Of a DNA stretch of 64,000 nt, positions 1-64,000 are shown piece by piece. How positions within the stretch are numbered: the first letter of the stretch is position 1; the number at the start of each line of letters is the position of its first letter. Source of the stretch: Allomeiothermus silvanus DSM 9946 (GTDB lineage: Bacteria; Deinococcota; Deinococci; Deinococcales; Thermaceae). The position numbers and the translations under genes were made by a program. The stretch is taken from positions 1,198,001 to 1,262,000 of the forward strand of contig NC_014212.1 of the NCBI RefSeq assembly GCF_000092125.1. The letters run 5' to 3'. A model generated the notes under the pieces. It was not told the DNA's origin. It ran no database searches and worked only from the letters and a program-made list of their open reading frames with translations.

Positions 1-1919
1 TTTCCAGGTCAGATTTTGAAACTCGCATAAAGGCCCTCAGCGACGAACTCGAGCGGCAGAAAAGGCTTTTTGCCGATACCCGTGATATCAACCAGTATGC
101 GGGCGCGTTGGCGAGCGTGGAGAAAAAAGCTCAAACTCTGGGCAAAACCGCCACCACGGAGCAGGCCAAAAAAAGCGTCCGCGAACTGCTCGACCAGATC
201 GCCACAGGCCGGAAGGAGTTGCAAAAAACCCTCGAGGAAGGCGGCACCCAAGCGGCAGAAGTTCTCTCGGAGCAGGCCCGAGCTCGCCTGCAAGCCATCT
301 ATGGCGATGGGATACAAGCCACCATCGCCGCCGTGCGCCGCAGCTATCCCGACTTCAAGAGCGCGTTTGAAGACCTGCTCAAAGACGGCTTGAAGTTTGA
401 CGATGCCCAAATGCTGGCCGCCCTGGCATTCCCCTCTAGCTTTTTGGAAGGGCTGGCAGAGACCTGGGGGGAGGGGCTCAGCACCGCCGCCCAGCGGGCC
501 GGGGAACGGGCCCTGGATGAGTTTTACCAGATCCCTGAGCGGCTGCAGAAACAGACCGATGCGGTGCTGCTCCGGCTGCGGGTGAGCGAGATGAGCCCTG
601 AGGAGCTGTTGGGGCTCTCGCCGCAACTGCTGGAAAAGTATGTCAAGGAACTCGAGCAGTACGGGATAGACGCGGAAAACGAGATCGACCGGCTCAGGAC
701 GGCCATCGCCACCCTCACCGCTGATCCCGCCGTAATTGAGCGGGCCATACGGGAGAGTGCTGAGTACGGCGACGAGATTGTAAAAACCGGGCGCAAGGTG
801 GCCGACGGCACCGACTACGCCCGCACCGGGCTGGATGAGTTCAGGAAGTCTCTGGAGGCCCTGGCCGCCGCGGCGGGCACCCCGCTAGCGGCCATCCAGC
901 AGCTAGCCGTGCTCGAGGGGAACCTCAAGGACGCGCTGGCCCTGGGATTCAGCTCTCCCCAGGAAGCCGAGCGGGCTCAAGCCCAGCTCGAGGTCCTCTC
1001 CGGCTTGCTCGACAAGCTTAGCAATTCTCTGCGAGTCACCGAGGCTCCCCTCGACCGCTTCGTTCGCAAGCAGGGGGAGGTACGGGACGGCTTGCAGGTG
1101 ACCATCGAGGGATTCACCTACTACCTCGACACCCTCGAGCAGTTCGCGGCCCTCGCAAGCAATCTCCCCGATGATGCGCTCATCGGGCTATTTAGCGGCC
1201 TCGAGGCTGAGGCCGAGCGGGGCAACGAGCAAGCTAGGGCGCTACTCGAAACGCTGCGGCAGATCATCCTGGCTAGGGGCCAGGCGTTTGGCGAGGCCCC
1301 CAACCTGGGGGCCACCGATTATCGCAAGCTCGAGCGCGAGGGTTACGGCATGGATCAGGGCCGTGAGGCGTTCGAGAAAGACCGCCAGAAACGAGAAGAT
1401 GATGCTCAAAAACAGCTTGAGCAATTCGAGGCCCAGCTCACCGATATCGCGCTATCCTTTCCCAAAGCCCTGGTAAGCGGGATTCTCTCCGGGGACGTGG
1501 CGGGGGCCCTAAAGCAAGCGCTGGGCTCGGCCACCGACTTCTTCCTCAACAAGATGCTGGAAGCCATCCTGGGGCCCATAGCCGAAGAGTTCTCCAAAGT
1601 CATCGCCAAGCAGGGACTAGGGGCGGCGCTGGGCGGCTCATCCATTCTAGGGGCATTAGGGCCCATCGGGCTGGCGGTGGGGGCCGGGCTGCTGCTCTTC
1701 GACTTCCTCTTCAACAAACCCCAGCCCGCATCAGAAAAAGCCGCCGCTGAACGCTCGAGCTTGCAATCCTCAACCCCCTCCATCACCTACAACGTCGAGG
1801 CCGTCCTGAACGCCACGCTGCAGGGGGATCTCAAAGACCCGGCGACTCGGGCCGAGTTGCGCGGCCTGATGCGCCAGGTGGCGCTAGATGTGCTCAAGGA
1901 GGTGCAACTCGTCAAATGA
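1..1919 (+). CDS. Phage tail tape measure protein, 5' end outside window
   Basis: The frame is open from the first bases of the window, so at least 638 residues are present and the true start lies upstream. The protein is long, helical and rich in Ala, Glu, Leu and Arg. Near its C terminus (DNA about 1640-1715) is a hydrophobic glycine-rich stretch. This composition, and the position just upstream of tail-tip genes, is typical of the tape measure protein that sets tail length and helps DNA entry. No peptidase or lysozyme motif is visible in the part shown. Its stop overlaps the next start (ATGA), indicating translational coupling. The assignment rests on context and composition, not on a specific motif. 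Confidence 0.6.
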   Translation, partial: SRSDFETRIKALSDELERQKRLFADTRDINQYAGALASVEKKAQTLGKTATTEQAKKSVRELLDQIATGRKELQKTLEEGGTQAAEVLSEQARARLQAIYGDGIQATIAAVRRSYPDFKSAFEDLLKDGLKFDDAQMLAALAFPSSFLEGLAETWGEGLSTAAQRAGERALDEFYQIPERLQKQTDAVLLRLRVSEMSPEELLGLSPQLLEKYVKELEQYGIDAENEIDRLRTAIATLTADPAVIERAIRESAEYGDEIVKTGRKVADGTDYARTGLDEFRKSLEALAAAAGTPLAAIQQLAVLEGNLKDALALGFSSPQEAERAQAQLEVLSGLLDKLSNSLRVTEAPLDRFVRKQGEVRDGLQVTIEGFTYYLDTLEQFAALASNLPDDALIGLFSGLEAEAERGNEQARALLETLRQIILARGQAFGEAPNLGATDYRKLEREGYGMDQGREAFEKDRQKREDDAQKQLEQFEAQLTDIALSFPKALVSGILSGDVAGALKQALGSATDFFLNKMLEAILGPIAEEFSKVIAKQGLGAALGGSSILGALGPIGLAVGAGLLLFDFLFNKPQPASEKAAAERSSLQSSTPSITYNVEAVLNATLQGDLKDPATRAELRGLMRQVALDVLKEVQLVK

Positions 1920-2356
1920 GCAGCTACACGCCGATTACCATTACCCCGCTCAATCCAGCAGGCCCTGCCGTGATTCTGCCCATGCCGGAGTCGGTGGAGA
2001 GCACTGCCAACACTGTTACCTTCGAGTTTCTCGATCCTATGGACGCGTCGGGGCAGCCGGTAGATCTGCCAACACTGGCGGCGCCGGCGCTCACTGGATC
2101 ACCTGAGCGCATACAGCACGACATCCGCCGGGACGGCAAACGTCAGGTGCAATCTGATCCTCCCGCTCGATTGGTTGGAGTGCAATGGGCGGAAATTGAG
2201 CATTACAGCGCTGTTCAGCGCAGTTATACAGCGATTGGCGCGCTTGTGCTGGCGGCCAAACGCTACAACAAAAGCGCCAGCGAGGGCGCCAGTATCAGCC
2301 TAATCCTCTACCGGGCGGACGCTATCTGGACGGCTGAGGGGGTGCTGGAGCTATGA
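1916..2356 (+). CDS. Phage tail-region protein, unknown function
   Basis: 146 residues, starting at an ATGA overlap with the tape measure stop and ending in an ATGA overlap with the next gene. It is a small soluble-looking protein without membrane segments or motifs I recognise. In siphophages this slot often holds a distal tail or tail-tip component, so a structural role is likely by position only. The tight overlaps on both sides support it as a real gene of the late operon. Confidence 0.6.
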   Translation: MSSYTPITITPLNPAGPAVILPMPESVESTANTVTFEFLDPMDASGQPVDLPTLAAPALTGSPERIQHDIRRDGKRQVQSDPPARLVGVQWAEIEHYSAVQRSYTAIGALVLAAKRYNKSASEGASISLILYRADAIWTAEGVLEL

Positions 2357-3429
2357 ATCTCGGAACTTCGCCGCTCTTGCCGCCTCGAGTACGCCGCTAC
2401 CCGATGGACATGAGCAATTTCGAACTTCCCAACGTCAAACGCTGGTGGACGCTGGAGGATTACGCTAAGGTGGGGCTGTTTGGGGCATATTTTCACTCTG
2501 GCGCGGGGGAGATTCGCGCACAGGCGTTTTGGGGGTTGTTCCGCTCCGACCCCAAACCTTATGCTTTTCATCTCACCGATCCGGTCACTCTTTTCCCGTA
2601 TACCTTGGGATCAAACCCGGACATCCGTGTTACCAAGGGCCAGGTTCCCAGCCCTTTGGGGGGGAACGAAAGCTATTTTGCTGTACTGGCAACCCCGCCG
2701 TTTGGCGGCAGCGGTTATGTGGTCGGGCTGGTGAGAGAACCGGTGAGCTATGTTCCGACGGAGAACTACCGGATAGGGCCGAACATCGCGCGAACCAGCC
2801 CGCCCAAAACCGGAGTTATTACCCCTATCGGGTTCAACGATGCCCAGACTCATTTGCTGGTTGCTGTGCCGATAGATGACCGAATCCTCGTAGAGCGCCT
2901 AGAGTTGATACGGGATCCGAATACTCAAGAGCTAACGGGGATGCAGGCTGTGGGATATACCGAGTGGATACACGGGTATACGGCAGGGTCGGTTTACCTG
3001 CGCCAAAACTACGCTGCTGGCCTGGGAGGAATCATGACGACGCTTGCCGGGGAATTGGTGGCGTTTGTAATCAACCTCGACAGCGACGGCAACGTTATTA
3101 GCGGGCTTTCTGGTTTGGTCAATGTAAAATCCCCGTTCAATAACAATGCCGTTCATAGCTGGAACGCGGATGACGGCACGCTGATATTTTCCCAGGCGGG
3201 TTCTACATATGTAGGGCGGGCGTTCCAAACCGCTGTTTACGACGTCATTGACGTTTTGCAGCCTTACGATCCCCACAACAATCGTTATTTGTTGGAATCC
3301 GCCTCCATACCGTGGCTGCCATTGGTAGGGGCCGGGCCACAAACCCTGGCTCAGCGCTATTACTTTGATAAAAATAGCTGGGCGTATTTTGGCATGCTCA
3401 GCATGTTGCCGCCTGCCAGCTTGGGGTGA
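2353..3429 (+). CDS. Phage tail-region protein, unknown function
   Basis: 358 residues, coupled by ATGA to the upstream gene and by GTGA to the downstream gene. It is rich in Gly, Tyr, Asn and Pro, as expected of a beta-rich virion protein. There is no signal peptide and no membrane segment. Codon use is somewhat more AT-rich than in the flanking phage genes. It may belong to the distal tail or adhesion apparatus between the tape measure and the putative hub; I cannot name the family. Confidence 0.6.
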   Translation: MNLGTSPLLPPRVRRYPMDMSNFELPNVKRWWTLEDYAKVGLFGAYFHSGAGEIRAQAFWGLFRSDPKPYAFHLTDPVTLFPYTLGSNPDIRVTKGQVPSPLGGNESYFAVLATPPFGGSGYVVGLVREPVSYVPTENYRIGPNIARTSPPKTGVITPIGFNDAQTHLLVAVPIDDRILVERLELIRDPNTQELTGMQAVGYTEWIHGYTAGSVYLRQNYAAGLGGIMTTLAGELVAFVINLDSDGNVISGLSGLVNVKSPFNNNAVHSWNADDGTLIFSQAGSTYVGRAFQTAVYDVIDVLQPYDPHNNRYLLESASIPWLPLVGAGPQTLAQRYYFDKNSWAYFGMLSMLPPASLG

Positions 3430-5336
3430 GTATGCCACTGCCCCGCAACGATCCAAATCACACTAGCGACAAAGCGCTGTACATCCTGGACGGTATTCTC
3501 CTTCCAGGAAACGGATTACTGCCCATCTGGCGGGGGAACCGGCTGGATCTCTACAACGGCTCGCTGTTCGGGGTAGACAACCAAGCGCTGCTGGGGGGCC
3601 CGAACTACTGTCTTGCGTTCGACCTGCACCGCTCTGAGCTACGATTGTACGAGTTTGACCTCAACCTGCCGCCTGACCTGATCGCTGATCCGGTGCGCCT
3701 GCAGCTCGAGGAATCCCTCACCGGTCCGGTGGTGGACGCCAGCATCAGCTTTACCCTGTTCAACCGCGGCCAGCTCAACGTGGATGCGACGTATAGCATC
3801 GGGTCGCGGCTCGAGCCCTACACCTCGCTGTACCGGTTTTTTATCAACACCATAGACCCCAACCGGGGCCTGGTGGACTATACCGGGGAGACCTATCTGC
3901 GCCGCCTGGACCGCATTCCCGCAACCCGCCAGGTCCTGCTGCCGCCCAATGGAGGGCCATACACGCCCAAACAATGCTTGCAAGCCATTCTCGACACCTA
4001 CGGCGTAAACTATGCCCCACTGCCGGAATTGCGGCTGCTTGGAGCCGAGGGGCCATTCGTCATCGACACCCCCGGATATGCGTACTTCCCCCCCAAAGCG
4101 GAGGATAAAACTGAGCCCCCGTCGCTCCTCGAGTTGATCCAGCGGGCCGTCGCTCCGTTTGAGGGTTACTATTTACGGATCAACCCGTTCACCAATAGTT
4201 TGATGCTGGTGCCACCCCCCTGGGCTCCCGAAGCCACCGCGGGGCCTACGCTGGCGAACGCCGATGTTTTGGAAATAGACCCCGGCGAGATTGACCCCTC
4301 GACGGTGGTGAACCGCTGCACAGTTAAGAGCCAGGGATTCAGCTTTACGGCCAGCCCGGTAGCGGTGATGGAGCCCGCCTCGTTTGGATTCCGCGGGTCG
4401 CTCGATCCGAGCAAAGGGGCCGATCCGCTGTTTACCGTCCTTTATCCAACCCCCGCAGAGCTAACCGGGAAGAAACTGAATGACGCTCCCATCGTCTACG
4501 GCAAAGAGACCCGGCGCGGGACGCTGGCCATCTGGCCCCTGCAAGCGCAAACCGTCCTGGGGGATCAAACCCTGCAAGTGAACTGGGTACTAACTACCTG
4601 GATTTACGAAGCGGGAACCGGCCAGTACGGGGGGACTACCGGCTACCCCAAGAGCGGCAGCAAAACCATCCCCCTGGACGGCTCGAGCGTCGAGCTATTC
4701 AAAGAGAGTGTGCAACTAGGGGCCCCGCTTTCCTACGGCCACGTTTGGGTTTACGCGGCGTGGGATGCCCAAGCCCAGGGGGTGCGCCTGGACTATGACC
4801 TTTACTTGTATTCTCAGAGCATCGGGTTTGGCGGGTCGGGGATTATAGTCTATGGCGTGCGGGTGGAGCTGAACGGCCTGGCGCGGAAGCTGGACAAGGG
4901 CGATGTTGTTGTGGCCACCTTTGGCGAGGTTTACGACTCGGCTCCAGGATTGTCTCTTAGCCAGTCGCGGTACGGGCTACGACAAAAAACTCTGGACATC
5001 GATTATCAGCTCACCCCCGATCAGGCTATGGCTATAGCGCAAAATCAGGTAGAAAAAGGACTCAACCCCAAACAGATTTATCGGGTGCGCCAGGCGGCGA
5101 ACATGCGGGTGCGACCTGAGCACCTGGGAAGGCGCGTGTATATCCCCCGACCGGACGGGGCTCCGGGGTTGCTGGAAGGGACGGTACGGGCCTGGCGCTA
5201 CCTCGAGGCCCACAGCACGGGCGGGGTACAGGCGGATAGCGAGTTCGAGCTGGAGGTCACCCGCAACGTCTTTGGCGACGTGACCAATTTCACCCAATAC
5301 GGCGAGGCCATTTACGGTCTGAGCGCGTATTTGTAA
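3426..5336 (+). CDS. Putative tail hub / baseplate protein
   Basis: 636 residues with a GTG start overlapping the previous stop; an ATG two codons on is an alternative start. The N-terminal half looks beta-rich. The C-terminal part carries a pattern (YGLRQKTLDIDYQL, then RVRPEHLGRRVYIP) that recalls hub proteins forming the ring at the tail tip. Size and position after the tape measure fit a tail-hub or Tal-like protein. This is inferred from order and general appearance; no catalytic motif is visible. Confidence 0.5.
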   Translation: MSMPLPRNDPNHTSDKALYILDGILLPGNGLLPIWRGNRLDLYNGSLFGVDNQALLGGPNYCLAFDLHRSELRLYEFDLNLPPDLIADPVRLQLEESLTGPVVDASISFTLFNRGQLNVDATYSIGSRLEPYTSLYRFFINTIDPNRGLVDYTGETYLRRLDRIPATRQVLLPPNGGPYTPKQCLQAILDTYGVNYAPLPELRLLGAEGPFVIDTPGYAYFPPKAEDKTEPPSLLELIQRAVAPFEGYYLRINPFTNSLMLVPPPWAPEATAGPTLANADVLEIDPGEIDPSTVVNRCTVKSQGFSFTASPVAVMEPASFGFRGSLDPSKGADPLFTVLYPTPAELTGKKLNDAPIVYGKETRRGTLAIWPLQAQTVLGDQTLQVNWVLTTWIYEAGTGQYGGTTGYPKSGSKTIPLDGSSVELFKESVQLGAPLSYGHVWVYAAWDAQAQGVRLDYDLYLYSQSIGFGGSGIIVYGVRVELNGLARKLDKGDVVVATFGEVYDSAPGLSLSQSRYGLRQKTLDIDYQLTPDQAMAIAQNQVEKGLNPKQIYRVRQAANMRVRPEHLGRRVYIPRPDGAPGLLEGTVRAWRYLEAHSTGGVQADSEFELEVTRNVFGDVTNFTQYGEAIYGLSAYL

Positions 5337-5345
5337 GGAGGAATC

Positions 5346-5888
5346 ATGCCGACCTATAAACCCTACACCGAGATCAGCAGCCTGCTGGGATCGGGAGGCG
5401 TCAGGCGCATCAAGGAGTACCACCTGGACCGCCATGCCGAGGCGCTGGCCAACCAGCTCGAGGCGCTTTGCCGCTTTCTGTTCTCCGCGGGCGGGATAGC
5501 CGAGGCGGGCAGCGTGACCCTTAGCGGGTTTGACCTCCGGGTGCAGAATCGGCTGGGCCTCACTCTGGATGCGCTAGCCCCAGTACGGGTACTCGACGAG
5601 ATCCTGACTCTGCCCTCCACCCCGGCGACCGGCACCAAATGCCGGGTGGTGATGGCAGCCATCCCTCAACTGGCGAGCCCCGCTGACAGCTACACCGACC
5701 CCACTACCGCAGAGGTGGTTTCCCAGCCCATGAGTGTGGGGCTGGGGGCGCTCTTGTTTGTCGAGGGGGATACCACCAACTACCCGGCTATCCCCAACGG
5801 GGCCGCCCCGGTGGCGCAGTTAACCCGCACCTCTACGGACTACACTCTCGATTTAATCGAGAACACCCCGCCCACCTTCCGCTGGTGA
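5346..5888 (+). CDS. Phage structural protein, unknown
   Basis: 180 residues beginning with ATG after an excellent ribosome binding site (TAAGGAGG, 5 nt upstream). A hydrophilic N terminus is followed by beta-rich sequence, with no recognised motif. It closes the first block of tail genes: a strong hairpin follows before the amidase gene. The position suggests a minor tail or chaperone role; the function is unknown. Confidence 0.6.
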   Translation: MPTYKPYTEISSLLGSGGVRRIKEYHLDRHAEALANQLEALCRFLFSAGGIAEAGSVTLSGFDLRVQNRLGLTLDALAPVRVLDEILTLPSTPATGTKCRVVMAAIPQLASPADSYTDPTTAEVVSQPMSVGLGALLFVEGDTTNYPAIPNGAAPVAQLTRTSTDYTLDLIENTPPTFRW

Positions 5889-5928
5889 GGATTGAAATCG
5901 CTGGAGCGTGCTAAACTGAACGTAGACA

Positions 5929-5979
5929 CCCCTTTCAGGGGAAGCGGCCCCTAAGCCGCACCTGAAAGGGGGTTTTGTT
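5929..5979 (+). terminator. Strong hairpin overlapping the amidase ribosome binding site
   Basis: CCCCTTTCAG (5929-5938) pairs perfectly with CTGAAAGGGG (5962-5971). Inside it GCGGC (5944-5948) pairs with GCCGC (5955-5959). TTTTGTTTG follows directly, as in an intrinsic terminator. The right arm also contains the AAAGGGGG that would serve as Shine-Dalgarno sequence for the amidase start at 5979. The structure could therefore end the tail transcript or occlude lysis-gene translation. Confidence 0.65.
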
Positions 5980-6518
5980 TGCGGATCGTTTTGGACCCCG
6001 GACACGGCAATTTCCCTGGGCCCGGCTACGACCCTGGGGTGGTAGGCCCCCCGCCGTTACGGCGCCACGAAGCGGCAGCGGCGCTCGAGCAGGCCCTCTC
6101 CTGCCGGATGCTGCTCGAGCAGGCGGGGCACGACGTGTATCTCACCCGCAACGGGCAGGGTATCTCGGGCAAGCCGGACTTGGCCTGGCGGGTGCGCTTT
6201 GCGGCCAATCTGCGGGCCGATCTATTCGTGAGTATCCACTTCAACATGATCGGCGGGGGTGGGCTGGTCTACCACGCGCCGGGGGCTGCTTCGGAGCGCT
6301 TCGCCAGGGGGCTGGCCCGGAGGGCCGGGCTCTCGAGGGTGTGGCCCTCGAGCGATTCGCGCTTTGGCGGGCTCTACATAGACGCCTTCCCGGACGCCCG
6401 CCCGGCCGTGCTGTGGGAAGTGGACGGCATCGAGCGCGCGCCGCTGCCGGGGGCGCTAGGGCGGGGCGCCAGACTCCGGCTGGCAGCGGTGCTAGTCCAG
6501 GCAGTGAAGGACTTATAA
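5979..6518 (+). CDS. N-acetylmuramoyl-L-alanine amidase (phage endolysin)
   Basis: 179 residues with a TTG start. It is an Amidase_3-type zinc amidase that cleaves the bond between the peptide stem and N-acetylmuramic acid. Zinc ligands and catalytic residues are visible: H9 in DPGHG, E31 after RRH, H87 in SIHFN and E147 in LWEVDG. It has no signal peptide and no cell-wall-binding domain, so it is a single-domain lysin needing a holin for release. Two holin-like membrane genes occur later in the module (10917-11424). Translation may be controlled by the hairpin covering its ribosome binding site. Confidence 0.88.
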   Translation: MRIVLDPGHGNFPGPGYDPGVVGPPPLRRHEAAAALEQALSCRMLLEQAGHDVYLTRNGQGISGKPDLAWRVRFAANLRADLFVSIHFNMIGGGGLVYHAPGAASERFARGLARRAGLSRVWPSSDSRFGGLYIDAFPDARPAVLWEVDGIERAPLPGALGRGARLRLAAVLVQAVKDL

Positions 6519-6528
6519 GGGGGAAACC

Positions 6529-6840
6529 ATGCAGTTTAGCGGAATCTTTTTAGAGTTAATCAAAATCGCAGCGGAGCTGGCCGACCTCGACGAGCCGGGG
6601 GAAAAGAAGCTGGCCGATCTAACCGAGCGGTGCGTGAGCTTGCTCGAGGTGGCCGATGACGCGGCAGTGTCGTTGTTGCCGCCTGGATTTCGGGACATCG
6701 CGCGATGGCTCATTGACAATCCCGGAGTGGACTCGTGGGAGCGGGAAATATCCAAATCCATCGCAGAAGCTGCCTACCAAGCCTGGAAAGCGCTGCGGGA
6801 GCTATTGGGCAAGGATCAGGCCAAAGCGGTGCTGGGGTAG
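6529..6840 (+). CDS. Small helical phage protein, unknown
   Basis: 103 residues, ATG start with GGGGGAAACC just upstream, 10 bp after the amidase stop. It is predicted helical and acidic, with no membrane segment. It lies between the amidase and a secreted protein gene, in the lysis region, but nothing in it identifies a holin or spanin. Confidence 0.6.
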   Translation: MQFSGIFLELIKIAAELADLDEPGEKKLADLTERCVSLLEVADDAAVSLLPPGFRDIARWLIDNPGVDSWEREISKSIAEAAYQAWKALRELLGKDQAKAVLG

Positions 6841-6842
6841 GT

Positions 6843-8681
6843 ATGCGCGCAAAGTTAGCGTTGGCGGCGCTGTTAGCAGTGGGGCTGACCCAATCCGCCA
6901 ATCCCCCTAAGTCTGTACAGCTTGAATGCCCGGCGGAAGTGAACGGCCCCATCGTAGAGTGCAAACTCACAGTGACGGGGCTGCCGCTGGGATCCAGCGC
7001 CGTCAAGGCGATTTTGTACCCGGCGGACAAGACCTCGACGGTGAGCCGCCAGGTGCGGGTCAACCGGGTGGCCGCCAATGTTGCCGCACAACCGACGCTG
7101 CTTAGTAGCTACTGGCACCGCAAGATCCTGAGTTCTGGCACTGAAGGAGCTCCTGGAGTAGATCAGACTGAGATCCGCGACATGCGCTACCTGCCGCGTC
7201 AGCTAGTGGCGGGGACACTGGCCGAGTGGGAAAACGGATTGCCGCAGAACTTCTACGTCAGCCAGGTACCTCCCGAATACCAGGGAGCCGACTTGCTGGT
7301 AACCCGCAACTATGGCACCTATGGCAGCGCTGGGTATGCCAACACCTGCTGGACCCGCTTCACCCTGAACCGTTCGGCAAAGGTGATCTTGTTGATGTTC
7401 TCAGAGCGTCCAGCTTGGGTGGACGATACCTGGACCGTTGGCCCTGCGGTGGGATACGGCAGGAAAGGGAGCGACAATGTGCTTTCCACCACCGAAACGG
7501 CAGACAGCTATTTCAAAGTATTTCGGGAGGGGAGTCACTGCCTGCCGGGTCAGGGCGCACCGGGACGCATTTATCAAATCGCTTTCATGGAAGCGGATGG
7601 CTCGCCCAGCAAGCCCCCAGCGGTTCCGGCAGGATTGCCTGTTCCCCAGCCCAACACCTACTGCCCGCAATGGGTGCATGACCAGTACAAAGACTGGCAT
7701 CCCCAGATTGATCCGGTCTACTGGTGTTATTTCGGCCACGAACACGGCTCTGATCCTGCACAATTCCCAAAAATCAAGGCGCTCCTAGATTCGGGAGCGA
7801 TCAATTTGACCTTCGGGCGCGTGGAACAAGCCGGCAACGCCACCCCGATGTGCGTCTCCTGCCATCAACAAAAGCTCGGGCGAAGCAGGGTTGAGGCCCC
7901 CCGGGAATCCTACAAGCTGTTCGCCCTAGACGACCGGCAGGGTCATTTGTGGCTGATAAAGTTCGAGCTCTCCTCGCACAACCGAGCCCGGCTCTGCCAG
8001 CGTCATCACGAGTATGGAATCTGGGCAGTAGATTCCAATACCGGAGAGCTATTGGCGGCGCTGCAGTTCGCGAGCGACTTTGGCCCGGCCCTCAACGCCA
8101 GCGTGGGCAACAACACTCGTTATAAACCTGATCTCTGCCCAGAAAACGTAGACATACCCATGAACAACGATCAAGGCCGTCACCGCATCCCCTTGATCAG
8201 CGCTGCTGGGTACGAAAACTGGACTCCCCACTTTCCGCCCCAGCTAGGGTTCTATGGTTACGGACGGAGCTACAACCTGGATAACCCCATGACCCGTTGC
8301 TCGGACGAAGTGGATGCAGATGGATTCTACACCTGCAACCAGGCGGTGCGGGCGCTGGATCCCAACAACTACAACTGGGGCGACAACCGCTGGTTCATCA
8401 TCCCCGGCGGGGATCAACCGGACGGGGGGTTCGGTATCCGGGCTTCCACGGCCATCGCCAGCGGTACTTTCTGCACCGACGTGCTGGGAACCACCCTACG
8501 GGACTGCACTGCTCCCGATGCCGTGCAACAGTACATCAAACCCGGACTGGACATTCTGCACAAGGATCAGTTCCGCTGGATTCCCTACGACCCCTGGTGG
8601 GTGGAGTACAAACCCGTACCCAGCGGATTCGTGAACTTCGACACGCACAACCTCGAGGGAGCCCTGAGAGCGCCTAACTAA
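6843..8681 (+). CDS. Exported protein with a CXXCH motif, in prophage
   Basis: 612 residues from ATG 6843, two bases after the previous stop. The N terminus (MRAKLALAALLAVGLTQS) looks like a Sec signal peptide with cleavage near residue 18. Residues 337-341 are C-V-S-C-H (bases 7851-7865), the covalent haem attachment pattern of c-type cytochromes. The rest is rich in Trp, Tyr, His, Asn and Cys and contains further paired Cys. The frame can be extended upstream, but that would overlap the preceding gene and lose the signal peptide. I recognise no family. It may be a host-derived cargo gene, a cytochrome-like or metal-binding protein, or a disulphide-rich virion protein. Confidence 0.65.
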   Translation: MRAKLALAALLAVGLTQSANPPKSVQLECPAEVNGPIVECKLTVTGLPLGSSAVKAILYPADKTSTVSRQVRVNRVAANVAAQPTLLSSYWHRKILSSGTEGAPGVDQTEIRDMRYLPRQLVAGTLAEWENGLPQNFYVSQVPPEYQGADLLVTRNYGTYGSAGYANTCWTRFTLNRSAKVILLMFSERPAWVDDTWTVGPAVGYGRKGSDNVLSTTETADSYFKVFREGSHCLPGQGAPGRIYQIAFMEADGSPSKPPAVPAGLPVPQPNTYCPQWVHDQYKDWHPQIDPVYWCYFGHEHGSDPAQFPKIKALLDSGAINLTFGRVEQAGNATPMCVSCHQQKLGRSRVEAPRESYKLFALDDRQGHLWLIKFELSSHNRARLCQRHHEYGIWAVDSNTGELLAALQFASDFGPALNASVGNNTRYKPDLCPENVDIPMNNDQGRHRIPLISAAGYENWTPHFPPQLGFYGYGRSYNLDNPMTRCSDEVDADGFYTCNQAVRALDPNNYNWGDNRWFIIPGGDQPDGGFGIRASTAIASGTFCTDVLGTTLRDCTAPDAVQQYIKPGLDILHKDQFRWIPYDPWWVEYKPVPSGFVNFDTHNLEGALRAPN

Positions 8682-8688
8682 GGGAGAC

Positions 8689-9249
8689 ATGTTCGCAGAC
8701 ACGAGCACCTACGATTTTCGAGTCATCCGGGGCGATACCTGGGAGTCCCCCATTTGGCTTGAGGACCCACACGGATTGGAGGACCTCTCCGGGGCAACGG
8801 CCCGCCTGCAAGTGCGGGATGCGGCCAAAGCGCTCATCCTGGAGGCCAGCACGGCCAACGGGCGGATTCAGCTACCCGGCCCGGTGGTGCTCGCCCAGGA
8901 CGCTCCGGCGGGGAGCCGGACTCTTCAGGTGCTCCCGCTGCCCGGCCCCCTGCTGGGGAACTACCAGGCTCGGCAGACGCTGCGCTTTGCGGGGCTGCCG
9001 GTGCGGCTCGCTGCGGACGCGCAAGAGGGGGATACCGCGCTACAGATCGAGCCGTTGGCGGCTCCCCTCAACGCCGGGAGCCAAGCGCCGATGGGACTGG
9101 TGCTAATCCGAATAGAGGCCAGCGCGATGGACCTCCCTCCGGGAGAGTACGCATACGACCTCGAGATTTCCTGGCCGGGTCCCCCAACCACGGTCGAAAC
9201 CCCCTTGCGGGGCAGGCTACTGGTCATAGAGGACATCAGCCATGTCTAG
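8689..9249 (+). CDS. Putative baseplate or tail-fibre attachment protein
   Basis: 186 residues, ATG start with AGGGAG upstream. The N-terminal pattern GDTWESPIWL followed by LSGATARLQVR resembles beta-sandwich domains near the N termini of baseplate upper proteins. The C-terminal part (PPGEYAYDLEISWP) fits the same fold. It is followed by fibre genes, so an adaptor role is likely. The final bases overlap the next start. Confidence 0.5.
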   Translation: MFADTSTYDFRVIRGDTWESPIWLEDPHGLEDLSGATARLQVRDAAKALILEASTANGRIQLPGPVVLAQDAPAGSRTLQVLPLPGPLLGNYQARQTLRFAGLPVRLAADAQEGDTALQIEPLAAPLNAGSQAPMGLVLIRIEASAMDLPPGEYAYDLEISWPGPPTTVETPLRGRLLVIEDISHV

Positions 9250-9553
9250 GGTGGTCGCGATCGAACCCCAACGGCGGGTGTACGCGGTTGAGCAGGGAGT
9301 GCGGATGGTGGCAGTGGGGGTGCGCCCGCCCCGAATTGCAGTCTCAGGCGGGAGCGGCGGGGCCACCTACGAGCACTTGCAAAGCAGCCCGGCCAGCGTG
9401 TGGACGGTCAACCACAACCTGGGGTTTTACCCCGACGTGCACGTCTACACCCTGGGAAACCTGGAGATCCTGGCCGAAGTGCAGCACGTCTCAGTCAACC
9501 AAACGCTGGTTTACTTCGTCGCGCCTACCGCAGGGCGGGCGCGCTGTAGCTAG
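9242..9553 (+). CDS. Small tail-fibre-associated protein
   Basis: 103 residues starting with ATG inside the end of the upstream gene (8-base overlap). It contains the motif VWTVNHNLGFYPDVHVY. A related NVTHNFGTRDVLVTVY segment occurs near the C terminus of the next fibre protein. The shared short beta module suggests both are parts of the same receptor-binding apparatus. Confidence 0.55.
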   Translation: MSRVVAIEPQRRVYAVEQGVRMVAVGVRPPRIAVSGGSGGATYEHLQSSPASVWTVNHNLGFYPDVHVYTLGNLEILAEVQHVSVNQTLVYFVAPTAGRARCS

Positions 9554-9562
9554 GGAGGGAAT

Positions 9563-10354
9563 ATGTCAAAGATCGTCGGCAGCAACCTGGACTTCAACAA
9601 CGTCGCCAAAATCGTCAATCTGCCCAATCCCACGGCGCCCCAGGACGCAGCTACCAAAGCCTATGTGGATAGCGCGGTGGAGGGGCTGGCCTGGAAGGAC
9701 TCGTGCCGCGTCGCAACGCAGGGCAACATCAACCTTGCGTCTCCAGGATCGACCATCGACGGCATCACGATGGCCGCCGGAGATCGCGTACTGGTGCGCG
9801 CCCAGACGACTGCCGCCGAAAACGGCATCTACATCTGGAACGGCGCGGCTGTCGCGATGACGCGCGCCCCTGACGCCAACACCGCCGCCGAACTCGAGCA
9901 GGCCGTGACCACCGTCGAAGAAGGCACCAGCGCGGGGGCCACCTTCCGCCAAACCTCGGTGAATTTTGTTCTGGATACTGACCCGGTAAGCTGGACCCTC
10001 TTCGGTACCGCCGCTCCCAGCGCGTCGGAAACCCAGCAGGGCATCATCCAGATCGCCACCCAGGCCCAGACCGACGCGGGTACCGATGATTCGAAGGCCA
10101 TCACGCCGCTCAAGCTGGCCAACTGGGCCGGGCGTAAACGTAAACTCTCCCAAGCGATAGGGGACGGCAGCGCCACCCAGTACAACGTGACCCACAACTT
10201 TGGCACCCGTGATGTGCTGGTCACGGTGTACCGCAATGCGACCCCGTGGGACGATGTGCTCTGTGACGTCGAGCGCCCCGATGCTAACACGGTGCGGGTG
10301 CGATTCGCCGCTGCCCCCAGCGCGAACCAGTTTGTGGTGGTGGTGATCGGCTAG
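9563..10354 (+). CDS. Phage tail fibre protein
   Basis: 263 residues after GGGAGGGAAT. The N terminus contains the fibre signature DAATKAYVDS, the middle has a repeated beta pattern, and the segment DDSKAITPLKLANW is a classic tail-fibre repeat. The C terminus contains a THNFGTRDVLV module shared with the upstream small protein. It would form a trimeric fibre that contacts the host surface. Its TAG stop overlaps the GTG of the next gene. Confidence 0.8.
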   Translation: MSKIVGSNLDFNNVAKIVNLPNPTAPQDAATKAYVDSAVEGLAWKDSCRVATQGNINLASPGSTIDGITMAAGDRVLVRAQTTAAENGIYIWNGAAVAMTRAPDANTAAELEQAVTTVEEGTSAGATFRQTSVNFVLDTDPVSWTLFGTAAPSASETQQGIIQIATQAQTDAGTDDSKAITPLKLANWAGRKRKLSQAIGDGSATQYNVTHNFGTRDVLVTVYRNATPWDDVLCDVERPDANTVRVRFAAAPSANQFVVVVIG

Positions 10355-10902
10355 TGGAGCAGTACAGCCCGCTCAAAATCTTGTCTCTATCCGCGCTCCC
10401 TGCCGCCTCGGACTACGCCGGTGCGCTGGTTCGGGTGGGGGGCAGCCTCTACTGGTCGGACGGCGCCAACTGGCAGCAGCTAGCCCCGGCGGGCGGGGGG
10501 GGATTCAGCGGCGTGCGCCTTACTGCAGCTAATTTCAGCGTGGCGAATGATACCTGGACCCTGGTTTCGTGGGCCACCCAGGTTTTCGACCTCGGAAACT
10601 ACTGGGCCTCCACTCAACCCACCCGGCTCACCATCCCTAGTACCGGCTACTACCTGATCATCGCTTCCGCCGAGTGGGACCCTGACAGCGGTTCCCGCGG
10701 CATTCGACTCAAGATCAATGGTGCGACTGTCTATGACTTGGTGATAGACGATACCGGGCGGGCGCAACCCAGACGAAACAACGGCAGCATCTTGCTGGCT
10801 TTGACAGGGAGCGATTATTTGGAGGTGGAACTCTATCACAACAGCGGCGACCCCACTGAAAACGTCATCCAAGCCGAAGTCGGCGCAGTCAGGATGGGAT
10901 AG
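10354..10902 (+). CDS. Fibre-tip / C1q-like jelly-roll protein
   Basis: 182 residues with a GTG start overlapping the previous stop (TAGTG). The C-terminal 130 residues show a C1q/TNF-like jelly-roll pattern: NDTWTLVSW, RLTIPSTGYYLIIASAEW, then a long beta-rich tail. This is common in receptor-binding tips of phage fibres. The N-terminal 50 residues contain LYWSDGANWQQL, another tail-associated motif. It likely works with the preceding fibre. Confidence 0.6.
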   Translation: MEQYSPLKILSLSALPAASDYAGALVRVGGSLYWSDGANWQQLAPAGGGGFSGVRLTAANFSVANDTWTLVSWATQVFDLGNYWASTQPTRLTIPSTGYYLIIASAEWDPDSGSRGIRLKINGATVYDLVIDDTGRAQPRRNNGSILLALTGSDYLEVELYHNSGDPTENVIQAEVGAVRMG

Positions 10903-10916
10903 CGACTGGAGGCAAT

Positions 10917-11132
10917 GTGGGCAACTGGCAAATCGGGCTCGTCGTGTTGGCATCGGTAGTAATCGCGTTCGTGCTGCTGTGGGACTCGTTGTCCAAATCC
11001 CGCGATATCCCCCAGGGCTGGCTGTGGCTCATCGCGTTGGTGTGGGGGTCGGTGCTGGGGGTGAGCGACTTAATACGGCGGTTCTCGGAGCAGAAGAAAA
11101 ACAAGGGAAAGGAGGACAACAGCGATGATTGA
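10917..11132 (+). CDS. Holin-like membrane protein 1
   Basis: 71 residues after a GGAGG-like site. Two membrane segments are visible (about residues 5-22 and 36-52), followed by a highly charged C-terminal tail (RRFSEQKKNKGKEDNSDD). Two helices plus a charged tail and the location at the prophage end fit a class II holin or antiholin. It overlaps the next membrane gene by 8 bases, suggesting that the pair acts together. Confidence 0.6.
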   Translation: MGNWQIGLVVLASVVIAFVLLWDSLSKSRDIPQGWLWLIALVWGSVLGVSDLIRRFSEQKKNKGKEDNSDD

Positions 11133-11424
11133 TTGGCTGTGGGGCTGGCCGTATTTGGCGATGTTATTGCAAATCGGATTGGCCGTTGTCGCCGTCTACG
11201 CCATGCACGAAACAATTATTTTGGCTGGGCGAGCTTGGCGAGATCAACACGAGTTCATCAGTGGGGTTGGAGGAGGGACATTTTTACTGGCCTGGGCGCT
11301 CGAGCTGGCGACGCCCGCATTGCATATCTCTGAACTTGAGTGGGCAGGGATCATTTGGGGCATCGCATTAATGCTTTGGCCGCGAATTTATCGCATCCAC
11401 CGAGCAGTGCTTGAGGGGGGATGA
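11125..11424 (+). CDS. Holin-like membrane protein 2
   Basis: 99 residues with three hydrophobic segments (about 5-25, 48-62 and 70-88), overlapping the preceding gene. A multi-helix small protein beside another at the end of the late region suggests a holin/antiholin pair. No family motif is recognised. It is the last prophage gene before the attachment site. Confidence 0.55.
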   Translation: MIDWLWGWPYLAMLLQIGLAVVAVYAMHETIILAGRAWRDQHEFISGVGGGTFLLAWALELATPALHISELEWAGIIWGIALMLWPRIYRIHRAVLEGG

Positions 11425-11524
11425 CGGCAACCTGACGGCAACCCGGGGGTAAAAGTGGGGAATAGTGAGTTTGAAAAAGCCCGCCTAGGACACAAGTGGA
11501 AATGCCGGGATACGCCTGATTGTA

Positions 11525-11570
11525 CTTCGTAATCGAGCGGTCGTGGGTTCAAATCCCACCTTCGGCTCCA
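11525..11570 (+). other. 3' fragment of tRNA-Thr(CGT): prophage attR-like site
   Basis: The sequence reads as an anticodon loop TTCGTAA (anticodon CGT, Thr), variable region, a perfect T-arm (GTGGG, TTCAAAT, CCCAC), the 3' acceptor strand CTTCGGC, discriminator T and CCA. The upstream bases cannot form the D-arm, the 5' anticodon strand or the 5' acceptor GCCGAAG, so this is not a working tRNA gene. A tRNA 3' half at the edge of a phage module is the usual product of integration into a tRNA gene. The intact gene should lie at the other prophage end, outside the window. Confidence 0.75.
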
Positions 11571-11582
11571 GTCCAGGACGAG

Positions 11583-11618
11583 AAAAACCGGGGTCGCGTG
11601 GCCCCGGTTTTTCGTTTT
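11583..11618 (+). terminator. Intrinsic terminator after the tRNA-Thr 3' end
   Basis: An AAAACCGGGG arm and a CCCCGGTTTT arm flank a short TCGCGTGG loop and are followed by TTCGTTTTG. It is probably the original terminator of the tRNA-Thr gene and now ends transcription at the prophage edge. Confidence 0.8.
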
Positions 11619-11705
11619 GTGGCCTGTGGCAGTTGCCCTCGAGCATACCGCGCTCCTCGGGCGCTTAGGTGAATCGGCAGCGATGGCTGGGGCTAGGCAG
11701 CGCTT

Positions 11706-11733
11706 TTGATAGTTGATACTTATACACTAATAT
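11706..11733 (+). promoter_or_regulatory. Candidate promoter upstream of the CRISPR-Cas region
   Basis: TTGATA (11706-11711), a 16-nt spacer and TAATAT (11728-11733) lie in a locally AT-rich stretch between the prophage edge and the IS. It points toward the small ORFs at 11822 and 11943 and, before the IS insertion, toward cas3. It is identified from hexamer match and spacing only. Confidence 0.35.
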
Positions 11734-11821
11734 TTTCTCACATAAAGAGGGCGAAAAACTCAAATTCGACGAGTGCTTGATTTCCCCTCGCTAGAATAAA
11801 TCTTGATCCGAGGAGGTGGCT

Positions 11822-11917
11822 ATGTGCTGTTTCTTGCCTATAACATTCCTGGTTGCTGCTGAGCCGCTTGCTGGCTCAATCGTTCGGTCTTCTATATCCC
11901 CTGCGAGAATTTTTTAA
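11822..11917 (+). CDS. 31-codon ORF with a strong ribosome binding site
   Basis: An ATG stands 2 nt after GAGGAGGTGG, among the best Shine-Dalgarno matches in the window. It opens a 31-codon frame (MCCFLPITFLVAAEPL...) ending in TAA at 11917. The N terminus is hydrophobic. It could be a leader peptide, a small membrane protein or the 5' remnant of a longer gene; no homolog is recognised. The excellent initiation site is the main support. Confidence 0.3.
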   Translation: MCCFLPITFLVAAEPLAGSIVRSSISPARIF

Positions 11918-12073
11918 GCCAGGCTGCTAATCCAATGCCCAGGTGGAACTCGCCACGCGAAACAAGAGGTGGAAGGTTATGGTGGAGTGGGGATCAGAAA
12001 AACCCTATTTCAAGCCGGGTCGAGCTACCTTGGCCGATGTTCTACCCGCGCCGCGCCTGAGCGGTTATCTGCT

Positions 12074-13165
12074 TAGGACTTACGCAGTTGGCTGAAGGAT
12101 GTGGAGGGGATGGGCGAGATAACTTCGTATTGCCTCGCGAACAATGGACGCCTTGGCCTCGTACCAGCTCACCCCCCTGCGCAGCCGGTAGACCTCCAGC
12201 CGGAGGAAGGCCCGCAAAGCCAGGAGGAGGTGCCGCAGGATGGAGACCGCCTTCCTCACCTGGGCCCGCTCCACCCCACAGCACTGCTTGAGCCCCCGAT
12301 GGTACACTTCGATCCCCCATCCTTGCCGCTCTAACTCCGCCCGCTTCTCTTCGCTCATCCCCAGATGGTTCGTGGCCCAGTACTCCGCCTCCCCGTCCTT
12401 GGAGAGCGTTCGGAACACCCTCACGAACCCAAAACCCCGAAGATGAACCACCCTCCCCTCCCCAGGGATTTCCACCTCACGGATGGGTACATTTCCCTTC
12501 CCCTCCGGGTTGACCAGGCGGTTGCCCTTCAGCCGCGTCAGAAACCGCCAGCCAAAGCTGACTATGGCCTTGAGGTTCTCCAAGCTGGCATACCAGCTGT
12601 CCATCAGGACATATTCCGGCTGAAACCCCCGCTCCTTCGCTTTCTGGAGCATGGTCTGAAAGTGGTCGTTTTTGCTCTTCCCATCCTGGGGCTTGTCGTA
12701 GACCCGAAAGTCGCAGGGGATCAGGGCCTGCCCCTCCGTCCACAGCAGGGTCATGAGGGCGATGCCCCTAACCACCCTTTGGTGTTTGCCGCTCCAGTGG
12801 TAACTCACCAGATCCATGTCCCGAGCGTAGGGCTTATCCAGGGTGGTGTCGTCCAGGATCAGCAGCCCCTCCCTGAGCTTCACGAAGGCCTTGGCCTCCT
12901 GCCACAGCGCCGCCGTGTCGGGCGGCTGTCTTTGCAGCAGGCGGGTAAAGGCATCATGGGCGGGAGGGCTCTTCTCCTTTGGACTACAGCGAGCGGCCTC
13001 GGTACAGGTGAAGACCCGCTGAGCGGCGATGAGAAAGTGGATGTAGTCCAGGTCATCGCACTTCGGTGGGTTCATGGGCATCACCCCCTTTGGAGAAGCT
13101 TGGCTAAGCACTCTCCTCCTAGCACACAGAAGAATGTCCAGTCAACTGCAACTGCGTAACTCCTA
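12074..13165 (-). mobile_element. Insertion sequence (DDE type), 1092 bp
   Basis: The terminal inverted repeats match at 16 of 17 positions: TAGGACTTACGCAGTTG at 12074-12090 and the complement of TAGGAGTTACGCAGTTG at 13149-13165. Five-base direct repeats CTGCT flank it (12069-12073 and 13166-13170). It carries one transposase on the minus strand, whose stop lies inside the left repeat. Intact ends and a duplicated target indicate a fairly recent insertion. It sits 78 bp upstream of cas3. Confidence 0.88.
12080..13075 (-). CDS. IS transposase (DDE, IS4/IS701-like)
   Basis: 331 residues from the ATG at 13075. That start has AAGGGGG 8 nt upstream; an ATG two codons earlier would sit almost on the ribosome binding site. 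The catalytic triad is visible as Asp in LILDDTT, Asp in YVLMDSWYAS and Glu in WGIEVYHRGLKQ. It catalyses cut-and-paste movement of the 12074-13165 element. The reading frame is intact. The exact IS family is uncertain. Confidence 0.85.
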   Translation of the reverse strand: MNPPKCDDLDYIHFLIAAQRVFTCTEAARCSPKEKSPPAHDAFTRLLQRQPPDTAALWQEAKAFVKLREGLLILDDTTLDKPYARDMDLVSYHWSGKHQRVVRGIALMTLLWTEGQALIPCDFRVYDKPQDGKSKNDHFQTMLQKAKERGFQPEYVLMDSWYASLENLKAIVSFGWRFLTRLKGNRLVNPEGKGNVPIREVEIPGEGRVVHLRGFGFVRVFRTLSKDGEAEYWATNHLGMSEEKRAELERQGWGIEVYHRGLKQCCGVERAQVRKAVSILRHLLLALRAFLRLEVYRLRRGVSWYEAKASIVREAIRSYLAHPLHILQPTA

Positions 13166-13242
13166 CTGCTGTTGGACATCGGCCTCATGGTGTCGGCGTG
13201 GATATTTCGGCTGTTTGCCCGCGGTGAAGAGAAGGTGGCGCT

Positions 13243-15960
13243 GTGGTGAGCCTCTCGGATGCTGCTAAGGCCTTGTGGGCCAAGAGCGACCGCAACAAAG
13301 ACGGGGGCGAATGGCACCCGCTCATAGCCCACCTGTTGGATGTGGCCGCTTGCGCCGAGGTGATTTTAGAGCGGGAGCCAAAGAAAACGTTAGAACTCTA
13401 TGCTCAAGACCTGGGCCTCCCGCTCGAGCAGGCCAAGGCTTGGGTTTGCGCCCTAGCGGGCCTGCACGACATCGGTAAAGCCAGCCCGGCCTTTCAGCAA
13501 AAGTGGCCCGAGGGCAAAAAACGGGTCTGTGACGCAGGGTTGACCTGGACTGTAGACCCTACCCCCCCACCGAATGACGTTTCCCACAGCGTGATCAGTG
13601 AGGAGGTGCTGCCCGAACTCCTCGAGGAGCGAGGTTGGGTACTCGGGGCCGCCCAGAATGTTGCGGCAGCGGTGGGTGAGCACCATGGTTTCAGGGCCAC
13701 ACGGCAAGACCTCGATGATGTGACCAGCAGGGAAAAAGGTAAAGGGGTCTGGGACGAGGTACGCCAGGAACTGTTCGAAGCGGTACTTGAGGTGCTCGAG
13801 GTAGGGAATGCCCCCAATGTCTCTATCTACAAGGGTGCGGCCTTCGAGCGCCTGGCAGGCCTCGCCAGCTTCGCCGACTGGATCGGCTCGAGCCTCGACT
13901 TTCACCCGCTCGGGGACGACTTGGCCCAGTATTACCAGAACGCTAAAGCGCGGGCCGCGCAAAAGCTCGATGACATCGGCTGGTTCCAGCGGGAGGCCCT
14001 GATGAAGGAGCCGCAAACCCTGGAGGCGGTGTTCGCCTACCTGGGCAAGCCCGACCAGCCCTTCAAACCCCGCCCGCTGCAAGCCGTGCTCGAGCGCTTG
14101 CTAGAGGGGATCAACACCCCTGCGCTGTTCTTGGTCGAGGCCCCAATGGGCGAAGGCAAGACCGAGGCTGCCTTCTACGCCCACCTGCGCTTGCAATCGG
14201 CCAACGGGCACCGGGGGATGTACATCTCTTTGCCCACCCAGGCCACCGGCAACCTGATGTTCGAGCGGGCCAAGGAGTTCTTGGGCCGCTACGGAAAATC
14301 CCGCAGGCTGGACCTGCAACTCCTGCACGGGGCCAGCGAGCTGGTGGAGGAGTACCAGAAGATACGCGTGCGCCCCAACACGCCTGAAGGAGGAGAGGAG
14401 GGGGTAGAGGCCCAGGTCTGGTTCTCCCACCGCAAGCGCGGCCTGCTCTCGGAGTATGCGGTGGGGACGGTGGATCAGGCGCTTCTGGGTATCCTGCCTA
14501 CTAGGCATCAGTTCGTCCGGCTGTGGGGGCTGGGCAACCGGGTGGTGGTGCTGGACGAGGTGCATGCCTACGACACCTACACCAGCGGCCTCATCGAGTC
14601 GCTGGTGCGCTGGCTCTGGGCCTTGGACTCCTCGGTCGTGCTGATGAGCGCGACGCTGCCCAAGGCCAAGCGGGAGGCTTTGCTCAAGGCGTTCGGGGCA
14701 GGTGAGATACCCAAAGTGGAAGACAAACCCAAACCCTACCCACGCATTACCCGCGTCGTAAAGGGTGACCCTAAACCCATGGTGGAAACCTTTGCAGCGC
14801 GGAAACAGCCCACCCTGGCGCTAAAGGCTTTGCCGCTTGACCTCGAGGCCCTTGCCGGGAAAGCGCTCGAGCAGGCCCAATCGGGCGGCTGCGTGGCCTG
14901 CATTGTCAACACCGTGCAGCGGGCGCAGGACTTGTACCAGGCGCTGGTGGGCAAGGCGGATGGGGTGGAGGTTCACCTATTCCATGCCCGCTATCCCCTT
15001 GAGGAGCGCTTAGAGCGCGAGCGGACCGTCCTCGCCAAGTTTGGCAAACCGGGCCAGCGTCCTCAGAAAGCTGTCCTGGTCGCCACCCAGGTGGTCGAGC
15101 AATCCCTCGACCTCGACTTCGACGTGATGTTCACGGACTTAGCCCCGGTGGACTTGGTGCTGCAACGCGCCGGGCGGCTGCACCGTCACGAGCGTGATCC
15201 CAAGGAGCGCCACGCCCACACCAAGCCCGTGCTGTGGGTGGCGGGCTTGGAGGCCGAGGGCGTGCCGAATTTTGGTTCTGCCGAACGAATCTACGAGCGC
15301 TACATTTTGCTGCGGAGCTGGCTCGCGCTGCGGAGCCGCACCCACATTGACCTTCCGGGCGACATCGACCGCTTGGTGCAGGAGGTATACAGCGAGCCTG
15401 AGCCCCAGGGGCTTTCAGAAGAGTGGAAGACGGCCCTCGAGCAGGCCCGGACCCGCATGGAGCAAAGGAATGCGCGAGACCAGGACGAGGCGGCGTACGC
15501 GCCGTTTGGCGAACCCTGTGAGACCGACTGGCTCGATCCCCAGACCTTCCCCAAGCTCCCTGACGACGAACCCAACCCCGACGACGACCCCAGCCTGCTC
15601 CATACCCGCAAGGGTAGCCCTAGCGCCACGGTGGTACTGCTGCACAAGGTGGGGGGCCAGCTTTGCCTAGATGCAAGCGGCAAGGAGCCCGTGAGCCTTG
15701 CCAGAAAGCTCGAGCTGGCCGAGGCTAAGCGTGTGTTTGCCCGCTCGGTCAAGCTCAGCCGCCACGAGCTTACCAGCAACGACTTCGCCGCGCTCAAAGC
15801 CCACCGCAAGAGCCAGGGCCTAGCCGCCAAGGTCTGGAGCGAAACCCCACTGCTGGCCCATGCCCACCCGGTGGTGCTCGAGGAGGGCAGGGCCGTGCTG
15901 GGGGAACTCGAGCTTGAACTTCATCCCGAGCTTGGGGTGGTTTATAGGAGTGCGCTATGA
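13243..15960 (+). CDS. cas3: CRISPR-associated nuclease-helicase Cas3 (type I-E)
   Basis: 905 residues with tandem GTG codons at 13243 and 13246; either could start. The N-terminal HD nuclease has H25 in HPLIAHLLDVA, then LHDIGK, HSVI and HHGF. The SF2 helicase has Walker A MGEGKTE (about residue 300), DEVH (about 438), MSATLP, and motif VI QRAGRLHR. It ends with a C-terminal accessory domain. Cas3 is recruited by target-bound Cascade and degrades DNA. The start overlaps the stop of a small ORF now split by an IS, so its native promoter may be disconnected. The stop overlaps the next ORF (ATGA). Confidence 0.96.
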   Translation: MVSLSDAAKALWAKSDRNKDGGEWHPLIAHLLDVAACAEVILEREPKKTLELYAQDLGLPLEQAKAWVCALAGLHDIGKASPAFQQKWPEGKKRVCDAGLTWTVDPTPPPNDVSHSVISEEVLPELLEERGWVLGAAQNVAAAVGEHHGFRATRQDLDDVTSREKGKGVWDEVRQELFEAVLEVLEVGNAPNVSIYKGAAFERLAGLASFADWIGSSLDFHPLGDDLAQYYQNAKARAAQKLDDIGWFQREALMKEPQTLEAVFAYLGKPDQPFKPRPLQAVLERLLEGINTPALFLVEAPMGEGKTEAAFYAHLRLQSANGHRGMYISLPTQATGNLMFERAKEFLGRYGKSRRLDLQLLHGASELVEEYQKIRVRPNTPEGGEEGVEAQVWFSHRKRGLLSEYAVGTVDQALLGILPTRHQFVRLWGLGNRVVVLDEVHAYDTYTSGLIESLVRWLWALDSSVVLMSATLPKAKREALLKAFGAGEIPKVEDKPKPYPRITRVVKGDPKPMVETFAARKQPTLALKALPLDLEALAGKALEQAQSGGCVACIVNTVQRAQDLYQALVGKADGVEVHLFHARYPLEERLERERTVLAKFGKPGQRPQKAVLVATQVVEQSLDLDFDVMFTDLAPVDLVLQRAGRLHRHERDPKERHAHTKPVLWVAGLEAEGVPNFGSAERIYERYILLRSWLALRSRTHIDLPGDIDRLVQEVYSEPEPQGLSEEWKTALEQARTRMEQRNARDQDEAAYAPFGEPCETDWLDPQTFPKLPDDEPNPDDDPSLLHTRKGSPSATVVLLHKVGGQLCLDASGKEPVSLARKLELAEAKRVFARSVKLSRHELTSNDFAALKAHRKSQGLAAKVWSETPLLAHAHPVVLEEGRAVLGELELELHPELGVVYRSAL

Positions 15961-16358
15961 TAGATAGCGTTCCTCGCCCAAGCGGGGATGAACCGTTGGT
16001 AGGACAAAGGGTTACAACATCCCCACATTCGTGGGGCTTATTGCTAAAACGTAAGTTGGTTGTACAGAGGGTAGGGGAGATTGACAATCAAACCGTTCTC
16101 TGCTTTAATGCCCTAAAACCGAAGAACCTCGCCCGCCGCCAAGCAAAGAGAGGTTCCTCGGTGAGTCAGGAGGTGTGCCCCGTGCTCTATGGCATTTTAG
16201 CAGACGACGAGCTTGTAAATTTGGTGATGGATGCAGCACATGCTGCAAACGTTTCCAACGCCGAAAAACTCAGGGCTGAGCTCGAGCTGAGATTGGTCGA
16301 GTACAGGCTGCAGGAGCAATATGGCTCCCTTGATGAGTGGGACTGCGATACCTCGTGA
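15957..16358 (+). CDS. Small unknown ORF between cas3 and cse1
   Basis: 133 codons from an ATGA overlap with cas3, with AGGAG 7 nt upstream. Codons 4-13 are encoded by a degenerate CRISPR repeat (15967-15995). Only the last ~66 codons look like a normal protein (ILADDELVNLVMDAA, then a charged helix LRAELELRLVEYRLQEQ). A GTG at 16161 is an alternative start for this 66-residue part. It lies downstream of an internal promoter (16081-16109) and a hairpin (16119-16161) that would occlude it. Codon use is more AT-rich than in the cas genes. I recognise no family; it may be a relic or a small regulatory protein. Confidence 0.45.
   Translation: MIDSVPRPSGDEPLVGQRVTTSPHSWGLLLKRKLVVQRVGEIDNQTVLCFNALKPKNLARRQAKRGSSVSQEVCPVLYGILADDELVNLVMDAAHAANVSNAEKLRAELELRLVEYRLQEQYGSLDEWDCDTS
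15967..15995 (+). repeat. Degenerate CRISPR repeat inside the cas operon
   Basis: The 29 bases match the array repeat at 24 of 29 positions, in the same orientation. The 3' 14 bases GCGGGGATGAACCG (from position 15982) are exact. It begins 7 bases after the cas3 stop. The Cas6e-type stem is weakened (TCCTCGC against GCGGGGA). It could be a relic repeat, or a repeat-like RNA element in the cas mRNA. Confidence 0.75.
16021..16036 (-). repeat. Repeat-like hairpin in inverse orientation
   Basis: CCCCAC and GTGGGG form a 6-bp stem around ATTC. Read on the minus strand, the context (GTGGGGATG then GTAACC) resembles GCGGGGATG-AACCG of the array repeat with a few inserted bases. It lies 25 bp from the forward degenerate repeat, so the junction holds a pair of opposed repeat-like hairpins. 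Confidence 0.45.
16081..16109 (+). promoter_or_regulatory. Internal promoter upstream of cse1, leader-like
   Basis: TTGACA (16081-16086), a 17-nt spacer and TTTAAT (16104-16109). The -35 region TTGACAATCAAAC and the preceding AGGGGAGA both recur in the CRISPR leader (22972-22979 and 22983-22995). It would transcribe the small ORF and cse1 onward independently of cas3. The similarity suggests shared control or common ancestry with the leader. Confidence 0.65.
16119..16161 (+). promoter_or_regulatory. Hairpin at the 5' end of the internal cas transcript
   Basis: CCGAAGAACCTC (16119-16130) pairs with GAGGTTCCTCGG (16150-16161) with one mismatch. It would form just after the predicted transcription start and covers the GAGG and first base of the GTG start at 16161. 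It could control translation of the small ORF or act as an attenuator or stabilising 5' stem. Confidence 0.5.
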
Positions 16359-16411
16359 GGGATGTGTTTCCCGTCTTAGGCCATCGCTATCCAAATCAAG
16401 GGAGGTGAGTT

Positions 16412-18097
16412 TTGCACACGTTCAACCTAATAACCCAGCCCTGGATTCCCGTAAGGGAGGGCAACCAACTAAAGGAAGTGAGCCTCGAGCAGGCCCTGCT
16501 CGAGGGCCGTCGATTCGAGCGTATCGAAGACCCCAGTCCGCTCGTGACCGTAGCGCTATATCGCTTGCTCCTGGCCATTTTGCACCGGGCACTGCAAGGC
16601 CCAGAGAACTCCGACGAGGCGGCAAAGTGGTTCAGCAACGGTTTTGACGCCGAGAAGATTCGGGATTATCTGGCCAAACACCAAGACCGCTTTGATTTGT
16701 TCCACCCCGAACGGCCCTTCTACCAGGTGCCTGACTTCACCCTCGAGCGCTCCTGCCGCTCCTGGACGGTGCTGGCCCCCGAACTCAACTCCGACAACAA
16801 CAAGGTTTTGTTCGACCACACCGTCACCTCGAGGCCCCGCCCCCTCCACCCCGCCGAGGCCGCCCGATTGCTGGTGGCCAACCAGACCTTCGCCCTTTCG
16901 GCGGGCAAGAGCGTGCTTTGCCACACCGCTACCGCGCCCGTGGCGACGGCAGCATTGGCCCTCATGCTGGGCGAGAACCTCCACGAGACGCTGTGTTTGA
17001 ACCTCGTCAGCTATCCCAAAAGCGAGTACGAGCGCGATTTTGCCACCTGGGAGCGGGAGCCGCTGCGGGTATCCGACCTGAAAAACTGCGAGGCCGCCAG
17101 GGCCACCCCCAAGGGCATCGTTCATCGCTACACCTGGCTCTCGCGCGCGGTGCGCCTCGATCCCGAAGAGGGAAACGGCCAGGCGGACGATCCCCTGTCG
17201 GGACGCTTTGCGAGCGTACACCGGACGGACGATCCCCTGTCGGGACAGGGTACTCACGCGCCTGTTCACCCGGGACGATCCCCTGCGGGACAGACAGCTC
17301 ACGCCGCTGTTTACCGGACCGTGGTGCGCTGGATCGCCTACGCTTCGGGGATTCGCTACGAGGAAGCCGCCATACGCCCCGACCCCATGGTGGCCTTCCG
17401 CCCCGACCCCAAGGACCTCTCCAAGCAGTATCCGCTCGGCTTTCGCGAGGGTCGGGCGCTGTGGCGAGACTTCGCCTCGCTCTTGCCCCGGCCAGGTTCC
17501 GCGCACAGCCCGAGGGTGGTGGAGCACGCCCGTAACGTCTACAGGGCGCTGGGGACTCGGTTTAAGGGACGGGGCATTCCGGTAATGGTCGCGGGCCAGG
17601 CCAACGACCAGGCCAAGGTCGAACTCTGGCGGGGCGAGGTTTACCGGCTGCCCGAGGCCATCCTGAGTGATAAGGACATCTGGCGCTTTGTGGAGGAGAA
17701 CCTGGAGAGAGCCGAAGAAATGGGAAGGGCCTTGAACGGGGCGGCCCGAGCCCTGGCCACACAACTCCTAACTCTGGGAGACCGGCAGCCGCACAAGGAC
17801 GACGTGATCAAGCTGATGCAGAGCTTTCCCCACCAAGCCGCCTACTGGTCGGCGCTCGAGGGCCAGTTCGCCAACTGGATCGTGCGGCTGGGCCCCGATT
17901 TCGAAGAGCAGCAAGCCCGGCTCGAGCAGGACTGGCTAAAGACCCTCCAGCGCGAAGCCTTGCAGGCCTGGCAGCTCACCAAACTCGCCGCCGGGGACGA
18001 TGCCAGGGCTTTGCGGGCCATTCACAAGAGCGAAGGCATCCTGCTGGCCTATATCTACGGCAAAGGGAAGGAGGAAGCGGGTGCAAAAGGAAATTAG
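16412..18097 (+). CDS. casA: Cascade large subunit Cse1/CasA (Cas8e)
   Basis: 561 residues with a TTG start after an excellent GGGAGGTGA site (16400-16408). The N terminus (FNLITQPWIPV) and the HPERPFYQVPDF block are typical of Cse1, which recognises the PAM and recruits Cas3. It is longer than my recollection of the usual ~500 residues. Residues about 258-294 are encoded by an imperfect triple DNA repeat absent from family members I know, so this looks like an in-frame insertion. The downstream four-helix bundle region continues in frame. Its 3' end overlaps cse2 by 17 bases. Confidence 0.93.
   Translation: MHTFNLITQPWIPVREGNQLKEVSLEQALLEGRRFERIEDPSPLVTVALYRLLLAILHRALQGPENSDEAAKWFSNGFDAEKIRDYLAKHQDRFDLFHPERPFYQVPDFTLERSCRSWTVLAPELNSDNNKVLFDHTVTSRPRPLHPAEAARLLVANQTFALSAGKSVLCHTATAPVATAALALMLGENLHETLCLNLVSYPKSEYERDFATWEREPLRVSDLKNCEAARATPKGIVHRYTWLSRAVRLDPEEGNGQADDPLSGRFASVHRTDDPLSGQGTHAPVHPGRSPAGQTAHAAVYRTVVRWIAYASGIRYEEAAIRPDPMVAFRPDPKDLSKQYPLGFREGRALWRDFASLLPRPGSAHSPRVVEHARNVYRALGTRFKGRGIPVMVAGQANDQAKVELWRGEVYRLPEAILSDKDIWRFVEENLERAEEMGRALNGAARALATQLLTLGDRQPHKDDVIKLMQSFPHQAAYWSALEGQFANWIVRLGPDFEEQQARLEQDWLKTLQREALQAWQLTKLAAGDDARALRAIHKSEGILLAYIYGKGKEEAGAKGN
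17185..17320 (+). repeat. Triple imperfect repeat within cse1
   Basis: GGACGATCCCCTGTCGGGAC occurs at 17185-17204 and 17227-17246. A copy one base shorter is at 17273-17291. Intervals are 42 and 46 bp, and the second and third copies share similar following bases. Each copy has a short inverted TCCC/GGGA. The array adds about 40 low-complexity residues (DDPLSG repeated) to Cse1 without breaking the frame. Confidence 0.8.
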
Positions 18098-18680
18098 CAG
18101 AGAACAAGCTTTTGTGCGGCATCTGCGCCAGCGCAGCGAACCTGCCGACCTGGCGCGGATGCGCCGCGCCCTGGGCGATCCAGGCCAGGAAGTGATCCCT
18201 GTGGTCGAGGGGTTCTTGGGCCGCATCCAGGACGAGCGGGAAGACCACAGGGAGCGGATGGTCTATTACCTGGTGGCCGGGCTATGGGCCACTACAGTGT
18301 CTTCATCGGAGCTGGAGCAGTTTCGCAAAAAGCCTGAGGAAGAACCTGAAGTGAGCCAGAGCGAAGAGAGTGACGTGAGTAAAGGCTACCGCCGCACCCT
18401 GGGCCACGCCATCGCCCAGCTTTACCTCGCCCGTGACCAGTCCAAAAGCATCGAGCAGCGCTTCATCGCCTTGCTCGATGCCGACGAGGAACAGCTCCCG
18501 TACCGGATACGCCAGATGGTACGGCTGCTCAAGAGCGAGGAAGGCATCCCCATCTACTGGTCGGAACTCTTGCGCGACCTGCTGGCTTGGGACTACGAGC
18601 GCAGGCCGGTGCAGCAGAAGTGGGCCAGGGCTTTTTACCGCACTGTGGCAAAAGAAACCGAAAGAGGAGAAGAAGAATGA
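18081..18680 (+). CDS. casB: Cascade small subunit Cse2/CasB
   Basis: 199 residues from GTG 18081, with GGAAGGAGG upstream, overlapping the cse1 end. It is an all-helical Arg-rich protein with the Cse2 pattern (RRALG near the start; LGHAIAQLYLARDQ; IRQMVRLLKSE). Cse2 dimerises along the Cascade belly and stabilises the R-loop. It ends in an ATGA overlap with the DUF2939 gene. Confidence 0.92.
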   Translation: MQKEISREQAFVRHLRQRSEPADLARMRRALGDPGQEVIPVVEGFLGRIQDEREDHRERMVYYLVAGLWATTVSSSELEQFRKKPEEEPEVSQSEESDVSKGYRRTLGHAIAQLYLARDQSKSIEQRFIALLDADEEQLPYRIRQMVRLLKSEEGIPIYWSELLRDLLAWDYERRPVQQKWARAFYRTVAKETERGEEE

Positions 18681-19207
18681 ACACCGAAAGCCAAGAAAAA
18701 TCCACCCCCACCCCCAAGAAGCCGCTGCTCTTTTTGGCCGTATTGGCTGGATTGTTACTGCTGCTGGCTTACGCCTGGTTTTCGCCCTACCTGACGCTTA
18801 GGGGCATCCAGCAGTCCATTCAGCGCAACAACCCTTCGGCGCTCGAGCGCTACATTGATTTTCCCCGTGTGCGTGAAAGCCTCAGGGCTGACCTAAACCG
18901 CATGTTGGTAGAGCAGGCCAGCCAAGACCAGACCGGATTTGGGGCGCTGGGTCTGCTGTTTGTGGCCCCGCTGATAGATCAGTTGGTAAGCGTGCTTGTC
19001 ACCCCCGAAGGCCTGGCCAGCATCGGCACCGGCCAGGAGCCGCAGAAGGGCGACCTCGGGGCGGTTCGCGACTGGCGCCTCAAGCGAGAGGGATTTTCCC
19101 GAGCTTTGCTGCATCCCAAAGATAACCCTAACGAGGGGCTCCTGATGGAACGACGGGGCCTGGGCTGGAAAGTTGTACGGCTACAGGTCAACACCCTGCC
19201 CAAATAG
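18677..19207 (+). CDS. Membrane-anchored DUF2939 protein in the cas operon
   Basis: 176 residues, starting at an ATGA overlap with cse2, with GAGGAGAAGA upstream. A charged N terminus (about 15 residues) precedes one membrane helix (residues 16-35). Then comes the DUF2939 pattern: [14 protein letters not shown], a D-F-P-R-V-R motif, and [18 protein letters not shown]2939 proteins are of unknown function and not part of the known type I-E set. Here the gene is fully intact and sits 10 bp before cas7, so it is co-transcribed and co-translated with Cascade. The topology suggests the C-terminal domain is outside the membrane. A role in CRISPR is inferred only from position. Confidence 0.85.
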
Positions 19208-19217
19208 GAGAGAAAAC

Positions 19218-20384
19218 ATGAAACACCTGCTCGAGATCCACATCTTGCAAAACTTTGCCCCCAGCAACCTCAACCGCGACGATACCGGTTCTCCCAAGGA
19301 CGCCATTTTTGGCGGGGTGCGCCGGGGGCGCATCAGCAGCCAGTGCCTCAAGCGGGCCGCGCGGGAGTATGTGCGCGATCACCCGGGCGGCCTGCCTCAG
19401 GAGGCGCTGGCTTTGCGCACCAAGCGGCTGGTGCAAGCATTGGTAGAACAGCTTAAGGCCAAGGGCCGGGACGAGGAGGAAGCCCGGCAGAAAGTAGAGC
19501 AAGCCTTAGGTGGGATGGGCCTGAAGGTAGATGCAGAGGGCAAAACCCAGTACCTGCTGTTCTTGGGCAAGCAAGAGGTAGCGAGAATTGCCGACCTTAT
19601 CGAACAGCACTGGGATGGCCTGGTGGCCCCCCAAGCCGAGGAGGAGGGGGGTAAAAAGAAAGCCAGGGAAGCTAAGAAAGCTGCCAAGGAAGCCGTCCCT
19701 GACGAGATCAAAAAAGCTTTGGGCAGTGTGCTGGATGGGGGCAAGGCCCTGGATGTAGCGCTCTTTGGCCGCATGCTGGCCGATTTGCCTGAGAAGAACC
19801 AGGACGCCGCCTGCCAGGTAGCCCACGCCATCTCCACCCACGCCGTCGAGCGCGAGTTCGACTTCTACACCGCCGTGGACGACCTCAAACCTGACGACAA
19901 CGCCGGGGCGGACATGCTGGGCACGGTAGAGTTCAACTCGGCCTGCTTCTACCGTTATGCGGCCATAGACCTCGAGAAGCTACGTGCGAACCTCCAGGGC
20001 GATGCCGAGCTGATGCTTAAGAGCCTCGAGGCTTTCCTCAGGGCCATGGTCAAGGCCAAGCCCAGCGGAAAGCAAAACTCCTTCGCCGCCCACAATGACC
20101 CGGAGTACGTCGTTTTCACCGTGCGCCAGGAGGCCGACCCGCGCAACCTGGCCAACGCCTTTGAGAAGCCGATTCGTCCTAACAAGGAGAAGAGCCTCAC
20201 CGAGGCTTCGCTGGAGCAGCTCGAGGCCAAGTGGCAGAAACTCTCCGAGGCCTACGACCAAAATGGAGAGGCCTGGGTACTCAACCTGACCGAGGTAAAA
20301 AGCCAAATCGGCACACCTGTCAAAAACCTGGGCGAACTCGTCGCAAAGGCGCTGGAAAAGGTCAGGGCTAACATGGGGGTCTGA
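19218..20384 (+). CDS. casC: Cascade backbone Cas7/CasC (Cse4)
   Basis: 388 residues from ATG 19218 after TAGGAGAG. The N terminus ([35 protein letters not shown]) and the later [20 protein letters not shown] block are hallmarks of I-E Cas7. Six copies bind the crRNA spacer in Cascade. A Lys/Glu/Ala-rich insert lies near residues 145-175. The gene ends 1 bp before cas5. Confidence 0.96.
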
Positions 20385-20385
20385 C

Positions 20386-21084
20386 ATGCCCACCCTACTC
20401 TTGCGTCTAGCAGGCCCCATGCAGTCTTGGGGCACCAAGAGCCGCTTCGACGAGCGGGACACCGATCTTTCGCCTTCCAAAAGCGGGGTGATTGGCCTGC
20501 TGTGCGCGGCGATGGGCATAGACCGTGAGAAGCGCGAGCCGGTGCTGCAACTCGCAGATTTGCGCATGGGGGTGCGGTTGGATCAGCCAGGGGTGCTGCG
20601 CTACGACTACCAGACCGCCCAGAACGTGATCGCTGCCGATGCGTCCAAGGTGCACCCCACCACCGTCTCGAGGCGCTACTACCTAGCCGACGCCGTCTTC
20701 CTGGTGGGGCTCGAGGGGGAGGATCGGAGGCTGCTCGAGTGCGCTCACCAGGCGCTCAAAAATCCGGTTTGGCCGCTTTTCCTCGGAAGAAAAGGCTACG
20801 TTCCGAGCCCAGGGGTATATCTCAAAGACGGCTTGCGGGACGAGCCTTTGCAAGAAGCGCTCAAGAACTACCGCTTTCTCGGGCGTGATTGGCCCGAGGA
20901 CGAGGAAGGAAAAGACCTCGAGTCGGCCAGACTGCCGGTGATGCTCGAAAATCGGGACTCGAGCGAAGGCTCATTGCGCATGGATCAGCCCCTCGGCTCG
21001 TTTGCCGAGCGCCGCTTTGGGGCCCGCTTCGTGGTTCCGGATTTTGTGGAGGTGAAGCGTGTATCTGAGCCGACTCCTGCTTGA
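20386..21084 (+). CDS. casD: Cascade subunit Cas5e/CasD
   Basis: 232 residues from ATG 20386. The family start LLLRLAGPMQSWGTKSRF and the glycine-rich SKSGVIGLLCAAMGI loop are clear. Cas5e caps the 5' handle of the crRNA in Cascade. It overlaps cas6e by 26 bases. Confidence 0.95.
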   Translation: MPTLLLRLAGPMQSWGTKSRFDERDTDLSPSKSGVIGLLCAAMGIDREKREPVLQLADLRMGVRLDQPGVLRYDYQTAQNVIAADASKVHPTTVSRRYYLADAVFLVGLEGEDRRLLECAHQALKNPVWPLFLGRKGYVPSPGVYLKDGLRDEPLQEALKNYRFLGRDWPEDEEGKDLESARLPVMLENRDSSEGSLRMDQPLGSFAERRFGARFVVPDFVEVKRVSEPTPA

Positions 21085-21685
21085 CCCCCGTCACAAGCAA
21101 GCCCGCACCGACCTCGCCAACCCCTACCAGATGCACGCCACCCTCTGCCACGCCTTTGCCGAACCCGAGCAAACCCCACCGCGCTTTCTATGGCGGGCCG
21201 AAGAGGGCAAAACCCCGACGGTGCTGGTGCAGAGCATTGAAACGCCGAACTGGGAAAAACTGACGCAGCGTTTCCCCGGCTACTTTTCTCAAAGGCCAGA
21301 GTCCAAGCCGATCCCCCTCGAGCACCTCCAGAGCGGCCAGGTGCTGCGCTTCCGCCTGCGGGCCAACCCCACCGTCACCCGCAAGGACCCCCAGAACCCC
21401 CAAAAAAGTAAACGGCACGGCTTGAAGGAGGTCGAAGAACAGCTCGAGTGGCTCTCGCGCCAGGGCAGGAAGGGCGGCTTCGCCGTGCTCGGGGCGATGG
21501 TGGCCCAGAGCGAGCGGGTGAAGATGTTCAAGCACACCGGAGGTAGCCCCATCGTGCTTCAGTCCGTACTCTACGATGGCCACCTCAGGATCACCGACCT
21601 CGAGGCTTTCAAAAACACCCTCACCGGCGGCCTGGGCCACGCAAAAGCTCTTGGTTTCGGCCTCCTGTCCATCGCCAGGGGGTGA
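21059..21685 (+). CDS. casE: crRNA endonuclease Cas6e/CasE
   Basis: 208 residues with a GTG start inside the cas5 end. The catalytic histidine is visible as H26 in YQMHATLCHAF, matching the family position. The C terminus has the glycine-rich RNA-binding loop (GGLGHAKALGFGLLSI). Cas6e cuts the repeat hairpin and stays bound to the 3' handle. Its TGA overlaps the GTG of cas1. It could also act on the repeat-like hairpins found in the cas mRNA. Confidence 0.95.
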   Translation: MYLSRLLLDPRHKQARTDLANPYQMHATLCHAFAEPEQTPPRFLWRAEEGKTPTVLVQSIETPNWEKLTQRFPGYFSQRPESKPIPLEHLQSGQVLRFRLRANPTVTRKDPQNPQKSKRHGLKEVEEQLEWLSRQGRKGGFAVLGAMVAQSERVKMFKHTGGSPIVLQSVLYDGHLRITDLEAFKNTLTGGLGHAKALGFGLLSIARG

Positions 21686-21744
21686 ACGTGGCTGAATTTG
21701 CTGATAGTATCAAGCATATTCCCCGCAAGCGTGGGGATGGACCC
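21678..21744 (+). repeat. Leader-end plus CRISPR repeat relic inside cas1
   Basis: 21716-21744 matches the array repeat at 23 of 29 positions, including TATTCCCCGCA and GGGGATG. The 37 bases before it align with the bases before repeat 1: TTTGCTG-TAG-ATCAAG occurs in both, with GGGGGT at the upstream edge of each. The array copy is at about 23016-23081. A leader-repeat unit therefore once existed, or was copied, at the cas6e/cas1 junction. Confidence 0.8.
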
Positions 21745-22701
21745 TACGAGACCCGCAACCTTCAGGAGCTGCCCAAGTTCCGCGATGGGCTTTCATACAT
21801 CTACCTCGAGCATGGGCGCATCGAGCAGCAGGATCAGGCAGTGGCCTATTACAGCCAAGAAGGGGTGGTGTCTATTCCTGCTGCTGCGCTGGGGGTATTG
21901 CTCCTGGGCCCAGGCACGGCTATCACCCACGCGGCTATTCGCCAACTGGCCAACAACGGTTGCTCGGTGTTCTGGGTGGGCGAGGAAATGGTGCGCTTCT
22001 ACGCCAGCGGGATGGGTGAGACCCGCTCCAGCGCTAACCTGATGCGCCAGGCCCAGGCCTGGGCTAACCCAGAGGCGCACCTCGAGGTAGTCAAGCGGCT
22101 CTACCGGATGCGCTTCCCCGAGCCCCTCTCGCCCGAGCTCTCCCTCGAGCAGATCCGGGGCCTCGAGGGGGTGCGGGTGCGCGACACCTACGCCCGTTGG
22201 AGCCGCGAGACCGGCGTGGAGTGGAAGGGCCGCAACTACAACCGCGGCAACTGGGCTGAAGCTGATCCGATCAACCGGGCGCTTTCGGCAGGGGCGGCTT
22301 GCTTATACGGCCTGGCCCATGCCGCTATTGTTTCCGCGGGCTACAGCCCTGCCTTAGGCTTTATCCATACTGGTAAGCAGCTCTCCTTCGTCTACGACAT
22401 GGCCGACATCTACAAAGCCGAGACCCTTATACCCACTGCTTTTCGGGTGGTAGCCGAATCGGATGTGGGTGTTGAACGTCGCGTGCGTTGTACATTGCGG
22501 GATCAATTGAGGGAAGTTCGTCTTCTCGAGCGCATCGTCTCGGATCTGCATAGCCTCTTCGATGCCCTAGACGTTCCTGATCCCTACGCTGCCGATGCCG
22601 CGTCTCCGGGCGAACTGTGGGACCCCAGCGGCCCGGTTCCTGGTGGAATAGCCTATGGTAGTGATCATCCTGGAGAAGGTGCCCAAGACCCTGAGGGGTG
22701 A
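21682..22701 (+). CDS. cas1: CRISPR integrase Cas1 with a leader/repeat-derived N terminus
   Basis: 339 residues from GTG 21682, overlapping cas6e. Metal-site residues are E162 (GLEGVRVRD), H229 (GFIHTGK) and D242 (YDMAD). They are offset by 21 from the E. coli positions I recall (141, 208, 221). The typical Cas1 start corresponds to about residue 25 (RNLQELPKFRDG). The preceding ~24 residues are encoded by DNA resembling the CRISPR leader end plus one repeat (21678-21744). A start downstream of the repeat would need a rare codon, so the extension is probably translated. The C-terminal tail overlaps cas2. Confidence 0.93.
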   Translation: MNVAEFADSIKHIPRKRGDGPYETRNLQELPKFRDGLSYIYLEHGRIEQQDQAVAYYSQEGVVSIPAAALGVLLLGPGTAITHAAIRQLANNGCSVFWVGEEMVRFYASGMGETRSSANLMRQAQAWANPEAHLEVVKRLYRMRFPEPLSPELSLEQIRGLEGVRVRDTYARWSRETGVEWKGRNYNRGNWAEADPINRALSAGAACLYGLAHAAIVSAGYSPALGFIHTGKQLSFVYDMADIYKAETLIPTAFRVVAESDVGVERRVRCTLRDQLREVRLLERIVSDLHSLFDALDVPDPYAADAASPGELWDPSGPVPGGIAYGSDHPGEGAQDPEG

Positions 22702-23032
22702 ACTTTCGCGCTGGATGCTCGAGGTTGGCACCGGGGTATTCGTGGGCAGTGTTTCGGCTTTGGTACGCGATTTACTATGGGAGAAGTGTGTAGCGAAGAA
22801 AACCGCTGGTCGCTGCTGCTTGCTCTACCGTACCAACAACGAGCAAGGTTTCGCTGTTCGAACCCATGGTGACACTACTCGTACTCTAGTAGACTTTGAT
22901 GGGCTGACCCTGGTAGCTGTGAAGAACGCCGAGTGGGAGCGTATGCACCGGAAGACCAAGAGAAAACGACCAGGGGAGAATCTTGACAATCAAACTCGGG
23001 ATTGTGACACTTCCGGGGGGTCTAGCGGCTAG
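22655..23032 (+). CDS. cas2: CRISPR integration factor Cas2 (type I-E)
   Basis: 125 residues from ATG 22655, overlapping the cas1 end. The sequence MVVIILEKVPKTLRGELSRW and LLYRTNNEQGFAVRTHG are typical of I-E Cas2. The last ~17 residues (from LDNQTRD) are read from leader DNA containing the TTGACA promoter element. The frame stops only 20 bp before the first repeat. Cas2 pairs with Cas1 to insert spacers. The tail is probably non-essential and created by leader overlap. Confidence 0.93.
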   Translation: MVVIILEKVPKTLRGELSRWMLEVGTGVFVGSVSALVRDLLWEKCVAKKTAGRCCLLYRTNNEQGFAVRTHGDTTRTLVDFDGLTLVAVKNAEWERMHRKTKRKRPGENLDNQTRDCDTSGGSSG

Positions 23033-23052
23033 TTTTGCTGTTAGAATCAAGA
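22972..23052 (+). promoter_or_regulatory. CRISPR leader
   Basis: It contains TTGACA (22983-22988), with a weak GACACT 17 nt downstream (23006-23011) as possible -10. The leader end GGCTAGTTTTGCTG..AGAATCAAGA abuts repeat 1. The first 60 bases are still cas2 coding sequence. Blocks of this leader recur upstream of cse1 (16073-16093) and in cas1 (21678-21715). Confidence 0.7.
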
Positions 23053-23692
23053 GTATTCCCCGCACACGCGGGGATGAACCGATCAAACGCTCCTCGGCGA
23101 GGCTCAGGCGCAGGTATTCCCCGCACACGCGGGGATGAACCGGAGATGGAATGACCAAGGAAAATATACCACAAGTATTCCCCGCACACGCGGGGATGAA
23201 CCGTCTCTCCAGATCTTCGGCGCTTCCCACGCCAGTATTCCCCGCACACGCGGGGATGAACCGTACCACACCCCCCTCAGCCTGAACCGGTAGACGTATT
23301 CCCCGCACACGCGGGGATGAACCGCAAGCACGGAAGGCGAAGAATATATCTCGCCGCGTATTCCCCGCACACGCGGGGATGAACCGCTGGTGGCGCGACT
23401 GGGGGGGTGACAAAACTAGTATTCCCCGCACACGCGGGGATGAACCGCGGCTAGGGGGGGTAACGGTGTTCTCCCAGGCGTATTCCCCGCACACGCGGGG
23501 ATGAACCGAGCGTGGCAAAATTGACGTGCGGCGCTCTAAAGTATTCCCCGCACACGCGGGGATGAACCGGAGGTCGCATATGGGAATCTTTAGAGGAATC
23601 AAGTATTCCCCGCACACGCGGGGATGAACCGAAATTCATTAGCAGTAGAACTTAATCCTGAACGTATTCCCCGCACACGCGGGGATGAACCG
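23053..23692 (+). CRISPR. Type I-E CRISPR array, 11 repeats, 10 spacers
   Basis: Eleven identical 29-bp repeats (GTATTCCCCGCACACG then CGGGGATGAACCG) start at 23053, 23114, 23175, 23235, 23296, 23358, 23419, 23480, 23541, 23603 and 23664. Spacers are 31-33 bp. The repeat stem CCCCGC/GCGGGG suits Cas6e cleavage. Even the last repeat is unmutated, which is unusual and suggests a young or recently homogenised array. Orientation follows from the cas2-side leader. I saw no spacer clearly matching other parts of this window. Confidence 0.98.
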
Positions 23693-23734
23693 CGCCGCCC
23701 CTGTCGCCCTGGAAAAAGTTGTCAAATAGTTATC

Positions 23735-23780
23735 AAAACGGAGTAACCAGATTCATTACAGACCGTGGTTACTCCGTTTT
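23735..23780. terminator. Bidirectional terminator after the CRISPR array
   Basis: AAAACGGAGTAACCA (23735-23749) and its perfect complement (23766-23780) form a 15-bp stem with a 16-nt loop. A-rich and T-rich edges suit both strands. It separates the array from the convergent tRNA transcript. Confidence 0.85.
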
Positions 23781-23804
23781 CTTTCGCACTACGCTATTTT
23801 CTAG

Positions 23805-23880
23805 TGGTGCCAAGGGGCGGAATCGAACCGCCGACACTGCGATTTTCAGTCGCATGCTCTACCGACTGAGCTACCTTGGC
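23805..23880 (-). tRNA. tRNA-Phe (GAA)
   Basis: A 76-nt gene with encoded CCA. The acceptor GCCAAGG pairs with CCTTGGC, the D-arm is normal, the anticodon loop is CTGAAAA (GAA), and the T-arm is GGCGG-TTCGATT-CCGCC. It is co-oriented with and downstream of tRNA-Asp. Confidence 0.97.
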
Positions 23881-23931
23881 TCGCGGCGCGCCGGGCGCGG
23901 CACGAGCTTCGACCACGCGCGGCACGCGTTT

Positions 23932-24008
23932 TGGCGGCCCGGACGGGACTTGAACCCGCGATCTCCCACGTGACAGGCGGGTATGTTAACCAACTACACC
24001 ACCGGGCC
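23932..24008 (-). tRNA. tRNA-Asp (GTC)
   Basis: A 77-nt gene with encoded CCA. The acceptor GGCCCGG pairs with CCGGGCC, the discriminator is G, the anticodon loop is CTGTCAC (GTC), and the T-arm GCGGG/CCCGT contains TTCAAGT. It is the first gene of a two-tRNA transcript reading leftward from the promoter at 24051-24079. Confidence 0.97.
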
Positions 24009-24050
24009 AGTTTTCGGCTGCCTTGGATTGTCCAAAGGGCAGCACATAGG

Positions 24051-24079
24051 ATGATAGTCGAGGGGGGGAAGGCTGTCAA
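24051..24079 (-). promoter_or_regulatory. tRNA-Asp/Phe promoter
   Basis: On the minus strand, TTGACA (24079-24074), a 17-nt spacer and TATCAT (24056-24051). This is a near-consensus sigma70-type promoter about 42 bp before tRNA-Asp. The IS481-related sequence ends only 4 bp upstream of the -35. Confidence 0.85.
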
Positions 24080-24083
24080 GGCG

Positions 24084-24249
24084 TGTAATCGGTCAACACA
24101 TTTGAGACTCTTTGAGGAACCGACTCCTCTTGCATCTTAGCCAAAAACTCCAGCGGAGCAAGACCCTGTAATCGGTCAACACATTTGAGACTCTTTGAGG
24201 AACCGACTCCTCTTGCATCTTAGCCAAAAACTCCAGCGGAGCAAGACCC
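24084..24249 (-). repeat. Two extra 83-bp copies of the IS481 end
   Basis: The terminal 83 bp of the neighbouring IS (starting TGTAATCGGTCAACAC) is present three times in tandem: 24084-24166, 24167-24249, and 24250 onward as the true IS end. The copies look identical. The transposase reading frame runs out of the IS into the second copy. Confidence 0.9.
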
Positions 24250-25312
24250 TGTAATCGGTCAACACATTTGAGACTCTTTGAGGAACCGACTCCTCTTGCA
24301 TCTTAGCCAAAAACTCCAGCGGAGCAAGACCCCCCAGGGCCATGTGAGGCCTTCGGCGGTTGTAGTAGTCCAGGTAGGTATCCAGCTCTGCCTGCAGCTC
24401 GCTGAGCGGGGTGGGCAAAGGCCGGGTGTAGAACTCCTCCTTGAAGGTCCGCTGCATCCGCTCCACGTGACCATTGAGTTTAGGACTCCTCGGCGGTAGC
24501 ACAAACAAGGCAATCCCCAGAGCACAGCAGGCCTCCTCAAACTCGGCCATGAACTCGCTGCCCCCATCCACCTGGATGGCCCGGATGGGAAAAGGGGCCC
24601 TGGCCAGAAGCAAGGACAAGAACCCCTCAGAAAGCTTAGCCGTGGCCCGGCTGTGCACCTCCGCCAGGACAAACCGGCTATGGAGGTCAATCGCCGAGAA
24701 GTGCTTGACCATGCTTCCCGGTCCTAAGGTCAGGGTGAGGGTGTCCACCTGGACCAGGTCCCCAGGAGCCCTGGCCTCGTATCCTCGGGGCTTCCTTTTG
24801 GCGTAGGGCCGGTTTACCCTTCGCTTTAGCTTCCCTCTTTGAGTCCGGGCCAGGTAGCCGGCCACGCTCTCGATACGTCGGTGCTTCTCCAGGTAGGCCA
24901 GGATGCGCCCCACCGTGCGTTCGCTCATCTGGAAACCCTCCTTGCGGAGGGTAAGCCAGATGGACCAGCGTCCCCAGGTGGGGTTTTCCTTGCGGAGAGT
25001 TTCTATTCTAATGAGCAGCCCTGGGGTCCAGTGGACCTTTGTGCGCAGGTGCTTAGGGCGGCGGGAGCGGGGTTTGAGTCCAGCCAGGCCCTTTTCTTTT
25101 AGGGCTTTTTGCCAGCGGTGGTAGGTGGCCCGGCTGATCCCGACCAGGTCCTGGATCTCCTTCCAGCTCTTTTTACTTTCACGCAGGGCTTTGACCAGTC
25201 GGAGCTTGCGCAGACGTTCCTGGACCTCTGGGTCGCTTGCGTTGGCCTCGGCCAGCCTCTGTGCTTGTCTAGCGCCTCTCCATATCTCTCGGCCAACGGT
25301 GGTAAACTGCAC
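24176..25312 (-). CDS. IS481-family transposase, copy 1
   Basis: 378 residues. An N-terminal helix-turn-helix ([21 protein letters not shown]) precedes an rve integrase core with the DDE triad: D in VQVDTLT, D in [10 protein letters not shown] in [13 protein letters not shown]. The C-terminal [17 protein letters not shown] is typical of the family. The IS itself supplies no stop codon, so the last ~25 residues are read from the adjacent tandem 83-bp copy. The identical frame occurs in copy 2. Confidence 0.88.
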   Translation of the reverse strand: MQFTTVGREIWRGARQAQRLAEANASDPEVQERLRKLRLVKALRESKKSWKEIQDLVGISRATYHRWQKALKEKGLAGLKPRSRRPKHLRTKVHWTPGLLIRIETLRKENPTWGRWSIWLTLRKEGFQMSERTVGRILAYLEKHRRIESVAGYLARTQRGKLKRRVNRPYAKRKPRGYEARAPGDLVQVDTLTLTLGPGSMVKHFSAIDLHSRFVLAEVHSRATAKLSEGFLSLLLARAPFPIRAIQVDGGSEFMAEFEEACCALGIALFVLPPRSPKLNGHVERMQRTFKEEFYTRPLPTPLSELQAELDTYLDYYNRRRPHMALGGLAPLEFLAKMQEESVPQRVSNVLTDYRVLLRWSFWLRCKRSRFLKESQMC

Positions 25313-25389
25313 CTGGGGAACCTCCTTTCCTGGTCGGTTCCCCTCTTTTTATCCCAGCTTAGAGTCTCACATGTGTTTGTCCGGGTTCA
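24250..25389 (-). mobile_element. IS481-family element, copy 1 (1140 bp)
   Basis: Ends are TGTAATCGGTC-AACACAT-TTGAGACTCT on the left, and the complementary TGAACCCGGACAAACACAT-TGAGACTCT on the right: imperfect inverted repeats. Length equals that of copy 2 at 37668. No target duplication is evident, consistent with rearrangement of the left end, where 83 bp is tandemly repeated. The transposase reads toward the tRNA promoter. Confidence 0.85.
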
Positions 25390-25406
25390 GCCGATCGGGG
25401 GGATGT

Positions 25407-25817
25407 ATGGTGGACGCTAGACACTCCAAAGCAGGTTCTCCACAGATGTCCTGGCGGGAGGTCTTAGTGATTCACAAAACCCTCCGGGGCATCGGTTGGG
25501 AGAGTTTGTTGGTAGATAGGGGGGAGTCCGGTTATCGCAACGAATTCTTGCCCGATGGGCGGATCGTCTACCCTGGAGAAGGGCTACGGGGTAACCAGCA
25601 ACCCACCGGGGGCAACCGAATTTTGCTGGAGGCTTACGCAGATAAACGCCCCATGCGGGTTTTTGCCCGCGAGGGTCCCAACCGCTGGTGTGATTTAGGA
25701 AAGTATCGGGTCGAGAAGGTGCAGTACAGTTGGTTGCCGCCCGAACGACGCTATATCTACAGGTTCACCTTGACGCCCGAGTTATCCACAGATTATGAGT
25801 CTAAATTGTGGCTGTAA
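25407..25817 (+). CDS. SRA/YDG-like domain protein
   Basis: 136 residues from ATG 25407 after a GGGGGG-rich site, 18 bp from the IS edge. The core (DGRIVYPGEGLRGNQQ, then GNRILLEAY, KRPMRVFAREG and DLGKYRVEKV) resembles the SRA/YDG fold that binds modified bases and occurs in type IV restriction enzymes. No nuclease domain is attached, so it is a stand-alone reader, a truncated gene, or another small beta-barrel family. The IS upstream may have removed a partner or N-terminal part. Its 3' end contains the first DnaA box of the adjacent cluster. Confidence 0.5.
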   Translation: MVDARHSKAGSPQMSWREVLVIHKTLRGIGWESLLVDRGESGYRNEFLPDGRIVYPGEGLRGNQQPTGGNRILLEAYADKRPMRVFAREGPNRWCDLGKYRVEKVQYSWLPPERRYIYRFTLTPELSTDYESKLWL

Positions 25818-25887
25818 CACCGGGAAACCGGCTTTATCCACAAAGTTATCCACAGCTTATCCACAGATCGCCGGGGAATTATTCACA
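25782..25887. promoter_or_regulatory. Cluster of DnaA boxes
   Basis: TTATCCACA occurs at 25782, 25834, 25846 and 25857, and TTATTCACA at 25879, all in one orientation. Starts of the last four are separated by 12, 11 and 22 bp, close to whole helical turns, so DnaA would bind on one face. The cluster overlaps the 3' ends of the SRA-like gene and trpF. No dnaA or dnaN gene and no marked AT-rich unwinding region is adjacent, so a titration or regulatory site is as likely as an origin. Confidence 0.75.
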
Positions 25888-26503
25888 GCTGAGCTGATCT
25901 TGAAACCACATCCAGGAAACTCCTGACTTTCTGACCATCTTTGACCCCAGGGCTCTCCTCAACCCCGCTCGAGACATCCACTGCATAGGGCTGCAAAGCC
26001 AGTACCGAAGGCAAATTCTCTGGGTTCAGCCCACCGGCTACGATGAGCCGGGGATGCCCTAGGAAGGGCTCCAGCCACGCGAGCGGGTATCCCTGCCCAC
26101 TCCCGGGGTTGACCCCGTCTAGCATCAAAGCGTCGCAGGGATAAGTCAGGGCTTGCTCGAGCATGGCCGCATCGGCGGGTCCGCTCAGTTTGAAAGCTTT
26201 GATGAGTGGATAGTGGCGACGCACCTCCTCGGCCCACGCCGGGGGCTCAAAGCCGTGGAACTGGACAACTTGGAGCTTGGCCTGCGCCATGTGAGCGAGT
26301 ACCGCCTCGGGCGGGGAATCTTGGAACACCCCGACCCGGCAGATAAAAGGTCCCAGTTGCTCGCTGATCCGGCGGGCGTGCTCGGGCGGGCGGTAGCGTT
26401 TGGTACCCGGAACCAAGATAAACCCCACTGCCCAAGCCCCCAGCCGCTCGGCCAGCAAGGCGTCTTCGGGGCGGGTGATGCCGCAGATTTTTGCTCTTGT
26501 CAC
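25883..26503 (-). CDS. trpF: Phosphoribosylanthranilate isomerase
   Basis: 206 residues, GTG start. TrpF catalyses the Amadori rearrangement of phosphoribosylanthranilate in tryptophan synthesis. The family start KICGITRPEDA includes the catalytic Cys. VVQFHG, the catalytic Asp in LMLDGVNPGSGQG and the phosphate loop VAGGLNPEN are visible. A -10-like TAAGCT lies 6 nt before the GTG, suggesting a leaderless message. It stands alone rather than in a trp operon. The last DnaA box overlaps its stop codon. Confidence 0.95.
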   Translation of the reverse strand: MTRAKICGITRPEDALLAERLGAWAVGFILVPGTKRYRPPEHARRISEQLGPFICRVGVFQDSPPEAVLAHMAQAKLQVVQFHGFEPPAWAEEVRRHYPLIKAFKLSGPADAAMLEQALTYPCDALMLDGVNPGSGQGYPLAWLEPFLGHPRLIVAGGLNPENLPSVLALQPYAVDVSSGVEESPGVKDGQKVRSFLDVVSRSAQL

Positions 26504-26520
26504 CCTTTCAGCTTATTCCG

Positions 26521-26571
26521 CCGTACAGCGCTGTGAGAATAGACATACCTTGACTTCATCGTGCTGTACGG
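26521..26571. repeat. Inverted repeat between trpF and glycosyltransferase
   Basis: CCGTACAGC (26521-26529) and its complement GCTGTACGG (26563-26571) flank 33 bp in the divergent intergenic space. It could be an operator pair or hairpin; nothing more can be said. Confidence 0.35.
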
Positions 26572-26625
26572 GCGAAGCCTGGCGGCTTGAGCCCAGGATG
26601 ACACGGCAGTGGCAAAATACGGTAA

Positions 26626-27363
26626 ATGATCAGTATCTTGGTGCCCACCCGAGGAAGGCCTGCGCTTTTGCGCCGGGCTCTGCGCTCGCTACAGCTGCAA
26701 AGCTACGTCCAGTGGGAAGCACTGGTAGCTGACGATGGAGAGGGAGAGGGGGTAGAAGCGGCCCAGTCGTTGCAAGATCCTCGCATCCGACCCTTTCTCA
26801 ACCCCGGTAAGGGGCAAGTCGAAGCCAGAAACGCAGGCCTCGAGCGAGCCCACGGCGAAGTGGTCGCTTTGCTGGACGATGACGATTGGTGGGAAGACGA
26901 ATACCATCTGCACCGCGTCTTGCGGGCGCTGCGCAACGGACCCGCGCTGGTATACCGGGGCGGCTGGCTGGTGCACGAGCGCGAAGGAATCGAGCTCGAG
27001 CGCTATCCCTTTGACTTCGCCGCAACCCCCCAAAGCTTGCGCCAGGACAATACCTTATTGGCTTCTGCGGTAGCCTATCCGCGCATACTGCACGAGCAGT
27101 TGGGAAAGTTTGACCCCGAGATGGCCGACTACTGGGATTGGGACTGGTATTTGCGGGTGGTTGCGGCTGGATACCCGCTGTTACGGCTACCGGGTCGGGG
27201 TGTCGCTGTTGCCCAACATGGAGCCAACGCTTCTTACGGGGCCCGTTTAGCCGAGCGCCAGGCCAACCTTGACCGCTTGGTGCGCAAACATGGGCTGAGC
27301 GGAGTGGTACTCAAGGACCACCGTAGCCTGCTCGAGCCGGGTCAGGCTCCAGCAATTCCCTAA
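26626..27363 (+). CDS. Family 2 glycosyltransferase
   Basis: 245 residues, ATG start. A GT-A fold is indicated by ISILVPTRGRPALLRRALRSL at the N terminus, the nucleotide-sugar site VADDGE, and the metal-binding LLDDDDWW near residue 85. The WDWDWYLR block suits the acceptor side. No membrane segment is seen, so it is cytosolic, probably making a surface polysaccharide or glycolipid. A CAAAAT hexamer lies 7 nt upstream of ATG. It ends 3 bp before the convergent ppk stop. Confidence 0.88.
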   Translation: MISILVPTRGRPALLRRALRSLQLQSYVQWEALVADDGEGEGVEAAQSLQDPRIRPFLNPGKGQVEARNAGLERAHGEVVALLDDDDWWEDEYHLHRVLRALRNGPALVYRGGWLVHEREGIELERYPFDFAATPQSLRQDNTLLASAVAYPRILHEQLGKFDPEMADYWDWDWYLRVVAAGYPLLRLPGRGVAVAQHGANASYGARLAERQANLDRLVRKHGLSGVVLKDHRSLLEPGQAPAIP

Positions 27364-27365
27364 GG

Positions 27366-29219
27366 TCATAGCTGCTGGGCATTGTGCTTACCTTTCCACA
27401 AGGCTTTTTGTGAGCCGTCGTGGTACAAGATAAAAGTGTTCACGTCATCCTTTAGCTGGCTTTTAAGCAGCCGCAAGACCTGGCGCTTGGCTTCCGGGTC
27501 GAGTACTGGAAAGAATAGCTCGTAGCGGCGGTCCAGGTTGCGCGGCATGAGGTCGGCGCTCCCGGCCCAAACCGTCCACTTGCCCTTGTTTTTGAAAGCC
27601 GCTACCCGGGCGTGCTCTAGGTAGCGCCCTACCAGGCTGCGGGCGTGGAACTTGGGGTGGAGCAGGGTGAGAGTGCTGCGCACGATCAGGTCTACCCGCG
27701 CTCCTTTCTCGGCGGCTTCCTCGAGCGCAGCCAGGATGGTGGGATCGGTGAGATGATTGAACTTGAGGATGATCTGCCCCTTTTTGTGGGCCTCTCCCTG
27801 GATGGCCTCGAGGAGGGCTTCGCGGATGGCCGGACCGGTTTTGATAAGGGTAGGTGCTGGTGCGTGGCGGGCTTCTAACGCCCGGAAGAACGCGGCTACT
27901 TCTTTAGTTACCTTAGGGTTGGCGGTAAATAGAGACAAGTCGGTGTACAGCGAGCCGTTGAGGGCGTTATAGTTGCCGGTACCCAGGTGGGCATAGGCCC
28001 TACGGCCTCGCCGTACCCATAGAGCTTTGGCGTGAACCTTTTTAGCGGGTAGGGGCAATACCCGTACCCCCGCTTTCCTAAAGCGCAAACTCCAGTAGAG
28101 GTTCAACAGTTCGTCAAAGCGTGCTCGCGCCTCCAACAGCACTGCCACGTCCTTCCCCGCTTTAGCAGCCGATATCAAGGCCTCGGCAACCCCGTTTTCC
28201 CTCCCCAGGCGGTATAAGGTGGCCCGTATGGCTTCTACCTTGGGATCATTGGCCGCAGCCCACGCAAAAGCCTCTACCGCCCGGTAGTCTTGGTAAGGGT
28301 GATATAGCAGCAAATCCTGCTCATCGAGCGTAGTCCAGGGGTTTTTTATAAAGCGGCGGGGTTTCTCGGGTGGTCGCGGGGCGAAACGCTCTTTGGCGGG
28401 TCCGGCGGCTACCAAGATGTTGACAAAGCGCAAGTCAAGCGGAGGGGCCAGGCGGAATACCTCTTCGGCGGCCAGTCCCAGAGCCTCCCGAATGGCTTCG
28501 GCCCAGTGGGGAGGGAAATCCTCCTCGACCTCGAGGTGGCTCACCTTGCCGTCTAGACGGGCTTCTAGGGCTTCAGGTAACTCATCCCAATCCACCCGGC
28601 TGCGCTCGAGGGAAGCCAAACGAATCACCCGTAGCTCGTACAGCTTGGCGGGATAGGGCAAGAATAAGTCGTTGCGGTGGCGCACCAGCTCCCCCAACCG
28701 CACGAAGCTGCCCTCGCGCCCAGGGATTGGCAGCAGGCGGGGGATGCTCTCGGGAAGGCGGATCAACGTTTGCAGCAAGCCTTCTCCGCTGGCGAAATAT
28801 AGCGCCCGGCTGGAGAGATCAGCCAGGCCCTCGGGCTGGATGAGGTCGGTCTTGGGAGCTACTTCCTCTGCCAGGTACGCCCCAAAATAGCGCAGCTCGG
28901 CCTTGCTGAGCTTGTCAGGAGGGAGTACCCGCATTCCTAAGGGCTCGAGTTCTGGCAAGAAGCGCCGGTAGCAATCCTCGGCGAAGTCGGCCTGGGATTT
29001 GGCCTCCAGCAGAAGGGCCTGGTATCCTTCACTGCCCCGTTCCTCCAGGAAGGCTCGAGAGATCCGGGCGGAGAAAAACTCGTCCAGGTTAGCCGCCCAG
29101 ATCTCCAAAAAACGCAAGCGTTCCAGCACTGGGAAGTCGGGACGCTCGGTTTGCAGCAACACCCGCCGGTTGAACTGGAGCCAGGCGGCCTCTTGTGATA
29201 TGCGCAGCGGTGGGGCCAT
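27366..29219 (-). CDS. ppk1: Polyphosphate kinase 1
   Basis: About 617 residues from ATG 29219; a TTG three codons upstream is an alternative. PPK1 polymerises ATP gamma-phosphate into polyphosphate. The N domain (FNRRVLLQTERPDFPVLERL, WAANLDEFF), PYQDY region and the two PLD-like C domains are present. Catalytic His residues appear in KVHAKALW and HPKFHARS. It is divergently oriented from ppx across a 128-bp gap, placing synthesis and breakdown genes side by side. Confidence 0.95.
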   Translation of the reverse strand: MAPPLRISQEAAWLQFNRRVLLQTERPDFPVLERLRFLEIWAANLDEFFSARISRAFLEERGSEGYQALLLEAKSQADFAEDCYRRFLPELEPLGMRVLPPDKLSKAELRYFGAYLAEEVAPKTDLIQPEGLADLSSRALYFASGEGLLQTLIRLPESIPRLLPIPGREGSFVRLGELVRHRNDLFLPYPAKLYELRVIRLASLERSRVDWDELPEALEARLDGKVSHLEVEEDFPPHWAEAIREALGLAAEEVFRLAPPLDLRFVNILVAAGPAKERFAPRPPEKPRRFIKNPWTTLDEQDLLLYHPYQDYRAVEAFAWAAANDPKVEAIRATLYRLGRENGVAEALISAAKAGKDVAVLLEARARFDELLNLYWSLRFRKAGVRVLPLPAKKVHAKALWVRRGRRAYAHLGTGNYNALNGSLYTDLSLFTANPKVTKEVAAFFRALEARHAPAPTLIKTGPAIREALLEAIQGEAHKKGQIILKFNHLTDPTILAALEEAAEKGARVDLIVRSTLTLLHPKFHARSLVGRYLEHARVAAFKNKGKWTVWAGSADLMPRNLDRRYELFFPVLDPEAKRQVLRLLKSQLKDDVNTFILYHDGSQKALWKGKHNAQQL

Positions 29220-29335
29220 TAGCTCCAAGTTTGTCAGGCATATGTCAGGGAAATATGAGCCTGACCCTGCCTAGAGGGAAAGGTCTCACCATAAAAGTAC
29301 CTATGCTCATCCAAGCGCTTGTTCTCCAAGGCGAA

Positions 29336-29341
29336 TATGAT
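29336..29341 (+). promoter_or_regulatory. -10 element of leaderless ppx
   Basis: TATGAT ends 6 nt before ATG 29348, so transcription would start at or next to the start codon. No good -35 is visible. Confidence 0.5.
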
Positions 29342-29347
29342 GCGCCT

Positions 29348-30853
29348 ATGCAGCGTATTGGGATTGTGGATTTGGGCTCAGGAACCAGCCGCCTAGTAGT
29401 CTTCGCTTATGAGCCAGGTAAGCACTTTCGCCTGGTAGATGAGATTCGCGAGCCGGTAAGGCTGGGCGAGGGATTGGGGCAGGGGGGAAGGCTCTCCTCC
29501 GCTGCGATAGAGCGGGCCATCTCCGCGCTTCGCTTATATGCCGATTTCGCTCAGGCTACTACCCTGGACCGGCTCGAGGCCATCGCCACCTCCGCCCTTC
29601 GGGACGCCGAAAATGGCCCGGAGTTCCTACAGCGCATCCAGGAGATCGGCTTGCCCGTGCGCGTTCTCTCCGGCGCGGAGGAAGCCCAGTACGGGGTGCT
29701 GGCCGTGGCCAACAGCTTTGCTTGGGAAGACGCTTGGGTGATGGATTTGGGCGGGGGGAGCGCCCAGATCTCGCGCATGAAGGGCCGCCGCTACGCCTCC
29801 GGCGGGGCTTATCCGTTGGGGGCGGTACGGCTAAGCGAGCGGTTCCTCCGTTCAGACCCACCCAAAAAAAGCGAGATCGAGGAGTTGGAAAGCTTTGTTC
29901 GTAAGGAACTCAAGGAGATCCTCAAAAGGCTCAAACGCGAGCCATTGCCGCTAGTAGCGATGGGCGGTACGGTACGCAATCTCGCCAAGTTGGCCCAGAA
30001 GCGGCGGCATTACCCCCTGGATATCCTGCACGGTTATTGGCTTTCCCGAGAGGACTTGGAAAACCCACTCGAGGCCCTGCTGCGGCAGTCTGTAGCCGAG
30101 CGACGTGAGGCTGAAGGGCTGCAGCCCGACCGCGCCGACGTGATTCCCGCCGGGGGGTTGGTCTACCGCACGGTGCTGCGGGAGGCGGGCTTGGAGGGTC
30201 TGTGGATCAGCGGCCAGGGGGTGCGCGAAGGGTATTTTTACCAGTACTTTCTCCCCCCACCCCATCTGGTTCCCGACGTGCGGGGGTTTAGCGTGCGCAA
30301 TCTCTTTGCCCGCTACCCACAGGAGATAGCCCATACTGCCCGGGTGCGCAACTTCTGCCGCCAACTCTTCCGGGCCTTAGCCCCCTTACATGGCTATGGC
30401 CCACCCGAAGAGCGGCTGCTCGACGAAGCAGCCTTGCTCCACGACATCGGTATGAGCGTTGGCTATTACGACCACCACAAACACGGCGAGTACCTGGTGA
30501 TGGGCTCGGCCTTGCCGGGCCTTACCCACCGCGAACAGGCTTTGCTCGGCCTGTTGGTGCGTTACCACCGCAAAGGCGAACCCAAGCTAGGCAGCTACAA
30601 ACCGCTGATGCTTCCGGACGATGGCAAACGTCTGGAACGCCTGGCCGCGCTATTGCGCCTGGCCGAGTACCTCGAGCGCTCCCGCGCCGGGCGGGTGGAG
30701 GCTTTAGCCATCACGCTGGAAAGTAAACGGGTACGGCTGGGGCTCGAGGCCGCCGAAGAACCTTGGGTCGAGCTAGCCGAGGTTCGCAAACAGCAGGGGC
30801 TTTTTCGCAAAGCTTTCGGGCGGGAACTCGAGGTGTACTGGAAGCACCCCTAG
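29348..30853 (+). CDS. ppx: Exopolyphosphatase Ppx/GppA with HD domain
   Basis: 501 residues from ATG 29348; the open frame extends upstream but family similarity begins at RIGIVDLGSGTSRLVV. An ASKHA-fold phosphatase (GGGSAQISRM, VAMGGTVRNL) is followed by an HD domain (LLHDIGMSVGYYDHHKHGEY). It hydrolyses polyphosphate ends and possibly pppGpp. It is divergent from ppk and upstream of sixA and the CHAD gene, forming a polyphosphate cluster. Confidence 0.93.
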   Translation: MQRIGIVDLGSGTSRLVVFAYEPGKHFRLVDEIREPVRLGEGLGQGGRLSSAAIERAISALRLYADFAQATTLDRLEAIATSALRDAENGPEFLQRIQEIGLPVRVLSGAEEAQYGVLAVANSFAWEDAWVMDLGGGSAQISRMKGRRYASGGAYPLGAVRLSERFLRSDPPKKSEIEELESFVRKELKEILKRLKREPLPLVAMGGTVRNLAKLAQKRRHYPLDILHGYWLSREDLENPLEALLRQSVAERREAEGLQPDRADVIPAGGLVYRTVLREAGLEGLWISGQGVREGYFYQYFLPPPHLVPDVRGFSVRNLFARYPQEIAHTARVRNFCRQLFRALAPLHGYGPPEERLLDEAALLHDIGMSVGYYDHHKHGEYLVMGSALPGLTHREQALLGLLVRYHRKGEPKLGSYKPLMLPDDGKRLERLAALLRLAEYLERSRAGRVEALAITLESKRVRLGLEAAEEPWVELAEVRKQQGLFRKAFGRELEVYWKHP

Positions 30854-30874
30854 AAGCAAGCCGTGGGGATGGGC

Positions 30875-31144
30875 TAATACCGGATTCAAAAAGATAATCA
30901 TCCAAACCAAAGGCCCCCAGAGGCTATCTTTTTGAATCCAGAGCACACCCCTCCCTTGAGTACCGGCGCTAGCCGGGGGCCGATGGCCCTTCACTGACGG
31001 TCGGCGAAGAAAGCGTATCCCTTCCAAGGGGCGGTATCGCCCACCCCTCGCTTCGCTCGGCGAAACTACGCCACCGCTACGCGGATAACTTCGGTCGGGT
31101 TAGTTCGCCGCCATCCGGCGCCGAACTAACCGAATCTGGTATAA
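30875..31144. mobile_element. MITE-like element
   Basis: In the 354-bp space between ppx and sixA, outer ends are inverted: TACCGGATTC (30878-30887) and GAATCTGGTA (31132-31141), one mismatch. Inside are a perfect 15-bp inverted repeat starting GGATTCAAAAAG (30882-30896 with 30925-30939) and a 10-bp one, GGTTAGTTCG (31098-31107 with 31122-31131). No coding potential is seen. Nested palindromes with terminal repeats suggest a non-autonomous element; other copies would be needed as proof. Confidence 0.5.
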
Positions 31145-31207
31145 GTACCCCACGGGACGCGCAAGGCCCCAGGATGTGAGAGAATCAAGGGGAGGGCACT
31201 TAGATCT

Positions 31208-31693
31208 ATGCAGCTTTACCTCATTCGCCACGCCATCGCCGAAGATACTGCTCCGGAGGGCCGCAAAGACGATGCTCGACCCCTGAGCGAAGAGGGTGTG
31301 CGCCGCTTCCGTCAGGTGGTGAAAGGGCTAGACCGGCTCGAGGTGCGTTTCTCCAAGCTCTACCATAGCCCCAAGCTGCGGGCCGTGCAGACCGCTGATC
31401 TGCTGATGAAGCTGGTGGATGGGGAGAGCGAGGTCATGCCTGCTTTGGCCGAGCCCCCCCAAGAAATCTTGCTCGCGGCTTTGGCAGGCTTCGGTAAGGA
31501 AGACCGGGTGGGTATGGTCGGCCATGAGCCCTGGCTCAGCGAACTGTGCGCCTGGCTGGTGCTGGGGGATCGCCAGAAAGCTACCGCCTTTATCTTGAAA
31601 AAGGGGGGGATAGCCCGGCTGGAAGGCGAGCCAGAGCCCGGCAAGATGCAGCTATTGGCCTTGCTTCCGCCCAGCGTGCTGCGGGCGATTTGA
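31208..31693 (+). CDS. sixA: Phosphohistidine phosphatase SixA
   Basis: 161 residues, ATG start after GGGGAGGG. The histidine phosphatase signature LIRHAIAE stands at residues 4-11, with Arg in YHSPKLRAVQTA and the second His in MVGHEPWL. SixA-type enzymes remove phosphate from histidine of phosphotransfer proteins. Pairing with a CHAD protein and polyphosphate enzymes is common and suggests a phosphate-related role here. Confidence 0.9.
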   Translation: MQLYLIRHAIAEDTAPEGRKDDARPLSEEGVRRFRQVVKGLDRLEVRFSKLYHSPKLRAVQTADLLMKLVDGESEVMPALAEPPQEILLAALAGFGKEDRVGMVGHEPWLSELCAWLVLGDRQKATAFILKKGGIARLEGEPEPGKMQLLALLPPSVLRAI

Positions 31694-31715
31694 ACCGGAC
31701 TGGCCTGGATAGACC

Positions 31716-32399
31716 ATGATTACGCCCACCCGCTGGCTTCTTCACCTGGAAAACCACCTCCCCGTGGCCCGAAAAGGGGATGATCCCGAAGGGGTGCACC
31801 AGGTGCGCGTAGCTGGGCGGCGCCTGCGGGTCTGGCTCGAGCTGGGGGGGTACCAAGTGTTGCACGATGACCTACGCTGGTTGGTGCGGGGAGCCGGGAA
31901 GGTGCGCGACTTGGAAGTGATGCTGCACAGTCCGTTGCCTAAGTCTTTGGCCGCCTGGCTAGCCGAAAAACTCCAGGCGGCCCGTGAAGAACTCACCCCC
32001 ATGCTCGATTCTCCGCGTTTGATGGGGCTCACTCGAGCCCTGCATAACCTCCCCCCGCTCCCCATCTCCGAGGCGGAAAAAAGGCTGGAGCGCTTCGAAC
32101 GGCGGGTGCAAAAACGCGAGGCAACCTGGAACGCCACCCGCTCCTTCGAGGATTTGCACGCTTTGCGTCGGGCCTTGCGGCGGCTGCGCTATGCACGAGA
32201 ATACCTGGAGCAAGATGTGGAAGACCTCAAGGCTTTGCAAGAGGCCCTGGGCCAGTTGAACGACGCTGAAGTAGCCTTGCGTCACCTAGAGGAGTTCGAG
32301 GCTGCGGGTGGGCGAGCCGCGCCCAGCTACCGGAAGCTCCTCGAGACCCAGCGCGAGAAGGGGCTGGCTGCCGCCCGCGAGCTATTGGTTAAGGGATAA
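31716..32399 (+). CDS. CHAD domain protein
   Basis: 227 residues, helical. Conserved His and Arg/Lys pattern: GVHQVRVAGRRLRVWLEL and KVRDLEVML in the first half, ALRRALRRLRYAREYLEQ in the second. CHAD domains bind polyphosphate through a basic surface. It lies 22 bp after sixA and is probably co-transcribed. Its stop overlaps the convergent VOC gene by 11 bases. Confidence 0.9.
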   Translation: MITPTRWLLHLENHLPVARKGDDPEGVHQVRVAGRRLRVWLELGGYQVLHDDLRWLVRGAGKVRDLEVMLHSPLPKSLAAWLAEKLQAAREELTPMLDSPRLMGLTRALHNLPPLPISEAEKRLERFERRVQKREATWNATRSFEDLHALRRALRRLRYAREYLEQDVEDLKALQEALGQLNDAEVALRHLEEFEAAGGRAAPSYRKLLETQREKGLAAARELLVKG

Positions 32400-32754
32400 A
32401 CTCCAAGAACTCCAGCCGATTCCCAAACGGGTCGGTGGTGTAAAACCTTCTGCAACCCGGGATCATTTCATCCCACTGCACCGGGTATCCGGCCTTCTCC
32501 AGGCGTCGGGCTAGCCTTCGAATCTCGGTCACCACGAAGGCGGGGTGGGCTTTTTTGGCCGGTTGGAAAGGCTCTTCGATCCCTAAGTGAAGCTCCCGGT
32601 TATCCGCGAGTTTGAACCAGACACCTCCTCGGTGGAGGAGTTTTTGCGGTTTGGGGATCTCTGTTAGCTCGAGCAGTTCTGCGTAAAACGCCCGAGCCTG
32701 GGTCTCTTCGCCGTGCGGCATGGCTAGTTGAACATGATCCAACCCCTGGATCAT
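32389..32754 (-). CDS. VOC-family (glyoxalase-like) protein
   Basis: 121 residues from ATG 32754, with GGAGGTG just upstream. The pattern QGLDHVQLAMPHG, LHLGIEEPF and FYTTDPFGNRLEFLEF is that of the vicinal oxygen chelate fold; metal ligands are probably H7, the His in LHLGIEE and the Glu in LEFLEF. These proteins include lyases, dioxygenases and resistance proteins; the substrate cannot be told. Confidence 0.85.
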   Translation of the reverse strand: MIQGLDHVQLAMPHGEETQARAFYAELLELTEIPKPQKLLHRGGVWFKLADNRELHLGIEEPFQPAKKAHPAFVVTEIRRLARRLEKAGYPVQWDEMIPGCRRFYTTDPFGNRLEFLEFIP

Positions 32755-32844
32755 ACGCACCTCCGGTAGTGTTGGGCCCCGGCGTTCAGATGCTGGAAAC
32801 GGACTTGCCAAACCTTGGGTCTCGCGAGCGCTTGGGGCATAGGG

Positions 32845-33618
32845 CTATACCCCAAACTTCGGTGCCCGCTTTTCGAAGAAAGCCGCGATTCCTTCGGCCA
32901 GATCGCTGGTCTCGCGCACCCAAGCGTTGGCGATTGTCGCCAGCCGGAAGCCGTCCTCGAGCCCCATTCCCGGCAGGGCATGGAGGAGTTCTTTGGTGAG
33001 CGCGAGCGAGGTGGGCGCGCCCGCGATGACCTCCTCGGCCAGTCCCAAGGCTTCATCCAGGACTTGTTCCTGAGGTACGACCCGGTTCACCAGGCCCATC
33101 CGGTAGGCTTCCCTCGCCGAGACGAGTTTTCCGGTCAGCAGCAGTTCCTTGGCGTGTTTTTCCCCCACGTTCCGCACCAGAATAACCCCTACCAAAGCCG
33201 CCACGAATCCGATCTTGACCTCGGTGTAGCCGATACGGGCGGTCTCGCTCAACACCGCCAGGTCACAGGCGGTCGCCAGGCCCGCCCCGCCTGCCACTGC
33301 CGGACCCTGGATGGCTGCTATGGTGGGCTTGGGAAAAGTATAGACCCGGTGGAAAAGGCGCATGAGTTCTCTCGAGTGGGCATAGTTGGCCTCGGCCCCC
33401 GCGGTAGTGACGGTTTTGAGGAATTCCAGGTCGGCCCCCGCACTAAAAGCCGAACCGGCCCCGGTCAGAATCAGCGCCCGTACCGAGGGTTCCTGCTCAG
33501 CGGCCTCGAGCGCTTTGAGGAGCCCTGAGACCATCTCGGGCGAGAGTGGGTTACGGCGTTGGGGGTCATTCAGGGTGAGGATGCGGAGGCTACCGTGATC
33601 GCGGGTTAGCACGCTCAT
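32845..33618 (-). CDS. Enoyl-CoA hydratase/isomerase family protein
   Basis: 257 residues, ATG start. The crotonase fold is clear: oxyanion-hole segments GAGSAFSAGADL and QGPAVAGGAGLATACDLAV, and the acidic residue in RIGYTEVKIGF. The first catalytic Glu of classic hydratases appears replaced in GGAGLA, so it may act as an isomerase or a different crotonase. A -10-like TAGCAT lies 6 nt before ATG, suggesting a leaderless message. Confidence 0.88.
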   Translation of the reverse strand: MSVLTRDHGSLRILTLNDPQRRNPLSPEMVSGLLKALEAAEQEPSVRALILTGAGSAFSAGADLEFLKTVTTAGAEANYAHSRELMRLFHRVYTFPKPTIAAIQGPAVAGGAGLATACDLAVLSETARIGYTEVKIGFVAALVGVILVRNVGEKHAKELLLTGKLVSAREAYRMGLVNRVVPQEQVLDEALGLAEEVIAGAPTSLALTKELLHALPGMGLEDGFRLATIANAWVRETSDLAEGIAAFFEKRAPKFGV

Positions 33619-33624
33619 GTTCCC

Positions 33625-33630
33625 ATGCTA
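33625..33630 (-). promoter_or_regulatory. -10 element of leaderless enoyl-CoA hydratase gene
   Basis: On the minus strand TAGCAT ends 6 nt before ATG 33618. Confidence 0.4.
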
Positions 33631-33817
33631 AAGCACCGCGAGGCAGGGGTCGAATGCGATATGTTCTACGAGCCTGTTGGGGTGTCCGACCAAGAGAGCC
33701 GTCGGTTGCCCAACGGGCCGGAACACTAAGCCAGGAAATCACTCTGGGTCGAACTTCAGCCTGGGTTAAGCTCGCGGGTTTACGTTAGTCGAGCATGCCC
33801 TAAGACCGAGGTGAACT

Positions 33818-35323
33818 ATGCGTTGGACTGGGATGGTCGTCGCTGGATTGTTGCTTACGGGGTGGGCTCTTTGGGTTTTGGGACAAAGGGTTCAGGCTCA
33901 GGCAACCCCCAAACCCAACATCATCTTTATCCTCACCGACGACGAAGACGTGGGCATCCACGCCTTCATGCCTAAGACCAAAGCCCTGTTGCACGACCAG
34001 GGCACCACGTTCTCCAACTTTTTCGTGACCTACTCCCTGTGCTGCCCTAGCCGGGCCTCCATTCTTACCGGGCAGTACCCGCACAACACCCACATCGAGG
34101 GCAACCGCCCACCCCAGGGGGGCTTTCTCAAGGCCTACCAGACCGGGCTCGAGGCCAACACCGTTGCGGTCTGGCTGCAACAGGCCGGTTACCACACCCT
34201 GCTGGCGGGAAAGTACCTCAACGGCTACGGGCAAGACAATCCTCGCCGCGCCCAGCGCCAGGGGCTGAACCTGCCCGATCCCACCTATGTCCCGCCCGGC
34301 TGGACCGAGTGGTACGCCGGGGTAGGTAATGCACCTTACCAGGACTACAACTATTCGCTCAACGAGAATGGCCAGCTGGTGCGCTATGGCAGCAGCCCCG
34401 AGGATTACCTCACCGACGTGATCGCGCGCAAGGCAGTGCAGGCGATCACTAACGCCACCCGGGAGGGTAAGCCCTTTTTCCTCTACCTAGCCCCCTTCAC
34501 CCCCCACGCTCCGGCCAACTTCGCCCCTCGCCATGCGAGCCTCTTCAAAGACGCCGAGCTGCCCCGCCCGCCCAACTTTGACGAAGCCGACGTGAGCGAC
34601 AAGCCTCCCCTCCTGCGCCGACTCCCGCGCTTGAGTGAGCGCGAATTGGCCAGAATGCGGGAGCTATATGTCAAGCGGCTGCGCTCCTTACAAGCCATTG
34701 ATGACCTGGTGGAGAGTATAGTGCAGGCACTAAGGCAAAACGGGCAACTCGCCAACACCTATATCGTCTACACCTCCGACAACGGCTTCCACATGGGCAA
34801 CCACCGTATGCCCCAGGGTAAAAATATGCCTTATGAGGAAGATATCCGGGTACCGCTGGTGGTGCGCGGGCCAGGGGTTCCGGCAGGCAAGACGGTTAAT
34901 GAGTTGGCTCTCAACATCGACTTGGCGCCCACTTTCGCGAAAATTGCCGGGCTCGAAGTGCCCCCGTCCTGCGACGGGCGCTCTCTCTTGCCCTTACTGC
35001 GGGGCCAGATCCCCACGGTTTGGCGCCAGAGCTTCATGGTGCAGCGAGGTGAGGGGGCCGAGGCGCAGTCTGAAGACGGCGATGGTCGGGACCGGGCGGG
35101 GGCCTTCAGCGCCCTCCGTACGGCGGCTTACACCTTTGTTCAGTGGGGTAGCGGCGACCGCGAGCTTTACGACCTGAAGGCCGATCCCTACCAGCTCCAG
35201 AATCTCGCCAGCAAAGCTGACCCGGTCTTGATCCAGCGTCTTTCCACCCGGCTGAGCGAGTTGTCTAAGTGCAGGGGGGACGAGTGCCGCCGTGTGGAGG
35301 AGCTTCCCATAGGGACGCCCTAA
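33818..35323 (+). CDS. Exported sulfatase
   Basis: 501 residues, ATG start after GAGGTGA. The N-terminal hydrophobic stretch (residues 6-24) ending in QAQA is a signal peptide or anchor. Metal-binding D41-D42 (ILTDDED) and the formylglycine signature C75-C-P-S-R79 are present, as is the SDNGFHMGNHR block. Resemblance is to N-acetylglucosamine-6-sulfatase-type enzymes, which remove sulfate from sugars. Activity needs Cys-to-formylglycine conversion; no maturase is nearby. It lies alone between unrelated genes. Confidence 0.9.
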   Translation: MRWTGMVVAGLLLTGWALWVLGQRVQAQATPKPNIIFILTDDEDVGIHAFMPKTKALLHDQGTTFSNFFVTYSLCCPSRASILTGQYPHNTHIEGNRPPQGGFLKAYQTGLEANTVAVWLQQAGYHTLLAGKYLNGYGQDNPRRAQRQGLNLPDPTYVPPGWTEWYAGVGNAPYQDYNYSLNENGQLVRYGSSPEDYLTDVIARKAVQAITNATREGKPFFLYLAPFTPHAPANFAPRHASLFKDAELPRPPNFDEADVSDKPPLLRRLPRLSERELARMRELYVKRLRSLQAIDDLVESIVQALRQNGQLANTYIVYTSDNGFHMGNHRMPQGKNMPYEEDIRVPLVVRGPGVPAGKTVNELALNIDLAPTFAKIAGLEVPPSCDGRSLLPLLRGQIPTVWRQSFMVQRGEGAEAQSEDGDGRDRAGAFSALRTAAYTFVQWGSGDRELYDLKADPYQLQNLASKADPVLIQRLSTRLSELSKCRGDECRRVEELPIGTP

Positions 35324-35384
35324 TTTGGTAAATGCATCCACTAGGCGTTTTTTCGCGCGCTGCCGGGGGTAAGAGCATCTTGCG

Positions 35385-35413
35385 TTGATTCGGGTTGGAG
35401 CGTCGTGTACACT
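35385..35413 (+). promoter_or_regulatory. infC promoter
   Basis: TTGATT (35385-35390), 17-nt spacer, TACACT (35408-35413). It gives a leader of about 80 nt before infC. Confidence 0.7.
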
Positions 35414-35421
35414 CGAAGGCA

Positions 35422-35460
35422 GAATCCAAGAGCTTTGGGTCACACCCGGCAGTTGGATTC
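35422..35460 (+). promoter_or_regulatory. infC leader hairpin
   Basis: GAATCCAA (35422-35429) pairs with TTGGATTC (35453-35460); inside, GGGT pairs with ACCC. It lies early in the infC leader and may serve in autogenous control or stability. No known riboswitch is recognised. Confidence 0.45.
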
Positions 35461-35498
35461 ATAGGCGTAGCATCGCCAAAGAGAGGAGAGGTGAGTTT

Positions 35499-36023
35499 AT
35501 AAAGGACGTACCCATCAACGAACGGATCCGGGTTCGCCAGGTGCGGCTCATTGACGAAGAAGGCAACCAGGTGGGGGTGGTGGACACCCGCGAGGCGCTG
35601 CGCATGGCGCAAGAGCGCGAGTACGACCTGGTGCTGGTGAGCCCCAACGCGGTGCCGCCGGTGGCGCGGCTTCTCGATTACGGTAAGTGGCGCTACGAGC
35701 AGCAACAAGCCGAAAAGGAAGCCCGCAAAAAGGCCAAGCGCACCGAGGTCAAGAGCATCAAGTTCCGCCCCAAGATTGACGAGCATGACTACCAGACCAA
35801 ACTGGGGCACGTCAGGCGCTTCTTGGAGGAGGGACACAAGGTCAAGATCACCATCATGTTCCGGGGCCGTGAGATGGCCCACCCCGAGCTGGGCTCGAGG
35901 ATCCTCGAGCGGGCCGTGGCCGACTTGGGGCCCGCCGCCGTGGTGGAACTCAAGCCCGAAATGGCTGGGCGCGACATGAACATGGTGATCGCCCCTGCTG
36001 GAAAGGCCCAGGCCGCCTCGTAA
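35499..36023 (+). CDS. infC: Translation initiation factor IF-3 with AUA start
   Basis: 174 residues. Homology begins at KDVPINERIRVRQVRL, and the codon just before it, aligned with the usual first Met, is ATA (35499-35501). GAGGTGA stands 4 nt upstream of it. No ATG, GTG or TTG fits: the in-frame candidates upstream lie before the ribosome binding site. IF-3 rejects non-canonical starts, and infC genes commonly use AUU for self-control; AUA would act the same way. The C-terminal domain (KVKITIMFRGREMAHPELG) is complete. An intrinsic terminator follows. Confidence 0.9.
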   Translation: MKDVPINERIRVRQVRLIDEEGNQVGVVDTREALRMAQEREYDLVLVSPNAVPPVARLLDYGKWRYEQQQAEKEARKKAKRTEVKSIKFRPKIDEHDYQTKLGHVRRFLEEGHKVKITIMFRGREMAHPELGSRILERAVADLGPAAVVELKPEMAGRDMNMVIAPAGKAQAAS

Positions 36024-36039
36024 ACTCCCCTACAACTCC

Positions 36040-36068
36040 ACCCGGCCCCATTGGAGCCGGGTTTTTTG
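36040..36068 (+). terminator. Intrinsic terminator after infC
   Basis: ACCCGGC (36040-36046) pairs with GCCGGGT (36056-36062), followed by TTTTTTGT. It suggests infC was transcribed separately from rpmI even before the IS insertions. Confidence 0.85.
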
Positions 36069-36091
36069 TCCTCTTTGCCCCTTGGTGTGAT

Positions 36092-37484
36092 GAGATACCA
36101 TCAAGGGGTGTGGAAATACGCTGAGGGCGGTGTATCCTTCCTCCTGGCAAAAAAGTGAGGGCTTGAAGCCCGAGGGAGGAGGCACACCGCCATGGGGAAG
36201 CGTACCAAAGTGGCTGCTTCGCCGATAGGCGAACACCTTGAGGCCCGTTCGTCATCTCCCACCTGGGAGACGTTGCGGGATTGGCTGAGGGGGAAGATCC
36301 GGGAGTTGATGCAGGGGCTGCTGGAGGAGGAAGTGACGGAATTTCTGGGCCGTGCCCGGTATGAGAGGCGGGCGGCCGTCGATGCGTGCGGTTACCGCAA
36401 CGGCTACGGCAAGCCGCGGAAGCTGACGACCTCCATGGGCACCATCGAGGTGCGGCGGCCCCGGGTCCGGGGGGTGGAGGAGCGGTTCGAGAGCCGGATT
36501 CTCCCCCTGTTCGCCCGGCGCACGAGGGAGGTCTCGGAGCTGTTGCCCGAGCTGTACCTGCACGGGCTGGCCGAGGGCGACTTCGACCTGGCCCTGCGGG
36601 GGCTGCTCGGAGAGGAGGCGGCGCTTTCGGCCCGGACGGTAGCCCGCCTGAAGGAGCGGTGGCAGGCGGAGTGGGAGGCCTGGCGCACGCAGCGGCTGGA
36701 CGACCGGGCGGTGGTCTACCTGTGGGTGGACGGGGTGTACGTGAAGGCGGGCTTGGAGCGCGAGCGGGCGGCGCTCTTGGTGGCCATCGCCGCCTTGTCG
36801 GATGGCCGCAAGGTGGTGGTGGCGGTCGTACCCGGGTACCGGGAGTCGGTGGAGAGCTGGTCGGAAGTGCTGCGGGACCTGCGGGAGCGGGGGATGAACG
36901 CGCCGCGGCTGGTGATCGGGGACGGGCACCTGGGGATCTGGGGGGCACTGCGCAACGTGTGGCCGGAGGCCGACGAGCAGCGGTGCTGGAACCACAAGGT
37001 GCTCAATGTGCTGGAGCAGTTGCCGCGCCACCAGCAGGCCGTGGCCAAGCCCATGCTGGGGGCCATCGCCTACGCGCCGACCCGGGCGGAGGCGGAACGG
37101 AAGGGCAAGGAGTTCGAGGCCTGGTGTCACCGGCACGGCTACGGCAAGGCGGCGCAGACGCTGGGGCGGGACTGGGAGCGGATGGTGACCTTCTACCGGT
37201 ACCCCAAGGAGCACTGGCGCCACCTGCGGACCACGAACGTGATCGAATCGCCCTTCGCCGCACTGCGGCTGCGGACGGATGCGGCCAAGCGGTTCAAGAA
37301 GGTGGAACGGGCCACGGCAGTGATCTGGAAGATGCTGATGGTGGCCCAAAAGAGGTTCCGGCGGTTGAATGCCCCGGAGTTGCTGGCCAAGGTCCACGCC
37401 GGGGTGCGCTACGAGGACGGCATCGAGGTCACCCAGGAGGAGGTCGCTGCCTGAGCAGGTTTACACACCTATTGACGGAACCTC
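36092..37484 (+). mobile_element. IS256-family element, copy 1 (1393 bp)
   Basis: Inverted ends GAGATACCATCAAGGGGTGTG and the complement of GAGGTTCCGTCAATAGGTGTG. Nine-base target duplication TGGTGTGAT at 36083-36091 and 37485-37493. The same 1393-bp sequence occurs inverted at 45976-47368. Intact structure indicates recent activity. Confidence 0.95.
36192..37454 (+). CDS. IS256-family (mutator-type) transposase, copy 1
   Basis: 420 residues, ATG start after GGGAGGAGG. DDE residues lie in YLWVDGVYVK (D), LVIGDGHLGIWGAL (D) and TTNVIESPFAALR (E). The conserved C-x-H pair RCWNHKVLNVLEQLP is present. The N-terminal RNGYGKPRKLTTSMG block is typical of the family. It appears identical to copy 2. 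Long frames on the opposite strand are shadows. Confidence 0.96.
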   Translation: MGKRTKVAASPIGEHLEARSSSPTWETLRDWLRGKIRELMQGLLEEEVTEFLGRARYERRAAVDACGYRNGYGKPRKLTTSMGTIEVRRPRVRGVEERFESRILPLFARRTREVSELLPELYLHGLAEGDFDLALRGLLGEEAALSARTVARLKERWQAEWEAWRTQRLDDRAVVYLWVDGVYVKAGLERERAALLVAIAALSDGRKVVVAVVPGYRESVESWSEVLRDLRERGMNAPRLVIGDGHLGIWGALRNVWPEADEQRCWNHKVLNVLEQLPRHQQAVAKPMLGAIAYAPTRAEAERKGKEFEAWCHRHGYGKAAQTLGRDWERMVTFYRYPKEHWRHLRTTNVIESPFAALRLRTDAAKRFKKVERATAVIWKMLMVAQKRFRRLNAPELLAKVHAGVRYEDGIEVTQEEVAA

Positions 37485-37667
37485 TGGTGTGATAAGAATT
37501 CCGCTGGATTTGTTTTGCCTTTTGGGTTTCCTGCCCACAGCGCATGGGCTTTGGCCAAACCTTCGCAAAGCGCTTCAGGTGGGGTCATATGAGAGAATTT
37601 GTACCCAAGCTCCCCTTTGTTTGGTAGGCAAAGGCAGGGCAAACAGCCCCTTCTGGTAAAAAAAGTT

Positions 37668-38807
37668 TGAACCCGGACAAACACATGTGAGACTCTAAGC
37701 TGGGATAAAAAGAGGGGAACCGACCAGGAAAGGAGGTTCCCCAGGTGCAGTTTACCACCGTTGGCCGAGAGATATGGAGAGGCGCTAGACAAGCACAGAG
37801 GCTGGCCGAGGCCAACGCAAGCGACCCAGAGGTCCAGGAACGTCTGCGCAAGCTCCGACTGGTCAAAGCCCTGCGTGAAAGTAAAAAGAGCTGGAAGGAG
37901 ATCCAGGACCTGGTCGGGATCAGCCGGGCCACCTACCACCGCTGGCAAAAAGCCCTAAAAGAAAAGGGCCTGGCTGGACTCAAACCCCGCTCCCGCCGCC
38001 CTAAGCACCTGCGCACAAAGGTCCACTGGACCCCAGGGCTGCTCATTAGAATAGAAACTCTCCGCAAGGAAAACCCCACCTGGGGACGCTGGTCCATCTG
38101 GCTTACCCTCCGCAAGGAGGGTTTCCAGATGAGCGAACGCACGGTGGGGCGCATCCTGGCCTACCTGGAGAAGCACCGACGTATCGAGAGCGTGGCCGGC
38201 TACCTGGCCCGGACTCAAAGAGGGAAGCTAAAGCGAAGGGTAAACCGGCCCTACGCCAAAAGGAAGCCCCGAGGATACGAGGCCAGGGCTCCTGGGGACC
38301 TGGTCCAGGTGGACACCCTCACCCTGACCTTAGGACCGGGAAGCATGGTCAAGCACTTCTCGGCGATTGACCTCCATAGCCGGTTTGTCCTGGCGGAGGT
38401 GCACAGCCGGGCCACGGCTAAGCTTTCTGAGGGGTTCTTGTCCTTGCTTCTGGCCAGGGCCCCTTTTCCCATCCGGGCCATCCAGGTGGATGGGGGCAGC
38501 GAGTTCATGGCCGAGTTTGAGGAGGCCTGCTGTGCTCTGGGGATTGCCTTGTTTGTGCTACCGCCGAGGAGTCCTAAACTCAATGGTCACGTGGAGCGGA
38601 TGCAGCGGACCTTCAAGGAGGAGTTCTACACCCGGCCTTTGCCCACCCCGCTCAGCGAGCTGCAGGCAGAGCTGGATACCTACCTGGACTACTACAACCG
38701 CCGAAGGCCTCACATGGCCCTGGGGGGTCTTGCTCCGCTGGAGTTTTTGGCTAAGATGCAAGAGGAGTCGGTTCCTCAAAGAGTCTCAAATGTGTTGACC
38801 GATTACA
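37668..38807 (+). mobile_element. IS481-family element, copy 2 (1140 bp)
   Basis: Same ends and length as copy 1, opposite orientation on the chromosome. A five-base duplication AAGTT flanks it (37663-37667 and 38808-38812). Its downstream end lies 4 nt before the -35 of the rpmI promoter. Between it and the IS256 copy is a 183-bp non-coding remnant (37485-37667) in which I see nothing. Confidence 0.92.
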
Positions 38808-39172
38808 AAGTTTGGCGAACTGGTACCGGGGTGCTATACTTACAAGGCTGCCGAGTTCTCGAAGACCGGGTTCAATCCCGGCACTCAGGGCGGCAAGGAG
38901 AACACGATGCCGAAGATGAAGACCCACAAGGGCGCCAAGGACCGTGTCAAAGTGACGGCCAGTGGCAAAGTCATCGCCAAGCGGCCCGGCAAACGCCACC
39001 TCAACTGGCACAAGTCGGGCAGCTCAATCCGCAGCAAGGGCCGCAGCTTCACCTTCTCCAAGGGCGAGGCCGAGCGTGTGAAAGTGCTTCTTCCCTACGA
39101 GTAAGGAGAGATGAGCCATGCCACGCGCTAAAACCGGAGTGGTCCGCCGCCGCAAGCACAAAAAGATCCTGA
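37745..39172 (+). CDS. IS481-family transposase, copy 2, read-through end
   Basis: The IS-encoded part (37745-38807, about 354 residues) matches copy 1, with helix-turn-helix and rve DDE core intact. The element has no stop codon of its own. Here translation would run on through the rpmI leader and, in another frame, across rpmI and into rplT until 39172, adding about 120 random residues. Whether such a product is stable is unknown; the core enzyme is complete. Confidence 0.8.
38812..38840 (+). promoter_or_regulatory. rpmI-rplT promoter
   Basis: TTGGCG (38812-38817), 17-nt spacer, TATACT (38835-38840). The first T of the -35 is the last base of the IS481 target duplication, so the insertion left the promoter whole. 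A 66-nt leader with paired GCCGAG/CCGGG segments follows, a possible site for L20 feedback. Confidence 0.8.
38907..39104 (+). CDS. rpmI: Ribosomal protein L35
   Basis: 65 residues, ATG start after AAGGAG. The sequence [20 protein letters not shown] and the basic middle ([13 protein letters not shown]) are typical of bL35, a component of the large subunit. It is followed 13 bp later by rplT. In most bacteria it is directly preceded by infC; here 2.8 kb of IS DNA lies between. Confidence 0.97.
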   Translation: MPKMKTHKGAKDRVKVTASGKVIAKRPGKRHLNWHKSGSSIRSKGRSFTFSKGEAERVKVLLPYE

Positions 39173-39468
39173 AGCTCGCCAAGGGCTTCTGGGGTCTGCG
39201 TTCCAAGACCGTCCGCAAGGCCCGCGAAACCCTTTTCAGCGGGGCCATGCGCTCCTTCAACGACCGCCGCGAGAAGAAGAACGAGTACCGCAAGCTGTGG
39301 ATCGTGCGCATCAACGCCGCAGTCCGCCAGCACGGGATGAGCTATTCGGTCTTCATGGGCGGGCTCAAGAAGGCCGGGATCGAAATAGACCGCAAGCTCC
39401 TGGCCGACCTGGCTGTGCGTGAGCCGGAGGCTTTCGCTCAGCTCGTCGCCAAGGCTAAAGGCGCATAG
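39118..39468 (+). CDS. rplT: Ribosomal protein L20
   Basis: 116 residues, ATG start after AAGGAGAG. It shows [20 protein letters not shown], a long basic helix and the C-terminal RRNA-binding region ([20 protein letters not shown]). bL20 is an early assembly protein of the 50S subunit and in many bacteria represses its own operon. A terminator hairpin follows. Confidence 0.97.
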
Positions 39469-39488
39469 CGCCAAACTCGACGTGGGTA

Positions 39489-39520
39489 GGGGGGATGCAC
39501 GAATCCCCCCTATCTTCCTT
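39489..39520 (+). terminator. Terminator after rplT
   Basis: GGGGGGAT (39489-39496) pairs with ATCCCCCC (39503-39510) around GCACGA, followed by TATCTTCCTTT. It ends just before the -10 of the next gene. Confidence 0.65.
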
Positions 39521-39526
39521 TACGAT
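39521..39526 (+). promoter_or_regulatory. -10 element of leaderless plsY-like fusion gene
   Basis: TACGAT ends 6 nt before GTG 39533. Confidence 0.5.
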
Positions 39527-39532
39527 GGGGTC

Positions 39533-41206
39533 GTGGTCGTCGTTTTAGCCATTCTGGCATACCTGATTGGTTCCTTACCCTTAGGGTACTGGTTGGTGCG
39601 CCGCCTCACCGGGAAAGACCCCCGGCAGGCCTCGGCCTATAATCTGGGGCTCGAGAACGCTATCCGCCTCTTGGGGGCCTGGCCCATCTTCCTGGCTTTC
39701 GCCGCGGATTTCCTCAAGGGCTTTGTGGCGGTGTACCTAGCCCGCTTCACCGCCGCGGGATTCGAGACCGGGCTGCTCTTGGCTTTTGTGGCCTACTTGG
39801 GCCACCTCTACCCGCTCCCCCGTTGGACCCAAAAGACGCCGCTGCGGGGGCGCGGGGCGGGCATCTTGCTAGGTATTCTGGCGGCCCTCTCCAACGTGGG
39901 GATGCCTTACCTGCTGGCCCTGATCCCCCTGGCGGTGGCGTTGGTCTTGTATGCGGTATTGGGCTATGCTTCGCTAGCGGCGCTATCGGTTCCGTTAGTG
40001 ACCACGCTGATCGCCTTTGCTCAGCCGATCGCCCTGTGGGGTAAGTTGGCGGGCTTGGGGCTCGCCCTTTTGGCCCTGTGGCGGTACAAGGAGAACCTGG
40101 GGAGGATCCTCGAGGGCACCGAACCCAAGCTGGGCGAACCGCTACCCTTGCCCTCAGAGAAACAGGCGGTGTGCGCCTTCATGATCCACCCCCTCACCGT
40201 CGAGGATCTCTTTCAAAGCCCCCGCTTCCGCTGGGCCAGGCCTCTGGTGGATTGGGGGGTGCTTCCGCAGGCTTGGATCGAGCGCCTGGCGGAAGCCTTT
40301 CACCCCATGAAGGTAGGCGAACTGCGCGGTATACAGACTACCGACGGGCGGGAGATCCGCTGCTATCTCATTTCGGTTCCGCTCCTGCCGCACCAGATCA
40401 CCGGCCATCCCGAGCTCGCCACCCGCAAAGCCATCCAGGGGGCCCGGCTGGCCCAGGAGCTGGGGGCTGAGGTAGTCGGGCTGGGAGCTTTTTGGAGCGT
40501 GGTGGGGGATAAGGGAAAGGCCGTGCAGGAAGCCGTGCCCGAGATCCAGGTGACCAACGGCGGGGCCTACACCTCCGGTACCGTGCGGGCCGCGATCCCG
40601 GGTATCCTCGCGCACTATAGCCAGTCTGGGCGCGACCTGCGCGAGATCACCGCCGCCGTGGTGGGGGCCAACGGGGTGGTGGCCTTCGGCATCGCCCGGC
40701 AGATCGCCCCGCTGGTGGGAAAGCTGATCCTGGTCGGGCGGAACATGGAGCGGCTGGAGAAAAGTGCGGAGAGTTTGCGGAAGAACCTCGAGCGCAAGGG
40801 CCAGACCCCCCACCTCGTCACCACTACCGATATCTCGGCTATCCGCGAGGCCGACCTGATTTTCACCGCCACCTCTGACCCTAAAGCCGTGATCCGGCCT
40901 GAGCACGTCAAGCCCGGAGCCTGGATCTACGACGAGGGCGTGCCGCCCGACGTGGACGAGGACGTAAAAAAGATTCCCGGCGTGCGGGTGATCCCTGGCG
41001 GGGTGGTGCGGCCCCCCGGCAACATGACCGGCAACCTCGATCTGCATTTTGGCCAGGGGGCGGTCCCGGCCTGCCTAGCCGAGACCATGATCTTGGCTGC
41101 TGAGCGGGCCTACGACCGCAAGAGCCTGGGGGGGGAGACCAAAAGCGAGAACATTCAGTTCTTTGTGGAGCGGGCCGAGGCGCTGGGGTTCAAGGTGGTA
41201 GACTGA
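39533..41206 (+). CDS. PlsY-like membrane domain fused to an acyl-ACP-reductase-like domain
   Basis: 557 residues from GTG 39533. Residues 1-210 form a multi-helix domain like PlsY, the acyl-phosphate:glycerol-3-phosphate acyltransferase: AYLIGSLPLGYWLVRRLTGKD, N-L-G-x-x-N and GHLYPLP. The usual SGN-G-TN and GGKG motifs are altered to AYNLGLEN and RGRGAG. Residues about 230-557 resemble cyanobacterial acyl-ACP reductase: a dinucleotide loop VVGANGVVAFGIAR, LILVGRNMERL, PGGVVRPPG, and a cysteine (C514 in VPACLAETM) at the place of the catalytic Cys. The fusion suggests coupled handling of acyl groups at the membrane. Confidence 0.75.
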   Translation: MVVVLAILAYLIGSLPLGYWLVRRLTGKDPRQASAYNLGLENAIRLLGAWPIFLAFAADFLKGFVAVYLARFTAAGFETGLLLAFVAYLGHLYPLPRWTQKTPLRGRGAGILLGILAALSNVGMPYLLALIPLAVALVLYAVLGYASLAALSVPLVTTLIAFAQPIALWGKLAGLGLALLALWRYKENLGRILEGTEPKLGEPLPLPSEKQAVCAFMIHPLTVEDLFQSPRFRWARPLVDWGVLPQAWIERLAEAFHPMKVGELRGIQTTDGREIRCYLISVPLLPHQITGHPELATRKAIQGARLAQELGAEVVGLGAFWSVVGDKGKAVQEAVPEIQVTNGGAYTSGTVRAAIPGILAHYSQSGRDLREITAAVVGANGVVAFGIARQIAPLVGKLILVGRNMERLEKSAESLRKNLERKGQTPHLVTTTDISAIREADLIFTATSDPKAVIRPEHVKPGAWIYDEGVPPDVDEDVKKIPGVRVIPGGVVRPPGNMTGNLDLHFGQGAVPACLAETMILAAERAYDRKSLGGETKSENIQFFVERAEALGFKVVD

Positions 41207-41261
41207 CCCAAGTCGCTCGAGCCTTTGTGCTTGTCTTAGAAGGGACTCTGGGGGTTTACCT

Positions 41262-41933
41262 GTGCCGCCGAACCCATCCTGGCTACTCCTTAGCCCCACC
41301 CGCTTTGAGGCGGCTTTTCTCAAGGGCAAGCCCTTCACCTGGAAGGGCCGGGCCGGGCGAAGGGGGAAGGGATGGGTGTGGCTCGAGTCGGGCATCGGCA
41401 AAGCCAACACCGCCATGACCCTGGCTGCCTACGCCCAGCGGCACAAGGTCGAGCGGGCAGTGCTATTTGGGATCGCGGGCGCTTACGAGGAATCGGGGTT
41501 AGACCTGGGCGACGTGGCGCTGGCCTCCGAGGAAGTCCAGGCGGATTTGGGGGTCAAAGATGGCGGGATGAAGGGGATGGGGTTTCCCACGCTAACCGTA
41601 GAGGGCCCCCGGCACTTTCATAACCGGTTCCCGCTGGATAAAGCGCTCTCGTCCGATCTCGCCAAACGGCTGGACGTTCCGCTCAAACGCTTCCTCACCC
41701 GCGACCTAGTCTGCGAAACCCCTGCCGAAGCCCGTGCGCTCGCCAAAAAGTGGGAGGCCGACCTGGAGAACATGGAGGGAGCGGCCTTCGCCCAAGCCTG
41801 CTTGTGGCTGGGGATTCAGGGGGCGGAACTCCGCGCGGTGTCGAACTTGGCAGGCATCCGCGACAAGACCCAGTGGCGGGTTCGGCTGGCGGTGGAGGCG
41901 CTCGAGGCTCGGGTGCTCGAGCTTCTTACGTGA
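41262..41933 (+). CDS. mqnB: Futalosine hydrolase
   Basis: 223 residues with a likely GTG start at 41262. It is a nucleoside-phosphorylase-fold protein with FGIAGAYEESGLDLGDV, the Glu in ADLENMEGAAFAQAC and SNLAGIRDK near the end. MqnB releases hypoxanthine from futalosine in the alternative menaquinone route used by Thermus relatives. Lies 55 bp after the fusion gene. Confidence 0.88.
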   Translation: MPPNPSWLLLSPTRFEAAFLKGKPFTWKGRAGRRGKGWVWLESGIGKANTAMTLAAYAQRHKVERAVLFGIAGAYEESGLDLGDVALASEEVQADLGVKDGGMKGMGFPTLTVEGPRHFHNRFPLDKALSSDLAKRLDVPLKRFLTRDLVCETPAEARALAKKWEADLENMEGAAFAQACLWLGIQGAELRAVSNLAGIRDKTQWRVRLAVEALEARVLELLT

Positions 41934-41937
41934 AAAC

Positions 41938-41959
41938 CCCGCCCCTAATTTGGGGCGGG
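41938..41959. terminator. Bidirectional terminator between mqnB and the 43-aa ORF
   Basis: CCCGCCCC (41938-41945) pairs with GGGGCGGG (41952-41959) around TAATTT. On the minus strand it is followed by TTTTCACG, so it best serves the minus-strand small ORF; it also follows mqnB. Confidence 0.75.
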
Positions 41960-41967
41960 TAGGCCAT

Positions 41968-42099
41968 TCAGCTTTCCTCGTTATCGGAACCATCACCGAT
42001 CGGCTTGGCTCCTGTACCAAAAGGCCGACCACGTTGGGCTTCTCCCTCGTCTTTGGGTTGCTCTTGCTCTTCACGCTCGTCTTGATCCTCGGGATCCAT
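41968..42099 (-). CDS. 43-residue acidic protein, unknown
   Basis: ATG 42099 stands 5 nt after AAGGAGA, an excellent ribosome binding site. The product (MDPEDQDEREEQEQPKDEG..., ending in SDNEES) is very acidic and likely disordered. A terminator follows its stop immediately. Gene signals on both sides support it despite its size. It resembles other small acidic proteins in Thermus-group genomes only in composition; the function is unknown. Confidence 0.6.
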   Translation of the reverse strand: MDPEDQDEREEQEQPKDEGEAQRGRPFGTGAKPIGDGSDNEES

Positions 42100-42390
42100 G
42101 GGGGTCTCCTTTCGAAATTACCGGGTCCGACAAATTCAGCTCAAAAGAACTTCCAGAAATCCAAACGCTAAAAAGCGACCGATACCACGGCCTCGGTCTT
42201 TCTTCGGGTTTGGTCTACAAAATATGATACCACACCTAACCCAGAGCCCGTATAGCAGTGACTGGATACTCCAAGATCCCCTTGCGGAAGCGGGGGTAGA
42301 CCGTGGGCCAGTGAGGTAGATCCTGGGTCATAGCCCGCCCATCCTGCAAGAATACTGGGCTTTTACCCACCCTCTAAGCCGTATAAGGCG
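42100..42390 (-). promoter_or_regulatory. Intergenic region with long leader of the 43-aa ORF
   Basis: A TATCAT on the minus strand (42229-42224) is a possible -10, giving a leader of about 120 nt. Within it GACCGA and TCGGTC (42178-42199) form a hairpin that could terminate on either strand. The part beyond 42240 to the CoA-transferase stop shows nothing I can support. Confidence 0.3.
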
Positions 42391-43752
42391 TTAGGCGGTC
42401 GTGGATCCTGGGTAGCTTTTGGGGAACAGGCCCCGTTCGAAGGCGGCCTTGGCAAGCTCCTCGCGGAAGTTAGGATGGGCGATCTCGATAAGCGCCTGGG
42501 CCCGCTCCCGCAGGGACTTACCGAAGAGTTCAGCTACCCCGTACTCGGTCACCACGTAGTGCACGTCGGCGCGGGTGGTCACCACCCCGGCCCCAGGCTT
42601 GAGTAGCGGGACGATCCGCGAGAGCGTCCCCTGTTTGCTCGTGGAAGGAAGCGCGATGATCGGCTTGCCTCCGTTGCTGGCCGCCGCACCCCGGATGAAA
42701 TCGAGCTGCCCGCCGAAGCCGGAGTAGATTCGCGTCCCGATGGAGTCCGCACAGACCTGCCCGGTGAGGTCTACTTCCAAGGCCGAGTTGATGGCGATCA
42801 TCTTATCATTACGGGCCACGTTGAAGGGGTTGTTGACCCAGTCGGCGGGGCGCATCTCGAAAAGCGGGTTGTTGTGCACGAAGCGGTACAGCCGCTCGGA
42901 GCCCAGCACGAAAGTTCCCACCACCTTGCCCGGCAGCAGGGTCTTTTTGATCCCTGTCACCAACCCGCGCTCGAGCGCTTCCATCACCCCGTCGGAGATC
43001 ATCTCGGTGTGGATGCCCAGATCTTGGCGGCCCTGGAGGTTGGCCAGCACCGCGTCGGGGATGGCCCCGATACCCATCTGGAGGGTGCAGCCGTCGTCAA
43101 TTAGGTCAGCCACGTACTTGCCGATTTGGGCTTCGACCTCGCCGAAGGGGTCACGCGGCAAGATGGGCAGGGGCATATCCACTTCCACGAAGGCCGCGAA
43201 CTTCGAGACATGGATGAAGGTATCCCCTAGGGTGCGAGGCATCTGCGGATTGACTAAGGCGATGACTTTCCTGGCGCTCTCGACGGCTGCTTTAGCGGCG
43301 ATGATCTCCACCCCCAGGCTTACGAAGCCAAACTCGTCAGGCGGCGATACCTGCACCAGTGCGAAATCCAGTGGCAGCACACCGCGCTTGAACAGCCAGG
43401 GGACTTGGTGCAAGGAGATCGGCACGTAATCCGCCCGGCCCGTGTTCACCGCCTCTCGGTCAGCAGGGCCGACGAAGAGTGAGCGGCGGCGAAAGTGGCC
43501 TTCCATCTCGGGGGCCAAAAAGGGGTCCGGCCCGAGCTGAAGTACGTGGACTAGCTCAACGTTTTGTAGCTCGTCCTTGCGGGCCGCCAAGGCTTCCAAA
43601 AGCGGGGTGGGGGTGGCGGCGTTCCCGGAGACAAAGACCCTCGAGTTGCTTTGGATGAACTCGGCAGCGGTCTCGAGGCTGACTAGTTTGGAGCGATATA
43701 GCTGGCTGACCTCACTTTGCCGGAGAGCTTTCCCGGTACGGGTAGCGTTCAT
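42391..43752 (-). CDS. Acetyl-CoA hydrolase/CoA-transferase family protein
   Basis: 453 residues, ATG start with TCTAAT 6 nt upstream (leaderless). It shows the family's GNAATPTPLLEAL, GCTLQMGIGAIPDAV and catalytic-Glu block GIHTEMISDGV, plus the C-terminal GGQLDFIRGAAASNGGKPI and VVTEYGVAELFGKSL. Closest kinds are 4-hydroxybutyrate or acetate CoA-transferases, which move CoA between acids through a glutamyl-CoA intermediate. No pathway partner is adjacent. Confidence 0.88.
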   Translation of the reverse strand: MNATRTGKALRQSEVSQLYRSKLVSLETAAEFIQSNSRVFVSGNAATPTPLLEALAARKDELQNVELVHVLQLGPDPFLAPEMEGHFRRRSLFVGPADREAVNTGRADYVPISLHQVPWLFKRGVLPLDFALVQVSPPDEFGFVSLGVEIIAAKAAVESARKVIALVNPQMPRTLGDTFIHVSKFAAFVEVDMPLPILPRDPFGEVEAQIGKYVADLIDDGCTLQMGIGAIPDAVLANLQGRQDLGIHTEMISDGVMEALERGLVTGIKKTLLPGKVVGTFVLGSERLYRFVHNNPLFEMRPADWVNNPFNVARNDKMIAINSALEVDLTGQVCADSIGTRIYSGFGGQLDFIRGAAASNGGKPIIALPSTSKQGTLSRIVPLLKPGAGVVTTRADVHYVVTEYGVAELFGKSLRERAQALIEIAHPNFREELAKAAFERGLFPKSYPGSTTA

Positions 43753-43758
43753 AGTCTT

Positions 43759-43764
43759 ATTAGA
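43759..43764 (-). promoter_or_regulatory. -10 element of leaderless CoA-transferase gene
   Basis: TCTAAT on the minus strand ends 6 nt before ATG 43752. Confidence 0.45.
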
Positions 43765-43816
43765 CCCTCATTCTAAGCGGCAAATGTCCCAGCGAAAAAG
43801 AACACCCTACGTTCAA

Positions 43817-44829
43817 ACTGATTTTACGCAGTCAGGCTGCGAACTCCAGCAAAGGGGATAAATCAGGGGGTATAGTGCCAGAGATGAGGTTACGACGGTA
43901 TTGGTAGAAGGTCATCTTGTGATTGGATCGTGAGCGGTGAAACTCGATCAGCGCGTAGCTAAGAAAGCCCAGGGCTAGATGTGCAGCGAGTTTCTCGCGT
44001 TTGTGGTGGCGATGCCCCTGCCAGCCGAGTTCGAAGTTGAAGGCCTCGAAAGGCTTCCTCGATGTTGGGGCGGATGCGATAGATGCTTGGGGAGCTCTGT
44101 TGCGTTGGTGCAGAGGTAGAAGTTACCCCTGCGGAGTACCTTGACCAAGAAGCCTAGACCTTTGAGTCTGCCCTCTTTGACCCAGAAAGGCGATCCATGG
44201 TGTTTGCGCTGGCGACCGTCCAGCAATCGGTTCTTGCGTAGTCTGGTGACCACCCGAGTCCATGAATCTTTCTCAACAGCTCCTTGGAGGCGTACCCTGC
44301 ATCAAACAGCACGTACTCGGGTTTGAACCCTTGCTCCACCGCCCACAACAGCAGTTCCATGGCCAGAGTGTGTTTGTTTCGCCCTTCACCTTCATCACTC
44401 CAACACCCCCGAAAGGCCAGCGGCAGACGAATCCATCCATTCGTCCACAGCAGCACCACCACACAGAAACCCCACACATACTGCCCTGTGGAAGTGTCCA
44501 TAACCTTAGGTAAATCCAGTAGCCCCCGTTGCCAGCAGGCAATCACCACGTCATCCAAGATCAGATAGCCCTTCCCTAACCCTCCTAACCGCTTCAACAA
44601 GGCCAAACAGCACGTGAAATACCGCTCCAGCTCCACCTCCAAAGCTCGATAAATGCTGTCATGGGCATATTTACATCCCTCTGCTATCCCCCAGCAGCTT
44701 CGGGTATCCGCAGCTTTCATCATTGCTTCAACAGCCTTTACCATCGGGCGTGGTAGATTCATATCGGGCCTCCTGTGTCCACAGGAAGCCCTATTTTATG
44801 CCCTATAAACTCAACCGCGTAAAATCAGT
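43817..44829 (-). mobile_element. Decayed insertion sequence (about 1.0 kb)
   Basis: Inverted ends match at 15 of 16: ACTGATTTTACGCAGT (43817-43832) and the complement of ACTGATTTTACGCGGT (44814-44829). No clear target duplication. It contains a transposase broken by several frameshifts and is unrelated in sequence to the other IS in the window. Confidence 0.75.
43832..44762 (-). pseudogene. Frameshifted DDE transposase
   Basis: The first ~165 codons from ATG 44762 are intact (LILDDVVIACWQRG with first Asp, YVLFDAGYAS with second Asp). The frame then shifts near 44250, continues as VTRLRKNRLLDGRQRKHHG, shifts again near 44100 and 44030, and shows IRPNIEEAFRGL and GHRHHKREKLAAHLALGFL, the region of the catalytic Glu. 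At least three lesions make it non-functional. Confidence 0.8.
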
Positions 44830-44997
44830 ACCTTGGTTTCAAACCTTAAAGCCCGTGTGGATCGGCTCGAGATTCCTGTAACGCCGGATTAACGCCGACC
44901 CTGGTACGGTGACCTTGCCGCGGTTGTGTTGTTAGGAAGAGCGATACAGCGCTTGAGAAGGGACCGGTGAAGGTACACCTGCAAGGTACACCAGATT

Positions 44998-45189
44998 ATG
45001 CGTCCAAAGCCGGTGGTACTCATTGTGCGGTTGTGGCAGGTGGAGGATAAACTGCGGGCTTCGGTGCGGCCCGCGCATGGGGGCGTGACCCGCTATTTCA
45101 AGGATATGGCCTCGTTATGCGCTTACTTGGTCGAGGCTCAGCGGGTTGGGGCGGAGGTCAAACCATTGGACGCCCAGGGCTTGAAGTAG
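44998..45189 (+). CDS. 63-residue hypothetical protein
   Basis: ATG 44998 follows TACACC by 5 nt, suggesting a leaderless start; the hexamer lies in a short direct repeat GGTACACC. The product (RPKPVVLIVRLWQVEDKLRASVRP...) is basic and amphipathic, with a beta-beta-alpha look and no recognised family. Its 3' end overlaps the convergent DUF502 gene by 32 bases. The 168 bp before it, up to the decayed IS, show nothing else. Confidence 0.5.
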   Translation: MRPKPVVLIVRLWQVEDKLRASVRPAHGGVTRYFKDMASLCAYLVEAQRVGAEVKPLDAQGLK

Positions 45190-45808
45190 CTTTGAGCTGG
45201 TGGGCTTTTTCGGGGGGAAGAATAAACCCCCCTGATACTACGTACTTAAGAGCGTCCTCGATGCTGATCTCGAGCGGGATCACGTCCTCGGTGGGTACGA
45301 TGATGGCCATGCCCGAAGCCGGAACCGGGCTGGTGGGCACCAGCACCACGGTGAAGCCCTCGGGCAGCGGGGGTAGCCTGTAGCCCACGTTGGGGTTGGC
45401 CACGAAACACAGCGTGTACAGCCCCTTGCGGGGATACTCGATGAGGGCAGCCCGTTGAAACTGCACCTCAGGCTGGCCCAGGAGGGTTTGGGAGATTTGC
45501 TGTACAGCGTTGTAGACCTCCCGCACCAGCGGGATGGACTTCATGCTGCGATCAATCACCCCGATCAGTACCCGCCCCACATAATTCCCCGCCAAGAGCC
45601 CAATCACCAAGATCAAAAGCAGGGCAACCAGGATCCCCAGGACGGGTAGCAGCGGCAAGAGCCAGCCGGAGGGTTGGATCCGGATGAACTCGAGCAACCG
45701 GGTGATAATCCCCGCCGAGGAGTTGTAGACCCATACTAATACGTAAATGGTGACCGCCAGCGGCAGCAGGGCCAGTAATCCGGTGACGAGATAGCGCTGG
45801 AGTTTCAC
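45158..45808 (-). CDS. DUF502 membrane protein
   Basis: 216 residues from GTG 45808. Two N-terminal membrane segments (about 5-28 and 48-75) precede the conserved SIPLVREVYNAVQQI and LIEYPRKGLYTLCFV blocks and the VPTSPVPASGMAIIVP motif that define DUF502. Function is unknown; it is a widespread inner-membrane protein. TAAGAT lies 6 nt before the GTG, indicating a leaderless message. Confidence 0.9.
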   Translation of the reverse strand: MKLQRYLVTGLLALLPLAVTIYVLVWVYNSSAGIITRLLEFIRIQPSGWLLPLLPVLGILVALLLILVIGLLAGNYVGRVLIGVIDRSMKSIPLVREVYNAVQQISQTLLGQPEVQFQRAALIEYPRKGLYTLCFVANPNVGYRLPPLPEGFTVVLVPTSPVPASGMAIIVPTEDVIPLEISIEDALKYVVSGGFILPPEKAHQLKATSSPGRPMV

Positions 45809-45814
45809 AGCAAC

Positions 45815-45820
45815 ATCTTA
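45815..45820 (-). promoter_or_regulatory. -10 element of leaderless DUF502 gene
   Basis: TAAGAT on the minus strand ends 6 nt before GTG 45808. Confidence 0.5.
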
Positions 45821-45975
45821 GAGGCTAACTGCCAACAGCTAGAGAGAAAGCTTTGGCTGTTCGCCGTCTGCGGCTTTTACTTCACCTCGAGCGCGAATAC
45901 CCAATTGCTCACTTGGCGCAGCACCAGCCGCAGTGTGTCGTTAGCCCGGCGGATACGCAGTTCTTCCAGGGCTGG

Positions 45976-47368
45976 GAGGTTCCGTCAATAGGTGTGTAAA
46001 CCTGCTCAGGCAGCGACCTCCTCCTGGGTGACCTCGATGCCGTCCTCGTAGCGCACCCCGGCGTGGACCTTGGCCAGCAACTCCGGGGCATTCAACCGCC
46101 GGAACCTCTTTTGGGCCACCATCAGCATCTTCCAGATCACTGCCGTGGCCCGTTCCACCTTCTTGAACCGCTTGGCCGCATCCGTCCGCAGCCGCAGTGC
46201 GGCGAAGGGCGATTCGATCACGTTCGTGGTCCGCAGGTGGCGCCAGTGCTCCTTGGGGTACCGGTAGAAGGTCACCATCCGCTCCCAGTCCCGCCCCAGC
46301 GTCTGCGCCGCCTTGCCGTAGCCGTGCCGGTGACACCAGGCCTCGAACTCCTTGCCCTTCCGTTCCGCCTCCGCCCGGGTCGGCGCGTAGGCGATGGCCC
46401 CCAGCATGGGCTTGGCCACGGCCTGCTGGTGGCGCGGCAACTGCTCCAGCACATTGAGCACCTTGTGGTTCCAGCACCGCTGCTCGTCGGCCTCCGGCCA
46501 CACGTTGCGCAGTGCCCCCCAGATCCCCAGGTGCCCGTCCCCGATCACCAGCCGCGGCGCGTTCATCCCCCGCTCCCGCAGGTCCCGCAGCACTTCCGAC
46601 CAGCTCTCCACCGACTCCCGGTACCCGGGTACGACCGCCACCACCACCTTGCGGCCATCCGACAAGGCGGCGATGGCCACCAAGAGCGCCGCCCGCTCGC
46701 GCTCCAAGCCCGCCTTCACGTACACCCCGTCCACCCACAGGTAGACCACCGCCCGGTCGTCCAGCCGCTGCGTGCGCCAGGCCTCCCACTCCGCCTGCCA
46801 CCGCTCCTTCAGGCGGGCTACCGTCCGGGCCGAAAGCGCCGCCTCCTCTCCGAGCAGCCCCCGCAGGGCCAGGTCGAAGTCGCCCTCGGCCAGCCCGTGC
46901 AGGTACAGCTCGGGCAACAGCTCCGAGACCTCCCTCGTGCGCCGGGCGAACAGGGGGAGAATCCGGCTCTCGAACCGCTCCTCCACCCCCCGGACCCGGG
47001 GCCGCCGCACCTCGATGGTGCCCATGGAGGTCGTCAGCTTCCGCGGCTTGCCGTAGCCGTTGCGGTAACCGCACGCATCGACGGCCGCCCGCCTCTCATA
47101 CCGGGCACGGCCCAGAAATTCCGTCACTTCCTCCTCCAGCAGCCCCTGCATCAACTCCCGGATCTTCCCCCTCAGCCAATCCCGCAACGTCTCCCAGGTG
47201 GGAGATGACGAACGGGCCTCAAGGTGTTCGCCTATCGGCGAAGCAGCCACTTTGGTACGCTTCCCCATGGCGGTGTGCCTCCTCCCTCGGGCTTCAAGCC
47301 CTCACTTTTTTGCCAGGAGGAAGGATACACCGCCCTCAGCGTATTTCCACACCCCTTGATGGTATCTC
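45976..47368 (-). mobile_element. IS256-family element, copy 2 (1393 bp)
   Basis: Same length and ends as copy 1, inverted relative to it. Nine-base target duplication CAGGGCTGG at 45967-45975 and 47369-47377. It interrupts the lipoprotein gene. The two copies in opposite orientation about 8.5 kb apart could support inversion of the intervening rpmI-to-DUF502 segment. Confidence 0.95.
46006..47268 (-). CDS. IS256-family transposase, copy 2
   Basis: 420 residues, no difference from copy 1 seen in the translated sequence. All DDE residues and the RCWNHK motif are intact, so this copy could supply transposase for both elements. Confidence 0.96.
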   Translation of the reverse strand: MGKRTKVAASPIGEHLEARSSSPTWETLRDWLRGKIRELMQGLLEEEVTEFLGRARYERRAAVDACGYRNGYGKPRKLTTSMGTIEVRRPRVRGVEERFESRILPLFARRTREVSELLPELYLHGLAEGDFDLALRGLLGEEAALSARTVARLKERWQAEWEAWRTQRLDDRAVVYLWVDGVYVKAGLERERAALLVAIAALSDGRKVVVAVVPGYRESVESWSEVLRDLRERGMNAPRLVIGDGHLGIWGALRNVWPEADEQRCWNHKVLNVLEQLPRHQQAVAKPMLGAIAYAPTRAEAERKGKEFEAWCHRHGYGKAAQTLGRDWERMVTFYRYPKEHWRHLRTTNVIESPFAALRLRTDAAKRFKKVERATAVIWKMLMVAQKRFRRLNAPELLAKVHAGVRYEDGIEVTQEEVAA

Positions 47369-47689
47369 CAGGGCTGGGGTAGGCTGGTAACGCCCATCTA
47401 GTATTTGCCACCCCCCCACCCGGAGCTGATCCCGCAGGTATTGGCGCAACTCCTCGAAGGAGGCCTCACTTTGAAAACGACTCTCGCTTTGCCGCCCGGC
47501 ATAGCGCTGCGAGAGCAGGGTACTGCCAGGATAGGCGGCCAGGGGCAGATAGCTCGAGAGCAGAGGAACTCCTGCGCTGTTGCGCACCACCAAAAGACCG
47601 GTCGCTACCACGACGCCTGCTTGGGAGGTCGTCTGCTGGGGCGCACAGGCCGCGAGTAAGATCAATAGCCACAACCAGCGCACCCGCTT

Positions 47690-47695
47690 AGTGTA
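47690..47695 (-). promoter_or_regulatory. -10 element of split lipoprotein gene
   Basis: TACACT on the minus strand ends 6 nt before GTG 47683. Confidence 0.45.
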
Positions 47696-47765
47696 CAGGG
47701 CCGAGCCCAGCAGCATTTTGAGGTTATGCACAAGAGGGGATGAAGGGCTTCTCATCCGGTGATGC

Positions 47766-47771
47766 TAGATT
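47766..47771 (+). promoter_or_regulatory. -10 element of leaderless DUF456 gene
   Basis: TAGATT ends 7 nt before GTG 47779. Confidence 0.45.
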
Positions 47772-47778
47772 GGGCGGC

Positions 47779-48258
47779 GTGAACCCCTTGGCTGATTGGC
47801 TCTTCGTAGTCTTGTGGTTGGTGGGGGTACTTGGGACTTTTATTCCGATCCTCCCAGCGACCCTTATCATCTTGGGGGCAGCCCTCCTCCACGAGTTGCT
47901 GGTGGGATTCTCCGAACTTTCTCGGGGGGTGTGGATCGGGTTGGTGGGGCTTACGGCCCTGGTTTTCCTGGTGGACAACCTAGCCGGGCTCTTGGGGGCG
48001 CGACGCTACGGAGCTTCTCGAGCCGGGGTTTGGGGTGCATTTTTCGGGGGGCTGCTGGGGATTTTCATCCTCCCCCCGCTGGGGCTTTTTGTGATGCCTT
48101 TTGTGGGAGCCTGGGTGGGTGAGGTGGTGGCAGGGCGGCCTATGGAAGCCGCGCTTCAGGCTGCCTGGGGTACGGTGGTGGGGATGTTTGCCGGGATGCT
48201 GGGGAAGTTCCTGATCCATGTGGCCATGGGCATCCTGGTGTTGCGGGCCATCTTTTAG
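47779..48258 (+). CDS. DUF456 membrane protein
   Basis: 159 residues from GTG 47779; the frame extends upstream but the -10 element fixes this start. It has several membrane segments with glycine-rich helices (GVLGTFIPILPATLIILGAALLH, then RRYGASRAGVWGAFFGG) typical of DUF456, a family of unknown function. Its TAG stop overlaps a GTG codon before the next gene, and a four-gene run to glmU follows. Confidence 0.88.
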   Translation: MNPLADWLFVVLWLVGVLGTFIPILPATLIILGAALLHELLVGFSELSRGVWIGLVGLTALVFLVDNLAGLLGARRYGASRAGVWGAFFGGLLGIFILPPLGLFVMPFVGAWVGEVVAGRPMEAALQAAWGTVVGMFAGMLGKFLIHVAMGILVLRAIF

Positions 48259-48269
48259 TGGGGGTTGGA

Positions 48270-48548
48270 ATGTCGGACAAACTCGATATTCATAGCGATA
48301 GCCGGGCAGAGAGCTGCATGGGCTACGTGCTGGTCTCCCGCCGGGGCTGTCACCTCTGTGAGGATGCCGAACAAGCCCTCAAAGCAGCCTCATTGCCCTA
48401 CCACTGGCGGGACGTAGATGCCGATCCAGACTTGCGCGGCTATACTTTTCGGGTTCCCGTGTTGCTGCATGGGGGAAAAGTGGTTTTAGAAGGATGGATC
48501 ACCCACGATAAACTGATGAGAGCGTTGAACCGGATAGAGGAGTGTTGA
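48270..48548 (+). CDS. Glutaredoxin-like (DUF836) thioredoxin-fold protein
   Basis: 92 residues from ATG 48270, with GGGGGTTGGA upstream; GTG 48258 is an alternative. The redox motif C27-H-L-C30 in [14 protein letters not shown] and the cis-Pro segment [10 protein letters not shown] fit a thioredoxin fold. It probably acts in thiol redox control; the partner is unknown. It is 1 bp from lgt. Confidence 0.85.
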
Positions 48549-48549
48549 T

Positions 48550-49467
48550 ATGGACCCTACCATGATCGAAATCGGGCCGTTCCGTATAGCCTGGTACGGC
48601 TTCTTCCTGACAGTGGCGATATTTGCCGGCTTCGAGGTCGCCAAGCGCATCCTTAAGCGCTGGAGCTTCGACCCCAACCAATTTGAGCAGGCCGCTTTCT
48701 GGGCGGTGGTATGGGGGGTAGTTGGGGCTCGGATAGGCTATGTCATCACCAGCCCGGGCGAGTTCGTGCGCAACCCGGTAGAGGCCCTGTATATCTGGCA
48801 TGGCGGGCTCTCCTTTCACGGGGCTATCATCGGCGGGGTGCTAGTCTTCTACTACTATTACCGTCGCTACGGTTACCCCATAATGGCTTATCTGGACGCG
48901 TCCATGCCGGGGGTAGCGATTGGTATCATGGCCGGGCGGCTGGGAAATTTCATGAACGGCTCCGACACGGTGGGCCGCTTGACCAACCTCCCCATCGGCT
49001 TCACCTGGCCGCAGAGCGCTACTGGTTTTCCCGGAATTTGCAAATCCACCAATGACTTGGCCTTTGGCGGCTGTCTGGGCGAGATCGTGCGGGGGCCGGT
49101 GCACCTCACCCAGATCTATGGACTCTTGATCGGATTAGTACTTCTCTTTCTGGCGTTTTACTGGATCCGCCAGAACCGGCCTTTGGGCTATGTGTTCTGG
49201 CAGTTCGTGTTGTGGTATAGCGTGCTCCGCTCGGTGTTCGAGGAGACTTTCCGGCTCAACCCCCTGTGGTGGCGGGTCTACGAAAATGACCAAATCGGTA
49301 TTGGGTTCTTCACCGCAACCCAGCTTATCTCTATCCCGCTCGTCATCCTGGCGATCATCATGCTCCGTCGCTTGCCCAAGGGCGAGCGCCAGCCTGCTTC
49401 GGTGGCGACCCCGGCAGTTCCAGCCACCAAGCCGAATGCCCAGGCTAAGCCGAAGCGGAAGGGGTAG
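48550..49467 (+). CDS. lgt: Prolipoprotein diacylglyceryl transferase
   Basis: 305 residues, ATG start. It is a seven-helix membrane enzyme that adds diacylglycerol to the lipobox Cys. The Lgt signature [15 protein letters not shown] and essential HGG block ([16 protein letters not shown]) are visible, as is the periplasmic-side Arg/Glu region ([11 protein letters not shown]). A Pro/Ala/Lys-rich tail ends the protein. It belongs with DUF456 and the thioredoxin-fold gene in one run. Confidence 0.95.
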
Positions 49468-49520
49468 CTGAGGCGCTAGCATATTAAACTTCCCGCACTC
49501 AGTAGGGGTAGACTGAGCTT

Positions 49521-49526
49521 TTAGAT
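49521..49526 (+). promoter_or_regulatory. -10 element of leaderless glmU
   Basis: TTAGAT ends 6 nt before ATG 49533, selecting the second of two in-frame ATG codons. Confidence 0.45.
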
Positions 49527-49532
49527 ATGGGT

Positions 49533-50903
49533 ATGGGTCATGCCGTCGTAATCTTGGCTGCGGGTTTGGGTACCCGCATGAAATCTAAACTTCCCAAGAT
49601 GCTCCATCCGTTACTAGGCAAGCCGATGGTAGCCTATGCGGTGGAAACCGCTCTCGAAAGCGGCGCTGAGCGGGTGGTGGTGGTGCTCGGCCACGGGGCG
49701 GAAGAAGTGCGCCAGGCCCTCAAGGGCTACCCGCTGGAATACGTTGTTCAGGAGCGCCAACTGGGCACTGCTCATGCCTTGCTGCAGGCCCGCCCCCTGC
49801 TTGAGGACTACCCCGGCCCCATCGTGCTGCGGCAGGGGGATACCCCTTTAGCCCGCGCCGAGACCATAATTAATCTGGTCAAGGCCCTCGAGACCTCCGA
49901 CCTGGTACTCCTCACCGTGAAGATGGCCGACCCCACCGGGATGGGCCGCATCATCCGCGACGCTGACGGCGAGATCATCGCCAACGTCGAGGAAAAAGAT
50001 GCCAACTTGGCCCAGCGAGCCATCAAGGAGGTGAACGCTGGGGTCTATGCCTTTCGCAAAGAGGTGTGGGCGGCGCTCGAGCAAATCGACAACCGCAACG
50101 CTGCGGGGGAGTACTATCTGCCAGATCTGATTCGCATCTACCGGGCCATGGGCAAGCACGTCAGGGGGCTGGAGTCCAACGATCCCGGCGAGCTTTTGGG
50201 GGTCAACACCCGCTCCCAACTAGCCCAGGTGGAGGCCATCTTGCTCACACGGTTGCGGCAGCAGTGGATGGACCGGGGGGTGCGGATGATCCAGCCGGAA
50301 ACCATCTACCTCGAGCCCAGCGTCGAGCTAGCCCCTGACGTGACCCTTTGGCCGGGGGTGATCCTGCGCGGAGCGACCAAGATTGGCGAGGGCTGCGAGA
50401 TCGGGGCCTACTCGGTGCTCACCGATATGGAACTCGAGCCCGGCGTCACCCTCCGCCCTAACGTGGTAGCCGAGAAGTCTCTCATCAAAAGTGGAGCCGA
50501 CGCTGGGCCTTTTGCCCGCTTTAGGCCAGGGGTGGTGCTCGAGGAGGGAGTCCACGTGGGGAACTTCGTGGAGATGAAAGCTACCCGCATGCGCCGTGGG
50601 GCCAAGGCCGGACACGTGGCGTACTTGGGCGATGCCGACATCGGTGAGGACTCCAACATCGGGGCTGGAACCATCACCGCCAACTATGACGGGAAACAAA
50701 AACACCGCACCATCGTGGGGCGGGGAGTATTTATCGGCTCTAACACCACGTTGATCGCTCCCATCAAGATCGCGGACGGAGCGTACGTGGCAGGCGGGAG
50801 TACCCTCAACCAGGATGTCCCCGAAGACGCCTTGGCCATCGCCCGCGAGCGCCAGCGCAATATCGAAGGTTATGTAAAACGCAAGCGGGGCCAAGCTCAA
50901 TAG
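49533..50903 (+). CDS. glmU: Bifunctional GlmU (uridyltransferase / acetyltransferase)
   Basis: 456 residues from ATG 49533 (ATG 49527 is two codons earlier). The pyrophosphorylase domain shows VILAAGLGTRMKSKLPKMLH and GTAHAL; the C-terminal left-handed beta helix has hexapeptide repeats and the acetyltransferase site (FVEMKATRMRRGAKAGHVAYLGD). It makes UDP-GlcNAc for peptidoglycan. No terminator is obvious; tatA follows after 126 bp. Confidence 0.97.
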   Translation: MGHAVVILAAGLGTRMKSKLPKMLHPLLGKPMVAYAVETALESGAERVVVVLGHGAEEVRQALKGYPLEYVVQERQLGTAHALLQARPLLEDYPGPIVLRQGDTPLARAETIINLVKALETSDLVLLTVKMADPTGMGRIIRDADGEIIANVEEKDANLAQRAIKEVNAGVYAFRKEVWAALEQIDNRNAAGEYYLPDLIRIYRAMGKHVRGLESNDPGELLGVNTRSQLAQVEAILLTRLRQQWMDRGVRMIQPETIYLEPSVELAPDVTLWPGVILRGATKIGEGCEIGAYSVLTDMELEPGVTLRPNVVAEKSLIKSGADAGPFARFRPGVVLEEGVHVGNFVEMKATRMRRGAKAGHVAYLGDADIGEDSNIGAGTITANYDGKQKHRTIVGRGVFIGSNTTLIAPIKIADGAYVAGGSTLNQDVPEDALAIARERQRNIEGYVKRKRGQAQ

Positions 50904-51029
50904 GCAAGCTGTGCGTGGTGGGCACTAAGTAATCGATCGGCCCTCGCTCCTCGGCGCCTTGGACTGGCTGGGAGACAGTATTCATTTGTAATTCAGCAAG
51001 CGGAGTACACTTTAGTTTAGGAGAGAGCC

Positions 51030-51272
51030 ATGAACCTAGGAATGCCTGAGATCCTGATCATCCTGGTGGTAGCCCTGCTGCTCTTTGGGCCACGCAAGCT
51101 GCCCGAGCTGGGTCGTAGCCTGGGCCAGTCCATCCGCGAGTTCAAGAAGGGGGCCCAGAGCATCCGCGAGGAGTTCGAGAGTACCGTGAACCTGGACGAG
51201 AAGCCGAAGCCCGTAACCACCCCCGCCGCCAGGCCAGAAGAGCCCGCCCCCACCCCCGAGAACAAAGCTTAG
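51030..51272 (+). CDS. tatA: Twin-arginine translocase subunit TatA
   Basis: 80 residues, ATG start after AGGAGAG. One N-terminal membrane helix (PEILIILVVALLLFG), the hinge PRKLPELGRSLG and an amphipathic helix, then a Pro/Ala-rich tail. It forms the export channel with TatC, 3 bp downstream. TACACT (51004-51009) is a possible -10 upstream. Confidence 0.95.
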   Translation: MNLGMPEILIILVVALLLFGPRKLPELGRSLGQSIREFKKGAQSIREEFESTVNLDEKPKPVTTPAARPEEPAPTPENKA

Positions 51273-51275
51273 CCT

Positions 51276-52028
51276 ATGCGCGAAGCACCCTTGATCGAGC
51301 ACCTCGAGGAGCTGCGCTCGAGGATCATCTGGTCTTTGGTGGCCTGGGGGATCACAACCAGCTTGGCTTTCACATTCCGGGTACAACTCCTGGATTGGCT
51401 CAAGAAGCCGCTGGATGTCTTCAACGCCACTAGCAACATCAAAGCCGAACTGATCGTCCTTAACATCACCGAGCCCTTCCTTACCGCTTTTAAGGTAGCG
51501 GCCTTTGGCGGTTTGGCGTTCGCCCTCCCCTTCATCGTCTATCAGATATGGGCTTTCATTGCTCCCGGTCTCTACGACCACGAGCGGCGTTTGGCGGTTC
51601 CCTTTTTGCTCGGGGCGGGTTTTAGCTTCGCCGCGGGCGCGGTGTTCTCGTATTTCGTGCTGCTCCCTTTCGCGGTGCCTTTCCTGCTGGGTTTTTTGGG
51701 AGATGTGGTGACCCCGCAAATCTCCATCGGCATGTACATGGGCCAGGTGCTGACTTTTATGGGGCTGATGGGTCTGTTGTTCGAGATGCCGGTAGTGAGC
51801 TATCTGCTAGCTCGCTTGGGGTTCCTTACCAGCCGCTTTTTGATCAGCAACTGGCGGATTGCCATCGTGTTGCTCGTCACCCTGGCAGCGGTGATTACGC
51901 CCACTGTAGACGTAGTTAACTTGTCTTTGGTGGCCTTGCCGCTGCTGTTGCTGTACTGGATTTCGATCTTCTTGGTGAAGTGGGCTGAGCGCTCGAGGCC
52001 CAAAGAAATCGAGGAGGCCGCGGCCTAA
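51276..52028 (+). CDS. tatC: Twin-arginine translocase subunit TatC
   Basis: 250 residues with six membrane helices. The N-terminal PLIEHLEELRSRIIWSL, FLTAFKVAAFGGLAFALPFI and VITPTVDVVNLSLVALPLLLLY blocks are family hallmarks. It recognises the twin-arginine signal. No TatB is present, as is common in this phylum. Confidence 0.97.
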   Translation: MREAPLIEHLEELRSRIIWSLVAWGITTSLAFTFRVQLLDWLKKPLDVFNATSNIKAELIVLNITEPFLTAFKVAAFGGLAFALPFIVYQIWAFIAPGLYDHERRLAVPFLLGAGFSFAAGAVFSYFVLLPFAVPFLLGFLGDVVTPQISIGMYMGQVLTFMGLMGLLFEMPVVSYLLARLGFLTSRFLISNWRIAIVLLVTLAAVITPTVDVVNLSLVALPLLLLYWISIFLVKWAERSRPKEIEEAAA

Positions 52029-52177
52029 CCTCGTCGATGGATCTCCCCCGGCATAGGGGAGGCTCTATGAACCTGGATGTAGGGTGCACCCGTCAGTCTG
52101 GTAGGATATACCCCGTACGAAGACTCGCATGGGCTGTTCTGATGGGCAAAAATAGAACAAATTCGTTGGTATACCAG

Positions 52178-52207
52178 TTGCGCTAGGCTGGGGGGTTGGG
52201 CTACAAT
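52178..52207 (+). promoter_or_regulatory. Promoter of chorismate mutase/DAHP synthase gene
   Basis: TTGCGC (52178-52183), 18-nt spacer, TACAAT (52202-52207). The ATG follows 10 nt later, so the 5' untranslated part is very short. Confidence 0.6.
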
Positions 52208-52217
52208 CCTCGAATCT

Positions 52218-53294
52218 ATGGACCAACGGATACAAGACCTTCGCCGAGAAATAGACAAGATCAACCGCGAACTCTTGCGGCTGCTATCCGAGCGCGGCAA
52301 GCTCGTCACCGAGATTGGCCGCATCCAGACCGAGCTGGGTATTCCCCACTACGACCCCAAGCGTGAGGAGGAGATGCTAGCCTACCTCACCGCCGAAAAC
52401 CCCGGCCCCTACCCGGCTAGCACCATCAAAGGGCTTTTCAAGGAGATCTTCAAGGCCTCGATGAGCCTTGAGGAGGCCAAGGACAAGCAGAAGTTCCTCT
52501 ACTCGCGCAAGGTCAAGCCTGACGACACCAAGGTCAGGGTAGGCGATGTGGTCTTTGGCAACGGGAAATTGCTGGTAGCAGGTCCTTGCTCCATCGAATC
52601 CGAGGAGCAGATGATGACCACCGCCAAATTCCTGGCCGAGCATGGTGTGAGGGTGTTGCGGGGCGGGGCCTTCAAACCGCGCACCTCGCCGTACGGCTTC
52701 CAGGGCATGGGCGAGTCCGGGTTACAACTCGGTCGCAAAGCCGCGGACGCCTACGGCATGGTCTTCGTCAGCGAGGTGATGGATACCCGCGATGTAGAAC
52801 TCTTGGCCCAGTACGTGGACATTCTCCAGATCGGCACCCGCAACGCCCATAACTTCGCTTTGCTCAAGGAGGCAGGTAAGGCCAGCAAACCAGTCCTGCT
52901 CAAGCGCGGTTTTGCCCAGACCGTTGAGGAGTGGTTCTACGCCGCTGAGTACATCCTCTCACACGGCAACGGCCAGGTGATCCTCTGCGAGCGGGGCATC
53001 CGCACCTACGAGAAGGCCACCCGCAATACCCTAGACCTCTCAGCGGTGGTGCTCGCCAAGCAGGAAACCCACCTCCCGGTGATCGTAGACGTGACCCACG
53101 CAGCAGGCCGTACCGACTTGCTGGCCCCGCTGGCCCGGGCAGCCTTGGCGGCTGGGGCCGATGGTGTCCACGTTGAGGTGCATCCCAACCCCAAGGTGGC
53201 CCTTTCCGACAACGACCAGCAGATGGACTTCGCCCAGTTCGAGAAGTTCTTGGCTTCGATTGCTGATTTGATGCCCGCAACCTTGGTGCGCTAA
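52218..53294 (+). CDS. Chorismate mutase / DAHP synthase fusion
   Basis: 358 residues. Residues 1-85 are an AroQ-type chorismate mutase (RIQDLRREIDKINRELLRLL). Residues about 105-358 are a type I-beta DAHP synthase with LLVAGPCSIES, FKPRTSPYGFQG, KRG and metal residues in HAAGRTDLL and VHVEVHPNP. It starts the shikimate pathway and the mutase part likely provides feedback control by chorismate or prephenate. It stands alone. Confidence 0.93.
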   Translation: MDQRIQDLRREIDKINRELLRLLSERGKLVTEIGRIQTELGIPHYDPKREEEMLAYLTAENPGPYPASTIKGLFKEIFKASMSLEEAKDKQKFLYSRKVKPDDTKVRVGDVVFGNGKLLVAGPCSIESEEQMMTTAKFLAEHGVRVLRGGAFKPRTSPYGFQGMGESGLQLGRKAADAYGMVFVSEVMDTRDVELLAQYVDILQIGTRNAHNFALLKEAGKASKPVLLKRGFAQTVEEWFYAAEYILSHGNGQVILCERGIRTYEKATRNTLDLSAVVLAKQETHLPVIVDVTHAAGRTDLLAPLARAALAAGADGVHVEVHPNPKVALSDNDQQMDFAQFEKFLASIADLMPATLVR

Positions 53295-53388
53295 CAAGTG
53301 CTCCGGCGTGGGGGCCAGACAGGGCTAGGCTTCGGGGGGAATGGGGTGGCCGATGGAACACCGAATTCCCCTCGAGCCAACGCAGAAA

Positions 53389-53407
53389 ACCCCGGCGGAG
53401 CCGGGGT
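53389..53407. terminator. Terminator between DAHP synthase and nuoN genes
   Basis: ACCCCGGC pairs with GCCGGGGT around GGA, with flanking AAAA and TCTT. It serves both convergent transcripts. Confidence 0.75.
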
Positions 53408-53439
53408 CTTGATGTATAGCTTTGCGGTTTACCCTACGT

Positions 53440-55092
53440 CTAGGGCGCAGTGACCTTTACCGTGACCGAAGGACCCCCGGCTTGTCCGGCCTGGCGCGCT
53501 TGGTAGGTGTGGGTTCCAGGGCTGGGGACGGGCTCGAGGGCGAATGACCATCCGCCGTTCTGGCCCACCGTTACGGTGCCGAGCTTTGTGGCGCCATCGT
53601 AGATCTCTAGGGCCTCGCCGGGTTTACCGGTTCCTTGCAGGCTGAACTCACCCGCCGGAACCTCGGCCCCATCGGAGGGCGAGGTAATGCTCACGTTGGT
53701 GCTAAGGGGAACCCGTGCCGCGAGGTTGGGTTGCCCGGCGGCGAAGGCCCGGTAACCCAGGAAGGGCAGAATGCCCAGGATCCCGATCAGGACCATAGCC
53801 AGGGTCATAGCCCAGCGGGCTGTAGCAGAGGCGGTGGTGGCGGTGGGCCAGGGCGGGAGTACCCCGGCTCGGTCTTCTTCCCGCTCATGCTCGGGCTGAC
53901 GCGAGAGTACGGCCAGGCCGAACAGGCGCAGATAGTAGTAAGCAGCGATAGCCGAGGTGACCAGGGCCAGCACCAACAGGGCGTATTGATGGGCCTTGGC
54001 TCCCTCGAGGAAGACCAGCAGCTTCCCCCAGAAGCCGGGGAAAGGCGGCAATCCGGCCAGCGAGAGCATCGCCAGGCCGAACCCCACCCCCAAGAGCCGG
54101 TTGCGCCCGAAGAGGCCGCGTAGCCGCTCGTAGGGCACGGTGCCATTAGATATCGCCGAGAGCACTGCGAAGGCCAGCCCGGTGCCCAGCAAGTAGGTGA
54201 GCAGGTAGAAGCTGATGGCAGGGCCGCCCGTTCCGCTGAAAAGACCCACCCCCACGTACCCGGCGTGGGCGATGGAGGAGTAGGCCAACAGGCGCTTGGC
54301 CTCGGTCTGGGCTAGGGCTCCGAGGTTCCCGAAGATTAGGGTCAGGACTATGACGAGGGTGAGCGCCGCACCCCAAGCAGGGAGGCCCTCGGTGGTAAGG
54401 CGCACTAAAGCGGCAAAGGCTGCGGCCTTGACCGCGGTGGCCATGAGCAGGCTGACCCCGGTAGGGCTGCCCTGGTAGACGTCGGGGGTCCACCAGTGGA
54501 AGGGCACCATCGAGGCCTTGAAGGCCAGCCCGATCAGGAGCATCACCATCGCGGCTACGTAGAGCGTGCCGCTGCCCGCTATCCCCACATTGAAGCTACC
54601 CGTAGCACCGAAGTGCAAAGCGATGCCGTAAAGGAAGATGGCCGCTGAGAGCGCGCCCAGCAGGAAATATTTGAGGCCCGCTTCATAACTTGGCGCGTCG
54701 CGTCGCCAGGTGGCTAGCACGTACAGGGGCAGCGAGAGGGCCTCGAGGGCGATGAGGATCACCACCAGGTTCGGCGTGGAGGCCATCAGGAGCATTCCCA
54801 CAGCGGCGTAGAGGGCTAGCAGGTAATACTCCAGCCGCTCGCCCCCGTGTCTGCCGATGACTACCGCCCACAACACCCCCAACAGGGCCACTAGGGTGAG
54901 CCCCTGGGCCAAAGGGTCCCAGCGAAAGAGGCCGCCAAAATACTCGGCGGGCTGGTTCCACCCCACCAGGATGGCCCCGATAGCGGCGATGATGGTTCCT
55001 GCGGTGAGCCATTTGGTGGTGCGTACCGGAATCCATAAAGCCAGCAAGGTGAGGACGGTGGCAGCACTCGAGAGGATCAAGAGGGGAATCAT
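53440..55092 (-). CDS. nuoN: NADH-quinone oxidoreductase subunit N with Ig-like tail
   Basis: 550 residues with at least twelve membrane helices in the first ~440, including the conserved proton-channel segments (MVPFHWWTPDVYQGSPTGVS, KRLLAYSSIAHAGYVGVG). After the last helix comes a Ser/Pro/Gly-rich C-terminal domain of about 95 residues (VSITSPSDGAEVPAGEF, WSFALEPVPSPGTHTYQARQ) that looks like a bacterial Ig-like domain. I do not recall such a domain in family members (usually about 430-490 residues). It overlaps nuoM by 4 bases. Confidence 0.94.
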   Translation of the reverse strand: MIPLLILSSAATVLTLLALWIPVRTTKWLTAGTIIAAIGAILVGWNQPAEYFGGLFRWDPLAQGLTLVALLGVLWAVVIGRHGGERLEYYLLALYAAVGMLLMASTPNLVVILIALEALSLPLYVLATWRRDAPSYEAGLKYFLLGALSAAIFLYGIALHFGATGSFNVGIAGSGTLYVAAMVMLLIGLAFKASMVPFHWWTPDVYQGSPTGVSLLMATAVKAAAFAALVRLTTEGLPAWGAALTLVIVLTLIFGNLGALAQTEAKRLLAYSSIAHAGYVGVGLFSGTGGPAISFYLLTYLLGTGLAFAVLSAISNGTVPYERLRGLFGRNRLLGVGFGLAMLSLAGLPPFPGFWGKLLVFLEGAKAHQYALLVLALVTSAIAAYYYLRLFGLAVLSRQPEHEREEDRAGVLPPWPTATTASATARWAMTLAMVLIGILGILPFLGYRAFAAGQPNLAARVPLSTNVSITSPSDGAEVPAGEFSLQGTGKPGEALEIYDGATKLGTVTVGQNGGWSFALEPVPSPGTHTYQARQAGQAGGPSVTVKVTAP

Positions 55093-56513
55093 GCCGCACC
55101 TCCGAAGAGCGCAGCAAACGCCTTAGCCAGCGGTTGCAAGAGCTGGGTGAAGAGCTTGGGATATAGGCCCAGCAGGGCGATGGCTGCTACGATCACCACC
55201 GCGAAGCTCCATTCCTGCAGGGTCATATCGGGGACGGCGCGGTTCTCGCTCTCGTGGAAGACTTTCTGATAGGCGGTAAGGGCATAAGCCGCCGCAGCGA
55301 TGACCGAGAGGAAGGCCACGAAGGTCAGCCAAGGACTGGCTTTGTAGGCGCCCAAGAGCGCCATGAATTCCCCAGGAAAACCGGCTAGTCCCGGAAGACC
55401 GATCATGCTCATCACCAGAATCATGCCCAGCGCGGCCAAAGCGGGGGCGCTTTTGGCAAGCCCCCGCACCGGGCCAATCTCCAGGGTGCCGGTGCGCTCG
55501 TAGAGCAAGCCCGTAAAGAGAAACATTCCACCCGTATAGACGAACGAGGCGCCCAGCAGGAACAAAGCCCCCACCGCGCCCTCGCTGGTTCCGCTGAAAA
55601 GCCCAATGGCCGCCAGCCCCATGTGCGAGATCCCCCCGTAGGCCAGCAGGTTTTTCCAGTCTTTGGCTCCCCAGGCCGCCCAGGCCGCGTAGATCGCCGT
55701 GAAGGCGGCCAGCGTGAGCAATAGCGGCTGTAGGCCTTGGAAGCCCTCCGGGGCTAGGGGCATGGCCCAACGGAAGAAGGCGAAGATGCCTACCTTGTAT
55801 AGCGTGCCCATGGCGTCGGCCAGGCCGCTAGGGTGGTTTTCCTGGTGGAAGCTGGGCAGCCAGGCGTGTAGCGGAAAAAGCGGGGTCTTGACCGCCAGGG
55901 CGAAGAAAAAGCCCAAGAAGACCCAACTCGCCGCTACCCCCTTGAGCGGGTGGTTGTACAGATCCCCGATCAGGAAGCTCTCCGCCCCGCCTAAGAAGCG
56001 GGCCGCCAGGATAGCAGCCAGCATCGGCAGCGACCCCACCAGGGTGAAAAGGGCGAAGGTGTATAGCGCTCGCATCCGCTCGCGCCCGCCGTACAGCCCC
56101 AGCATGAGGAGGGCGGGGATCAGGGTGAACTCGAAGAACACGTAGAAGAGCACCAGGTCGAGCGCGGCGAAGATGCCCAACAGGCCGGTCTCCATCATCA
56201 GGGCGTAGCCGAGCATCCTGGTGGGGGCTTTGGCGACCCAGACGCTCAGGAAGACCGTGAAGCTTACCGCCAGCCAGAGGAACATGGCCGCGTTATCGAG
56301 GCCAACTGCGTAGTAGATCCCAGCAGGGCCCAGCAGCGGAGTTTGGGTGAGGTAGGCGATCCCCTCCTTAGGGTGGAGGAAGAACATCACCAGGCTCAGC
56401 ACAAACACCCCGCCCGAGGCCACCCAGGCGAACGGGCGGCCCAGCCCAGGCCATAGCACCAGGGATACCCCCGCCAGCAGGGGGAGGAAGAGGGCGATAT
56501 CGGCCAGGCTCAT
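55089..56513 (-). CDS. nuoM: NADH-quinone oxidoreductase subunit M
   Basis: 474 residues from ATG 56513 (ATGA overlap with nuoL). An antiporter-like proton-pumping subunit with the signature [23 protein letters not shown] and the conserved [17 protein letters not shown] lysine helix. Overlaps nuoN at its end. Confidence 0.96.
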
Positions 56514-58336
56514 CGGCTCACCCCCCATAGCAGCAGCAGCACCGCCCCCACCACCAGCCCCGCTGCGTAGAAGCGGATGTAGCCGGTCTCGAGCCTAGCC
56601 AGCAGGCTCCCAAGGCCCGCGGTGAGGGTTCCCAGCCGGCTGAAGCCGCCCAAAAGGCCTTTGTCGCCATCGAAGAGCAGGTTGCCCAGGCTCTTCAGCG
56701 GATTCACGATAAAGGTGTTATACACCTGGTCCACGTAGAAGCTATGCTCGGAGGCCTGCGCAAAGCGGGTATACCAACCGGGCAGAACCTTTTGCTGGAA
56801 GAAGCGGTAGCCCAGGTAGAGTCCGGCCAAAGCCACCAAGGCCGAGATCAGCACCAACGTCCACTCGAGCGCCAGGGATGGCTTCTCGTACTCGAGGTGG
56901 GCCAGGTTGGGCTCGAGAAAGCGCTCGAGGAAGTTAGGGAAGGGTTCCGGCAGGCCAATGTAGCCGATGAACACTGCTCCCAGGGCCAGGATGTGGTTGG
57001 GGAAGAGCATCACGCCCGGGGACTCGTGCGGGTGTGCATCTCCTCGGTATTGACCCAAAAACACCGTCACGAACCAGCGCATCGAGTACATGGCGGTGAG
57101 GAAGGCGGTAGCCAGCAGCAAGAGGTAGAACACCAGGCTCGAGTTTACGCTGTAGAAGAGGGTGGAGTACAAGATCGCATCCTTTGACCAGAAACCCGAC
57201 AATAGCGGCATGCCGCCCAGCGCCAAGGCTCCGATCAGCCCGTGCCAGCGGGTTTGGGGCAGGTAGCGCCACATCCCGCCCATTTTGCGGATATCCTGCT
57301 CGCCGCCTAGGGCGTGGATCACCGAGCCCGAAGCCATGAATAACAGGGCCTTGAAGAAGGCATGGGTGAGCACGTGGAAAAGGGCGATCCAGTAAGCTCC
57401 CATGCCCGCGGCCACGAACATGAAGCCGAGCTGGGAGAGGGTCGAGTAGGCCACGATGCGCTTGATGTCCTGTTGCCCAAAGGCCGACAGCGCTCCGTAG
57501 ATGGCGGTGGCGAGCCCCAGAATGGCGATCCACAGCGAGACTTCCGGCACGTTGATGTAGAGGAAGCTGCTGCGGGCCAAGAGGTACACGCCCGCCGTCA
57601 CCATGGTGGCGGCGTGGATCAACGCCGAGACCGGGGTAGGGCCGGCCATGGCGTCGGGTAGCCAGACCATAAGGGGAACCTGGGCACTCTTGCCGATGGC
57701 CCCCACGAAGAGCAAAAAGGCTGCCAGGGACAGCCCGGCGGGGATGAAGAGGTTTTCCTCGAGCTTGGTGTTGATCTCAGATATGCCCAGGGTTCCGAAC
57801 ATCGCCCACAACAGGCCCATGCCCAGCAAAAAGCCCAAATCGCCGATGCGGTTGACGATAAAAGCTTTGCGAGCGGAATCGGCGTTCACCCGGTCTTGGT
57901 ACCAGAACCCGATCAGCAAGTATGAGGCCAGCCCCACGCCTTCCCAACCGATGAACATCACCACGTAGTTGTCGGCCAGGACCAGCGTGAGCATCATGGC
58001 GATGAAGAGGTTAAGGTAGGCGAAGAAACGGCTGAAACCGGCATCGCCCGCCATGTAGCCGATGGCGTAGACGTGGATCAGGAAGCCCACCCCGGTCACG
58101 ATCAGGAGCATTAGCCCGGAGAGGTGATCCAGGTTGAGGCTGAAGGAGATGCCGGGCAGCCAGTCGGGGACGGCAAACTTGGCCCCGCCCTGGGCGAGCA
58201 GGGCTACCCCTAGCACCAAGCTGGCGAGCACCAGCCCCGAGGCGATCACTCCCGGCAGGGGCTCCCGCATCCGCTTGCCGAGTAGCCCCAGCAGCACGAA
58301 TCCCAGGAGGGGAAAGAGAATCGTCAGCACTAGCAT
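56510..58336 (-). CDS. nuoL: NADH-quinone oxidoreductase subunit L
   Basis: 608 residues from ATG 58336, preceded by AGGGAGG. The frame extends upstream but the ribosome binding site and homology set this start. It shows [36 protein letters not shown] and [15 protein letters not shown], and a C-terminal region holding the long lateral helix. It pumps protons. A 145-bp gap separates it from nuoK; it holds only a near-palindrome (TCGCGCTAGCGA at 58408-58419). Confidence 0.96.
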
Positions 58337-58481
58337 GGGCGGATACCTCCCTGGTCCAGACGCAAAGGGCAGGGGGATACTAGTGGAAAGGCACTTTGCC
58401 CCGGGAGTAGTCGCGCTAGCGACCGGGCTATGCCCGTCCACTTGCGGTTGGCGTGGCTTGATAAACAATCAGTTCGTCGGA

Positions 58482-58775
58482 TCATCCCTTTAGCTCCCTG
58501 AGTTCATCCACCCCGGTGCTTTCCCGGCGGCGGAAGATGGCTACAATGAGCCCCAACCCCACCGCAACCTCGGCGGCGGCGATGGCGATCACAAAGAGGG
58601 CTACGGTTTGGGCATCGAGAGAGCCGTACATTTTGGCGAAAGCAACCAGCGCCAGATTAGCTGAGTTCAGCATCAGCTCCACCGAGAGAAAGACCAGGAT
58701 GGCCGTACGGCGGGTGAGCGCACCAAACACCCCGATGGCGAACATGATGGCAGAAGTGGCTAGCCAGAGGTTCAT
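58482..58775 (-). CDS. nuoK: NADH-quinone oxidoreductase subunit K
   Basis: 97 residues, three membrane helices, with the conserved Glu residues in [14 protein letters not shown] and [15 protein letters not shown] that belong to the proton path. Starts in an ATGA overlap with nuoJ. Confidence 0.96.
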
Positions 58776-59329
58776 CGGCGCACCTCCTCTTTGGAGGCTG
58801 GAGTGCGCTGGATTTTTTCCTCGTCGGTGAGGGCATCTAGCGGTTTATCCGGCTGAACCAGCGCCACCGCAGCGACGGTCGCCACCAACAGCAAGAAGCC
58901 CACCGCCAAGAGCGCGTAGAGCCAGGGGCCATAGAGTACCGGCCCGATGGCTTGGGGTAGCCCGCCATTCAGGTTGCCGACCTGCGGTGGAACCGGGACA
59001 TTGCGGCTAGCGAGCATCAGCACGACGGCTAGGGCCAGGGCCCCTAGGGCGGCGACGGGGGTGAGCCTCGAGAGCGGGTTGATGCCCACCTCGGCCTGGG
59101 CCGCCGAGAGCAACATGATCACGAAGAGAAACAGCACTACGATAGCCCCGGCGTAGACGATGACCTGCACCATACCCAAAAACCGCGCATCCAGCGCGAC
59201 GTATACCCCCGCCAGTACCAGAAAATTAGCGATCAGCGCCAACGCGGCGTGCACCGCGTTGCGGGCGGTCACTACCAGCAGGGCGGTGATGAGGAGGAGT
59301 GCCGCGGCCAGAATCTCCCACAAGCCCAT
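58772..59329 (-). CDS. nuoJ: NADH-quinone oxidoreductase subunit J
   Basis: 185 residues, five membrane helices, with the ND6-type helix [20 protein letters not shown]. The C terminus is charged. Overlaps nuoI by one base and nuoK by 4. Confidence 0.95.
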
Positions 59330-59928
59330 CAGTGCCCTCCTAGCGGCTCATCCTGGCCGGTTTCTTCCCGCTTGACCCCGCCCACCGTCTGGCGTAAAGG
59401 GGCCTTGAACCCTTCCAACTCGGCCCTTACGTAGGGAACGGTGTAGCCTTTCTTGATGGGCTTTCCGGTGTAGACGGCTTCGCGGCGCTGGGGCTTGGTC
59501 CCCTGTACCTCCACCAGCATGTCCTCCTTGCCATAGATCAAGTCGGAGTAGCGGTAGTCGGCCATCTCGAAGTCGTAGCCCAGCACCACCGCCCCGGTAG
59601 GGCAGGCCTCTTCGCACAGCCCACAGAAGATGCAGCGCAGCATGTTGATCTCGTAGACCTTGGCGTAGCGCTCGCCCGCGCTGGTGGGATGGGCCGGGTC
59701 GTTCTCGGCAGGCTCGACGTAGATGGCGTACGCCGGGCAGATCGCCGCGCAGAGGCTACAGCCGATGCACTTCTCGAGCCCGTTAGGGTGCCGGGTCAGC
59801 ACGTGGCGCCCGTGCCAGCGGGGTTTGAGCGGCACCGGGGCGTCGGGGTAGGGGATGGTCACCGGTTTGGAAAACAGAGCCCTGAGCGTAATCCCCAGGC
59901 TCTGGGCCAGTGCAGCCACACTGCTCAT
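59329..59928 (-). CDS. nuoI: NADH-quinone oxidoreductase subunit I
   Basis: 199 residues. Two 4Fe-4S motifs, [12 protein letters not shown] and [12 protein letters not shown], carry clusters N6a and N6b linking the peripheral arm to quinone. Overlaps nuoH by 4 bases. Confidence 0.97.
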
Positions 59929-61175
59929 GCTCTCACTCCTTTTGCTTTAGGGAGGGCGTTGCGGACCTGGATGCCGCGGATCACCAAGATCGCCACGATC
60001 ACCGCGATGCCCGCCAGCGATAGCCAGGCTAGCGCGGCGTTGCTAGCCCCCAGCGCTTTGGCCAAGGCGCTGACCAAAAACCACAACAGCGCGATCGGGA
60101 GCAGCACGCCCCAGCCGAAGCGCATCAGCTGGTCGTAGCGCAGGCGGAACCAAGTGGCGCGGATCCAGATGAACACGAAAAGGAAGAAGGCGATCTTGAG
60201 GAACATCCACACGTAGGGAATGTCGGGGAACGGCGCGGGCATCCGCCAGCCGCCCAAGAAGAGGGTGGGGATGAGGGCCGAAGCGGTAATGAGGTGGACG
60301 TACTCGGCCATCTGGAACAAAGCCCACTTGATCGAGGCGTACTCGGTGTTATACCCGCCCACCAACTCCTGCTCGGCCTCGGGGAGGTCGAAGGGGGTAC
60401 GAGCAGCCTCGGCCAGCGAGGTGATGGCATAGACCCCGAATGCGATGGGGGCGAAGAGGATCAACCAGCCGTTGGCGTCCTGCCAGTCTACGATCTGCCG
60501 GAGGTTCAGGCTGCCCGCTACCAGCACCGGGGTCAAGAGGCTCATCCCCAGCGCCAGCTCGTAGCTGATGAGCGCGGCGGAAGAGCGCAGCGAGCCCAGC
60601 AGGCTGTACTTGGAGTTACTCGCCCACCCGGCCAGGAAGATGCCGTAGACGGCCATCTCGCTCACCGCGAAGAGATAGAGGATCCCCACGTCAAGGTTGA
60701 TCACCCAGGGCTGACCCCCGAAAAAAGACCCCGGCGGCCCGAAGGGGATCAGTCCGAACCCCACCAGGGCGAAGGTGATGGAGATGATCGGGGCCAGCAC
60801 GAACACCAGACGGTCGGCGCGGGTCGGGATGATGTCCTCTTTGAGGATGGATTTGATGGCATCGGCCAGGGGTTGCAACAGCCCCCATGGGCCTACCCGG
60901 TTCGGCCCGAGGCGTACCTGGAAGCGGGCCAGCAGGCGGCGCTCGACGAGGGTCATGTAGGCAAAGGCGGTGAGCAGCCCAAACACCACCAAAAAAGCCT
61001 TGACGGCTACCAACCATAAGGGGTCTTGGGGGTAGAGGTTGGCGGAGTCCTGGGCAAAAACCGAGCCGCTGGCCAGCACCAGTAATACAAGTCCCGCCAT
61101 ACCTCGGCCATACGTCCTACCCGAAGAACCCGCGTGAATGTACGGCGTTTCGCGTTTTACCTTCGGCCTCATCAC
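59925..61175 (-). CDS. nuoH: NADH-quinone oxidoreductase subunit H
   Basis: 416 residues from ATG 61175, overlapping nuoG. It has ND1-type blocks [45 protein letters not shown] and further membrane helices forming the quinone chamber. The N terminus is longer than usual and contains a signal-like stretch ([17 protein letters not shown]); ATG 61100 is an alternative start that keeps it. Confidence 0.95.
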
Positions 61176-63547
61176 ATCTCACCTCCTGCCGGGACCAGTA
61201 CCCGAGCCGCCACCCGCTGCCCCACCCACGGCCCCAGCGCCGGGGCGAAGAGGAAACCCTTGGGCAGCCGCTCATCGAGCCTGACCAGGGCCGAGAGCAG
61301 GCCGGTGGGGGTCTCGAGCTCCACCGTGGCTCCCTCCAGAAGCCCTTCGGCACGGGCGGTCTCGGGGTGGGCCTCGAGGTAAAGCCGGACGGCCCGGGCT
61401 ACCTCAGCCACCCGCTGCTCACGCCGCCACATGGAGGGCTTAAGGTAGAGGTTGCCGGAGCTTAGGGGTGGGAAGCTGGGGGGAAGAGAACCCACCTTGG
61501 GCCGCCATAGGTCGAAGGGTTTGGGGAGCTTGTACTTCTCCTCGAGCAGCTTGGCGGCCTGGCGCAGCAGACGCACCGGGGGCTTTACTCCCACCGCGTC
61601 GGCGAGCAGGGCCAGCGCCGCGACGGCGCCGTCGGCTTCGCCGTTGTTGATTCCGGCGGGGTGAAGCTCGAGCACGCGGCCCTCGAGGTTCACGGTGGTG
61701 CCGCGCTTTTCGTAGAAGGTCTGGTTGGGCAGCACCACGTCGGCGTAGCCAACCGCCAGAGGGGAGAGGTGGGTGAGGTGCAGGATGCGGAAGCCGGTTG
61801 CTTTGAGCTGTTCCTCGGTGGGGAGGTAGCCGAAGTAGCCGGCCTTCAGCCCCCCTTGGGTCCAGCCTAGGCCTCCCTTGCCGGGGAAGAGGCCTACGGC
61901 CTCGAGGCCGCGGGCATTGGCGGCTGGGGTCATGGCCATGACCTTGGCCCCCTTCCCTTCGGCCAGGGCCTTGGCTTTGGCAGCGGCCTCGGGGTTGTTC
62001 AACACGCCTGCGCCCAGGATGAGCACCACCCGCTCGGCCTCGCTCCAGCGTGCTTTCGTCCAATTAATGGCCTCTGCCAGCCCTTGGGGGGGCTCGCCTT
62101 GGCCCAGAAGAGCGGCCAGCACCGCTGTTTCCTGCCCCGGAGCGTACACGCCCGAGGCTCCGGCCCACTTGAAAAGCTGTGCCGGGTAGGTGTTGAAGTG
62201 GGCCAACTTGCGCTTGTCCCGCTCCATCCGCTCCTTGATACTGAGGTCGGCAAAGGGAATGCCGTGGTGGAGCGGGGCTGGAGGCTTGAGGTTTCGGCTG
62301 TATTCGGAAAGGCGCAGGTGCAGGGTAGGGGTCTCCTCGCTGGGGTCGCCCAGGATCAGGGCGAACTGGGCTTCGCTCAAGTCTTGGAAGGTAGCGGGAA
62401 CAAAGCCAGAGGCCAGCGCCGCCGTCCGGCCCGCGAAGTCTCGGTGGGGGCTGCCCCAGGCATCGGCCAGAAGCGCCGCGGCCAAGCCCTCCTCGAGGGT
62501 AGCCATGCCATCGAGGTAGATCCCGATCTCAGCCCCTGGTACTCCATTTAATCCGGCTTTGATCGCGACCGCGGCCTCTTCCCAGGTGGCCTCGACCAGC
62601 TTGCCACCCTTGCGTACCCAAGGCCGCAAGACCCGCTCCTGGTTCACCCATTCGTGCCCGAAGCGGGCTGCATCGGAGATCCAAATCTCGTTGGTCTGTG
62701 GGCGAAGGGCGGCGCGGATGCGCTCGAGCTTGCCGCTGCGGGTGTCCACCAAGATGCCCGCCCCGGCAGCGTCGTCCATCGAGGTGGTCTCGGTGGTGTC
62801 GTACTCCCAGTTGCGGGCGCGGAAGCGAGCGGTAAGATCCAACAGCGCCCCTACCGGGCAGATATCGGTGATGTTGCCGGTGAAGTTCGAGGGAAGTCCC
62901 GTATCGTCGGTACCGATAAAGGTATGAACCCCTCGCTCGATAAAGTCCAGCACTTCGTCGCCGGGGATCTCCTCGAAGTAGCGTACGCAGCGCTTGCAGT
63001 GGATGCAGCGCTCGCGGTCCAGTACGATGAACTCCGAAAGCGGATGGTGCTTGTCTTCGTGGCGGCGGGTGAGTTCGAAGCGGGTATAGTGGGGCAGCTC
63101 AGCAGGGTTGGGCTGGTAGAACTTCTCCACTAGCCCGTATTCGTAGCTGCGGTCTTGCAGCTCGCAGGCCCCGCCCTTGTCGCAGGTGGGGCAATCCAAC
63201 GGGTGGTTAGCCAGGGTGAGTTCCACCATCCCCGATTGGGCGTGCTTGACCTCATCGGAGAGGGTGTCCACCACCATCCCCTCGCTTACTGCGGTCACGC
63301 AGGAAGCCTGCAGCTTGGGCATCCAGAAGATCTTGGGCGCCCCATTTTCGTCCAAAATCCAGTTTCCATCTGGCCCCTTGCGCGGGCTGCCTACCCTCAC
63401 CAAGCACATCCGGCAGGCTCCTATGGGTGAGAGGTAGCGCTCGGAGCAGAATAGCGGTACGTCGTCGCCTGCGTGGAAGACCGCGTCCATCACGCTGGTG
63501 CCCGCCGGAACCTCGACGACCTTGCCATTAATCGTCACAGTTGGCAT
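61172..63547 (-). CDS. nuoG: NADH-quinone oxidoreductase subunit G
   Basis: 791 residues. The N-terminal ferredoxin domain has a 2Fe-2S site ([15 protein letters not shown]), a His-Cys site ([17 protein letters not shown]) and 4Fe-4S site ([13 protein letters not shown] with CPVGAL). A molybdopterin-oxidoreductase-like domain follows. It conducts electrons along the peripheral arm. It lies 4 bp from the nuoF stop. Confidence 0.96.
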
Positions 63548-63551
63548 GCAT

Positions 63552-64000
63552 TTACCTCCACCGGGGCGCAGTGCGTTGGATAGCCCGACCCTGCTCCACC
63601 AGCTCTACGTACTGGTGGCGGAAGTGCTTGAGGCTGCCGCGCACTGGCCAGCAGGCGGCATCCGCCAAGGCGCAAAAGCTGCGACCTTCGATCTGGTCGA
63701 GGAGGTCTTCCAAAAGCTCCACGTCGCCCGGCTTACCCTGCCCCCTTCCGATCTTCTCGAACAACCCCACCATCCAGCCCGAGACCCCCTCGCGGCAGGG
63801 AGTGCACTTGCCGCAAGACTCATGGCCGTAGAAGCGGGTCACGTTCCACATAGCATCCACCATGCTCATGCTGGCAGGGATGCCAATCACCCCGCCAGTT
63901 CCTAGTAGCGAGCCCTTGGCTGCGAGGGACTCATAGTCCATGGGGGTATCGAGGGTGTCGTCGTTCCAGGGCAGCGGAGGGCAGGAGGAGCCCCCGGGGA
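63552..64000 (-). CDS. nuoF: NADH-quinone oxidoreductase subunit F, C-terminal part
   Basis: The frame is open to the window edge, so the N-terminal FMN/NADH part is outside. Visible are [21 protein letters not shown] and the N3 cluster ligands in [12 protein letters not shown] and FCALADAAC. It binds NADH with NuoE. The operon presumably continues with nuoE, nuoD etc. to the right. Confidence 0.95.

Follow-up and report, generated by a model that had tools for sequence, protein, structure and literature searches.

Among CRISPR types, I-E has been studied best, and to our knowledge genes for membrane accessories have no established place in it. The window analysed here (a 64,000-nucleotide stretch of contig NC_014212.1 of Allomeiothermus silvanus DSM 9946) contains a type I-E operon in which a gene for a DUF2939 protein with a predicted membrane helix lies between cse2 and cas7. 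Does this gene belong to Cascade, does it add a separate function to the operon, or is it an ordinary gene that has moved there? The locus reads cas3 – ORF133 – cse1 – cse2 – DUF2939 – cas7 – cas5 – cas6 – cas1 – cas2, followed by an array. As in a standard type I-E operon, all eight core genes (cas3, cse1, cse2, cas7, cas5, cas6e, cas1 and cas2) were present in the usual order together with the array, whereas two extra genes, ORF133 between cas3 and cse1 and DUF2939 between cse2 and cas7, distinguish this operon. Its features, in window coordinates, are as follows.

13243–15960, forward strand: cas3 (Pfam Cas3_HD, Cas3-like_C_2 and Cas3_C)
15957–16358, forward strand: ORF133, without a family, between cas3 and cse1 (same-slot homologs in three genomes, 58–93%)
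16412–18097, forward strand: cse1 (cas8e; Pfam CRISPR_Cse1, 398 bits)
18081–18680, forward strand: cse2 (cas11e; TIGR02548, 82.7 bits; PADLOC Cas11e)
18677–19207, forward strand: DUF2939 ORF, 176 aa, between cse2 and cas7 (Pfam PF11159, 95.9 bits; PADLOC PDC-S55, E=1e-30)
19218–20384, forward strand: cas7 (CT1975; Pfam, 447 bits)
20386–21084, forward strand: cas5 (Pfam search)
21059–21685, forward strand: cas6e (Pfam search)
21682–22701, forward strand: cas1 (Pfam search)
22655–23032, forward strand: cas2 (CT1978; Pfam search)
23053–23702, forward strand: CRISPR array, 11 repeats of GTATTCCCCGCACACGCGGGGATGAACCG, spacing 60–62

The gene was the only DUF2939 copy in the A. silvanus genome (3.72 Mb, 3 contigs). 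Its ATG (18677–18679) shares the motif ATGA with the TGA stop of cse2 (18678–18680), and its TAG stop (19205–19207) is separated by a 10-bp gap from the cas7 ATG (19218–19220). The first-pass annotation, made from the sequence alone, had given this overlap and gap exactly, and its assignment to DUF2939 stood as well, since the product scored 95.9 bits against a PF11159 cut-off of 24.8. Finer features of the gene are listed below.

18664–18669, forward strand: GAGGAG, ribosome-binding-like site of the DUF2939 gene, inside the end of cse2 and 7 nt before the ATG (similar in relatives)
18725–18781, forward strand: predicted N-terminal membrane helix, aa 17–35 (mean Kyte-Doolittle 2.56; helix 15–49 in the AlphaFold2 model)
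18752–19021, forward strand: DUF2939 Pfam domain, aa 26–115 (Pfam search)
19208–19213, forward strand: GGAGAG, ribosome-binding-like site of cas7, in the 10-bp gap (GGAG kept in relatives)

Scanning 13100–23100 for promoter patterns revealed no sigma-70-like promoter, which is weak evidence but consistent with expression as an operon. Judging from the coupling, the DUF2939 protein would be co-expressed with Cascade. The coupling to Cascade genes that the first-pass annotation had described also extended to relatives: at all nine loci with complete flanks the gene overlapped the preceding ORF by 1–17 nt and ended 7–10 nt before cas7, and GGAG lay between the DUF2939 stop and cas7 in the eight complete relatives.

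The arrangement recurred well beyond this strain. Of 111 Deinococcales genomes searched with Pfam, 36 had DUF2939, and in 10 Thermaceae genomes from three genera, A. silvanus included, the gene was at the cse2/cas7 junction (at one locus, in G042, only the cas7 side was visible). These genomes include M. luteus, M. rufus, Calidithermus chliarophilus, C. roseus and an uncultured Meiothermus. The first-pass annotation had proposed surveying DUF2939 neighbours for linkage to cas genes, against the prospect that the gene occurred in this strain only and without linkage elsewhere; linkage proved recurrent, in 10 genomes of three genera. An arrangement seen in 10 genomes goes beyond chance; the genomes do not count as independent cases, the CRISPR linkage being of one origin. 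The ORF was intact at every complete locus, and each positive Thermaceae genome in the survey held one copy, in the operon or elsewhere. Within the three genera 11 of 12 DUF2939 copies were in CRISPR loci, but these were of one origin, and 10 of 22 genomes lacked DUF2939 altogether. The front of the C. chliarophilus operon had diverged (Cas3 48%, Cse1 39% and Cse2 35% identical), and its DUF2939, Cas7 and Cas6 proteins were 68–76% identical. That operon also has an extra small ORF (L049:8605-8856) between cse2 and DUF2939, which matches phrog_12383 and, weakly and under the Pfam cut-off, DUF4177.

Trees and comparison of closely similar operons indicated how the gene came to occupy this site. 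The embedded DUF2939 copies formed one clade, and sister to it was a chromosomal Meiothermus copy from G032, which like some Thermus copies has an M32 peptidase gene next to it; DUF2939 copies of Thermus adjoin arginase/nuo or M32 peptidase genes and have no CRISPR linkage. A copy past an array after cas6 (G071) was considered as a further CRISPR-linked case and set aside, as it grouped with the Thermus chromosomal copies and probably lies near the array by coincidence. In the Cas7 tree the corresponding clade (100/99) comprised 10 operons, 8 with DUF2939 and 2 without, a pattern that a single entry with later losses or swaps would produce. One related operon, G040, whose cse1, cse2, cas7 and cas5 genes are 90–94% identical to those of A. 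silvanus at the DNA level over their whole lengths, is a clean empty site: cse2 and cas7 overlap directly, and there is no DUF2939 in the genome. G108 and every Thermus I-E operon examined likewise lacked DUF2939, whereas a core Cascade subunit would be expected in nearly all operons. Its absence from closely similar operons argues that DUF2939 is not a core subunit, and the I-E system probably carries it as an optional extra.

The junction has also been a site of recent exchange. Comparison with the operon of G026, which belongs to another genus, delimited the following tract.

18400–19300 (bounds approximate), forward strand: tract carrying DUF2939, 95–98% identical to the G026 operon (100-bp identity profile)

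The cassettes of A. silvanus and G026 were 97.7% identical, the shared tract was about 0.9 kb long, and dS between the two was 0.03 for DUF2939 and 0.40–0.83 for every cas gene. The cassette has thus been exchanged at the cse2/cas7 junction through recombination within the cas genes on either side. On these sequences DUF2939 may have been gained or replaced in the A. silvanus lineage, passed to G026 or lost in G040. Between M. ruber-like and A. silvanus operons dS was 1.4 for DUF2939 and 0.6–0.9 for cas genes, which fits allele replacement at one slot.

Embedded DUF2939 is under purifying selection. Pairwise dN/dS was about 0.13–0.27 in nearly all informative embedded pairs, with similar values for cas genes, and was well below 1 at dS above 0.5; the ratio of 0.69 between A. 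silvanus and G026 reflects only 12 changes and carries little weight. The same constraint was evident in G023, a genome without a I-E Cas7, whose DUF2939 copy is nested inside the embedded clade (78% identical; pairwise dN/dS 0.16–0.20). This copy lies about 0.3 kb upstream of a gene for a TPR protein, which is followed by a WYL-Cas3 fusion and I-C genes and, further downstream, by III-B Cmr-type genes and an adaptation module (ORF reading); no remnants of I-E genes were found flanking it. In this region (L031:9719-14734) the WYL domain is fused N-terminally to the type I-C Cas3, and several Meiothermus I-E operons have separate relatives of the TPR and WYL parts ahead of cas3.

The protein itself gave few functional clues. 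The first-pass annotation had called a single N-terminal membrane helix: the helix at aa 17–35 is strong, and that it is the only one is likely but uncertain, as a second hydrophobic helix at about aa 89–107 reached a Kyte-Doolittle value of 2.14. Charges flanking aa 17–35 are nearly balanced in the A. silvanus protein, which together with this second helix allows more than one topology. Two AlphaFold2 models (pLDDT 82 and 85.5) consisted of a long N-terminal helix, two more helices and a four-stranded sheet. Neither model had a match with E <0.1 in the PDB, nor did the first among viral models, and a profile search of solved structures with DUF2939 returned nothing significant. The top of the PDB list was mostly NTF2/cystatin-like, with some periplasmic MlaC/Ttg2D-like entries, at TM-scores of ≤0.34, and we therefore assigned no fold. 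No enzymatic motif was identified in the protein. The tail before the helix is about 16–20 residues long in one subclade and about 3–7 in most other copies; the I-C/III-B-linked copy has the long form, which the embedded C. chliarophilus and M. ruber-like copies lack.

Outside the Deinococcota, DUF2939 was found inside a second kind of defence operon. On Acinetobacter plasmids, all 29 DUF2939 records also carried the same HsdR family, and the regions opened were ordered hsdM-hsdS-DUF2939-(X)-hsdR, except one with broken hsd genes; these operons represent one restriction system lineage. Like the A. silvanus protein, the Acinetobacter proteins belong to the same Pfam family, have an N-terminal hydrophobic helix and are encoded inside a DNA-targeting defence operon, but they are only about 26–35% identical over the matched part, come from another phylum and accompany another defence system, and some copies have a fused C-terminal part (342 aa). 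The restriction-operon embedding is independent of the CRISPR embedding. In the hsdS/hsdR slot (e.g., L179:216-7394) DUF2939 occurs with variable cargo, including the fused C-terminal part, an LRAT-like pair and a lipoprotein-like ORF. On a Polaromonas plasmid one ORF separates DUF2939 from a type I restriction endonuclease gene downstream of it.

The family is already listed in PADLOC-DB as defence candidate PDC-S55 (PDLC05037), whose profile matched aa 20–171 of the A. silvanus protein (E=1e-30). The view of the first-pass annotation that DUF2939 is not a known I-E component agrees with the open literature searched, and its suggestion of an undescribed ancillary factor may hold in that sense, but not with respect to PADLOC-DB, where the candidate was already present. 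No literature naming PDC-S55 was found in the open literature searched, and none naming DUF2939 (subscription papers, preprints and supplements were outside the scope). PADLOC PDC candidates were nominated through 'guilt-by-embedding' and are mostly not validated (PMC10855318, PMC12988326). With the PDC-S55 profile the Acinetobacter protein scored 240 bits, the A. silvanus protein 105 and four other DUF2939 proteins 99–137, and the best score of the former suggests that the profile was probably built from restriction-embedded proteins. Type I-E operons, inside which the gene was embedded in 10 genomes, represent an additional, independent context within a known defence system.

These associations did not extend to the family as a whole. 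No HSDR_N restriction gene was near DUF2939 in any of 26 sampled gammaproteobacterial genomes, and a general link with restriction was rejected for the sampled Gammaproteobacteria. No recognisable complete defence system was found among 101 neighbours at 20 of these loci; possible MADS defence genes beside one copy were dismissed, the mad3, mad8 and AriA matches all being to one protein; there was also a weaker mad2 match (8.5e-13). Searches with the A. silvanus Cas proteins found no cas genes near the copies of Stenotrophomonas, Xanthomonas, Brevundimonas and related genera.

We tentatively read the DUF2939 ORF as a selected, optional ancillary gene of one I-E lineage that most likely provides a separate, envelope-level defence layer, and we put the chance of this just short of even. 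An ordinary chromosomal DUF2939 gene, as in Thermus, would have entered the cse2/cas7 junction once, in the ancestor of one operon lineage of Meiothermus and Calidithermus (sequence comparison and trees support a single entry), preserving a stop-start overlap upstream and a ribosome site for cas7; it would then have stayed with the operon across genera while being exchanged between operons as a cassette. Its membrane-anchored alpha/beta domain may act as a second layer against incoming DNA or phage at the envelope, with Cascade-Cas3 operating in the cytoplasm. Such a role is suggested solely by the gene's place inside CRISPR operons and, in an independent lineage, inside type I restriction operons; the G023 I-C/III-B locus and the PDC-S55 listing agree with it. 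On the other hand, the DUF2939 copies sampled outside the two lineages showed no defence linkage, its CRISPR linkage is of one origin, and the protein offers neither an enzymatic motif nor a significant fold match. If the defence role is true, this operon is a second independent embedding for a family seemingly nominated from restriction operons. Rather unlikely, in our estimate, is the broader proposal that DUF2939 is a general membrane partner of unrelated DNA-targeting systems (I-E, I-C/III-B and type I restriction) that adds an envelope response, which would make it a module common to innate and adaptive immunity in different phyla.

A relocated housekeeping gene is a serious rival to a separate defence layer, and a distinctly possible one: a general Thermaceae envelope protein whose single copy moved into the cas operon and uses it for expression alone would account for the presence of exactly one copy in each DUF2939-positive Thermaceae genome, for the non-CRISPR sites in Thermus and Meiothermus G032 and for a family mostly without defence linkage, and purifying selection fits it equally well. 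Such a job would have to be dispensable, however, given the 10 of 22 genomes without the gene, and this explanation sits less easily with the concentration of copies in CRISPR loci (though of one origin), the recent cassette exchange at the operon junction and the independent lineage with DUF2939 inside a restriction operon. Were it true, the locus would serve as a warning for guilt-by-embedding, showing that a housekeeping gene can relocate into an immune operon and become a conserved, fixed part of it. That DUF2939 instead helps the I-E machinery, binding Cascade or Cas3 to place interference or adaptation at the membrane or sensing phage entry, appears improbable. Its translationally coupled position next to cse2 and cas7 and the tail of one subclade would suit a helper, but the gene is absent from the G040 and Thermus I-E operons, the swaps of its alleles were independent of the cas genes, some embedded copies lack the long tail that the I-C/III-B-linked one has, and with the helix as a simple N-in anchor the domain would face away from Cascade. 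The tethering of Cascade suggested in the first-pass annotation fares poorly for the same reasons, and the G023 copy and the Acinetobacter restriction operons also count against it. A conceptual analogy, with no relation claimed, is Csx28, a membrane accessory of Cas13b (type VI-B) that forms a pore after Cas13b activation (PMC12669027); it too is a small membrane protein whose gene accompanies that of a CRISPR effector, but the CRISPR type is another. Optional presence is what a neutral passenger or decaying insertion without function would show, yet this is scarcely credible for an ORF that is intact at all complete loci, has dN/dS well below 1 and was kept in three genera. Closely matched operons with and without DUF2939 in related thermophiles make the gene's contribution directly testable.

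Several other features of the host operon were observed. ORF133 (15957–16358, forward strand), which overlaps cas3 through ATGA, is a second unnamed embedded gene; same-slot homologs were 93% identical in G040, 66% in the M. ruber-like G030 and 58% in G108, and it fell into no family of Pfam or PADLOC, nor did any NCBIfam profile match it above cut-off. An in-frame insertion in cse1 (about 17185–17325), missing from all four relatives compared, holds a dispersed repeat, GACGATCCCCTGTCGGG, of which the genome has 23 copies (≤1 mismatch). By ORF reading only, phage-tail-like genes and an IS-like transposase (8689–10902 and 12080–13111) lie directly upstream of cas3, and a transposase-like gene (24176–25312) lies downstream of the CRISPR array.
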